DNA from: an uncultured Opitutia bacterium
GTDB lineage: Bacteria > Verrucomicrobiota > Verrucomicrobiia > Opitutales > CAJWYM01
Reading direction: 5' to 3'
Length of the DNA stretch: 37,283 bases
Assembly (NCBI GenBank): GCA_913049555.1
Contig: CAJWYM010000036.1
Span: 1-37,283, forward strand
The notes beneath the pieces are model-generated. The model made no database searches, was not told the DNA's origin, and saw only the letters and a list, made by a program, of their open reading frames with translations. The translations under genes were made by a program, and so were the position numbers. Shown here in pieces: positions 1 to 37,283 of this stretch (the stretch's first letter is position 1; every line of letters starts with the position of its first letter).

Positions 1-98
1 TGATTCAGGTCTTTTTCATGAGTCGAATAACTCTCGTTACATCCGATGAAGGAACTCATAAGAATAGCAGATAGAAGGTAGATGGCTTGTTTTTTCAT
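1..98 (-). CDS. Partial lipoprotein, N-terminus only
   Basis: The reverse strand opens an ATG at 98 and reads off the left window edge after 32 codons. The product begins MKKQAIYLLSAILMSSFIGC: a short basic n-region, a hydrophobic core and a lipobox-like FIGC with Cys20. This is the pattern of a bacterial lipoprotein signal peptide (signal peptidase II). Phe at -3 of the lipobox is somewhat unusual. Only the signal and about a dozen mature residues are visible, so no function can be given. It is divergent from the small ORF and broken outer-membrane gene that follow. Confidence 0.6.
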   Translation of the reverse strand, partial: MKKQAIYLLSAILMSSFIGCNESYSTHEKDLN

Positions 99-335
99 AA
101 TTCAACACTTTGTAAAAAAAACTTTTTTATTTAAAATTTTAAAGATTAATCTTAACAAATATGGATCCTAAAATATACTCTATAGAGAATAAAGAATGTT
201 TTGTAAGGGATTATTAAAAAGGATCCAATGGATCTGATCTAGCTTTAAAATAGACGATACAAGATAAAATGAGATTGAATCAAAAAAAATTACTTTGAAA
301 TGAATGATTAAATAATAAGAAGTTTGGAGGCAAAA
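99..335. other. AT-rich divergent intergenic region with palindromes
   Basis: This region separates the minus-strand lipoprotein from the plus-strand genes. It is strongly AT-rich and holds perfect palindromes: TTTAAAATTTTAAA at 130-143, AAGATTAATCTT at 142-153 and CTCTATAGAG at 178-187. Such palindromes could be operators for the divergent promoters, but in DNA this AT-rich some are expected by chance. No gene is recognised. Confidence 0.3.
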
Positions 336-440
336 ATGTATAAATCTTGCGGAAGAATTTCAATGAGTAAGGGATATTGGATCCACTTTAATTCGTTTAG
401 ATTGGTGCATCAACCATTAATCAATTTTTTCCATCCCTAG
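336..440 (+). CDS. Small ORF of 34 aa with strong Shine-Dalgarno
   Basis: An ATG at 336 is preceded by GGAGG at 326-330 with 5-nt spacing, one of the clearest ribosome-binding sites in the window. The 34-residue product begins MYKSCGRISMSKGYW and ends NFFHP. It has no recognisable domain, signal or membrane segment. Its stop at 438-440 lies 5 nt before the ATG at 446 of the broken outer-membrane gene, which itself has no visible Shine-Dalgarno. Translation of the small ORF could therefore couple to, or act as a leader for, the next gene. It may also be a chance ORF; only the SD and the spacing support it. Confidence 0.3.
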   Translation: MYKSCGRISMSKGYWIHFNSFRLVHQPLINFFHP

Positions 441-445
441 AGTCC

Positions 446-1000
446 ATGAAATCTTTAATACTTCTTATCAGCATTCTTTTAACGACTTCTTCTTCCTTTG
501 CTTTAACTCTGGGTATAGGAGCGGTTGCTTCAGATAAAATGAATACCTCTTCCTCTAACAATGAAAGTGTTCATGACGACATGGGTGAGGGATTGGTACT
601 GAGAATTGGCGGAGACATCACTTCCAATGAAAAACGAGCTCATTCTTTAGAACAAGAGATTACCGGACTTCTTTTTGAAGAAGACGATAGAAAGCTCTAC
701 CTAAATACGAATATGCTGAACTAAACCTACACTCGCTTTTTTGAAAATCATATGTTTTTGTCAGGCGGTTTGGGTGCTGGGGTATCCATCGCCAATATCG
801 ATAAAGATATCAATAATTTAGGTTTGGGTTTTACCTACCAAACAATTGCCAAAACAGGCTTTCATTTTTGGGATCAATCCATTTTGATAGGGGTCGCCTA
901 CCGCTGTTTGAACTATGCAGATCTAAAATTAGGCAACAGCACAATTGTAGATTCTGGTGACAACCCCCTGATTGCCTTGGAAGCAACTTTCAGATTTTAA
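446..1000 (+). pseudogene. Outer-membrane beta-barrel-like protein interrupted by one in-frame TAA
   Basis: One reading frame runs from the ATG at 446 to a stop at 1000 and is broken only by TAA at 722-724. The upstream part (92 aa) starts with a signal peptide, MKSLILLISILLTTSSSFA. The downstream part (an ATG at 752 gives 82 aa) is rich in alternating hydrophobic and glycine-rich strands, and ends in EATFRF, a C-terminal Phe typical of outer-membrane barrels. Reading through the stop gives NMLN-stop-TYTRFFENHMFLSGG, which continues the strand pattern smoothly. I infer one gene of about 184 codons carrying a recent nonsense mutation, a sequencing error, or a readthrough stop. The family is not identified; a small porin-like or OmpW/PagL-sized barrel is possible. 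Confidence 0.6.
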
Positions 1001-1092
1001 TCCTCCTAACTTCTAACTTTTTAGAATTGTTATTGTTTCAAAATGTAGCCATGAAACTTCTAAGGTGTGCCAAGGATTGTTTCAAAATTTAA

Positions 1093-1112
1093 AAATCTAA
1101 AAACTTAGATTT
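1093..1112. terminator. Hairpin between convergent genes
   Basis: AAATCTAA (1093-1100) and TTAGATTT (1105-1112) form a perfect 8-bp stem with a 4-nt loop. It sits between the plus-strand broken gene ending at 1000 and the minus-strand CCA gene ending at 1117. A/T-rich flanks on both sides fit a weak bidirectional intrinsic terminator. The stem is AT-rich, so stability is modest. Confidence 0.4.
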
Positions 1113-1116
1113 ATTT

Positions 1117-2550
1117 CTAAAATGATTGCGACTGTTTAAGTTGCGTATAGACATCCAGATTTTTAATAAAATCTTTAGCTTGTTCCAGAGTGGAAATCGA
1201 TCCCTCTATTTGCGCTTCATAGCTGGATTCTAAGAGTTTTTTAAATCTTTTATCGGGTTTCAAGCCCATTTCTATGAGATGCCTTCCCAATAGAATTGGG
1301 TCTAATCCTTGCTGTTGGATCTTCAGTTTCTTAGCTTTGCTAGATAGCCATGTAGAAAAGGATTCTACATCCGGTTTTGTTGGCGGTCTACCGAGTTGAT
1401 CACACTGAGCCACTTTTATCAGGCGATCTATCCTTGAGACCTTTAAGGAGAGTCTTCGGATAGCGACATCTGAAGATTGATCCCGGTAAAATTGAGGAGG
1501 AATCATATGATACTCCACAAGAGGAAGAATGGACTCAATCAACTTTTTTTCCTCTGTCATGCGACCTAAGAATGATTCAGTAAGTGGAACGCTTGCTTTT
1601 TCGTGTCCCTTAGAAGTGATCTTGCCATCAATTTGAATGATGGTCTTCTTAGGTTTGCCAAAATCATGGCATAATACTGAGAATCCGATTACAAGGGCTT
1701 CCTGCTTATCCAAAGATCCTCTTTGTCTTGCAAATGCGTCCATACAATGCTTAGTGTGTTGCCAAACATCTCCCTCTGGGTGCCATTTTGGATTTTGTGG
1801 ACAATTATGGAGATTTTTGAGCTCTGGAAAGTATTGAATCCAATTGCATACTTTTAAAAATTCCAGACCCTTAGAAATGACAATTCCTTGGCAGATCAGT
1901 TTCTTCCATTCTTCAAAAATTCGTTCTGGAGAAATCTTTTCAATGGATTGCTCTTTGCACAATTCTAAGGTTTCAGGGTCTACTCTCAAGTCAAAGCGAG
2001 CAATCAATTGCATGGCTCTGAGGACCCTCAATGGATCCTCAGAAAATTTTTCAGTAGTATGCCTTAAAATCCTATTCTTCAGATCTTCCATTCCATTCAA
2101 TGGATCTATTAATTTTCTAACTAAAGGATCCCATAAAATACTATTAATGGTAAAATCTCTCCGCTCGCAAGCACTCAATATTGATAGATTGGGATCTATT
2201 TTTATCCCAAAATCTTTGTGTAAAGGACCTGTTTTTTTCTCCATTCTAGGAATACTTATATCGATAGGCACCCCTTTTAATTTTAAAACTCCGAATGACT
2301 TTCCTACACAATGAGCCTCAAATTTGGGTTTTAATGCTTTTTGTAGATCCGTAATGGGTAAGCCATACGACTCAATGTCAATCTCATGGCTGTTTATTCC
2401 TAGAAGCGTATCTCTTACACATCCACCCACAAAGTAAGCTCGACCTCCTGCCTCGTAAATCTTTTCAACAATCTCAAAGCCTATTTCATAATCTTGGCAA
2501 TGCTTTTTGAATGAGTCTTCATAGTTCATACAATGGGAATCTATTTCCAA
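1117..2550 (-). CDS. CCA tRNA nucleotidyltransferase / poly(A) polymerase with HD domain
   Basis: Class II nucleotidyltransferase that adds or repairs the 3' CCA of tRNA, or polyadenylates RNA. The head motif VGGCVRDTLLG is at residues 41-51, followed by the metal-binding EIDIE at 56-60 (family DxD; here the first acid is Glu). RRDFTIN (130-136) and EDPLRVLRAMQ (171-181) are the nucleotide-selection and neck motifs. A C-terminal HD phosphohydrolase domain is shown by HPEG at 257 and CHDFGKP around 294-300. The length of 477 aa fits bacterial HD-containing members. I kept the first ATG; an internal Met8 is an alternative start. Sequence alone cannot separate CCA addition from poly(A) activity, although CCA addition is likelier if no other homologue exists in the genome. 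It stands alone, convergent with the gene to its left. Confidence 0.9.
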   Translation of the reverse strand: MEIDSHCMNYEDSFKKHCQDYEIGFEIVEKIYEAGGRAYFVGGCVRDTLLGINSHEIDIESYGLPITDLQKALKPKFEAHCVGKSFGVLKLKGVPIDISIPRMEKKTGPLHKDFGIKIDPNLSILSACERRDFTINSILWDPLVRKLIDPLNGMEDLKNRILRHTTEKFSEDPLRVLRAMQLIARFDLRVDPETLELCKEQSIEKISPERIFEEWKKLICQGIVISKGLEFLKVCNWIQYFPELKNLHNCPQNPKWHPEGDVWQHTKHCMDAFARQRGSLDKQEALVIGFSVLCHDFGKPKKTIIQIDGKITSKGHEKASVPLTESFLGRMTEEKKLIESILPLVEYHMIPPQFYRDQSSDVAIRRLSLKVSRIDRLIKVAQCDQLGRPPTKPDVESFSTWLSSKAKKLKIQQQGLDPILLGRHLIEMGLKPDKRFKKLLESSYEAQIEGSISTLEQAKDFIKNLDVYTQLKQSQSF

Positions 2551-2693
2551 TTAAAACTTTCAAATACATCTAGTAAAAAGACTATCAAAGAGGTATGAAG
2601 AGGTCGGAGATTATCAAGCATTGGTAAACAAATCAGGAAAGTTAAAATCCATCCAAACATTCAAATTCTAAGATTGATGTTTCACCGCTTTAA

Positions 2694-3302
2694 TCAAGAT
2701 CCAAAGAGGGTTTCTTCAATCGCCAAGCAAAGAACGTGATAAATAGGGAGGTGTAATTCTTGAATTTTAAAGACTTCCTGCTCAGGCACTCGAATGGAAA
2801 TATCACAAAGATCTTTCAACTTTCCTCCCGATTGACCCAAAAGACCAATCACAGTCATTCCTTTGGCAGATGCAACTTTAGCTGCATGCAAAACATTTTG
2901 TGAATTTCCGGAAGTAGAAATTGCAAGTAAAAGATCCCCCTTTTTTCCCAAACCATGAGTCAATTGTGCATACACATATTCTGCACTCACATCATTGGAA
3001 TAGGCAGAAATAACCCCTGACATATAAGGGAGCGGGATAACTGGCAAACTTCCCTCGAGTTGATTGGCAATTTCGGACCCATAGAGTTTATGCTCGTCTG
3101 CGCTTAACTCCCTTTTTATACCAAAGCCTTTGAGCAATTCTCCAGCAATGTGATCCGAGTCCGATGCACTGCCACCATTGCCACAAACTAACAACTTGTT
3201 TCCCTTTGAAAAGCACTCTACTAAAGCATCATAGGAGGCTTTTATACTGCATTCACATTCGCTTAATATTGGATAGCGTTGATAAAGTTCAAAAGGGTTC
3301 AT
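2694..3302 (-). CDS. SIS-domain phosphosugar isomerase, GmhA-like
   Basis: A 202-aa single SIS domain resembling sedoheptulose-7-phosphate isomerase, the first step of ADP-heptose synthesis for lipopolysaccharide core. Visible motifs are the phosphate loop CGNGGSASD at 40-48, HIAGELLKGF with the catalytic-type Glu55, STSGNSxNV at 129-136, and QELHLPIYHV at 181-190 with the His that family members use in catalysis. An extra stretch around residues 60-85 matches the longer GmhA subgroup. The related DiaA replication protein has the same fold, so the substrate is inferred. Its ATG overlaps the stop of the mechanosensitive channel gene in an ATGA, implying translational coupling. Confidence 0.8.
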   Translation of the reverse strand: MNPFELYQRYPILSECECSIKASYDALVECFSKGNKLLVCGNGGSASDSDHIAGELLKGFGIKRELSADEHKLYGSEIANQLEGSLPVIPLPYMSGVISAYSNDVSAEYVYAQLTHGLGKKGDLLLAISTSGNSQNVLHAAKVASAKGMTVIGLLGQSGGKLKDLCDISIRVPEQEVFKIQELHLPIYHVLCLAIEETLFGS

Positions 3303-4537
3303 GGAATTAAATTTAATTTATGAATATCTCTACCAGCAGGTGCCTGATACGCAGCGAGACCAAATTCTGGAAGAACTGCTAGTAAGTGATCAAAAATATC
3401 TGCTTGAATTGCCTCGTAGTAAGACCAACGAGTGTCCTTTGAGAATACGTATATTTCGATAGGAAGACCCTTCTCCTTTGGGGCTAACTGACGGACAAGA
3501 AAGGTGAGTTCTTGGTTGATGCTTGGATGGTCTTTTAAGTAAGCAATGCAATAAGCTCGGAAACAACCAATGTTGGTCAAATGTCTGCCATTTATTTTAT
3601 TTTCAGAGGTGCCGACAAGAGGAAGATTGTGTTTCTCTAATTCAGCGATTTTTTGATCCATATAACTTTTTAGAACTAGGAAATTTCGAAAGTTTTCAAT
3701 TTCATCCTCGTTGATAAATCGAATAGTATTGGTATCAATTGCAATCGATCTTTTGATACGACGACCGCCAGACTCGGACATTCCTTTCCAATTTTTAAAA
3801 GACTCTGCTACCAGGGCATAGGCTGGGATAAAAGAGATTGTTTTGTCCCAGTTCCTTACCTTGACTGTGGTGAGGGTCACCTCAATGACATCTCCATCCG
3901 CATTGTGTTTGGGCAATTCAATCCAATCCCCTTTAGCAACCATGTTATTGATGGAGAGTTGAGCACCGGCAACCAAGCCCAAAATAGTATCTTTAAAGAT
4001 TAAGAGTAAAACCGCAGTCAGGGCTCCTAAACTTGAAATAATCAGGGTAGGGGATTTATCAAAACAAAAAGAGACAATTAGGATTACTCCTATAATATTG
4101 ACAATCAACTTAAGGGCTTGAATAAAACCTTTGATTGCAAAGCGATTGGAGGCTTTTAATTTCTGAAAAGCAAAGGCAATGGTATTCAATAATGCATCGA
4201 TAATTAAAAGACCAATGACTGTAAGATAGCAGTTTACAAAATTCTTTGAAAAGGTAATCAGTCCAGGAGAATCAGTCAGAAATTGAGGCGCCAAATATTG
4301 AACAATAAATGCAGGTATAATCAGCGAGACCCTGTCAATCAGTTTTGTTTTTATGAACAAATCGTCGATCTCATTTTTACTTCTTTTGATGAGTATAGAA
4401 ATAGGACCTTTAGTGATTCGTCTAGCAAGGTAACTGGTAATCACAGAGAGTGTCACTATAATTACTACCCCGAGCAAAACGGACAGAATATTAGCTAGAG
4501 TCTTAGGAAGTCCAATAGAATGTAGGATCTCGTTCAT
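3299..4537 (-). CDS. MscS-family mechanosensitive channel, YbdG-like
   Basis: A 412-aa inner-membrane channel that would release solutes on hypo-osmotic shock. Several hydrophobic segments in the first half precede the pore-lining helix region TLIISSLGALTAVLLLIFKD. The soluble beta domain follows, with KGDWIEL, GDVIEVTLTTVKVRNWDKTISFIPAYAL and NWKGMSESGGRRIKRSI. The GRRIKRS stretch and the overall length are characteristic of the E. coli YbdG (MscM) subgroup rather than the 286-aa MscS. It is first in a two-gene unit with the SIS-domain isomerase (4-bp overlap). An intrinsic terminator just upstream separates it from the acidic-protein gene, so it needs its own promoter in a gap of under 70 nt. 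Confidence 0.88.
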   Translation of the reverse strand: MNEILHSIGLPKTLANILSVLLGVVIIVTLSVITSYLARRITKGPISILIKRSKNEIDDLFIKTKLIDRVSLIIPAFIVQYLAPQFLTDSPGLITFSKNFVNCYLTVIGLLIIDALLNTIAFAFQKLKASNRFAIKGFIQALKLIVNIIGVILIVSFCFDKSPTLIISSLGALTAVLLLIFKDTILGLVAGAQLSINNMVAKGDWIELPKHNADGDVIEVTLTTVKVRNWDKTISFIPAYALVAESFKNWKGMSESGGRRIKRSIAIDTNTIRFINEDEIENFRNFLVLKSYMDQKIAELEKHNLPLVGTSENKINGRHLTNIGCFRAYCIAYLKDHPSINQELTFLVRQLAPKEKGLPIEIYVFSKDTRWSYYEAIQADIFDHLLAVLPEFGLAAYQAPAGRDIHKLNLIP

Positions 4538-4540
4538 ATC

Positions 4541-4579
4541 AAAAAAGAAGGCGAGAAACTTTTAAAAAGTACTCGCCTT
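4541..4579 (-). terminator. Rho-independent terminator of the acidic-protein gene
   Basis: On the minus strand AAGGCGAG (4579-4572) pairs perfectly with CTCGCCTT (4555-4548). Inside, ACTTTT and AAAAGT can extend the helix. The hairpin is followed by a run of six T (4546-4541). It lies 28 nt past the stop of the gene ending at 4607 and 10 nt before the next start codon at 4537. This is the most textbook terminator in the window. Confidence 0.85.
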
Positions 4580-4606
4580 GAAAGTAAAGGTTTCAAGAAT
4601 GCAACT

Positions 4607-6088
4607 TCAATCGCCAAGGTCAATCTGCTGAACTTCAATAGGGAATGTGACCCGACCATTGTTGCGAAGAATCATCCTACAAACTGCAGAAATTCCTCGA
4701 TCTAAGAGCTCATTGGATGACAAGCCTAATTCTTCAGCGACTTCACTGACAAGCTTCTTTGTATCTGGACGACAGGTTACAGTCACCAGATGGCTTTCAG
4801 GTTGTGTTATGTCAACGGGCTCCATTGCCCTGATAATAGTTTCTTCTTCCATGCGTTTGATAGGATTTTTTGTTTTAATTTGATTTGAAATTGCATTTGA
4901 GGGGGAGATAAATCTTGATTTTGTTTTCTTCCCAGAGATTTTGTAAGAAAGATTCATTAACTTTTTGAGTTTTTCTTTTCTGGAAGATGCAAATCGAACC
5001 TGCTTGTTTTTAACATGTTCCACAGGCAGGGCAGGGGGATTCAATGGGACAGGCAGGTTGGGTAGTGAAGATTCAGAAGATAAATCAAGGTTACTTAGGG
5101 AAGCCGTTGAATCGATTTCGTTTGGCTGCTTGAGATCGATCTCTGTTTCGACTGGAAGCTCTTCGTTAAGGGTGGTCTCAGAACCTTCAGGGGAATCCAA
5201 ATTATTGAGGTCTGCTAAAGCTTTCAGAAAGAGTGCCTCTCTCTCTTGCACGATTTTTTCAGCCTCAGACATTTCCTGGTCCTGGGTTGTTATATTTGGA
5301 TCTTCATCGGATTGAGAGGTTTCAATCTCGTTAGAATTCGAGGATTCCGTGTCCATATTGTCAACAATGACTTCTTTGGAAAGTTCATTAGCAGTATTTT
5401 CCTCCTCTGGATTTGGTTTTTTGGCTGGAAGAACGATGCCCTCGCCAACATTTTTAACGACCGGCAAGCCTTTTTGAGTCATGCTGGCTTGAGTAGGCTT
5501 AATATTCTCTTCTTTATCAGATCCTGCAGTCGGATTCGCCTTGGATGAATCCAGATCCTGTAACGACTTTTGCGGCTTTTCCTGTTCTTGCTCATTAATA
5601 GAGCCTGCGTTTGAATCATCGCCTCCTTCATTTTTTAAAGGTAAATCCTTTGAGGATTCCAGAATCTCGTTGGGTGCTTCATCCAAATCTGCTTCAAGCT
5701 TGCTCAATCTTTCACTTGCGGTCTTTATTTTATACTGAATCGCATTTTGCTTTTCAGACATTTGACCCACTGTAAGAGATTCTTCATCTTCATCATTTAA
5801 AGGAATCTCAGACAGCTTTGTCTTGGCTTCCTCTATGATTGCATTTGCCTCTGGGTTTTTAGATTCAAGATCTTCAAGAGCATTCCCAATTTTTTGGACA
5901 TCCTCGGAAGCGACTAATTTTTTCTTTAAATTTACATCTTCATCTTGCAACTTATCCAAAACCCATTTGAGGGACTTTTTTTCTTCTTCTAAAATGCTTT
6001 CAGAATCCATATCTTCTTTATCAAGAAAATGGGGTTCAGGAGTCTGTTCCTCAATTTTATCTTCTTTTATATCATCCAGCTCTTGCAT
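4607..6088 (-). CDS. Large acidic low-complexity protein with possible ribbon-helix-helix tail
   Basis: A 493-aa protein of unknown function. Residues 1 to about 350 are very rich in Glu, Asp, Ser and Asn, with Lys-rich patches, and likely form charged helices plus a disordered linker. Residues about 365-400 are basic (KNKQVRFASSRKEKLKKL, KISGKKTKSRF). The last 60 residues are ordered-looking: VTVTCRPDTKKLVSEVAEELGLSSNELLDRG followed by a hydrophobic helix and a final strand. A beta strand plus two helices with the phrase LGLSSNELLDRG is reminiscent of ribbon-helix-helix DNA-binding domains, but this is only a pattern impression. The arrangement of acidic arm, basic patch and small C-terminal domain suggests a nucleic-acid-binding or chromatin-like role. 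No family was recognised. It is monocistronic, with a strong terminator downstream. Confidence 0.7.
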   Translation of the reverse strand: MQELDDIKEDKIEEQTPEPHFLDKEDMDSESILEEEKKSLKWVLDKLQDEDVNLKKKLVASEDVQKIGNALEDLESKNPEANAIIEEAKTKLSEIPLNDEDEESLTVGQMSEKQNAIQYKIKTASERLSKLEADLDEAPNEILESSKDLPLKNEGGDDSNAGSINEQEQEKPQKSLQDLDSSKANPTAGSDKEENIKPTQASMTQKGLPVVKNVGEGIVLPAKKPNPEEENTANELSKEVIVDNMDTESSNSNEIETSQSDEDPNITTQDQEMSEAEKIVQEREALFLKALADLNNLDSPEGSETTLNEELPVETEIDLKQPNEIDSTASLSNLDLSSESSLPNLPVPLNPPALPVEHVKNKQVRFASSRKEKLKKLMNLSYKISGKKTKSRFISPSNAISNQIKTKNPIKRMEEETIIRAMEPVDITQPESHLVTVTCRPDTKKLVSEVAEELGLSSNELLDRGISAVCRMILRNNGRVTFPIEVQQIDLGD

Positions 6089-6105
6089 ATTGATGGGAAT
6101 GTAAG

Positions 6106-6630
6106 TTAACGGAAATTGCCAAGCTCTTTGACGAGTGCCCTATTGGCACGGTAGTATTTGGTAGGATTTGAACCCCTATAAACACCAGGTTTTGAACGTT
6201 TCCAATGAATTAAATCTACACTTTCTTCTAAGAAAATCTCAGTGCTTTGCTCCTTAGACTCTGAAAGTTGAATCGTTCCCAAAATACTCTTAACTTCTTT
6301 GCTAGGCCGAACAACTCTTACAACAATGTAACCCAAACCTTCTCCCTCTTCCTTATTTCCTACTACTTGTAGTTTAGAAGGGCCATAAACCGTTTCCCCA
6401 TGAGGTCTGTAAATTTCATTTTTACCATAAGTCACTTTATAAGAAAGGCTATCAAAGGAAAAATTGTGAGACTTGACGGTTTCGGCTACATCCCCAGGAA
6501 GTAAAGGAATGGATTCTGAAACAACGCCATCCGAACCTTCTAGTTTTAGAACGATATAATTTTGCTCAGCATTCAATGCACCGAAAATACCAAATGTAAT
6601 TAAAATAAGTGAGAGATAAGCTATGGACAT
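6106..6630 (-). CDS. Small secreted protein of unknown function
   Basis: I place the start at the ATG at 6630, giving 174 aa, because it opens with a good signal peptide, MSIAYLSLILITFGIFGALNA. The 51 codons upstream in the same frame look non-coding. The mature part begins with EQNYIVLKLEGSDGVVSESIPLLPGDVAETV. It ends with a segment, STEIFLEESVDLIHWKRSKPG..SNPTKYYRANRAL, that resembles the short C-terminal ESTDLxxW..PG..NPxxYYR pattern seen in secreted Verrucomicrobia proteins. I offer that resemblance from memory only. It ends 17 nt before the acidic-protein gene and could be co-transcribed with it. Location: periplasm or outside. Confidence 0.6.
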   Translation of the reverse strand: MSIAYLSLILITFGIFGALNAEQNYIVLKLEGSDGVVSESIPLLPGDVAETVKSHNFSFDSLSYKVTYGKNEIYRPHGETVYGPSKLQVVGNKEEGEGLGYIVVRVVRPSKEVKSILGTIQLSESKEQSTEIFLEESVDLIHWKRSKPGVYRGSNPTKYYRANRALVKELGNFR

Positions 6631-6909
6631 GGAGTTACAAAATCTAATTAAGAAAGTATAATATGAGTTTAGATACAAAAAGCAATACGTATATTTCAAC
6701 CTAAAGGATGCAAATAGGGGAGTAGAATGTCGAAAAAGGGGTCCAACTAAAATAAGGTGTAGGATTATAATAGAAGCATGCAAAGATAATTAGAATCTTA
6801 AAAGCCATTGCATGCAATTATCAAATCCTAGTCATCATATCAGGAAGTTTCATTTCATGGCGAAATCTTTTTATCAAATACAGATTTTCACAGTTTAAAG
6901 TCTAATTTT

Positions 6910-9315
6910 TTAATGGTTGGATTGAAAAGTTTTTTTCTGAGCCTGATTTTTTAGTTCAATCCATCGATCCCATTCATAGTGGGGAGCTTGCACGATTGTA
7001 TTTAGAAGATTCTTCCATTCGATGTGTCCACGCTCAATATCCCCTAATTTTAATTCGTGGTTTACGAAATTCAGTAAATTGCCTTGATTTTCTGCAGCAG
7101 CATGAATGATTTCTGCGGCTCCCTCTCCGTATTCTAAAGGGAGTCCTTTTTTTAAATAACTTTCTATATTACAATGCCCATACTTTTCTCGACAGTTATT
7201 TGCCAGACGATCACTGCTTCCTGAGTTTTCTGTAAATCTGTAGCCTGCTCGCATGTTGGCAAGATCCCAAATAAGATCTCTGATCGGGTAAGTTTCGTCA
7301 GAGAGAGCCGCTGCAATTGCCAGACCTTCTCCATGATTGAAAAAAGAAAAAATCAACCCCGTTCGAGTTGGGAAACCGTCCTCATCAATCAGTCCAAATG
7401 CAAACCACTTTTCTGCCGTACTTTTGGGCTCTTTCTGAGGTTGTGAATCCCCCAGAAGTTGTTGAAAATTCATTCCATGATTTTCGCGAGTCCTCTGAGG
7501 AGGATTGATAAGAACTTTTCCAGTTTCGTCTCGAACCCCGAACACTGGAGAGTCTGAAAAATCAAGTCTTGCATAAATTAAATTCCCTTTTTCATGAAGC
7601 ATTTTGACCTTTGCGCCATGAGTCAACTGTGGGATTTTAGGAATTAGTTTTGTTTCAAAAATTTTAAATGGGCATTTTTTACCAACAATGGTTTTGTTTC
7701 TGGGCAATAATTTTTGCTTTTTTAAATTTTGATAAAACCATTTTGTTAGAAAAATAGAGTCCTCATTAGACTCCTCTGGAAATTTAGCGAGTGGAATTTC
7801 ACGGCCATAAAGCTGAACTTTATTATTTTTAAATTTACAAAGATTGCCTATTCTTAAATCTTTTAAAATCTTTGGAATTTGAAGCGCTGGAATATATTTG
7901 TCCTCGTGGTAAATAAATGCAGATCCAGCGGTGGTTTGCGTCGGTCCCTTTTTCCTTTCCCAGACCCCATTGGAGTTGAGAATTTCCAAAACTTCATTGT
8001 TGGAGCTTAAGTCGGATTTTTTTAAAATTTGTTTGGGCTGCAAAGCTAATTTTTCTGCTCTATTCAACTTTAGGAATGCTCCAAGTCCAATCGGTTTCAT
8101 TTGGTCTGAGTATAACTTATGAATGAGATCTCGGAGGGATTGAACGGGATCTAAGTGGCTCTCTTTCGCTCTTTGAAGCAGATGAATGAAAGAAGGCCAA
8201 TCAATTTGATTTTGACCGATCAGCTTAATGGGCCTGCCTTCTCTCAATGAAGGTTTTCCTGGAGAGGTTAGGATGTATCCTTTATCATCAAAACCACGTC
8301 TTCCGGCACGACCAAACATCTGAAGCAACTCATCCGGCCGGAGATTGTGATGGTATTCTCCCTGTCGATATTCACGATCAATAATGAGAACAGACCTCAT
8401 GGAAAAATTAATCCCAGCACCCAATCCTGTAGTAGCGACTACAACTTGAAGTTCCCCTTTTTTAGCGAGCGGTTCAATCAGTCTGGCTCTTTGTAGATAA
8501 TTCAATCCACTGTGGTGATAGGCAACACGTTTTTTTAACATGCTTGAAAGTCCATGCCTAGCCATTTTTTTATGTTCGGGCTTTAGAACTAGGGGGACAG
8601 AGGGATTCAAAGCTTCCTCTAATTCCTTTGCAAGCTGCTCACTGACATGACGTTTAGGAGCAAAAACCAGAATGGGTCCCAAATCATTTTTAAGAGCCTT
8701 AATAAGTGATTTTACCCAATAATTTCGAACATTTTTAGGCACCGATCCCTTGAGGGCTTCTAACTGAACTTCCTCTTGCGGAACTGGTCTCTCGTGGTGT
8801 AGAACGATGCCTGCATCTCTACCGTTTTTTTGCAACCACCCTTGAATGTCTTTTGGATTTCCAACACTGCCGCTCATCAAGAGCAATTGAGTTGTCCTAG
8901 GTGCCGCTGCAATTGCAAGCTCATAATTCAAACCTCGGTTGGAATCGTTGAGCATCTGATATTCATCAATCACCAATAAGTTGGGCCCTCTTCCTTCCAA
9001 AAGATTTCTTTTTTGGGTCTCCAAAGTAGCTACTAATACAGGAGCTTCAAGGTTCACAGAAACATCTCCTGTGCAGAGCCCTACATTCCAATTTCTTTTT
9101 TGCCATTCATAGAGTTTATCATTGGCTAAAGCCCGAGTAGGGACTGTAAAAATGGCTTTTCCTTTGAGGATTCTGTTTTCAACCAACCATTCAAAAATAA
9201 ATGTTTTTCCCGCTCCTGTAGGCGCATGAAGAACGACATCTTTTCCCATTTTAAGCAACTGGATAGCCTCTTGCTGCCATTTATCTGGGATAAGGATGTT
9301 GTTTGAGTTTTTCAT
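6910..9315 (-). CDS. Ski2-like superfamily 2 DExH helicase
   Basis: An 801-aa ATP-dependent RNA/DNA helicase when started at the ATG at 9315. A longer frame from 9405 adds 30 residues that look unrelated. Motifs in order: Q-like DKWQQEAI, Walker A APTGAGKTF (31-39), motif Ia PTRALANDK, Walker B with DEYQ (117-120) in place of the usual DEVH, SGS motif III, LVFAPKR motif IV, VATTGLGAGINF motif V and QMFGRAGRRGFD motif VI. The FGRAGRRGFD signature and spacing are those of Ski2/Mtr4/Hel308-like proteins. The C-terminal 400 residues are not recognised beyond helical and strand-rich composition. The substrate is unknown; RNA turnover or recombination repair are both possible. It stands alone between sizeable gaps. 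Confidence 0.85.
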   Translation of the reverse strand: MKNSNNILIPDKWQQEAIQLLKMGKDVVLHAPTGAGKTFIFEWLVENRILKGKAIFTVPTRALANDKLYEWQKRNWNVGLCTGDVSVNLEAPVLVATLETQKRNLLEGRGPNLLVIDEYQMLNDSNRGLNYELAIAAAPRTTQLLLMSGSVGNPKDIQGWLQKNGRDAGIVLHHERPVPQEEVQLEALKGSVPKNVRNYWVKSLIKALKNDLGPILVFAPKRHVSEQLAKELEEALNPSVPLVLKPEHKKMARHGLSSMLKKRVAYHHSGLNYLQRARLIEPLAKKGELQVVVATTGLGAGINFSMRSVLIIDREYRQGEYHHNLRPDELLQMFGRAGRRGFDDKGYILTSPGKPSLREGRPIKLIGQNQIDWPSFIHLLQRAKESHLDPVQSLRDLIHKLYSDQMKPIGLGAFLKLNRAEKLALQPKQILKKSDLSSNNEVLEILNSNGVWERKKGPTQTTAGSAFIYHEDKYIPALQIPKILKDLRIGNLCKFKNNKVQLYGREIPLAKFPEESNEDSIFLTKWFYQNLKKQKLLPRNKTIVGKKCPFKIFETKLIPKIPQLTHGAKVKMLHEKGNLIYARLDFSDSPVFGVRDETGKVLINPPQRTRENHGMNFQQLLGDSQPQKEPKSTAEKWFAFGLIDEDGFPTRTGLIFSFFNHGEGLAIAAALSDETYPIRDLIWDLANMRAGYRFTENSGSSDRLANNCREKYGHCNIESYLKKGLPLEYGEGAAEIIHAAAENQGNLLNFVNHELKLGDIERGHIEWKNLLNTIVQAPHYEWDRWIELKNQAQKKTFQSNH

Positions 9316-9608
9316 AGACCTGATAGAGACCCAGTAAATCACAAAATTGCAAAAAGTAGAACTCATTAATCCATGAACAAGCTTATGCAAAAATTCTGCG
9401 AACATCCCTTCTCGAACAAGTAGACAGATTTTAAAACGCGGGTTCTTTACTGGCCCGCAATAAAAGCAGAGATCTTAACTATGAACGACTCGCAAAATGA
9501 AAACATTTGGCTTCAACTGCATTTTTTCAGCTGCAGTAAACGCAGTCTTCCTTAAAAAGCATAAAAAGTGAGGATCGTTTTTATGGTATTTGCTTCGTTT
9601 TCTTTTTC

Positions 9609-11486
9609 TTATTCAACTTCGGAGATGTAATTGAGAATTTTCACGAAAGAGGCTCCCGGATTGGCCATGTCGGATTCAAGGCGACGTTTTGCTTTCCAGA
9701 GTTGTCTGACCCGGGCACGCTGTTCAGGTTTGATACTGGCCATGACCTTTTCGACGTAGGCCTGGTGACTTTTTCCTTGGTAGTCCTCTGGAAGGGAGTT
9801 TTTGTCGATGCGAGCAAGGAGCTTAGGAATATCAGTGTCGGGTTCTTTAGTGGCAGAAAGCTTCGGTTTCTTTTCTTGGGACTCTTTCAGATGTAGGGAG
9901 TCCCACTTTTGGAGAAACCAATCCTTAGACCGTGGCGATTGGGTTTCTCGGGGGCCTTTCGCAACTGTCTGTTCCTCAGAAGTGACATATTCTGGTCCAT
10001 CAGTCATGACACTTTTGTAGATTTGGTTGGCCTGCTTTTTCATTTTTGCAATGAGTTTAGGGTGCTCTTTTGTAATGTCGTTTTGCTGACCGAGATCCTT
10101 CGAGAGGTCAAACAGCTCAACCCGATCGATGCCTCCCTTTTTCATAAGTGGGATCGAAGCTTCATTGAAGTAAAACAAGGACCGAAATTCATCGCGCAGG
10201 TGGTTGGCTTCGGGATTGGTAAATTGTCCGTTGAACATGCGGGAACGAAGATCCAATCCGCCTAACTCCTTCTGAAGGTCGTCTCCGAGGGCTAATTTTG
10301 TCTGCTTCAGCAAGCGGTTCGCATTAGCATTGTCAAATGGGAGTCGAACGTTGCTTGTTGCCAAAAGAGTGTAGTTCCCCATGCGAAGTGTTATTTTTTT
10401 TTCGTTCATCCAAAAAAGGGGCTGATGACGTTCAAAAGTTCCTGTGGCGGTGAGCAAAGGAGTCAGGTCCGAACCATCAAGGAAGACGTTCTTAGGTTTC
10501 TCGATGTCAAGAAGCCCACAAAGGGTCGGAAGCAGATCAACGGCTCCTGCAGGCTCTTTCTCAACTTGATTGCCGAGGATCTTTGATTTCCAGAAGAAAA
10601 TGCCCGGCACCCGGTGGCCGCCTTCATGATGAGATCCTTTTTTACCACGCAGTTCCCCGCTTCGCTCCTGTCGATAGCTGCCATTGTCAGAGGAGAAATG
10701 AATGATTGTGTTATCAAGTTCACCGAGTGCTTCTAGCTTAGCAATCAGCCTCGCGATCGCACGGTCCGTATTGTCAATAGTCCCGTTGTAGATCGCAGCC
10801 TGATCGTTGAGTGCACCATACTTCAAGACGATTTTTTCTGGAGCTGCAAGGACGGCGTGAGGTTCATTGAACCAGATATTGATGAAAAAGGGAACGTCGG
10901 TGTCACTTTTATCGATCCAATCAATGGCTTCTTCAACGACAAGCTGGCAAGAGTAGCCATTCATGGGCCCAACGGATGTGCCGTTGCGCAGAAAGTTAGT
11001 GGGATCTTTATGACTGGGATGAGCTCCATTGACCAAGGCGAACCAGTAGTCAAATCCATGCTCGCTCGGAGTGGGGTTGTCACGATTGTGAGTCGGCATG
11101 CCAAGATGCCATTTACCAAAGTGAGCGGTTCTGTAGCCCTGGTCCTTAAGAACTTCGGCGATCGTTCTTTCACTTCGAAGTAGATGCATTTTGTGGCGCT
11201 TTTCATTGAGGACAGAATAAACTCCCGCACGGATGTGGTTGCGGCCAGTGAGAAAAGTGGCTCGCGATGGGGAGCAAACCGGAGCACCGGAGTGAAAGTC
11301 AGTGAAGCGAACGCCATCTGCAGCCAACTTGTCCAGCGTGGGGGTCTTGACTGGACCTCCGTAACAGGCGAGGTCGCGGTATCCGAGATCGTCAACGAGT
11401 AGGGTCACGACGTTTGGCGGTTTGTCTTTGCCGAAAACAGGACAAAGCAGAAGGAGGGCGAATAAAATTGTGAAAATAGATTGCAT
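9609..11486 (-). CDS. Secreted sulfatase, formylglycine (Cys) type
   Basis: A 625-aa type I sulfatase of the alkaline-phosphatase fold, hydrolysing sulfate esters, probably on sulfated polysaccharides. A signal peptide (MQSIFTILFALLLLCPVFG) is followed by NVVTLLVDDLGYRDLACYGG with the metal-binding Asp32/Asp33. The activation motif APVCSPSRATFLTGR puts Cys71 at the formylglycine position. FGKWHLG and IHFSSDNGS supply further active-site residues. GKKGSHHEGGHRVPGIFFW is typical of the GALNS/arylsulfatase A group. It needs a formylglycine-generating enzyme, which is not in this window. Base composition is unlike the neighbours: I counted 34 G+C of 60 at 9661-9720 and 32 of 60 at 11041-11100, against 16 of 60 at 7681-7740. 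This suggests recent acquisition. The substrate cannot be named. Confidence 0.92.
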   Translation of the reverse strand: MQSIFTILFALLLLCPVFGKDKPPNVVTLLVDDLGYRDLACYGGPVKTPTLDKLAADGVRFTDFHSGAPVCSPSRATFLTGRNHIRAGVYSVLNEKRHKMHLLRSERTIAEVLKDQGYRTAHFGKWHLGMPTHNRDNPTPSEHGFDYWFALVNGAHPSHKDPTNFLRNGTSVGPMNGYSCQLVVEEAIDWIDKSDTDVPFFINIWFNEPHAVLAAPEKIVLKYGALNDQAAIYNGTIDNTDRAIARLIAKLEALGELDNTIIHFSSDNGSYRQERSGELRGKKGSHHEGGHRVPGIFFWKSKILGNQVEKEPAGAVDLLPTLCGLLDIEKPKNVFLDGSDLTPLLTATGTFERHQPLFWMNEKKITLRMGNYTLLATSNVRLPFDNANANRLLKQTKLALGDDLQKELGGLDLRSRMFNGQFTNPEANHLRDEFRSLFYFNEASIPLMKKGGIDRVELFDLSKDLGQQNDITKEHPKLIAKMKKQANQIYKSVMTDGPEYVTSEEQTVAKGPRETQSPRSKDWFLQKWDSLHLKESQEKKPKLSATKEPDTDIPKLLARIDKNSLPEDYQGKSHQAYVEKVMASIKPEQRARVRQLWKAKRRLESDMANPGASFVKILNYISEVE

Positions 11487-11554
11487 GGTACTTCTTTGAG
11501 GAAGTATTTAATTTAGATCCATAATTTCAAAAGATCAAGAATAGCGGCTTCATT

Positions 11555-11659
11555 TTATTCTTTTCTGGTGGCATCCAAGTGCGGCGCATATTTCTTAGGA
11601 AGCCTCTTTTTCAATTCCGCCTTCGCTCTTTTGACGAGCCTTGAGCCATGCGCTGTCAA
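11555..11659 (-). CDS. Possible 34-aa ORF or gene remnant
   Basis: Just after the Gfo/Idh/MocA stop, the minus strand has a TTG-initiated frame reading MTAHGSRLVKRAKAELKKR and ending in APHLDATRKE. It is basic and amphipathic. It could be a tiny gene at the end of the ThuA-oxidoreductase unit or the C-terminal scrap of a lost gene. No Shine-Dalgarno is evident. Like the sulfatase beside it, it looks richer in G+C than the oxidoreductase. Weakly supported. Confidence 0.2.
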   Translation of the reverse strand: MTAHGSRLVKRAKAELKKRLPKKYAPHLDATRKE

Positions 11660-11665
11660 TCGATC

Positions 11666-12724
11666 TCAATCACAAAGATCTAGAGCGACTTTCCTCCCTT
11701 GTTCATTGGATTCAATAGAGGCATCAATAATCTTTTGGATTTCAGCTCCTCTTTTAAAATCAGAAGAATCCTGAACACCCGTTTGAATTCCCTTAATAAA
11801 ACGTTTGAAATTGTTGAGAGATTTTGGAGCTTTGATTGATTTCCAAGTGTGATTGATCAATGCTTTGTCTCCAGAGCAGAGTTGCAATTCATCCATAGAC
11901 TTTGATAAATCAATCTCAATACCTCCCTTTGTACCATAGATACTGACTTTAACAGTATTCGCATGACCAGAGGCCCATCGAGTGGATTGGATGGTTCCCA
12001 TAGCACCGTTCTCAAATTCAACGGTGAGCAGGGCAGAGTCATTTGCATCCAAAGTATACTCCTTCCATTTTCCATTTTCTCCTTTGGGAAAATGAGTTAA
12101 ATTTGCTTGAACAGTCTCAATTTTACCAACTGGATAGGAGGCGAAATCAATAATATGAACACCGACATCTCCCAAAACCCCTTTGCTACCATGAGCCGTT
12201 GACATTCGCCAAAGCCAAGCAGGATTGTCATGCCATCCCCCCCAAGAAAAATTGTTACACCAAGATTGTAGGTAGGAGGCATCCACGTGACGTACTTCAC
12301 CAATTTTTCCAGATTCAATCAATTTTTTAGCTTTTTGAACAACGGGTGCGGCTCGATAAGAAAGATTCACCATATTTATCAATCCACTCTCTTTAGCTAC
12401 CTCAGCCATCTCTAGAGCATCTTGATAATTCTCAGCCAATGGCTTTTCGCAAAAAACATGCTTCCCTGCTTTTAGTGCCTGAATAGAAATTTCTTTGTGA
12501 AATCGATCTGGGGTTACATTGCATATCGCATCTAAACTCGGATCTGCTAACATTTCATCCAAAGTTTGGAAGGTTTTATTAATACTGTGTTTCGCACAAA
12601 AAAGATCCAACGACTCGAGGTTCAAATCAAAAGCACAATACAATGCGACTCCCCGAATTTTTCCCATCATGATTGCATGTTGATTGGCCATCATGCCTGT
12701 TCCAACAATACCCACTCGAATCAT
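11666..12724 (-). CDS. Gfo/Idh/MocA-family NAD(P)-dependent oxidoreductase
   Basis: A 352-aa cytoplasmic sugar or polyol dehydrogenase. The N-terminal Rossmann fold opens MIRVGIVGTGMMA with the dinucleotide loop. CEKPLA at 92-97 carries the conserved Lys94-Pro of the family. The C-terminal alpha/beta domain has GDVGVHIIDFA (185-195) with Asp186 and His190 at the usual catalytic positions. The start ATG overlaps the ThuA-like stop in an ATGA, so the pair is translationally coupled. Together they probably modify and break down a specific sugar. Fusions and pairs of ThuA with this family are common in polysaccharide-degrading bacteria. The exact substrate is not visible. Confidence 0.88.
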   Translation of the reverse strand: MIRVGIVGTGMMANQHAIMMGKIRGVALYCAFDLNLESLDLFCAKHSINKTFQTLDEMLADPSLDAICNVTPDRFHKEISIQALKAGKHVFCEKPLAENYQDALEMAEVAKESGLINMVNLSYRAAPVVQKAKKLIESGKIGEVRHVDASYLQSWCNNFSWGGWHDNPAWLWRMSTAHGSKGVLGDVGVHIIDFASYPVGKIETVQANLTHFPKGENGKWKEYTLDANDSALLTVEFENGAMGTIQSTRWASGHANTVKVSIYGTKGGIEIDLSKSMDELQLCSGDKALINHTWKSIKAPKSLNNFKRFIKGIQTGVQDSSDFKRGAEIQKIIDASIESNEQGRKVALDLCD

Positions 12725-13452
12725 TTATCAACTCCTATAGTTTCTATGCTTTCAGGAATATTAGGACAACTGGCATCGCTGTCTGATTTAAAACTCTTGG
12801 CCCAATGAACTCCGTTACTGATGACTTTTTGCACATTTAAATCGTAATAGATCGGGTAGGTCTCGTGGCCTGGGCGGAAGTAAAAAATCTTCCCTCTGCC
12901 TCGTCTCCAACAAGCTCCGCTTCGAAAGACTTCACCGCCCTCAAACCAAGAAATAAAAACAAGCTCGTCTGGCTCAGGAATATCAAAAGGTTCTCCATAC
13001 ATCTCTGTATTTTGCAACTCAATATAAGAGCCTAAACCTTGAGAGATTGGATGAGAGGGATTTACGTTCCAAAGTCTTTCTTTTTCTCCAGCCTCCCTCC
13101 ATGAAAGCGTGCAACCAGTTCCTAAAGTTTTGATAAAGATTTTCGCAAAATGAGCAGAATGCAAAGCAACCAATCCTAAACCCCTTAAAATGTATTTATG
13201 GATTCTTTCAACAATCTCGTTTTGAACTTCTCCATGAGCCATGTGTCCCCACCAAATGAGAACATCAGCCCATTCTAGGTTTTCAACACTGCATCCGTGC
13301 TCAAAATCATCCAGGGTGACTGTTCGAACCTCCATCCCATTTTTTTCAAGAAATCCAGCAATCACGGTGTGTATTCCATCAGGATAAATTTCCTTGGGTT
13401 TGCTATTAGCACGCTTTTCATGCCGAAACTCATTCCAAATTAAAACATTCAT
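12721..13452 (-). CDS. ThuA-like protein (trehalose-utilisation family)
   Basis: I choose the ATG at 13452, giving 243 aa that start directly with the first beta strand, MNVLIWNEFRHE. An 18-residue longer frame starting at 13506 has no family support. The glutamine-amidotransferase-like fold is seen in YPDGIHTVIAGFLEKNGMEV, EWADVLIWWGHMAHG, GLGLVALHSAHFAKIF and RGRGKIFYFRPGHETYPIYYD. These are the classic ThuA blocks, including the histidines of HSAH and PGHE. ThuA proteins act in disaccharide catabolism with a partner oxidoreductase, and here the next gene is exactly such a partner with a 4-bp overlap. The chemistry in this organism is inferred from the pairing. Confidence 0.85.
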   Translation of the reverse strand: MNVLIWNEFRHEKRANSKPKEIYPDGIHTVIAGFLEKNGMEVRTVTLDDFEHGCSVENLEWADVLIWWGHMAHGEVQNEIVERIHKYILRGLGLVALHSAHFAKIFIKTLGTGCTLSWREAGEKERLWNVNPSHPISQGLGSYIELQNTEMYGEPFDIPEPDELVFISWFEGGEVFRSGACWRRGRGKIFYFRPGHETYPIYYDLNVQKVISNGVHWAKSFKSDSDASCPNIPESIETIGVDK

Positions 13453-13674
13453 AAAAGGGATCCAGGGGTTCGTGTGGATTAATAAAACATACAGAATTAA
13501 ATCCAAAATAAAGGTTTCTTTCGTAATGAAAAGAAAAATCTATTTTATTAGAGATTCTATTTTTAAAAGGGCCATTATGCTCAAGTGGAAAACAAACTAA
13601 AATTTATGAAAATAAAATTTGTTTATTCTTTAAATAGATCTATGTTAATGATTTAAATCAAAACACGGGCTCCT

Positions 13675-14031
13675 ATGAATGATTCTAAACATGAAACCCA
13701 CACACACAAACATGGTAAAGATTGTGGACACACGGCTATCCAACACAACGGCCACATTGATTACCTTCACGATGGTCACCTTCATCATCCATGCGGAGAA
13801 AATCAGGTGGAGGAACATGTGATTGAAGTGACGGATATCAACCCAGATGTCTGCACACCCGATCCCCAATGCCAATGTCATGAAACAGGACATGTTCATG
13901 GACCAGGATGCGGTCATGAAGCCATTCCTCATGGCGACCATATAGATTATATTGTAGAAGGACGCCTTCATCATCCCCATGGAGACCATTGTGATGACCA
14001 TGGACCCATTCAGCTAGTCTCTTTCAATTGA
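13675..14031 (+). CDS. His/Cys-rich internally duplicated metal-binding protein
   Basis: A 118-aa soluble protein with about two dozen His plus several Cys. Two tandem copies of one unit are visible: HGKDCGHTAIQHNGHIDYL followed by HDGHLHHPCG, and HGPGCGHEAIPHGDHIDYI followed by VEGRLHHPHGDHC. The shared pattern is HGxxCGHxAIxHxxHIDYxxxGxLHHP. This small family is known in Gram-negative bacteria and is thought to buffer or deliver a transition metal such as zinc or nickel. The role is inferred from composition. No signal peptide is visible, so it is probably cytoplasmic. It is transcribed alone. The stretch downstream contains fragments that may derive from a cation transporter. Confidence 0.8.
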   Translation: MNDSKHETHTHKHGKDCGHTAIQHNGHIDYLHDGHLHHPCGENQVEEHVIEVTDINPDVCTPDPQCQCHETGHVHGPGCGHEAIPHGDHIDYIVEGRLHHPHGDHCDDHGPIQLVSFN

Positions 14032-14223
14032 ATTTTCTTATCTTTGTTCTAGTTCAAAATAAGTATACTTTTTAAATAAGAATTGACTAAATATTGAATT
14101 CCATGGTTTGAATGGATTTTGGGTGAGCGCAGCTAAAATCAGTCACATTCAAACAAAATCAGATTCTATTACCATCTACATTGATTTTGACAATAGATGG
14201 ATTTCCAAAGTGGATCCTATGCT

Positions 14224-14267
14224 TACTCCAAGGTAATGAGAATCCTTATTTCCATTACCTTGGAGTA
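14224..14267. repeat. Perfect 15-bp inverted repeat
   Basis: TACTCCAAGGTAATG at 14224-14238 is exactly reverse-complemented at 14253-14267, with a 14-nt loop. It lies about 190 nt past the His-rich gene. No T-run follows, so it is not a standard intrinsic terminator. It may be an RNA processing element, a protein-binding site or the remnant of a small mobile repeat. Confidence 0.7.
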
Positions 14268-14285
14268 GTTTAAACTTGCCTAATT

Positions 14286-14640
14286 ATGAATCAAAGATTC
14301 TTAGTGGGTACTATTGGTCAACACTTAACGAATATTCGATTGAGGAGTGAAGAAAACGGTGCCTTGTCACTAGCTCATATCATTCGGAGGATTTTCGTGG
14401 TTTTCATCCGTATATTTCTGATTTTTATACCTGGACCCAATTGTTGCAATTATTTTCTTCTCAGTAAGTCTTCAAATCCTCAACGAAGCCCTTTCTCTCA
14501 CTTTATTATTGGCCGTTGTTTTAGGTTTATTTTACAGGTCATTCACTAATTATCGTAAATGGAAAACTCAGTCTTTAGGAGATCGATTTTCAAGAACCTG
14601 TTTTATCGATATAAGCAAAAGAAAAAAGGAAACAGAATAA
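14286..14640 (+). pseudogene. Possible decayed membrane-transporter fragment
   Basis: Two frames carry hydrophobic, protein-like segments that do not join. From 14286 one frame reads ALSLAHIIRRIFVVFIRIFLIFIPG. A second frame from about 14422 reads FLYLDPIVAIIFFSVSLQIL and continues for another 50 residues to a stop at 14640. The phrase YLDPIVAII resembles the transmembrane signature of cation-diffusion-facilitator transporters. That would suit the neighbouring His-rich metal protein. The frames need at least one shift, and a stop lies in between, so no intact gene exists. This may be a remnant; confidence is low. Confidence 0.25.
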
Positions 14641-14840
14641 AAAAAGCCTTTTATAGAAGCCATTGCCCTACCCGGAACCCATCTCATTTTATTTGATTTA
14701 TACCGGATTTAATGAGAAATAGAAAATTACGGTTGCTAAATTTTTTAATCGAAACCATGGTCAAATTTTAATTATCCAATTCATTTCCTCTACTTATTTT
14801 TGTTAATTCTGCTTCTAGACTCATCGTCTTGTAATAAACA

Positions 14841-15461
14841 ATGTTATCTTTAGAGACGGCACTCACTTTTGGAATGGCTTCATTTTTTCTTTGTATTGCG
14901 CCGGGCCCAGACAATATTTTCGTTTTAGCTCAATCAGTAATTCACGGCAGAAAAGCTGCAATTTTGGTGACTTTAGGGCTTTGTACTGGATTGATTTTTC
15001 ACACCTCTTTAATTTCTATGGGAATTGCCGCAATTTTCCATTCTTCTGAATTTGCGTTCCATTTCTTAAAGTTCGCTGGGGCTGGATACTTATTATACCT
15101 TGCGTGGAAAGCGTTCCGATCTGAAGAGTTCGAGATTGAGAGTAAAGTTCAGATCAAGCTATCCAAGTTGTATTGTCGAGGAATCATTATGAATGTTACC
15201 AATCCAAAGGTATCTTTGTTCTTTTTAGCTTTTTTGCCTCAATTTATTAGTGAGGATAAGGATTTGCTTACACAACAGGTTTTTCAACTGGGTGCGATCT
15301 TTATATTTGTTACTTTTGTCGTGTTTTGTGCCTTTGGGATCATTGCAGGATATTTAGTGCAATTCCTGCGGAGACATCATAAACATCCATTGATTGTTAG
15401 GAGAATTACAGGATTGCTATTTTTAGGGTTGGCTTTGAGGTTGTTGGTGATGCAACAATAA
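14841..15461 (+). CDS. LysE/RhtB-family amino-acid exporter
   Basis: A 206-aa inner-membrane protein with about six hydrophobic segments, the usual size for RhtB-type exporters. The N-terminal signature CIAPGPDNIFVLAQS and the mid-protein NVTNPKVSLFFLAFLPQF are diagnostic for the family. Members export threonine, homoserine, lysine or other small amino acids to prevent accumulation. The specific substrate is not readable. It is monocistronic, with gaps on both sides and no recognised riboswitch upstream. Confidence 0.92.
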   Translation: MLSLETALTFGMASFFLCIAPGPDNIFVLAQSVIHGRKAAILVTLGLCTGLIFHTSLISMGIAAIFHSSEFAFHFLKFAGAGYLLYLAWKAFRSEEFEIESKVQIKLSKLYCRGIIMNVTNPKVSLFFLAFLPQFISEDKDLLTQQVFQLGAIFIFVTFVVFCAFGIIAGYLVQFLRRHHKHPLIVRRITGLLFLGLALRLLVMQQ

Positions 15462-15715
15462 AACGAAATTGGGTTCCATTCGATTGAGATTGCTGAAAGC
15501 AGTCCAGCTTTTCTTAATTGTCAGCCAACATTCAATGGAACAAAAAAATCAAAAGAAAGAATACATTTCTGTTAGAGGACTAGAAATCCTTAAAAGGATA
15601 AAATAAGGGCTTCAAGTTCCAACCTCTTTGTGAGAAGAAATTTATAGATCGAAATAAAGTTTAGAAAAAGCAGTGTCCAATAAAGCTCTTGGATACAATC
15701 TGTTTTTTATCTTCA

Positions 15716-16063
15716 ATGATTGCTTCCACCTTTCTATTCATTATTCTTAAAATCAATTGTTTTTCAGTTCTAGGATCTAATTCAAATTCTATTTTTTCAT
15801 TGAGTAATAAATTAATTAAATACAGTTACAAATATCCATTTTCAACGATTGGTTTTAGTTTGGCATTTCTTTCTCTAACCGCTTTGTTTTTTCATATATT
15901 TGTTTCTTCTAAAATAATGATTTTTCTCACGTTTTTATCCTTTCCCAGTTTAATATTAGCGACTGTTGGTGTTATTAAAGAAAACGAGAATTTAGCGAAA
16001 TGGGGGATTTATATAGCTCTTTTTGTAGGTTTGTATTTACCGACTTTGTTTATAAGTTCGTAG
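15716..16063 (+). CDS. Small hydrophobic membrane protein, unknown
   Basis: I start it at the ATG at 15716 (MIASTFLFIILK), giving 115 aa; a TTG at 15689 would add nine residues. Four hydrophobic stretches are visible (near residues 3-20, 45-65, 68-85 and 95-113). They are separated by short polar loops such as SNKLIKYSYKYPF and VIKENENLAKWG, which suggests a four-helix inner-membrane protein. No family recognised. The composition is very AT-rich. The flanking gaps are 254 nt and 150 nt, so it probably has its own promoter. Confidence 0.5.
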   Translation: MIASTFLFIILKINCFSVLGSNSNSIFSLSNKLIKYSYKYPFSTIGFSLAFLSLTALFFHIFVSSKIMIFLTFLSFPSLILATVGVIKENENLAKWGIYIALFVGLYLPTLFISS

Positions 16064-16213
16064 GCAGTAAAATTTTGAGCCAACGAACATTCTTTTGGAT
16101 GGGTTAAATCATTAGCCCTAAACTCAAGTACAACATTTTTTATTTCAATTTTCTGCTGCAATACGAAGTTTACTTTTATGGCTTTAATTGCATATTAAGA
16201 ATGAAAGGTCGAA

Positions 16214-17509
16214 TTGTTTCTTATTCTCATCGTGACAAAATCCCTATTTTCTCAGTTGATTAAATTACTCATTTACTTACCCATAGTATCCTTTTTTATT
16301 TTTCTAGAGTTGTTTGGGGATCTAGTTATATCTAAGGCTCCTAAAGTTCAATGGCACAGGGAATACAATGGAAGTGGGGATGAAAGCCATCCTCATTATG
16401 TAATTAAAACGAGTGATGAAGGCTTCCTGATGGTTGGTGAAACTGGATTTATTGATGATTTGACGGCTAAAATTTTTGTTGTGAAGACGGATTCAAAGGG
16501 AAATTTATTGTGGGAAAAAGAGTTTGGAACTCCTGGATATAATTTGGGAAATTGTGCCATTCAAACCTTTGATGGAAATTATGCTCTAGCTGGATGCTTA
16601 AACTATAATGCTGCTTTAATTAAGCTGAATGCAGAGAGTGGAAAAGTCCTATGGCAGAAAACATGGGATCTTGGATCAGAAGATGCTTTTGAGGGGCTTG
16701 ACGCAACTCCAGATGGAGGCTTCATTGTCACTGGATATAAGAATGGACTTGCTGAAAACACTTTTCTGAATTGGGGGGAAGGATTATTGATCAAAACAGA
16801 CGAACAGGGAAGGATGCAGTGGAAGCAAGACCTATCATCTTATATGAGTTCGGGTTATAGAGTTCGAACGATTCCAAGTGGGTATATGCTCTCAGGTCAT
16901 CCTCATTCAGAGGGAAATCAAGAATTCAACCTGTTGAAAACTGATTTTAAAGGGAAGATTCTTTGGTCGAGGGCTTTCAACACTGTTTACTGGGGTTTTG
17001 ATATGGACAGCAAAGGCAATATGATCTTGGCGGGTCATACCCGAATGAGTCCTCTTAGTCAAAACTGGGATATAGAAGTCATCAAGCTGGACCCTCTTGG
17101 AAAAGTCTTGTGGACTCGATATTTTGGTCAGCCTAGAGGGTATGATGGTAAATGGATCCATGACGAAGTTTGGGGGGCAAGAGCAAGTTTGGATGGTGGA
17201 TGGGTGATTGTTGCTGGAACTGGAGATGAGACTAATAGGTATGAGGTCCGGGGTCATCCCTCGGGGCCCTCTGGAGAGTGGAAAATCTACCTTATTAAGA
17301 CAAATTCTGATGGGGATCTGGAGTGGGAAGGCATCTACGGAATTCCTGATGGAGATTGGGCAGGAGAAGATTTATGTCTAACAAAAGATGGGGGGGCTTT
17401 AGTGGCGAACGATTGCGGGAGTTTTGGATTTACAAAACTGGGCCCATTCTTAAATCCGAGGAGTAAAAAAATACTAGAAAAAACGAATATAAATGGGGCT
17501 CCTTACTGA
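16214..17509 (+). CDS. Secreted or anchored beta-propeller-like repeat protein
   Basis: 431 aa if begun at the TTG at 16214. A GTG at 16232 gives a more usual signal-anchor (VTKSLFSQLIKLLIYLPIVSFF) and may be the true start. After the hydrophobic segment come repeated blades of the form KTDxxGxLLWxxxFG..DGGFxxTG, e.g. VVKTDSKGNLLWEKEFG, LIKTDEQGRMQWKQDLS, LLKTDFKGKILWSRAFN, VIKLDPLGKVLWTRYFG and LIKTNSDGDLEWEGIYG. This spacing is typical of PQQ/WD-like propellers found in secreted proteins of marine bacteria. The function is unknown; carbohydrate or surface binding is plausible. A strong terminator follows. Confidence 0.7.
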   Translation: MFLILIVTKSLFSQLIKLLIYLPIVSFFIFLELFGDLVISKAPKVQWHREYNGSGDESHPHYVIKTSDEGFLMVGETGFIDDLTAKIFVVKTDSKGNLLWEKEFGTPGYNLGNCAIQTFDGNYALAGCLNYNAALIKLNAESGKVLWQKTWDLGSEDAFEGLDATPDGGFIVTGYKNGLAENTFLNWGEGLLIKTDEQGRMQWKQDLSSYMSSGYRVRTIPSGYMLSGHPHSEGNQEFNLLKTDFKGKILWSRAFNTVYWGFDMDSKGNMILAGHTRMSPLSQNWDIEVIKLDPLGKVLWTRYFGQPRGYDGKWIHDEVWGARASLDGGWVIVAGTGDETNRYEVRGHPSGPSGEWKIYLIKTNSDGDLEWEGIYGIPDGDWAGEDLCLTKDGGALVANDCGSFGFTKLGPFLNPRSKKILEKTNINGAPY

Positions 17510-17541
17510 AAACGGATTTTACGTTTATCAAAAAGGACAAT

Positions 17542-17599
17542 GAATTAGAGAATTTGTCTGGAAAACCATCGGGGTTCCTTCAAATTCTCTAATTCTTTT
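17542..17599. terminator. Bidirectional terminator with 15-bp perfect stem
   Basis: GAATTAGAGAATTTG (17542-17556) pairs perfectly with CAAATTCTCTAATTC (17581-17595), followed by TTTT. The loop can form an inner GGAA..TTCC helix. It lies between the convergent propeller gene (ending 17509) and the TonB receptor (ending 17648) and would serve both strands. Confidence 0.8.
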
Positions 17600-17647
17600 C
17601 AAGCATCTGTAATGGAATTCTTATTACTTGTTCCTGAATGTTTCGGT

Positions 17648-19894
17648 TTAAAACGAAAGATCTAAAGATACAAATCCATTCAACCCTGGTTGAGTGCTTC
17701 GATCCGATACAGAACTGGAACCATGTCCAGCCCCTCTCCCACCTGAAGACCAACTCGTATAAGCTTCATCTAGAAGATTGTGAACACCCACCCGGATTTT
17801 GGCTAGTTCGTTTAGTTTATAATAAGCATTCAAATCAATCACAAAATAGCTTTCTGTGGGATTGAGCGAGGTGTCTGTAGTATCTATGTCAGAAGAATCT
17901 TTGTCTGCTACATAGGTTCCATATGCTTTCAAACCCCAATCATTTTTGGAATCATACCCTAAATAACTGACCATTTTTAGCGGATTGATTGAATTCAGCG
18001 GAACCTCGATTTCGTTGCCGTTTGCATCCAATCTTTTTTGATCTCCCTCTTGCACAGTCAAAGACCATCCACTTGAGAATCCATTGCCAATATACCAATC
18101 GAGTTTGGTCTCGATTCCATAGATTTCCACTTCTTTGCGATTTTTAGTCGTATAGACATCTGTGACTGGATTGTCTTGTATAAGAACATTACTTTCCAAA
18201 AAGTCATCATACAAATTGTAAAAACCTGCAATCTGGAATGAAAAGTTGTTGTTATTTCTTTGCAAGCCCAATTCAAAACTATCCGAAGTCTCTTCTGTTA
18301 AATCAGAGTTTGGAACTACAATAAAATCTGTTCCATGAGTAAAGACACCTGCCATTTCCTCAGCAGATGGATTCCTTATGCCTCTTGAATAAAGTCCATA
18401 TAGGTTCCAATTCTCATTCAATTGATTTAAGATGGATAGACTTGGAGCCAGTGATAAGTTGTCGTAGTCCACTGCTTTAACAGACGCTCCATTATCAGGA
18501 CGAACGGTTCGAGCTAAAAATGCCTCTGTATTTTCTGGAGAGATCTCGTAATAATCCAATCGAAGTGCAGGAGTCAAAATCCATTGATTTTCAGTGCCAA
18601 AACTAATTTCATTTTGAAAAAAAGTTCCCAATCGAACCACTTCGGAGGGAGCCATGCCAATTCTGTCAGAGGTGGTTGGGGCCCCGGCTCGTTCCGTTCT
18701 CAAGAATGAACTCTTCACATCTGAAAAGGAATAATCCCCTCCATATGTCATAGCATGATAGATACCTGAGGTTTCTAAAAGCTTGTCGGCCTGCACATCG
18801 AGGCCATAGATTTTAGTTCTATAATTGATTTCATTCAATCGATCTCTGGGTGCAAAAAAAGCGGTTCCTTGTTGAAGACTTTCAGTAGAAGCCTCAGAGT
18901 TTTGATAATAAATCTGGGACTTCAAGCGATCATAAATTTTGGGAGCATCCAGAGGTTGGAGATCTAGCTCTAGAGAAGTTCGATTGCGCTCCTTGTTTTC
19001 AATATTTCGAATTACAGAATTGATGATTTGTCCATTGAAAAGACTTCCCTCAGAACTATTGCCCTCAATGGTGTTTTCTTTGTCATAAACATCCAAGGTT
19101 CCTGAGAGAGACCATTCTTTTTCTTTGTATACAAGTTTGGAAACCAGGGCATGACTTGAAAAACCCTCTGGATTGGGAGCATTGTCGCCGTTGTTTTCCC
19201 GTTCATTGCCCGTTCTGAAAGAATAAACAACACTGGATCCCCACATTCCATTACCGAAAGCCCCCACAAATCGGTTGTTAAAACTGTTGTTTACACTAGA
19301 ATAAGTGAATGAATTTTTAGCGGATTTCCCTTGGTAATCCGCTCCTAAAATACTTTCTGGATTTACTGTTTGAACAGCTACCGTTCCTCCCATTGCATCG
19401 CTTCCATATAAACTGGAGGTGGAAGATTTATGAATTTCTAATTGAGACAAGACTGCAGGATCAAAGTAGATTCTTCCTGGTCCTCCTTGCCCTAAAAATG
19501 CTTGTGCAACAAAATCTTCTGGTTGACGAATCCCATCGAGGGACAACAGGATTCTATTTCCATCAAGACCTCTTATATTAATTCCTTGATCTCCACCACC
19601 AAGATAGGGAACAAAACCGGAACCCCCAACAAAATCAAATGGAACCGTAACCCCAGATTCATATTTAAGTGCGTCGCCTAAGGACAGATTTCCTCTCTCT
19701 AACATTGCCCGATTGGTAATTGCAGAAGTCGATCCAGCAGTTTCTAAAACTGCTTGCGGTTTCCGCGTTGCCACAACTGTGACCTCAATATCTGCTTTTC
19801 CTATTTTTTCCTGACTTTGGGCGGATCCAAAAGAGATCGCAACCAAGTATAAAATAAACCCAAGCAGCTTTAATCTTAATTTTCTAATTTTCAT
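17648..19894 (-). CDS. TonB-dependent heme/hemoglobin-type outer-membrane receptor
   Basis: A 748-aa outer-membrane gated porin. The signal peptide ends near SFGSAQ, and a TonB-box-like segment is at about 35-45 (DIEVTVVAT). The plug domain (about 45-180) contains GINIRGLDGNRILLSLDGIRQP and SSLYGSDAMGGTVAV. A 22-strand-type barrel follows, with receptor motifs YSRGIRNPSAEEM (the FRAP-like box) and PNSDLTEETSDSFELGL (the NPNL-like box) that mark heme/hemoglobin receptors. The protein ends SLDLSF with the terminal Phe needed for barrel assembly. It sits directly downstream of hmuTUV-like genes on the same strand, which supports heme as the ligand. It lies after a small hairpin that may tune its expression relative to the ABC genes. 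Confidence 0.92.
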   Translation of the reverse strand: MKIRKLRLKLLGFILYLVAISFGSAQSQEKIGKADIEVTVVATRKPQAVLETAGSTSAITNRAMLERGNLSLGDALKYESGVTVPFDFVGGSGFVPYLGGGDQGINIRGLDGNRILLSLDGIRQPEDFVAQAFLGQGGPGRIYFDPAVLSQLEIHKSSTSSLYGSDAMGGTVAVQTVNPESILGADYQGKSAKNSFTYSSVNNSFNNRFVGAFGNGMWGSSVVYSFRTGNERENNGDNAPNPEGFSSHALVSKLVYKEKEWSLSGTLDVYDKENTIEGNSSEGSLFNGQIINSVIRNIENKERNRTSLELDLQPLDAPKIYDRLKSQIYYQNSEASTESLQQGTAFFAPRDRLNEINYRTKIYGLDVQADKLLETSGIYHAMTYGGDYSFSDVKSSFLRTERAGAPTTSDRIGMAPSEVVRLGTFFQNEISFGTENQWILTPALRLDYYEISPENTEAFLARTVRPDNGASVKAVDYDNLSLAPSLSILNQLNENWNLYGLYSRGIRNPSAEEMAGVFTHGTDFIVVPNSDLTEETSDSFELGLQRNNNNFSFQIAGFYNLYDDFLESNVLIQDNPVTDVYTTKNRKEVEIYGIETKLDWYIGNGFSSGWSLTVQEGDQKRLDANGNEIEVPLNSINPLKMVSYLGYDSKNDWGLKAYGTYVADKDSSDIDTTDTSLNPTESYFVIDLNAYYKLNELAKIRVGVHNLLDEAYTSWSSGGRGAGHGSSSVSDRSTQPGLNGFVSLDLSF

Positions 19895-19929
19895 TTTATG
19901 ACTTTTTTGTTTGTTGATTCATTAGTGAA

Positions 19930-19952
19930 AAGCTTGTTCTTGGAACAAACTT
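19930..19952 (-). terminator. Intercistronic hairpin before the receptor gene
   Basis: On the minus strand AAGTTTGTTC and GAACAAGCTT form a 10-bp stem with one mismatch and a CAA loop, followed by TTC. It lies between the hmuV-like stop and the receptor start. It could be an attenuator or an mRNA-processing hairpin; the T-run is short. Confidence 0.4.
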
Positions 19953-19981
19953 CCCAATAAAACTTGTTATCCACCGGATTT

Positions 19982-20764
19982 TTATAATTCGGTCACTATT
20001 TGACAAAATTTTTCATTCACTTGAACTCTCTTGGCTCGAACTTCAAAAACCTTTTGAATCCATTTTTCTTGCAAAACCTCTTGAATCTTTCCGTTTTTAA
20101 AAACTCGGCCATCTTTCATTAGGGATGCTTGATCCCCATAGCGAAGGGCCAAATTCAAATCATGTAAAATTGCGATTACAGCTATGTTTTTCCGGCTCAA
20201 TTTTTTTGCTAATTCCAAAGTGGTATGCTGGTGCTTCAAATCTAGAGAAGACACCGGTTCATCTAAAAATAAAAAACCAGGATCCTCAGATTCTGTTCTC
20301 TCCCAAATTTGGGCTAAGGCTCTTGAAAATTGAACGCGCTGCTTTTCACCGCCTGAAAGAGTGTAGTACAGTCGGTCTTTAAAATGAATCATATCAGAGG
20401 CTTGCAGGGCTTTTTCAGCAATTTCTCGATCCAATTTATTAGGACGACCGCGCATGTGAGGGGTGCGACCTAACAAAACAACTTCATAGACAGAGAAAGA
20501 AAATGTAAGCTGTGACTCTTGTAACATAACCGCACGAATCTTAGCTAATTCGGATAGGGAAAAAGTGTCCATGTTGCTCCCATTGATTTGAATGCTTCCA
20601 TCATTGATTTTTAGAGAGCCACACAAAGCCCTCAATAGGGTGCTTTTTCCAGCTCCATTGGGTCCTAAAATGACAGAGAGTTCGCCTTGTTTTGCAGTAA
20701 AAGAAACCTCTTTTAAGATCTCTTTCTCTCCGCGTATAACCTCTATGTTTTCAGCAGAAATCAT
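19982..20764 (-). CDS. hmuV: Heme/iron-complex ABC importer ATPase, HmuV-like
   Basis: A 260-aa cytoplasmic ATPase that powers heme or siderophore import. Walker A GPNGAGKS is at 34-41, the Q-loop is at VMLQES, and the ABC signature LSGGEKQR is at 136-143. Walker B is FLFLDEP (164-170), the D-loop SSLDLKH follows, and the switch is His201 (ILHDLN). Length and order match HmuV/FecE-type subunits. RxxxSEDPGFLFLDEPVSSLDLKHQH is especially close to heme-transport ATPases. Its ATG overlaps the permease stop by 4 bp, so the two are translationally coupled. HmuV is preferred over FecE because of the adjacent heme-type receptor. Confidence 0.88.
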   Translation of the reverse strand: MISAENIEVIRGEKEILKEVSFTAKQGELSVILGPNGAGKSTLLRALCGSLKINDGSIQINGSNMDTFSLSELAKIRAVMLQESQLTFSFSVYEVVLLGRTPHMRGRPNKLDREIAEKALQASDMIHFKDRLYYTLSGGEKQRVQFSRALAQIWERTESEDPGFLFLDEPVSSLDLKHQHTTLELAKKLSRKNIAVIAILHDLNLALRYGDQASLMKDGRVFKNGKIQEVLQEKWIQKVFEVRAKRVQVNEKFCQIVTEL

Positions 20765-21810
20765 ACAAAGATTTGACGCTTGCGTCTTATTAACAATGAG
20801 AGAAAAACAGGAGCTCCTAACAAAGCGGTTAAAATCCCAATTGGCAACTCAGCAGGTGAAACCAAAGTCCTTGCTACAATGTCCGAGAGTACAAGTAAAC
20901 TTGCACCTAATAATCCTGCAGCGGGTAAAAGTAAGCGATGATCGGAAGTTGCTATACTTCTAATGATGTGAGGAACTACAAGGGCTATAAAGCCAATAGA
21001 TCCTGTAAGGGAAACAGCCGCACCTACTAAAGAGGCAGTGGTTAAAATAAGGATTTTCTTTAATTTTGATACTTCAATTCCCAAGTGCATCGCCTCCTCT
21101 TCTCCCAGTAATAATGCATTCAAACTCTTAGAAAAAATAGATACAAACAATAAGGGGATTACAAAAAATGGAGCCGCACAGGATAGCATGTGCCAGTCCC
21201 CTCTTGCCAAACTTCCCAATCCCCAGAAAGTCAATGTTCGAACCTCTTCATCGGTTGCCATAAAAACAATAATTCCGATCAATGCACCTGCCAAAGCATT
21301 GATTGCAATCCCAATTAAAAGCATGGAAACAATATCGACATGTTCTCCGATCAGTGACAGTCGATAGATTAAAAGAGTTACCATAAAAGCACCGGTAATA
21401 GCGGCTAAAGGAATCGCAAAAGCTCCCAACGTATCAACGAATTCATCTCCAACGATCATACTTCCCAAAACGATCATAATAGAGGCTCCAACAGCTCCGC
21501 CACTTGTAACCCCAATAATTCCAGGATCCGCTAAGGGGTTTCTAAAAAGACCTTGCATCAATGCACCGGCAACAGCAAGAGAGGATCCCACAAGGACCCC
21601 TAGAAGAACTCTTGGAAAACGAATGTCCCAAATGACCATGGATTCAATCTTTGTAGGCAATGAATCCATATATGAAATCTCAAGGGGTTCTAAAAAAGAA
21701 TGGATAGTACTGGCTAAAGATATTTTCATTGGCCCAAAAGAACATCCGCAAAGAATTGAAAATAGAAGAAGAATCCCTAAAAGGGGTAATAATATAATTC
21801 CTCGATTCAT
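20761..21810 (-). CDS. hmuU: FecCD-family heme/iron permease, HmuU-like
   Basis: A 349-aa inner-membrane permease with around ten hydrophobic helices. It carries the family hallmarks RVLLGVLVGSSLAVAGALMQ, RNPLADPGIIGVTSGGAVGA and GSIGFIALVVPHIIR, where the Gly-rich loop after the conserved PHIIR region contacts the ATPase. The C-terminus has the usual SPAELPIGILTALLGAPVFLSLL. It forms the transmembrane pore with the hmuV- and hmuT-like products. The gene follows the binding protein after 35 nt and overlaps the ATPase gene by 4 bp. Confidence 0.92.
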   Translation of the reverse strand: MNRGIILLPLLGILLLFSILCGCSFGPMKISLASTIHSFLEPLEISYMDSLPTKIESMVIWDIRFPRVLLGVLVGSSLAVAGALMQGLFRNPLADPGIIGVTSGGAVGASIMIVLGSMIVGDEFVDTLGAFAIPLAAITGAFMVTLLIYRLSLIGEHVDIVSMLLIGIAINALAGALIGIIVFMATDEEVRTLTFWGLGSLARGDWHMLSCAAPFFVIPLLFVSIFSKSLNALLLGEEEAMHLGIEVSKLKKILILTTASLVGAAVSLTGSIGFIALVVPHIIRSIATSDHRLLLPAAGLLGASLLVLSDIVARTLVSPAELPIGILTALLGAPVFLSLLIRRKRQIFV

Positions 21811-21845
21811 TTAGAATACATCCTAGCTATTGAGACAAATGGTTT

Positions 21846-22706
21846 CTAAAGGCTCTGTTTTGGAAACAGTTTTTGAGTCAGATCCAAGACTGCTTGTCCG
21901 GTTCTGGGTCCAAAACTCATATAATAACTCATCTCAATTGCATAAACTCGGAGATCTGGCAAATCAGCTAAAATCCCAAGATTGATCTTTTCAAGAATCT
22001 CTTTGGAATTGTTTCCAGCTAAATGAGGATTCATTGTAGCCACCAGAATAACATCTGGATAAGTCGTCAACAATGCCTCTTTAGAAACCGGCTTGTAGCC
22101 GCGGAAATCAGAAAACATATTTTCTCCTCCTGAGAGTGTCAGGATTCCATGCCCTTTAGTTCCTTTTCCTGCAGCTTGTGTATTCCCTCCATGATTCATC
22201 AAGAACAATACACTTGGTTTCTTCTTATTTGCATACAAAGACTTTGCCTGATCAATATTCATTTGAATCTCTTCGATCAAGTTTTCAGAGCGATCTCTTT
22301 GGTCAAGAATTTCTCCAATAACCCGAATGCTCTCAATTGTGCTTTCAAGGTCTATCATCTTCTCTGTTTGATGAATTGGTACTCCACTGTTGAGTAATTG
22401 TTTTGCAGCAACTTTGGGCCCTAAACTTTTAGTGGTTAAGATCAGGGATGGATTTATGGACAAAACCCCCTCAGCATTGATAGACCTAATATATCCCACA
22501 TCTTCCAGTCCTACTAATAAATCAGGCGGATAGATACTGGATTGATCTTTCGCAATCACATGCTTGCCCATTCCAAGAGCAAAAACGGTCTCTGTTACAG
22601 GACCTCCAATAGTGACTAAACGAGATAAATCATACTTCAGATCCCTGCCTATTAAAGCAGTTGCAAAAAACATTAAAATACCTATTAAATTTGGCAATCT
22701 GTTCAT
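21846..22706 (-). CDS. hmuT: Periplasmic heme-binding protein, HmuT-like
   Basis: I start it at the ATG at 22706 (286 aa) because MNRLPNLIGILMFFATALIG is a clean signal peptide; eight extra codons upstream are possible. The mature protein has the class III binding-protein pattern: LVTIGGPVTETVFALGMGKHVIAKDQSSIYPP, LEDVGYIRSINAEGVLSINPSLIL and VLFLMNHGGNTQAAGKGT with a flexible backbone helix. It ends PRTGQAVLDLTQKLFP. The IGGxxTExVFALG and GYIRxxxxEGVLSxxPxLI blocks are typical of HmuT/BhuT heme carriers. First gene of the minus-strand uptake unit. Confidence 0.88.
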   Translation of the reverse strand: MNRLPNLIGILMFFATALIGRDLKYDLSRLVTIGGPVTETVFALGMGKHVIAKDQSSIYPPDLLVGLEDVGYIRSINAEGVLSINPSLILTTKSLGPKVAAKQLLNSGVPIHQTEKMIDLESTIESIRVIGEILDQRDRSENLIEEIQMNIDQAKSLYANKKKPSVLFLMNHGGNTQAAGKGTKGHGILTLSGGENMFSDFRGYKPVSKEALLTTYPDVILVATMNPHLAGNNSKEILEKINLGILADLPDLRVYAIEMSYYMSFGPRTGQAVLDLTQKLFPKQSL

Positions 22707-22730
22707 GGTTTGGGTCCCTATTAAGCTCAA

Positions 22731-23001
22731 TTTTTAAAGAATTGTTTGGTGGAAATAAAAGCGGGGATTCAAGGCACTTTTAAAAAAGGTGAAGTTTTCT
22801 TAAGCATGAAAATCCGGTCTTTTTTTGCTTTCGCCTTTGATTCCTTGGATGGATGAAAGATGAATAATTGGTTGAATTGAATGATCCAAAAAGAAAGATT
22901 GATTCAAGCTTCAGGAAATCAAATTTATCATCCAATGAGTTCATCTTACACAATGGGCTCCTATTAGATTGACTTTGAATAAAATTTTCAAGTATTTTAT
23001 T
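22731..23001. other. Divergent intergenic region of the heme module
   Basis: About 270 nt between the hmuT-like gene and exbB. It is AT-rich with a T-run at 22817-22823, and no credible gene was recognised; an 80-codon minus-strand frame here has no coding features. It must hold the promoters for both divergent units. A Fur-like sequence lies at its right end and is listed separately. No comparable site was found near the hmuT start. Confidence 0.35.
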
Positions 23002-23020
23002 GAGATTAGTTCTCATTATC
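23002..23020 (+). promoter_or_regulatory. Fur-box-like sequence before exbB
   Basis: GAGATTAGTTCTCATTATC matches the 19-bp Fur consensus GATAATGATAATCATTATC at 13 of 19 positions by my count, with a perfect right half (CATTATC). It also contains TGAGA and TCTCA as an inverted repeat. It ends 4 nt before the exbB ATG, so a bound repressor would block the start region. Iron control is expected for heme-uptake genes; the assignment is inference. Confidence 0.5.
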
Positions 23021-23024
23021 AATT

Positions 23025-23636
23025 ATGGAAATAATAGAAATAATTACTAGACTTGGCATTACAGGATTTCCCTTAATTTTATTTTCTGTAATTGCGTTCT
23101 CCTTATTTTTAGAGCGATCCCTTTTCTTTTTTGTTCATAGGGCTCAAAGTAAAAAGGTAGAACAACTTGTATCGGAACATCTTTCCAGAAGTTCTATCTA
23201 TGCTTTTGACAAGTTAAAGCAAATGAACAGCCCATTGGCAAAAGTGGCTCACGTGCAAATTAAAAATATTCACCTTCCTAAAGAGTTGCATTGTGAAATT
23301 GTGGAAGAAGAAGGTCGTCAACAATTAGCCCAATTAACAGCAAAACTACCAACCTTATCAACCATTGCCCAGACTGCACCTCTACTTGGTTTGCTTGGGA
23401 CTGTGCTGGGTCTTGTATCTGCATTCTACCAAATTGAGACAATGGGGACTGTCCAGCCTCAAGATTTGGCGGGTGGGATCTGGGAGGCTTTATTGACAAC
23501 CGTCGCTGGTTTGACAGTTGGAATACCCAGCCTCCTGAGCTATCAATTCTTTAAAAACAGGTCTAAGAAATTAGCTTTGGAAATGAGCCGAACCAGCGTT
23601 TGGATTAAAAAAACGATGGCAGATATAAAGGGATAA
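23025..23636 (+). CDS. exbB: ExbB/TolQ-family proton-channel subunit
   Basis: A 203-aa MotA/TolQ/ExbB-domain inner-membrane protein with three hydrophobic segments: LGITGFPLILFSVIAFSLFLERSLFF, then AQTAPLLGLLGTVLGLVSAF and the AGLTVGIPSLLSYQFF helix. The segment APLLGLLGTVLGLVSAFYQIET is the family signature. With ExbD it uses the proton-motive force to energise TonB. No Shine-Dalgarno is seen before the ATG, which lies right behind the Fur-like box. First gene of exbB-exbD-tonB, divergent from the heme ABC genes it presumably serves. Confidence 0.92.
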   Translation: MEIIEIITRLGITGFPLILFSVIAFSLFLERSLFFFVHRAQSKKVEQLVSEHLSRSSIYAFDKLKQMNSPLAKVAHVQIKNIHLPKELHCEIVEEEGRQQLAQLTAKLPTLSTIAQTAPLLGLLGTVLGLVSAFYQIETMGTVQPQDLAGGIWEALLTTVAGLTVGIPSLLSYQFFKNRSKKLALEMSRTSVWIKKTMADIKG

Positions 23637-23654
23637 ATAAACCTTCATTTGTTG

Positions 23655-24053
23655 ATGAAATTTGAAATAAACCTAAAAGAGGACAAGAGTGGAATTGAGT
23701 TGACTCCACTTATTGATGTTTTGTTTCAATTGCTTGTATTCTTTATGCTTACCTCGAGCTTCTCGCTTCCTAATATGGAAATCAATCTGCCTCATATTGA
23801 CCAAAAGAGCGATTCTTACGAAGCCCCAAAAATTACTGTTAGCTTAAATTTAAATGGGGATCTTTATATCAATCATCAATTTGTTGAAACTCTTTTTGAA
23901 AGCGCTTTAAAAAAAGAGCTGGCTTTGGAAGAGGAAAATACCGTACATTTAAACGCAGACAGCGAAATCAAATACTCAAAAATACTCAATATTATGAAGA
24001 GGATAAGAGACGCTGGAGCGAATCAAATCAACTTTCTCCATGAGGACGATTGA
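23655..24053 (+). CDS. exbD: ExbD/TolR-family energy-transducing protein
   Basis: I use the ATG at 23655 (132 aa); two TTG codons directly upstream could add two residues. The single N-terminal membrane helix ELTPLIDVLFQLLVFFMLTSSF carries the essential Asp21 for proton passage. The periplasmic domain follows, with VSLNLNGDLYINHQ and VHLNADSEIKYSKILNIMKRIRDAGANQINF, the usual ExbD fold. The gene begins 18 nt after exbB and ends 3 nt before tonB, so the three are an operon. Confidence 0.92.
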   Translation: MKFEINLKEDKSGIELTPLIDVLFQLLVFFMLTSSFSLPNMEINLPHIDQKSDSYEAPKITVSLNLNGDLYINHQFVETLFESALKKELALEEENTVHLNADSEIKYSKILNIMKRIRDAGANQINFLHEDD

Positions 24054-24056
24054 TCT

Positions 24057-24791
24057 GTGTCTAAGCTTTTAATTCTGAGCTTGGCTTTGTCAACAATCGT
24101 GCACCTTCTAATCCTCAATAACTTTGCTCTCTCGGATTGGTCAAAGCCTAGAGTACATTTAGAGCCAGGTACTCAATCAATTCGTTGCACCTTTTCAACG
24201 ATCTCACACTTCACAAATTCCATTCCGACAAGTTTAAATCCCTCTCCTATTTCCATTTTAAGCTCTAAGGAACCGGAAGAAACGAAGTATCAAGAACCCA
24301 TTGAAAATCCATCTTTAATCCAAGAAATAAAGGAGGCAATCCAAGGTAAAACAGAGAGCACTCTCAAAAAAGAGCAAGCGTCTCCTTTCCCTTTATCCAT
24401 TGAAGAAACTAAGCATAACACGAGGGAAAATAAAATAAAAATTGAGGAAACCCATCCCATTCATGACAAGAATCCGCTTCTCCTAGAGAAGCTTGACAAA
24501 GCCCAAAATGTTCACGAACCCTACATCATAATAAGTCCAGCCCCAAAATATCCAAGAATTTCTGAACGCTTCGGTCAAGAAGGAAGTGTGAAGCTTTTTG
24601 TAGCAATAGATGCATCAGGAAAGCCTCAAAAAGTAAAAATTATAAGTTCTTCTGGATATCCTTTGCTGGACAATGAGGCTCAAAAAACAATCTTGAATCG
24701 ATGGAATTTTAATCCAGCTAAAAAGAATGGGATTGAAATTCCCGGGTCTCAAATTGTTGAGATTCATTTCTCACTTCAAAAAACACAATAG
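24057..24791 (+). CDS. tonB: TonB energy-transducer protein
   Basis: 244 aa from a GTG start. An N-terminal membrane anchor (LLILSLALSTIVHLLILNNFAL, residues about 4-25) leads into a long charged periplasmic spacer with only modest Pro content. The spacer is instead rich in Glu and Lys (about 60-155), unlike the Pro-Lys/Pro-Glu rod of enterobacterial TonB. The C-terminal TonB domain is clear: APKYPRISERFGQEGSVKLFVAI, ASGKPQKVKIISSSGYPLLDNEA and RWNFNPAKKNGIEIPGSQIVEIHFSL. It would contact the TonB box of the receptor encoded at 17.6-19.9 kb. Confidence 0.92.
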   Translation: MSKLLILSLALSTIVHLLILNNFALSDWSKPRVHLEPGTQSIRCTFSTISHFTNSIPTSLNPSPISILSSKEPEETKYQEPIENPSLIQEIKEAIQGKTESTLKKEQASPFPLSIEETKHNTRENKIKIEETHPIHDKNPLLLEKLDKAQNVHEPYIIISPAPKYPRISERFGQEGSVKLFVAIDASGKPQKVKIISSSGYPLLDNEAQKTILNRWNFNPAKKNGIEIPGSQIVEIHFSLQKTQ

Positions 24792-24886
24792 ATCTTCAAA
24801 CTCTAAATCTTGAGAATGAAATCTTATGAGTTTATTGCTTCAATTGATTCTATCTCATAAAGTCATTATTGACCAGGGTGCATATT

Positions 24887-26782
24887 TTAATTCCAAACAA
24901 TCTTAGTAGAACCACTTTCATTGAATGTCATCTGTTCCGTCGATTTTTTTCCATTGAATTCGACTAAAATTTCATAATCCCCTTTAAAACCGTGAAATTT
25001 TACAGCACCCGCTTTATTGGTAATCAAACTTTCTTCAGTATGCCAAACTTTTTGAATCAAATAATCCCAGACCTGCATCATTTTTTTAGGAGCCCAATCA
25101 GCTCTATGCAAGGATTGATTGATCCGTTGTTCATCATTAAATAAAGTCCAACAAATAAATCCCATCATTTTTGGGTGACTGAATATTAAGGTCATCAAGT
25201 CACGAGTATAAGTGGCTTGCAAGATTTCGTCGCTCTCATCAAAGTCATATTCAGTGATTTGCAAATCATAACCAAATACGTTGAATCTCTCAATACGATT
25301 CCAGACCTCCTCTAATGGAATCGCTGATCGAAAATGACCTTGGAATCCAATACCATCTAAAGGAGCTTGATTGTCATGTAAGTATTGAATCCAATTGTAA
25401 TAATTGTCCTGATGATCGTTGTGATTCCCAGCTAAAATGCCAAAATCATTGATATATTTTATAACTCCCGGATTGACTCGTTCGGACTCTCTAAAAATAT
25501 CCAAAACGATCTCCTTACCAAGAACATCCATAAAGTCCGTATTCGAAAAAGGTTCGTTGAGAACATCCCATTCACTAATTTGTTCTGTCCATCGATTTGA
25601 AAAATCACTCACTCGATCTAGAATTGCTTTTCTAAAAGCCACTTTATCCTTGCTTAATTTTGGCAAATATTTGGGACTTTTTACCCAACCAGGCCAAATT
25701 AAAGTATGACCTCGAAGAGTTAGATTGTTTTCCTCTACCCATGCAACCGCAGGGGGAACGAACTCTTTGAAGTATTGGTAAAGTTTCCATTTAAGCCCAT
25801 TTTCAAAGACAACTTTGTTGAATGACTGAGTGATCAGGGATTTATAACGTTCTAATTCCTCTTCTGTGAATTTTTGTTTGTCGAACATTCTTCTCATATT
25901 GATTGCTGTTCCAAATCCAAAAGAATGCTTTTTTAACTGGATAGACAATTCAGCACCGTGAATCTTATTTCCGTCTGAATCCACCAGAATAATTTCTTGA
26001 TGTTGTTTGCGATATTTTTCAATCCTTTGGATTGCCTCCACTCGCCAAGGAGCATCTAATTCCATTCCTTGATAGCGAGCACTACTTTTCGGTAACTCTT
26101 GATTCGAAAAACTTTTTCCATAATAAAGCAAATCGATCTCCTTAATTAAAAGATCTTGAGGCTTTGTATTTCCAAAAAGGAGTTGAATTTTCAAATTCTT
26201 CCCATTTTTATTGGCAGAGAAAGGGATGCTAAAAAATTTCCACCGCTTGCCTATTGTGATACTTTTTGACAAAATGGGACCTTTGCCAAGCATCCCGGAT
26301 TCATTGATTTGAATCGTACACTTTCCCTCCCCGCTTTCATCCGCACTGGAATTACATTTTGCCTGTAAACTAATCAAAAAAGAGTCTCCAGATTGGTACG
26401 GTCGAGGAGAGTAAGACGTAAGCGATTGAGCCCAAGGACTTAAAATCCTTTTTTTGACACTCACTGCAATCCCTAAAGGGCGGGAACTTACATCCATAAT
26501 TTTTGAGTTCTTCCACGAGCTAAGAAGGGAATTTGTAAAATCTATTTTTTTTAAAGGTGGGAATTCTTTTTCAACTTCAATTATGTTTGAATAAAATTTT
26601 GTATTGTCCTCTTCTACCCCGACATAAGTCTCAGAAATCCCCAAGGGTTCCAAACTGTAAATTGAGAAATTTTCTGAATTTGACAATGGATTTAATACTG
26701 GACTGCGATCAGAAAGTTCCTCTGAAAAAGCAATAGAAATTATGAAAACCCATGAAAGGAGTAGTTGTCTGATTGAGAACAT
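24887..26782 (-). CDS. Secreted GH10 endo-1,4-beta-xylanase
   Basis: 631 aa. The signal peptide MFSIRQLLLSWVFIISIAFS is followed by about 220 residues with a beta-sandwich character (SFLISLQAKCNSS, KFFSIPFSANKNGKNLKIQLLFG) suggestive of a CBM4/9-like carbohydrate-binding module. The GH10 TIM barrel spans about 250-600: RGHTLIWPGW, SEWDVLNEPF with acid/base Glu410, GIGFQGHF, and LQITEYDF with nucleophile Glu511. ITEYD is the usual GH10 nucleophile box with Tyr in place of the more common Leu or Met. The C-terminus has a short sandwich-like tail. It would cut xylan outside the cell. It is convergent with tonB and transcribed alone. Confidence 0.92.
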   Translation of the reverse strand: MFSIRQLLLSWVFIISIAFSEELSDRSPVLNPLSNSENFSIYSLEPLGISETYVGVEEDNTKFYSNIIEVEKEFPPLKKIDFTNSLLSSWKNSKIMDVSSRPLGIAVSVKKRILSPWAQSLTSYSPRPYQSGDSFLISLQAKCNSSADESGEGKCTIQINESGMLGKGPILSKSITIGKRWKFFSIPFSANKNGKNLKIQLLFGNTKPQDLLIKEIDLLYYGKSFSNQELPKSSARYQGMELDAPWRVEAIQRIEKYRKQHQEIILVDSDGNKIHGAELSIQLKKHSFGFGTAINMRRMFDKQKFTEEELERYKSLITQSFNKVVFENGLKWKLYQYFKEFVPPAVAWVEENNLTLRGHTLIWPGWVKSPKYLPKLSKDKVAFRKAILDRVSDFSNRWTEQISEWDVLNEPFSNTDFMDVLGKEIVLDIFRESERVNPGVIKYINDFGILAGNHNDHQDNYYNWIQYLHDNQAPLDGIGFQGHFRSAIPLEEVWNRIERFNVFGYDLQITEYDFDESDEILQATYTRDLMTLIFSHPKMMGFICWTLFNDEQRINQSLHRADWAPKKMMQVWDYLIQKVWHTEESLITNKAGAVKFHGFKGDYEILVEFNGKKSTEQMTFNESGSTKIVWN

Positions 26783-27123
26783 GTTTTAAAAAGAATGAAA
26801 TTAAATTTAAAATCAAACTATTTCTTTTACTGTAGAAATCAAAATTTAGTGAATTCAAACTATTGAGCAAAATTCTAAATAGTATTTTGCTGCCGATTTT
26901 GATTCTTTCTGAATCCTAGGATCCCCTAAAAATCCTTTCTTGTAGGCCGGGAATTAGAATGAGGACTTCAAGTTTCAATCGTTGTCTCAGTTTCCAGACA
27001 TATTTGACTATAGAGACAAAAAAAGAACGACTCTAGGTCTTGATTGGAATCTATTGCATAATTGATTTCTATAGACTACTGTCAATTGATTGTAAATGCG
27101 GATAAATCCCTAAATTCAGACCT
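26783..27123. other. Divergent intergenic region, no gene seen
   Basis: 341 nt between the xylanase and uvrC, AT-rich throughout. I see no ORF of note, no RNA gene and no convincing promoter pair, though it must contain the divergent promoters of both neighbours. Confidence 0.4.
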
Positions 27124-28587
27124 TTGAATAAGCCTAATATAGAAACTAAGTTAAGAGCCCTTCCTAATAAGCCAGGTGTTTATAGAATGCGAGATCGACT
27201 TGGAACCGTTCTTTATATTGGAAAAGCAAAGAATTTAAAAAAAAGAGTCCGATCCTATTTTCAAAGCTCCAAAAAATTTACTTTTGACCGTCCCAAAATA
27301 GAATTGATGATGAGTCTGGTTGAGGATATTGATATTACCGTCGTTCATAATGAAACTGAGGCTTTGCTTTTAGAAAGCAAGTTGATCAAAGAATTCAAAC
27401 CTCATTACAATACTGCTCTCCGAGATGATAAAAGGTTCCTAATGATCCGATTGAACCTCAGGAGAGATTTACCAGAATTTTCACTAGCAAGGATAAAAAC
27501 AGACAACAAGTCCCAATATTTCGGTCCTTTCGTCAATTCAATTTCTGTTAAAAAAACACTCGCAGAAATGAGAACACAATTTGGAGTATTGATTGGAGAT
27601 AGCCAACCAAAAAGAATAAAAGACGACACCTACCTTCTTTATGACGATGCTCGTGCAGAGATCTACAATGAGTCATTACCAATCACTAGAGAGATCTACT
27701 TATCAAGGATTCACGAAGCTTGTAGATTTCTTGAAGGACAGTCCAAAGATTGGTTGGAAGAATTGGAACTCAAAATGCTCAAATATTCCGAAGATCTTGA
27801 ATTTGAAAAAGCGGCTCAAAGCAGAGATTTAATTACAGCTATCAAAGAGAGTTTAGTAAAAAATCGATCCTTCATGCGGGAACCCATTCAAGCTAAAAAT
27901 AAGTCTGAAATGGACATGATATCCTTGAAGAAAGCACTGCAAATGGATGTTTTGCCAAGGCATATTGAATGTTTTGACATCTCTCACATATCTGGAACTT
28001 TTGTGGTCGCATCGATGGTTCAATTTAAAGAAGGGATCCCCAGTAAACAAAATTACCGAAGATTCAAAATGAAAGGATATCAGGGCAATGATGATTTTCG
28101 AGCTATGGAGGAAGTTGTAGAACGTCGTTATCAAAGACTGCATAATGAAAACAAAGCCATGCCAGATCTGATAGTAATTGATGGTGGGGCTGGTCAAGTA
28201 AGTGCCTCAATGCAAGCATTCTATGGAATTGGGATAGATCCCAATATGTTAATTGGTTTAGCAAAAAAAGAAGAAACAATTGTTTTTTCTGATGGAAGAG
28301 CTCCGCTTAATTTGTCTATGAGAGACAAAGGATTGCGATTGCTTCAGCGATTAAGAGATGAAGCGCATCGCTTTGCGAATAGTTACAGTGCAGAATTAAG
28401 AAGTAAAAAAATTAAGGAATCTTTACTGGATGAAATTCCAGGAATTGGACCCAACAAGCGTAAAGCTCTTTTGATGCACTTTAAGTCTATTCAAAACATT
28501 CAAAAAGCGGACTCATCAAAAATAACTCAAGTTCCAGGTATTTCAGAAAAATTAGCAGAAATTGTATTGAATCATCTTAGTAAGTAA
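27124..28587 (+). CDS. uvrC: Shortened excinuclease UvrC
   Basis: 487 aa from a TTG start, against roughly 600 aa for typical UvrC. It makes the dual incisions in nucleotide-excision repair. The GIY-YIG nuclease is at the N-terminus (PGVYRMRDRLGTVLYIGKAKNLKKRVRSYF, 17-46). The UvrBC motif is at 214-245 (KMLKYSEDLEFEKAAQSRDLI). The RNase H-like nuclease follows with IECFDISH (Asp285) and VIDGGAGQ (Asp353), then a helix-hairpin-helix pair from about 435. Two parts are missing. The four Cys that hold an iron-sulfur cluster in E. coli UvrC between GIY-YIG and UvrBC are absent; only Cys200 lies in that span. About 100 residues between UvrBC and the second nuclease are also gone. Catalytic residues remain, so it is probably active. 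Confidence 0.9.
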   Translation: MNKPNIETKLRALPNKPGVYRMRDRLGTVLYIGKAKNLKKRVRSYFQSSKKFTFDRPKIELMMSLVEDIDITVVHNETEALLLESKLIKEFKPHYNTALRDDKRFLMIRLNLRRDLPEFSLARIKTDNKSQYFGPFVNSISVKKTLAEMRTQFGVLIGDSQPKRIKDDTYLLYDDARAEIYNESLPITREIYLSRIHEACRFLEGQSKDWLEELELKMLKYSEDLEFEKAAQSRDLITAIKESLVKNRSFMREPIQAKNKSEMDMISLKKALQMDVLPRHIECFDISHISGTFVVASMVQFKEGIPSKQNYRRFKMKGYQGNDDFRAMEEVVERRYQRLHNENKAMPDLIVIDGGAGQVSASMQAFYGIGIDPNMLIGLAKKEETIVFSDGRAPLNLSMRDKGLRLLQRLRDEAHRFANSYSAELRSKKIKESLLDEIPGIGPNKRKALLMHFKSIQNIQKADSSKITQVPGISEKLAEIVLNHLSK

Positions 28588-28593
28588 CCTTAG

Positions 28594-28616
28594 CTCGAGT
28601 TATCATAAAACTCAAG
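28594..28616 (+). terminator. Weak hairpin after uvrC
   Basis: CTCGAGTT (28594-28601) and AACTCAAG (28609-28616) form a stem with one mismatch and a 7-nt loop, starting 6 nt past the uvrC stop. No T-run follows, so termination would be inefficient or factor-assisted. Confidence 0.35.
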
Positions 28617-29588
28617 ACATTCAACCTTCTAAGATAAAGCATTAGAAATACAATTTAATTGGAAGATTGGGAGGGCGCATTTTTCTTATAATTGAAGATT
28701 TTAATCCACTTTTTTCCTAGCTTGGTTAAAAAGTCATCGACATGCATAAGTAAAGAGCGGTCCGTTAGGAGCTTTTTTTTGATCTCTTAGAATTCGGATT
28801 TAACAATCAGAGAAAAATTCGGCACATCCATCACGAAACCGAAAAGGACCCATAAGTTTTTCTACCTGATAGGAATCTTTTTATATGGGGCGATGAACAA
28901 TATGAAAATATTCATGAAAACAGTCCTTAGGTTTCGCAAAGGAATAAATCGTCGAGGAGATTTATGAAAGTCATGAGGATAGGAGCATTCAATCACGTGC
29001 GTTTTCCAAAAACGTTGGATCCCCTCGCCTCCTTCACTAAAATGTCTCCTTTGATCCATTTTTAGACAATAAAATAAACTGCCTAGGATTTGTGGATTTA
29101 TGTATTGAATCATGCACGATTGAATTGAGGAAATCTGATTTCATGAAAACTCTTTTTCACAGAGGAGATCTACAAGGGCCTTTGCTGCTGAAATGTCTTG
29201 GCAGACCCTCCAATATTCTACAGAGCTATAGTTTCTCCAAACTGAAGCTGCTGCCCTCAATCCCTAGATCAAAACCTATTGGACCTCCTTGGATACATCT
29301 GAAGCAAAAAAAGTGTCAGCTTGTTTTTATAGGATCTCACCCAAAGAGGGAAGATGTTTACTTTTTTTTCCGGGAATAGACGCATCGCTTCTGTAATTTT
29401 GAATGGAGGATTTTAAAGCTGACATATTTGATCTAGGTTACGAGTTATAAGGAAATAAAAAACCAAACGGAGGATATGTCTCTGAGTGATTTACTGAATT
29501 TGTTCGTCACTGGATGACAGGAGAAAAAGATGTAAGTAAAAAGACACCTGAGTTTTTAATGATATCTAATTATTTTCAAGAATTATAT
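28617..29588. other. About 1 kb without a recognised gene, left flank of the CRISPR locus
   Basis: Two frames exist here: 83 codons on minus (28862-29113) and 95 codons on plus (29092-29379). Neither has a Shine-Dalgarno, a domain or plausible residue patterning, and they overlap tail to tail. I saw no CRISPR repeat copies, tRNA, long terminal repeats or transposase motifs. The region may be a decayed insertion or the boundary of the imported CRISPR island. It presumably holds the promoter for the WYL regulator at its right end. Confidence 0.4.
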
Positions 29589-29623
29589 AGACGTAAAAAA
29601 CGATTAGTCTTATATTGACGTCT
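29589..29623 (+). promoter_or_regulatory. Candidate operator: inverted repeat before the WYL regulator
   Basis: AGACGT (29589-29594) and ACGTCT (29618-29623) are exact inverted arms with 23 nt between. Allowing small mismatches, the flanks TATAGACGTAAA and the reverse complement ATAAGACGTCAA extend the match. The right arm ends one base before the ATG at 29625, and the intervening DNA is promoter-like and AT-rich. BrxR/CapW-type regulators bind inverted repeats at their own promoters, so this is a natural candidate. The site itself is untested inference. Confidence 0.4.
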
Positions 29624-29624
29624 T

Positions 29625-30428
29625 ATGGGTAATTATTCTAATGTTAAATCATGGGATGTGCAGGAAAGACTCTCGTATCTTGAAAACTGTGCTCTTTGGT
29701 TGGGGCGAGTGAACAGACGGTTTATATGCGATCGCTTTCAAATCTCGTTGCAACAAGCATCTGCGGATATACAGAGCTATCATGAGCTCAATCCGAAAGC
29801 TTTGCATTATGATATTAAGGCAAAATGTTATTTTCCAAGTTCTGATTTTCACCCTATTTTAGTTTCTTTGGTAGATCCACGGTCGGCATTAAATGAGTTT
29901 TTCCCTACTAAAGTAGATAGCGTTTTAATTCCGCCTCGCAAATTAGAGCTAAATGTTCTTCGTTCATTAAGCGTGTGTTTGTATCAGATGAATTCTATTG
30001 AGATTGATTACTTCTCAATTCATTCGAATACCCGCAAAAAAAGAAGAATTGCACCTTGTGCTTTTGCTTCGGATGGATTGCGTTGGCACGTGAGAGCTTG
30101 GTGTTTTAATAATTCAGCGTATCGAGACTTTTTGCCGAGTCGAATTGTTGAAACCGGAAGCATGGAAGTTTTTGATTTTCCTATACCGGACAATGATTGG
30201 GACTCAAAGGAAGAAATAGAGTTTATCCCCGCCCAGAGCTTAGATAGGAATTCACAAAAAGCAGTAAAACTAGATTATAGCATGGAACAAGGCTCGCTTT
30301 ATTTACAGACACGAGTAGCAATGAAAGGCTATACATTGAGAAGATTAAATTTTATCGAATTGGCAACTGTTGGCCATGTAAATACCAGTGGAACACTTGA
30401 AATCAAAAGCATTCAAGCAGTTCAATGA
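29625..30428 (+). CDS. BrxR/CapW-like WYL-domain transcriptional regulator
   Basis: A 267-aa DNA-binding, ligand-sensing regulator. Residues 10-75 form a winged helix with the phrase RLSYLENCALWLGRVNRRFI followed by ISLQQASADIQSYHEL, nearly the signature of the BrxR/CapW family from BREX and CBASS defence loci. Residues 105-180 are a WYL domain, with KKRRIAPCAFASDGLRWHV leading into RAWC and FLPSRI. About 190-267 is the WCX-like dimer/effector tail (VAMKGYTLRRLNFIEL). The start ATG has no Shine-Dalgarno. The stop lies 39 nt before cas12a on the same strand, so they are probably one transcript. Family knowledge says such proteins repress until a ligand, perhaps a nucleic-acid fragment made during infection, releases them. 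Its role over Cas12a here is inference. Confidence 0.85.
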   Translation: MGNYSNVKSWDVQERLSYLENCALWLGRVNRRFICDRFQISLQQASADIQSYHELNPKALHYDIKAKCYFPSSDFHPILVSLVDPRSALNEFFPTKVDSVLIPPRKLELNVLRSLSVCLYQMNSIEIDYFSIHSNTRKKRRIAPCAFASDGLRWHVRAWCFNNSAYRDFLPSRIVETGSMEVFDFPIPDNDWDSKEEIEFIPAQSLDRNSQKAVKLDYSMEQGSLYLQTRVAMKGYTLRRLNFIELATVGHVNTSGTLEIKSIQAVQ

Positions 30429-30467
30429 ATAATTTAAATAAAAACTAATTCCAAAAATATAAAGAAA

Positions 30468-33400
30468 ATGAATAAATTCTTAGATTCTTTTACTCATCAA
30501 TACTCCTTGAGCAAGACGCTTCGTTTTGAACTCAAGCCTGTTGGCAAGACTGCTGAATGGATACAGAAACGCGATATCATTGGTACAAAGAAGCAAGAGA
30601 ATGGTGAGGCTCAACTTACAGGAAAGGATGCGGTGAGAGCTGAGAATTACGAGTATGCTAAGAAATTATTAAATGAGATGCACCGACTTTTTATTGAGGA
30701 TTCCTTAGCTGCTATAAAAGAGGAACAAAAGGTTGAACTGAATAAGCTTTTAGTAAAAATTGCCGAATCTGGATCATTGGATGGTTTTCGCAAACCTATG
30801 TCTAATATTTGCAAAGAATTGTTTGATTCGGCGACTCAAGATTGGTTGCTTGCTTACAGTGAAGAAATGCCGTGTTTCTGGGATGAAGATATTTTAGAAT
30901 TAACAAATAAGGCAGAAACTACTGAAAATAAAAAAAATATAAAGTTTTTCCTTAAAAAAGCAGAAGATATAAGAAAATTTAAGGACGATCCACTCAAAGC
31001 TTTTAAGAAAAAGAAGCATGAGGCACTTAATTCCAATACGGAAGCTCTCAAGCTCTTAGAGTGGAAAATTCGTAGAGGGGAAGTTCTAATTAGTGGAAAG
31101 GATTTAGGTAGAGATGAATCTGAGGAAATTCTATCTACAAAAGAGTTGATTCTGATTCTGCGTAGTTTTTATAGCTTTGTAACTTACTTTACAGGGTTTA
31201 ATGAGAACCGAGCAAACATTTACAATTTGGATGATAAGAAATATATTTCTACTTCAATTGCATTTAGAAGTTTCGAGCAAAATCTATTTTTCCACATAGA
31301 AAATATTAAGAAGTGGCATACTATTACCAACTCTATTGAAGAGCATACTGACCAGCTGAATGCCTCGGATTATCCTATCAAAGATAAGCTCAGAGAATTA
31401 GAACTTGCTTTTGATTGTAAACTTGCGGACTTATTTGCGGTGGATTCATTTAGCCAATTTCTATCTCAGTCGGGGATAGATCGCTATAATTCCATAATGG
31501 GAGGGATTGCTCAAAAAACAGGTAAAACAAAAGTGCAAGGACTGAACGAGATTATCAATCAGGCTCGTCAGCAAACTGGGGCGAAGAGACATAAATTCCC
31601 TCCAATGAAGTTACTTTATAAGCAGATTCTGAGCAAAGGGGAGGGTATTTTTGTTGAAAGCTATGTGGATGATGCAGATATGCTGACATCAATTGCAGGT
31701 TTTCATGAGAATCATCTGAATGAAAGTCTCTGTTCAAATTGGTTGCACGAATTAGAAGAGCTAATCGACTCCGTTCAGGAGAGCAAGGATACTATATTTA
31801 TCGCAAGAGATAAGTTGAATCGTATTTCTCAGGAGATAACAGGGTCTTGGTCAGCGATTCAGGACTGGATTGTCGCTCACCAAAAAGATCAAAAGGAAGT
31901 CGATGCCCTGACTAAAAAGAAAGTCTTTTCGATTCAAGAGCTAGAAGATTACTTCTCTAAGAGTTCAGATGATGAACTATTTACTGCAAAGATCCCCGAA
32001 GATAGAAGTGCATATCTGCCAGGTGAGGGTGAGGGTATTTTGTTCCAGTTCTTTAAGGTTCGGGCCAAAGAAATTCTGGCAGAATTGCAATCTGGATGGT
32101 ATGCCTTAGACAAGGCTCAGTTATTGCAAGAAAAGCAGTTGGACAAGAATAGAGAAAATGAAGGGAGTAAGGGCTTTGAACAAGTGGGTCTACTCAAAGG
32201 ATATTTGGATGCCTGTAATTCTCTCAGTCGATTTATTGCAGATTGGAATATTCAAAAAGACATTAAGCAAGAGAGGTGTTCGCTCTGGTATGAATTTCTC
32301 CAAAAGCATTTGGACACCGTACCCATTTTTGACTTATACAATCAAGTTCGCAACCATGTGAGCAAAAAAGCGTATTCCACTGATAAATTGAAGGTTAATT
32401 TTGAGAAAAGTACTTTGCTTGATGGTTGGGATCGTAATAAAGAATCGCAGAACTTTGGAGTGCTTTTCGAGAAAGATGGAGCATATTACCTTGGAATCAT
32501 GACGCCAGATTCAAATGGAATTTTTGAGTATGATGTGAATCCAGATGAAAATACGAAAAAGAAAGCGATTAAAGAGGAGCTTCGAAAACAAACGACTCCT
32601 GAAAATGGAGAAGATCGATTCCAGAAAATTAACTATAAGCTTCTTCCTGGTCCGAATAAGATGTTACCGAAGGTATTTTTTGCTAAGTCAAATGAGGATC
32701 TATTTCAACCCTCAGCAAGGATTACTGAGATAAAAGAAAACAAGAAGTATGCAAAGGCCTACACAGACAAGCATGGGAAAGCGGAGTTACATGAATATAT
32801 TGATTTCTGTCAAAAATCACTAGTAAGACACCCTGAATGGAGTGTTGCTTATGGTTTTGATCAAACCACTTTTCGTAAGGCGACAGAGTATATTAGCATC
32901 GACGAATTTTATAGAGAAGTGGAGTTGTTGGGATATAAAGTGACTTTTGATTCTATCAAGGCAACTTACATAGAAGAGAAAGTAGCTAATGGAGAGTTAT
33001 ACCTCTTTCAAATCTACAATAAGGACTTTTCAACAGCGAAGAAAGGGGGAGGGAAAGATAACCTGCATACCCTTTATTGGAAGAGTTTGTTTAGTGAGGA
33101 TAACTTAAAGGATGTGGTATTTAAGTTGAATGGGCAAGCGGAGGTCTTTTTCCGACCATCTTCTATTGTTTGGAGTGAGAAAGTTATGAAACAGGGGCAT
33201 CATTATGATGATGACAAGATGCTGAAAGATAAATTCAAATATCCAATTATAAAAGATTTTAGATTTACCCAAGATAAGTTCTTTTTTCATTGTCCTATCT
33301 CGCTCAATTTTAAAGCCCCTGCTAAGCCTTATGGATTTAATTACAAAGTGCACGATTTCCTTCGTAAGAATGGGGAGATAAATGTGATTGGGATAGATCG

Positions 33401-34685
33401 TGGGGAGAAGCACTTGCTCTATTACTCTATTACGAATCAGCAGGGAGATATTATTGAACAGGGGAGTTTGAATTCGATTGAATCGAGCTACGAAAAGGGT
33501 TCATCTAGTGTTCCGCATTCCACTAATTATTTAGAGAAGCTACAGGAGAAAGAAAAGAACCGAGATTCGGCTCGTAAGTCTTGGAGTCGAATTGAGAACA
33601 TCAAGGAGCTAAAGGCTGGCTACCTATCGCATGTCGTACATAAGCTAGCTAAATTGATTATTAAACATAATGCAGTTGTTGTCTTGGAGGACTTAAATGC
33701 TGGCTTTAAACGGGGTCGTTTTAAAGTAGAGCGTCAGGTGTATCAGAAGTTTGAGAAAGCGTTGATTGATAAGCTGAATTACCTAGTATTTAAGGACCAG
33801 GAAAAACCTAGTGCGCCCGGGCATCCTCTACGAGCTTATCAGCTCACTGACCCTTTTGAGAGTTTCGAGAAGCTGGGTAAACAATCTGGAATTCTGTTTT
33901 ATACAACAGCAGCCTATACCTCGACGACAGATCCAGTGACTGGATTTCTCAAAAATGTTTATAAACCATATGCGAATGTGGTGGATAGTTCGGATTTTTG
34001 GAAATCATTTGATGAAATTCACTACGATGTTAAGAAGGAACGTTTTGAGTTCACTTACGATCTACGCAAGATTAAGAACAAGCAAGTCGATAGAGATAAG
34101 GATGAAGCCAAAGTGAGTCGATCTGTCTGGACGGTTTGTTCATGCGTGGAGCGTTCTCGCTATGTGAAACGCAAAGCGAACGAGGAGCAAAAACAGGGTG
34201 CTGCCAGTAAGAGTATCGGTAAAATGGGTGAATATGAAGTATTCGTTGTCACGGATAAGCTCAAGGCTTTGTTCGAAAAGGAGAGTATTTCCTACCAGTC
34301 TGGAGAGGATATTCGTAGTCAGTTAAGTAACCGTATAGATAAAAAGGACGCTAAGTTGCACCGCGAGCTGATTTACTACTTCGGCACTCTTCTTAATATG
34401 CGAGTAACAGATAAGCAAAGCGAGAGTGGGACAGATGAGAACGACTATATTTTATCTCCAATAGAGCCTTTTTTTGATAGTCGTAAAGGCTATGAAAAAC
34501 TGCCTGTCAATGGGGATGCGAATGGTGCTTATAATATCGCTCGTAAAGGAATCGCTATTCTGAATCGGATTCATGAATCTGACTCAGGGGATAAGGTTGA
34601 CTTAATGATTCGCAAGAAGGATTGGCAAGACTTTGTGCAAAATGAGGAAGTGGTGCAGAAGCAGATGGGGAAGCTGGATTTATAG
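30468..34685 (+). CDS. cas12a: Cas12a (Cpf1), type V-A CRISPR effector nuclease
   Basis: A 1405-aa single-protein effector that trims its own pre-crRNA and cuts target DNA. The N-terminus FTHQYSLSKTLRFELKPVGK is the family start. REC lobes follow (FYSFVTYFTGFNENRANIY; LSQSGIDRYNSIMGG; KLLYKQILS). The PAM-contacting loop is KLLPGPNKMLPK (724-735). WED has NLHTLYW with His867 and KLNGQAEVFFRP, matching the crRNA-processing region. RuvC-I is GIDRGE (Asp977), followed by the bridge helix (RDSARKSWSRI). RuvC-II is LEDLNAGFKRGR (Glu1074), the Nuc arginine is Arg1312 in NMRVTDKQ, and RuvC-III is NGDANGAYN (Asp1350). All catalytic residues are present, so it looks active. It is about 100 residues longer than the Francisella (1300 aa) and Acidaminococcus (1307 aa) enzymes. 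Start ATG follows an A-rich, SD-less leader. It sits between the WYL regulator and cas4. Confidence 0.97.
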   Translation: MNKFLDSFTHQYSLSKTLRFELKPVGKTAEWIQKRDIIGTKKQENGEAQLTGKDAVRAENYEYAKKLLNEMHRLFIEDSLAAIKEEQKVELNKLLVKIAESGSLDGFRKPMSNICKELFDSATQDWLLAYSEEMPCFWDEDILELTNKAETTENKKNIKFFLKKAEDIRKFKDDPLKAFKKKKHEALNSNTEALKLLEWKIRRGEVLISGKDLGRDESEEILSTKELILILRSFYSFVTYFTGFNENRANIYNLDDKKYISTSIAFRSFEQNLFFHIENIKKWHTITNSIEEHTDQLNASDYPIKDKLRELELAFDCKLADLFAVDSFSQFLSQSGIDRYNSIMGGIAQKTGKTKVQGLNEIINQARQQTGAKRHKFPPMKLLYKQILSKGEGIFVESYVDDADMLTSIAGFHENHLNESLCSNWLHELEELIDSVQESKDTIFIARDKLNRISQEITGSWSAIQDWIVAHQKDQKEVDALTKKKVFSIQELEDYFSKSSDDELFTAKIPEDRSAYLPGEGEGILFQFFKVRAKEILAELQSGWYALDKAQLLQEKQLDKNRENEGSKGFEQVGLLKGYLDACNSLSRFIADWNIQKDIKQERCSLWYEFLQKHLDTVPIFDLYNQVRNHVSKKAYSTDKLKVNFEKSTLLDGWDRNKESQNFGVLFEKDGAYYLGIMTPDSNGIFEYDVNPDENTKKKAIKEELRKQTTPENGEDRFQKINYKLLPGPNKMLPKVFFAKSNEDLFQPSARITEIKENKKYAKAYTDKHGKAELHEYIDFCQKSLVRHPEWSVAYGFDQTTFRKATEYISIDEFYREVELLGYKVTFDSIKATYIEEKVANGELYLFQIYNKDFSTAKKGGGKDNLHTLYWKSLFSEDNLKDVVFKLNGQAEVFFRPSSIVWSEKVMKQGHHYDDDKMLKDKFKYPIIKDFRFTQDKFFFHCPISLNFKAPAKPYGFNYKVHDFLRKNGEINVIGIDRGEKHLLYYSITNQQGDIIEQGSLNSIESSYEKGSSSVPHSTNYLEKLQEKEKNRDSARKSWSRIENIKELKAGYLSHVVHKLAKLIIKHNAVVVLEDLNAGFKRGRFKVERQVYQKFEKALIDKLNYLVFKDQEKPSAPGHPLRAYQLTDPFESFEKLGKQSGILFYTTAAYTSTTDPVTGFLKNVYKPYANVVDSSDFWKSFDEIHYDVKKERFEFTYDLRKIKNKQVDRDKDEAKVSRSVWTVCSCVERSRYVKRKANEEQKQGAASKSIGKMGEYEVFVVTDKLKALFEKESISYQSGEDIRSQLSNRIDKKDAKLHRELIYYFGTLLNMRVTDKQSESGTDENDYILSPIEPFFDSRKGYEKLPVNGDANGAYNIARKGIAILNRIHESDSGDKVDLMIRKKDWQDFVQNEEVVQKQMGKLDL

Positions 34686-34717
34686 TCTATTAGCCTGCGC
34701 TAAGAGGCTCACCGCTC

Positions 34718-35281
34718 ATGGAGAGTTACATTCCTATAACATTCTTGAATGACTTCTCTTTCTGTCCTCGTTCGATCTATTTTCATAATATTTATCAGGA
34801 AAATTATAATGAAAATACAGTGCACAAAACTTGGCAGAAGGAGGGGCAAGCAGCCCACAAATCTATAGATGAGCAATCTTACACTAGTCGAAAGGATGTC
34901 TTACAAGGTCTGTCTGTTTACTCTGTGCAATATGGATTAATGGGCAAAATCGATCTTTTCGACCAACGAAGTGGAGTACTGACGGAGAGAAAAAACTCGG
35001 TGACGGCAGTGTACCCCGGCTTCCGCTATCAGATCTATGCTCAGTATTACTCTCTTTGTGAAATGGGATATAAGCCAAGAGTGCTGCGACTTCACTCGAA
35101 AAAGAGTAATCAAGCCTATCCCATTTCGATCCCATCCGAAGTGGAGAGAGCAGAGTTTGAACAAGTGATTCAAGAACTTCGCGACTTTTCCTTAGAAGAT
35201 CCATTTTCTCAAAACATAGCGAAGTGCCGAAACTGTATCTATAACCCGTTGTGCGATTATTATAAGGAGGTTGACCTATGA
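34718..35281 (+). CDS. cas4: Cas4 nuclease of the adaptation module
   Basis: A 187-aa RecB-like iron-sulfur nuclease that trims prespacers and helps set PAM-side orientation with Cas1-Cas2. Cys16 (FCPRS) pairs with the C-terminal cluster KCRNCIYNPLCDYY (Cys170, Cys173, Cys179) to hold a 4Fe-4S centre. Nuclease residues are Asp79 in GKIDLFD, Glu90 and Lys92 in LTERKNS, and the QIYAQYY helix (QhxxY motif). Starts 32 nt after cas12a and ends in a 4-bp overlap with cas1. The spacer between cas12a and cas4 has a small AGCCT/AGGCT hairpin (34692-34709) that might reduce read-through. Confidence 0.95.
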   Translation: MESYIPITFLNDFSFCPRSIYFHNIYQENYNENTVHKTWQKEGQAAHKSIDEQSYTSRKDVLQGLSVYSVQYGLMGKIDLFDQRSGVLTERKNSVTAVYPGFRYQIYAQYYSLCEMGYKPRVLRLHSKKSNQAYPISIPSEVERAEFEQVIQELRDFSLEDPFSQNIAKCRNCIYNPLCDYYKEVDL

Positions 35282-36252
35282 TGACATTGCCAGATTTTCG
35301 TTACAAACAATGCTTATTCTACTTCTCTAGTAAGCAGTCTAAGATTACTTTTCGTGCCAGTAATTTGGTGATAAAGGATGATAAAGAGAATACGAAGCTC
35401 CAACACTCCTGCCACAAAAGCTTTGTGCTCTTTATTATCGGAAATGTGACCCTAAGCAATGTGTTGATGATACAGGCAAAGAAGCATGGGTTTCCCATTA
35501 TTTTACTATCATACAATTTGCGAGTGGATGGCTATATCAATAACCGGGCGGAAGGGAATTTCTTATTACGGAAGAAGCAATACTCTCTTGCAGAGAAGGA
35601 GCTAATGATCGCCAAAAAGCTGGTTCGACAAAAGGTTGACAATCAGATAGCTCTCATACATGGGCTTCGTTACCGTAGTAAGGAGGATAATGAGACTATT
35701 GCCGAGATGCGATCTATCTGCCTTGATCATGCTGAAGACTATCAAGAGCTGATGGGACTAGAGGGCATCGCTAGCAAGTTGTTTTTTTCCTGCTATTTTC
35801 GTCTTCTGGATTGGAAGGCTCGACTCCCTCGAACAAAGTATGATATCGCGAACTTACTTCTGGATATTGGCTATACTTATTTGTTTAATTTCGTGGAAGC
35901 GATGTTGGGCTGCTATGGATTTGATATCTACTGTGGAGTGTATCACAAGTTCTTCTATCAGCGAAAATCTCTGGTCTGTGATATTATTGAGCCATTCCGG
36001 TGTATCATTGATGAACGCCTGAGGAAAGCTCACAACCTCAAGCAGATTGATCCGAATGATTTTCTGCTCATTAAAGGACAATACACGATGCCATTCAAAA
36101 ATCAGAAACGCTACACCTCTCTTTTTATGCAAGATATCTTGGATAGAAAAGAGGAAATCTTCCTCTATGTGCAGAGCTATTATCGTTGGCTCATAAAGGG
36201 CAAAGAAGATGAAGATTTTCCTGTGTTTTGCATCTATACTAAACCCAAATAA
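35278..36252 (+). CDS. cas1: Cas1 integrase
   Basis: A 324-aa spacer-integration enzyme. Metal ligands are visible as Glu162 in MGLEGIASKLFF, His223 in GVYHKFFYQRKSLVCD, and Asp235/Glu238 in the following CDIIEPFR. The N-terminal beta domain and helical catalytic domain have the usual lengths, and the GVYHxxFYxRxSLVCD pattern is common in type V Cas1. The gene has the strongest Shine-Dalgarno of the operon, AAGGAGG at 35264-35270, 7 nt before an ATGATG start inside the end of cas4. This suggests efficient coupled translation of the adaptation proteins. Confidence 0.96.
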   Translation: MMTLPDFRYKQCLFYFSSKQSKITFRASNLVIKDDKENTKLQHSCHKSFVLFIIGNVTLSNVLMIQAKKHGFPIILLSYNLRVDGYINNRAEGNFLLRKKQYSLAEKELMIAKKLVRQKVDNQIALIHGLRYRSKEDNETIAEMRSICLDHAEDYQELMGLEGIASKLFFSCYFRLLDWKARLPRTKYDIANLLLDIGYTYLFNFVEAMLGCYGFDIYCGVYHKFFYQRKSLVCDIIEPFRCIIDERLRKAHNLKQIDPNDFLLIKGQYTMPFKNQKRYTSLFMQDILDRKEEIFLYVQSYYRWLIKGKEDEDFPVFCIYTKPK

Positions 36253-36264
36253 AAGGTTAAGACC

Positions 36265-36537
36265 ATGCTTCTTGTTGTCTATGATATTCATTCCGACAGA
36301 TTGAGAACTCGTCTTTCTAAGTATCTGGAAGGCTATGGTTCTCGAATTCAATACTCTGTATTCGAGATTCGGCTAAGCGAACGATTTCTGCGCAATATTC
36401 AGAGCGAAATGAAGTCAAAGTTCGAGAAACACTTTTCGCAAGACGATAGTGTTCTGGTTTTTAAGATTCCAGACAGTGCGAATATCCTTCGATTCGGATA
36501 TCCTAAAAATGAAGAAAACGACCTGATTCTAGTCTAG
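36265..36537 (+). CDS. cas2: Cas2 adaptation protein
   Basis: A 90-aa ferredoxin-like subunit that bridges Cas1 dimers. MLLVVYDIHSD gives the first strand with the conserved Asp7, then RTRLSKYLEGYGSRIQYSVFEIRLSE, the typical helix and second strand. It starts 12 nt after cas1 and is the last cas gene before the leader and array. Confidence 0.95.
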   Translation: MLLVVYDIHSDRLRTRLSKYLEGYGSRIQYSVFEIRLSERFLRNIQSEMKSKFEKHFSQDDSVLVFKIPDSANILRFGYPKNEENDLILV

Positions 36538-36743
36538 GGTGCAAAGCTCCGTCTTTATTTTTTGCAATCCTGCTAATTACAAGCTTGTCATAATCTGAAT
36601 ATCTGAAAATATTAGAATTGTCGTAAGACAATTGTTCTTTTTATTATTTTTTATATTAGTGCTAAAGCTCTTGCTGATAATTATTAATAAATGCTCATTT
36701 CCTGTTAGATATGAGTATAGTTAGACTCTCACATAAAATCAGG
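36538..36743 (+). promoter_or_regulatory. CRISPR leader
   Basis: 206 nt of very AT-rich DNA between cas2 and the first repeat. Position and repeat orientation show that transcription and spacer insertion occur from this side. A TATAGT at 36716-36721 could be a -10 element, but no matching -35 was found. The leader ends CATAAAATCAGG directly before the first GTCTAAC. Confidence 0.8.
36616..36642 (+). terminator. Hairpin inside the leader, likely end of the cas operon
   Basis: AATTGTC and GACAATT form a perfect 7-bp stem with a GTAA loop (36616-36633), followed by the T-rich stretch GTTCTTTTT. It lies 79 nt after cas2. It may terminate the cas transcript so that the array uses its own leader promoter, or it may be a leader protein-binding site. 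Confidence 0.5.
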
Positions 36744-37283
36744 GTCTAACAAGCATGCAAAATTTCTACTGTTGTAGATTCAAGTGCGATCCAGTTCAAA
36801 AGATGCGTCTAACAAGCATGCAAAATTTCTACTGTTGTAGATCCGGCAAGTCCAACAAGTGCAGATGATGTCTAACAAGCATGCAAAATTTCTACTGTTG
36901 TAGATCCTATATCTATATCTATATCTATATCACGTCTAACAAGCATGCAAAATTTCTACTGTTGTAGATTGCAGTGGTTTCAATGGCTTGATTAGTGTCT
37001 AACAAGCATGCAAAATTTCTACTGTTGTAGATGGATTCGAAACGGTCAAAATGGTGCAGGTCTAACAAGCATGCAAAATTTCTACTGTTGTAGATAACAT
37101 TGCGAACCCAGTTAATACACCTGTCTAACAAGCATGCAAAATTTCTACTGTTGTAGATTAGGTCTATAGGTTAAAAAATCTCAGGGTCTAACAAGCATGC
37201 AAAATTTCTACTGTTGTAGATAGGCGGTCAAGGGGCAAGGGGCAAAAAGTCTAACAAGCATGCAAAATTTCTACTGTTGTAGA
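36744..37283 (+). CRISPR. Type V-A CRISPR array, 9 repeats visible, truncated by the window
   Basis: Identical 36-nt repeats begin at 36744, 36807, 36870, 36934, 36997, 37060, 37123, 37186 and 37249; the last is cut one base short by the window edge. They start GTCTAACAAGCATGC and end AATTTCTACTGTTGTAGAT. The end contains the TCTAC-TGTT-GTAGA stem-loop, the same 19-nt handle as Francisella Cas12a crRNA. The eight spacers are 27 nt, except the third, which is 28 nt. Spacer 3 (36906-36933) is mostly repeated ATATCT, and spacer 8 (37222-37248) contains GGGGCAAGGGGCAA. The 5' half of each repeat holds the palindrome GCATGC. Repeat orientation makes plus the transcribed strand. No degenerate terminal repeat is seen, so the array continues to the right. 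Confidence 0.98.

What the first reader, a model, noticed from the sequence alone, without database searches (positions are those of the whole stretch)
36906..36933. Spacer 3 is a microsatellite (repeated ATATCT)
The 28-nt spacer is almost entirely the hexamer ATATCT and is one base longer than the other seven. A low-complexity spacer could target many loci, come from a repetitive phage or plasmid region, or derive from the host and risk autoimmunity. It may also be a template-slippage product, which would explain the extra length.
Basis: seen in the sequence. Interest (0 to 1): 0.5.

Follow-up and report, generated by a model that had tools for sequence, protein, structure and literature searches.

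The report
Microsatellite spacer in Cas12a CRISPR array
One stored "memory" in a bacterial Cas12a immune array is almost entirely a six-letter repeat; it looks like an ordinary capture of a short repetitive stretch of unidentified foreign DNA, unusual in composition but normal in length.

Summary
Spacer 3 (36906-36933, 28 nt) of a type V-A (Cas12a) array holds a perfect 25-nt CTATAT tract; the other seven spacers are 27 nt. The composition is exceptional: among 1289 unique spacers from 105 comparison arrays the longest tandem tract is 13 nt. Spacer 8 of the same array (17-nt CAAGGGG tract) is also an outlier. The length is ordinary: 28 nt is the commonest length in the comparison set (395 of 1301), and a hexamer slip would change length by 6, not 1. 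The host assembly (about 95% complete) has no second copy of the tract, so self-targeting is not supported. A pure tract contains no TT, so a T-rich PAM can only lie at its edge. No full protospacer was found in IMG/VR, in 371 other genomes of the order, or in 386 others of a phylum sample. In IMG/VR the exact tract occurs in 31 contigs; 20 of the 24 longest covering ORFs of at least 100 aa read Asp-Ile repeats, and 13 of the 18 of these that I scanned match phage replication families: a plausible, unproven kind of source. Verdict: an ordinary spacer with unusual low-complexity content; source unknown.

The parts
36906..36933 (+). Spacer 3, 28 nt, crRNA-sense strand +
36907..36931 (+). Perfect hexamer tract (CTATAT)4.2, 25 nt; the complement reads GATATA (Asp-Ile) in one frame
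   Evidence: frame read from the sequence
37222..37248 (+). Spacer 8, 27 nt, with a 17-nt heptamer tract CAAGGGG x2.4 (37229-37245)
36744..37283 (+). CRISPR array: 8 spacers, 9 repeats of 36 nt (the last cut at 35 nt by the contig end), identical over the 35 nt that all nine share
30468..34685 (+). cas12a (1405 aa), TIGR04330 917.4 bits (cut-off 300)
34718..35281 (+). cas4, TIGR04328 (type V Cas4)
35278..36252 (+). cas1, TIGR04329 (type V Cas1)
36265..36537 (+). cas2, TIGR01573
36538..36743 (+). Interval between cas2 and the first repeat; presumed leader
   Evidence: position only; leader function inferred

Best explanation
Spacer 3 is a genuine, normally sized type V-A spacer that Cas4-Cas1-Cas2 captured from a short tandem-repeat stretch (about 25 nt, wholly inside the captured piece) of an unidentified foreign element. 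Transcribed on the + strand it would give a crRNA with an intact repeat hairpin and an unstructured guide, and Cas12a would cut a matching site that has a T-rich PAM just outside the tract. Shown: the tract, its length, the set of cas genes, the rarity of such spacers, absence of a second copy from the host assembly. Inferred: acquisition by the local Cas proteins, the PAM, foreign origin, activity.
For: cas12a, cas4, cas1 and cas2 next to the array, all above family cut-offs. Spacer length 28 nt is the commonest of 1301 comparison spacers (27 nt: 344; 28 nt: 395). No other copy of the tract in the host assembly, and no other match to the array beyond pieces of 15-23 nt at E 1.4 to 5. The bases beside the tract inside the spacer (C before, AC after) break the period, so the source tract, if unchanged since capture, lies wholly inside the spacer. 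Spacer 3 leaves the repeat hairpin intact in a minimum-energy fold. Francisella V-A acquires spacers mainly of 27-29 bp with a TTTN PAM (PMC13034035, passages); PMC9419969 gives a mode of 29 nt and TTTV as interference PAM (passages).
Against: No protospacer found: no full match among the IMG/VR loci fetched with the tract or with the first 19 nt (best 2 mismatches), none at <=3 mismatches in 371 other genomes of the order or 386 others of a phylum sample (the samples overlap). Phage and plasmid BLAST masks simple repeats and is silent on this spacer. 20-nt starts of spacers 1, 2, 5, 6 and 8 also found nothing in IMG/VR; 4 and 7 were not scanned there. So no spacer of this array has a known source, and the foreign origin is inferred by exclusion. 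About 5% of the host genome may be missing.
Confidence: 0.85

Rival explanations
1. More specific form of the best explanation: the source is an Asp-Ile repeat linker in a phage replication-initiation (replisome organizer / DnaD-like loader) gene, read on the strand opposite to the spacer.
For: Of 31 IMG/VR loci with the exact 25-nt tract, 24 have an ORF of >=100 aa over it, and in 20 the longest such ORF reads DIDIDIDI, although five of the six frames of the tract are open (read from the sequence). Of the 20, 18 were scanned and 13 hit replication PHROGs. 10 of 31 loci have TTTV at the matching edge with mismatches only at positions 1 and 27, or 1, 27 and 28.
Against: None matches all 28 nt. 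Two pairs of loci are identical over 1225 nt around the tract (L012/L034, L014/L041), so the cases are not all independent. Relatives of the two replication proteins that I compared are mainly in phages of Gram-positive hosts, with a few Vibrio or Pseudomonas records, while the window carries a TonB-dependent receptor homologue, so this host is probably diderm. What IMG/VR samples is not an even draw of viruses.
Confidence: 0.2
2. The tract grew or shrank inside the array by replication slippage after acquisition, which explains the extra base.
For: Perfect short repeats are prone to slippage in general (recalled knowledge).
Against: A slip changes length by 6, to or from 22 or 34 nt; only 2 of 1301 comparison spacers are <=22 nt and 4 are >=34 nt, while 28 nt is the mode. 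One base cannot be a hexamer slip.
Confidence: 0.05
3. The spacer was taken from the host's own genome and is potentially autoimmune.
For: The host does contain short tandem repeats, e.g. a 50-nt AGGTCTA tract and a 26-nt TCCTCT tract in a 400-kb sample.
Against: No second copy of the 18-nt tract at <=2 mismatches in the 3.10-Mb assembly.
Confidence: 0.04
4. Assembly artefact.
For: The array lies at a contig end, and the contig stops inside a repeat.
Against: The tract is only 25 nt, lies 350 nt from the end, is bounded by bases that break the period, and the repeat spacing around it is regular. Reads were not available.
Confidence: 0.04

Closest known systems
Type V-A CRISPR-Cas arrays (Cas12a, Cas4, Cas1, Cas2; e.g. 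Francisella novicida U112)
   Same: cas12a, cas4, cas1, cas2 followed by an array; 36-nt repeat ending in the Cas12a stem-loop; 27-28 nt spacers
   Different: Two of eight spacers consist largely of tandem repeats; 0 of 1289 unique comparison spacers has a tract of 17 nt or more
Low-complexity spacers removed by filters in spacer-protospacer studies (PMC13326750, passages seen)
   Same: Spacer 3 (6 non-unique 6-mers) and spacer 8 (5) would be dropped by that paper's criterion of >=4 non-unique 6-mers
   Different: That paper treats such spacers as a source of spurious matches; its filters together removed about 1.4% of spacers. In my V-A set 5 of 1289 meet this one criterion

Membership tests
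Type V-A CRISPR-Cas locus | Cas12a effector | tested here: met
   TIGR04330 917.4 bits against cut-off 300
Type V-A CRISPR-Cas locus | Type V Cas4, Cas1 and a Cas2 beside the effector | tested here: met
   TIGR04328, TIGR04329, TIGR01573 all above cut-off
Type V-A CRISPR-Cas locus | Repeat ending in the Cas12a stem-loop, AATTTCTAC..GTAGAT (motif recalled) | tested here: met
   AATTTCTACTGTTGTAGAT in the eight full repeats
Type V-A CRISPR-Cas locus | Spacer length within the range of such arrays | tested here: met
   27 or 28 nt; comparison distribution
Spacer with known target | Protospacer with T-rich PAM in a mobile element | tested here: inconclusive
   No full match found; partial tract matches only
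Self-targeting spacer | Matching site in the host genome | tested here: not met
   within a 95%-complete assembly
Slippage-derived spacer | Length off the normal range by a multiple of the unit | tested here: not met
   28 nt is the mode; +1 is not a multiple of 6
Active CRISPR-Cas system | Interference and acquisition activity | not testable with these tools
   no expression or challenge data

The most novel reading that the evidence does not exclude
A microsatellite guide could act as broad immunity across phage families: several unrelated phages encode an Asp-Ile repeat linker in a replication gene with nearly the same codons, and T-rich bases beside it supply a PAM, so one spacer could recognise replication genes of phages that share little other sequence. 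Ten of the 31 IMG/VR loci meet this on paper, with a single mismatch (position 1) in the first 24 nt; six of the ten lie in ORFs with replication PHROG hits.
Probability: 0.05. Interest if true: 0.55.

Novelty: new member of a known kind. Interest (0 to 1): 0.2.

Why it matters
Mainly as a caution: a simple-repeat spacer gives partial matches in unrelated viruses and should not be used alone to assign a virus to a host. If the novel reading were true, it would show that one spacer from a repetitive coding linker can cover unrelated phages. Two outliers in one array may also mean that this host met an element rich in short tandem repeats.

Tried and rejected
Slippage, self-origin and artefact were considered and left weak for the reasons in the rivals. 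A search for relatives of this Cas12a in genome contigs confirmed none, and of 35 genomes searched (the host and 34 of its order) only the host has a match. A PAM-plus-seed scan (TTTV + 14 nt) gave 11 stretches, with 7 to 11 mismatches over the whole spacer: chance-like. Phage BLAST hits over spacers 5 (Vibrio phage VP4B, E = 2) and 4 (Escherichia phages, E = 7) were looked at: without gaps they have 10 and 8 mismatches of 27, so I read them as chance. Paper searches for microsatellite, tandem-repeat or slipped spacers (15 of 367 listed; 15 of 42; none) showed no listed title or abstract start about such natural spacers; of those papers only PMC13326750 was opened, by passages. A search on repeats or linkers in replisome organizers (10 of 489 listed) showed none on this point. 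The tool's reversed-pattern control is useless for this tract, because the reversed tract is the same repeat. The spacer-8 comparison was made after seeing the data, so its weight is post hoc.

Full report
Observation. The window is contig C36, from its first base to 37283, of a 3.10-Mb, 102-contig genome. It ends with a type V-A locus: a WYL-domain gene (29625-30428), cas12a, cas4, cas1, cas2 and an array with eight spacers. The ninth repeat is cut at the end of the contig, so the array is probably longer than what is seen. Spacer 3 is at 36906-36933, is 28 nt, and holds a perfect 25-nt CTATAT tract. The other seven spacers are 27 nt.

Is it more than chance? They gave 105 arrays and 1301 spacers, 1289 unique. 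The longest tandem tract with period 1-9 was 13 nt; 0 of 1289 reached 17. Spacer 3 has 25 and spacer 8 has 17. In 656,753 28-nt windows of flanking DNA from those loci, 9.0e-4 hold a tract of >=17 nt and 3.8e-5 one of >=25 nt. In 399,460 windows of the host sample the rates are 5.1e-4 and 9.8e-5; in 314,714 windows of the flanks of tract-bearing IMG/VR loci, a biased set, they are 2.5e-3 and 3.9e-4. With eight spacers about 0.0003 to 0.003 tracts of >=25 nt are expected. The composition is therefore a real oddity, and two of eight more so, with the caveat that spacer 8 was noticed afterwards.

The extra base. In the comparison set 28 nt is the commonest length (395), followed by 27 (344); 747 of 1301 are 28 nt or longer. 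The lengths assume a repeat of 36 nt; a few repeats in the set start one base off. One base more is within the normal scatter. A hexamer slip would give 22 or 34 nt; only 2 spacers are <=22 and 4 are >=34. Published V-A acquisition gives mainly 27-29 bp, most often 29 (PMC13034035, passages; PMC9419969, passages). What is less usual is the uniformity of the other seven: no comparison array with eight or more spacers read has all but one of the same length.

Where could it come from? Host: no other CTATAT x3 at <=2 mismatches; BLAST of the array found eight other places, of 15-23 nt and E 1.4 to 5; spacer 8's tract is also absent elsewhere. Relatives: no match at <=3 mismatches in 371 other genomes of the order or 386 others of a phylum sample (the two samples overlap). 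Viruses: 31 IMG/VR stretches hold the exact 25-nt tract, and a scan with the first 19 nt of the spacer gave 12, two of them already among the 31; none of these 41 matches all 28 nt, the best having 2 mismatches. Phage BLAST of the array gave 16 records: matches to the repeat end, and weak ones over spacers 4 and 5 at E 2 to 7; these two are poor without gaps (10 and 8 mismatches of 27). Plasmids gave one record at E = 6. The low-complexity filter hides spacer 3 in those two searches.

What the viral tracts are. In 24 of the 31 loci the longest ORF over the tract has at least 100 aa. In 20 of these it reads Asp-Ile-Asp-Ile; the others read Leu-Tyr (2), Tyr-Ile (1) and Ile-Ser (1). I scanned 18 of the 20 against PHROGs (not L034 and L041, which equal L012 and L014 over 1225 nt around the tract): 13 hit replication families (replisome organizer, DnaD-like helicase loader, replication initiation, primosomal protein), 3 hit only families of unknown function (phrog_16304 in each), 2 hit none. 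For one of the 13 (L020) the best hit is a family of unknown function and the replication family comes second. A 98-aa Asp-Ile ORF (L021) hit none; the Ile-Ser ORF (L039) is a baseplate protein. In L036 and L029 the repeat sits in the middle of the protein. Relatives of these two are mostly in phages of Staphylococcus, Streptococcus and other Gram-positive hosts, with a few Vibrio or Pseudomonas records; a third protein (L031, phrog_16304) had no relative among phage records.

Targeting. The pure tract has no TT, so a TTTV or TTN PAM can only stand outside it. This limits the idea of many sites. Of the 31 loci, 10 have TTTV at the matching edge with mismatches only at positions 1 and 27, or 1, 27 and 28. 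Six of the ten lie in ORFs with replication hits (L020, L027, L028, L029, L036, L038). They could be recognised if position 1 tolerates a mismatch; that is not tested. The PAM of this Cas12a is not known; TTTV is taken from the literature.

Function. The minimum-energy fold of repeat end plus spacer keeps the repeat hairpin and leaves spacer 3 unpaired, as for spacer 6, so this gives no reason to doubt a working guide.

Verdict. A real spacer of ordinary size with unusual, low-complexity content, probably from a tandem-repeat stretch of an unidentified foreign element; a phage replication gene with an Asp-Ile linker is a candidate source at about 0.2. Low-complexity spacers as such are known (PMC13326750, passages).

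Noticed in passing
37222-37248: Spacer 8 also carries a tandem tract (CAAGGGG x2.4, 17 nt), longer than in any of 1289 comparison spacers; no second copy in the host assembly.
   Followed up: partly
37249-37283: The contig ends inside the ninth repeat, so the array probably continues; no other place in the assembly holds the full repeat at <=3 mismatches.
   Followed up: partly
L212:101-124 (MK496734.1, Capybara microvirus Cap1_SP_161) and Leptospira phage records KF114879.1, KF114880.1, KX656785.1: These phage records hold one stretch identical or nearly so to the end of the Cas12a repeat (19-23 nt, one place per record, no annotated feature under it where the record is annotated). Lone repeat units in phages are known as RNA anti-CRISPRs (recalled), so these could be Cas12a-repeat mimics; chance is not excluded.
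   Followed up: partly
L187:2652-2701 (G000 contig C10): The host genome has a perfect 50-nt heptamer array (AGGTCTA x7).
   Followed up: no
27124-28587: UvrC homologue of only 487 aa; TIGR00194 matches it in two stretches and the UVR motif lies close to the RNase H domain, as if a middle segment were missing.
   Followed up: no
29625-30428: A WYL-domain protein gene stands directly upstream of cas12a in the same direction; a possible regulator.
   Followed up: no
30468-34685: This Cas12a (1405 aa) is distant from those in the fetched V-A loci (best score 40% identity over 1221 aa, L093, 115 of 117 loci, many of which do not hold a whole cas12a) and had no match in 34 genomes of the same order.
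   Followed up: partly
L014, L016, L025, L027, L028, L029, L032, L033, L036, L038: Replication-initiation genes of several phage families share an Asp-Ile repeat coded by nearly pure GATATA repeats: a recurrent microsatellite in phage replication genes.
   Followed up: partly
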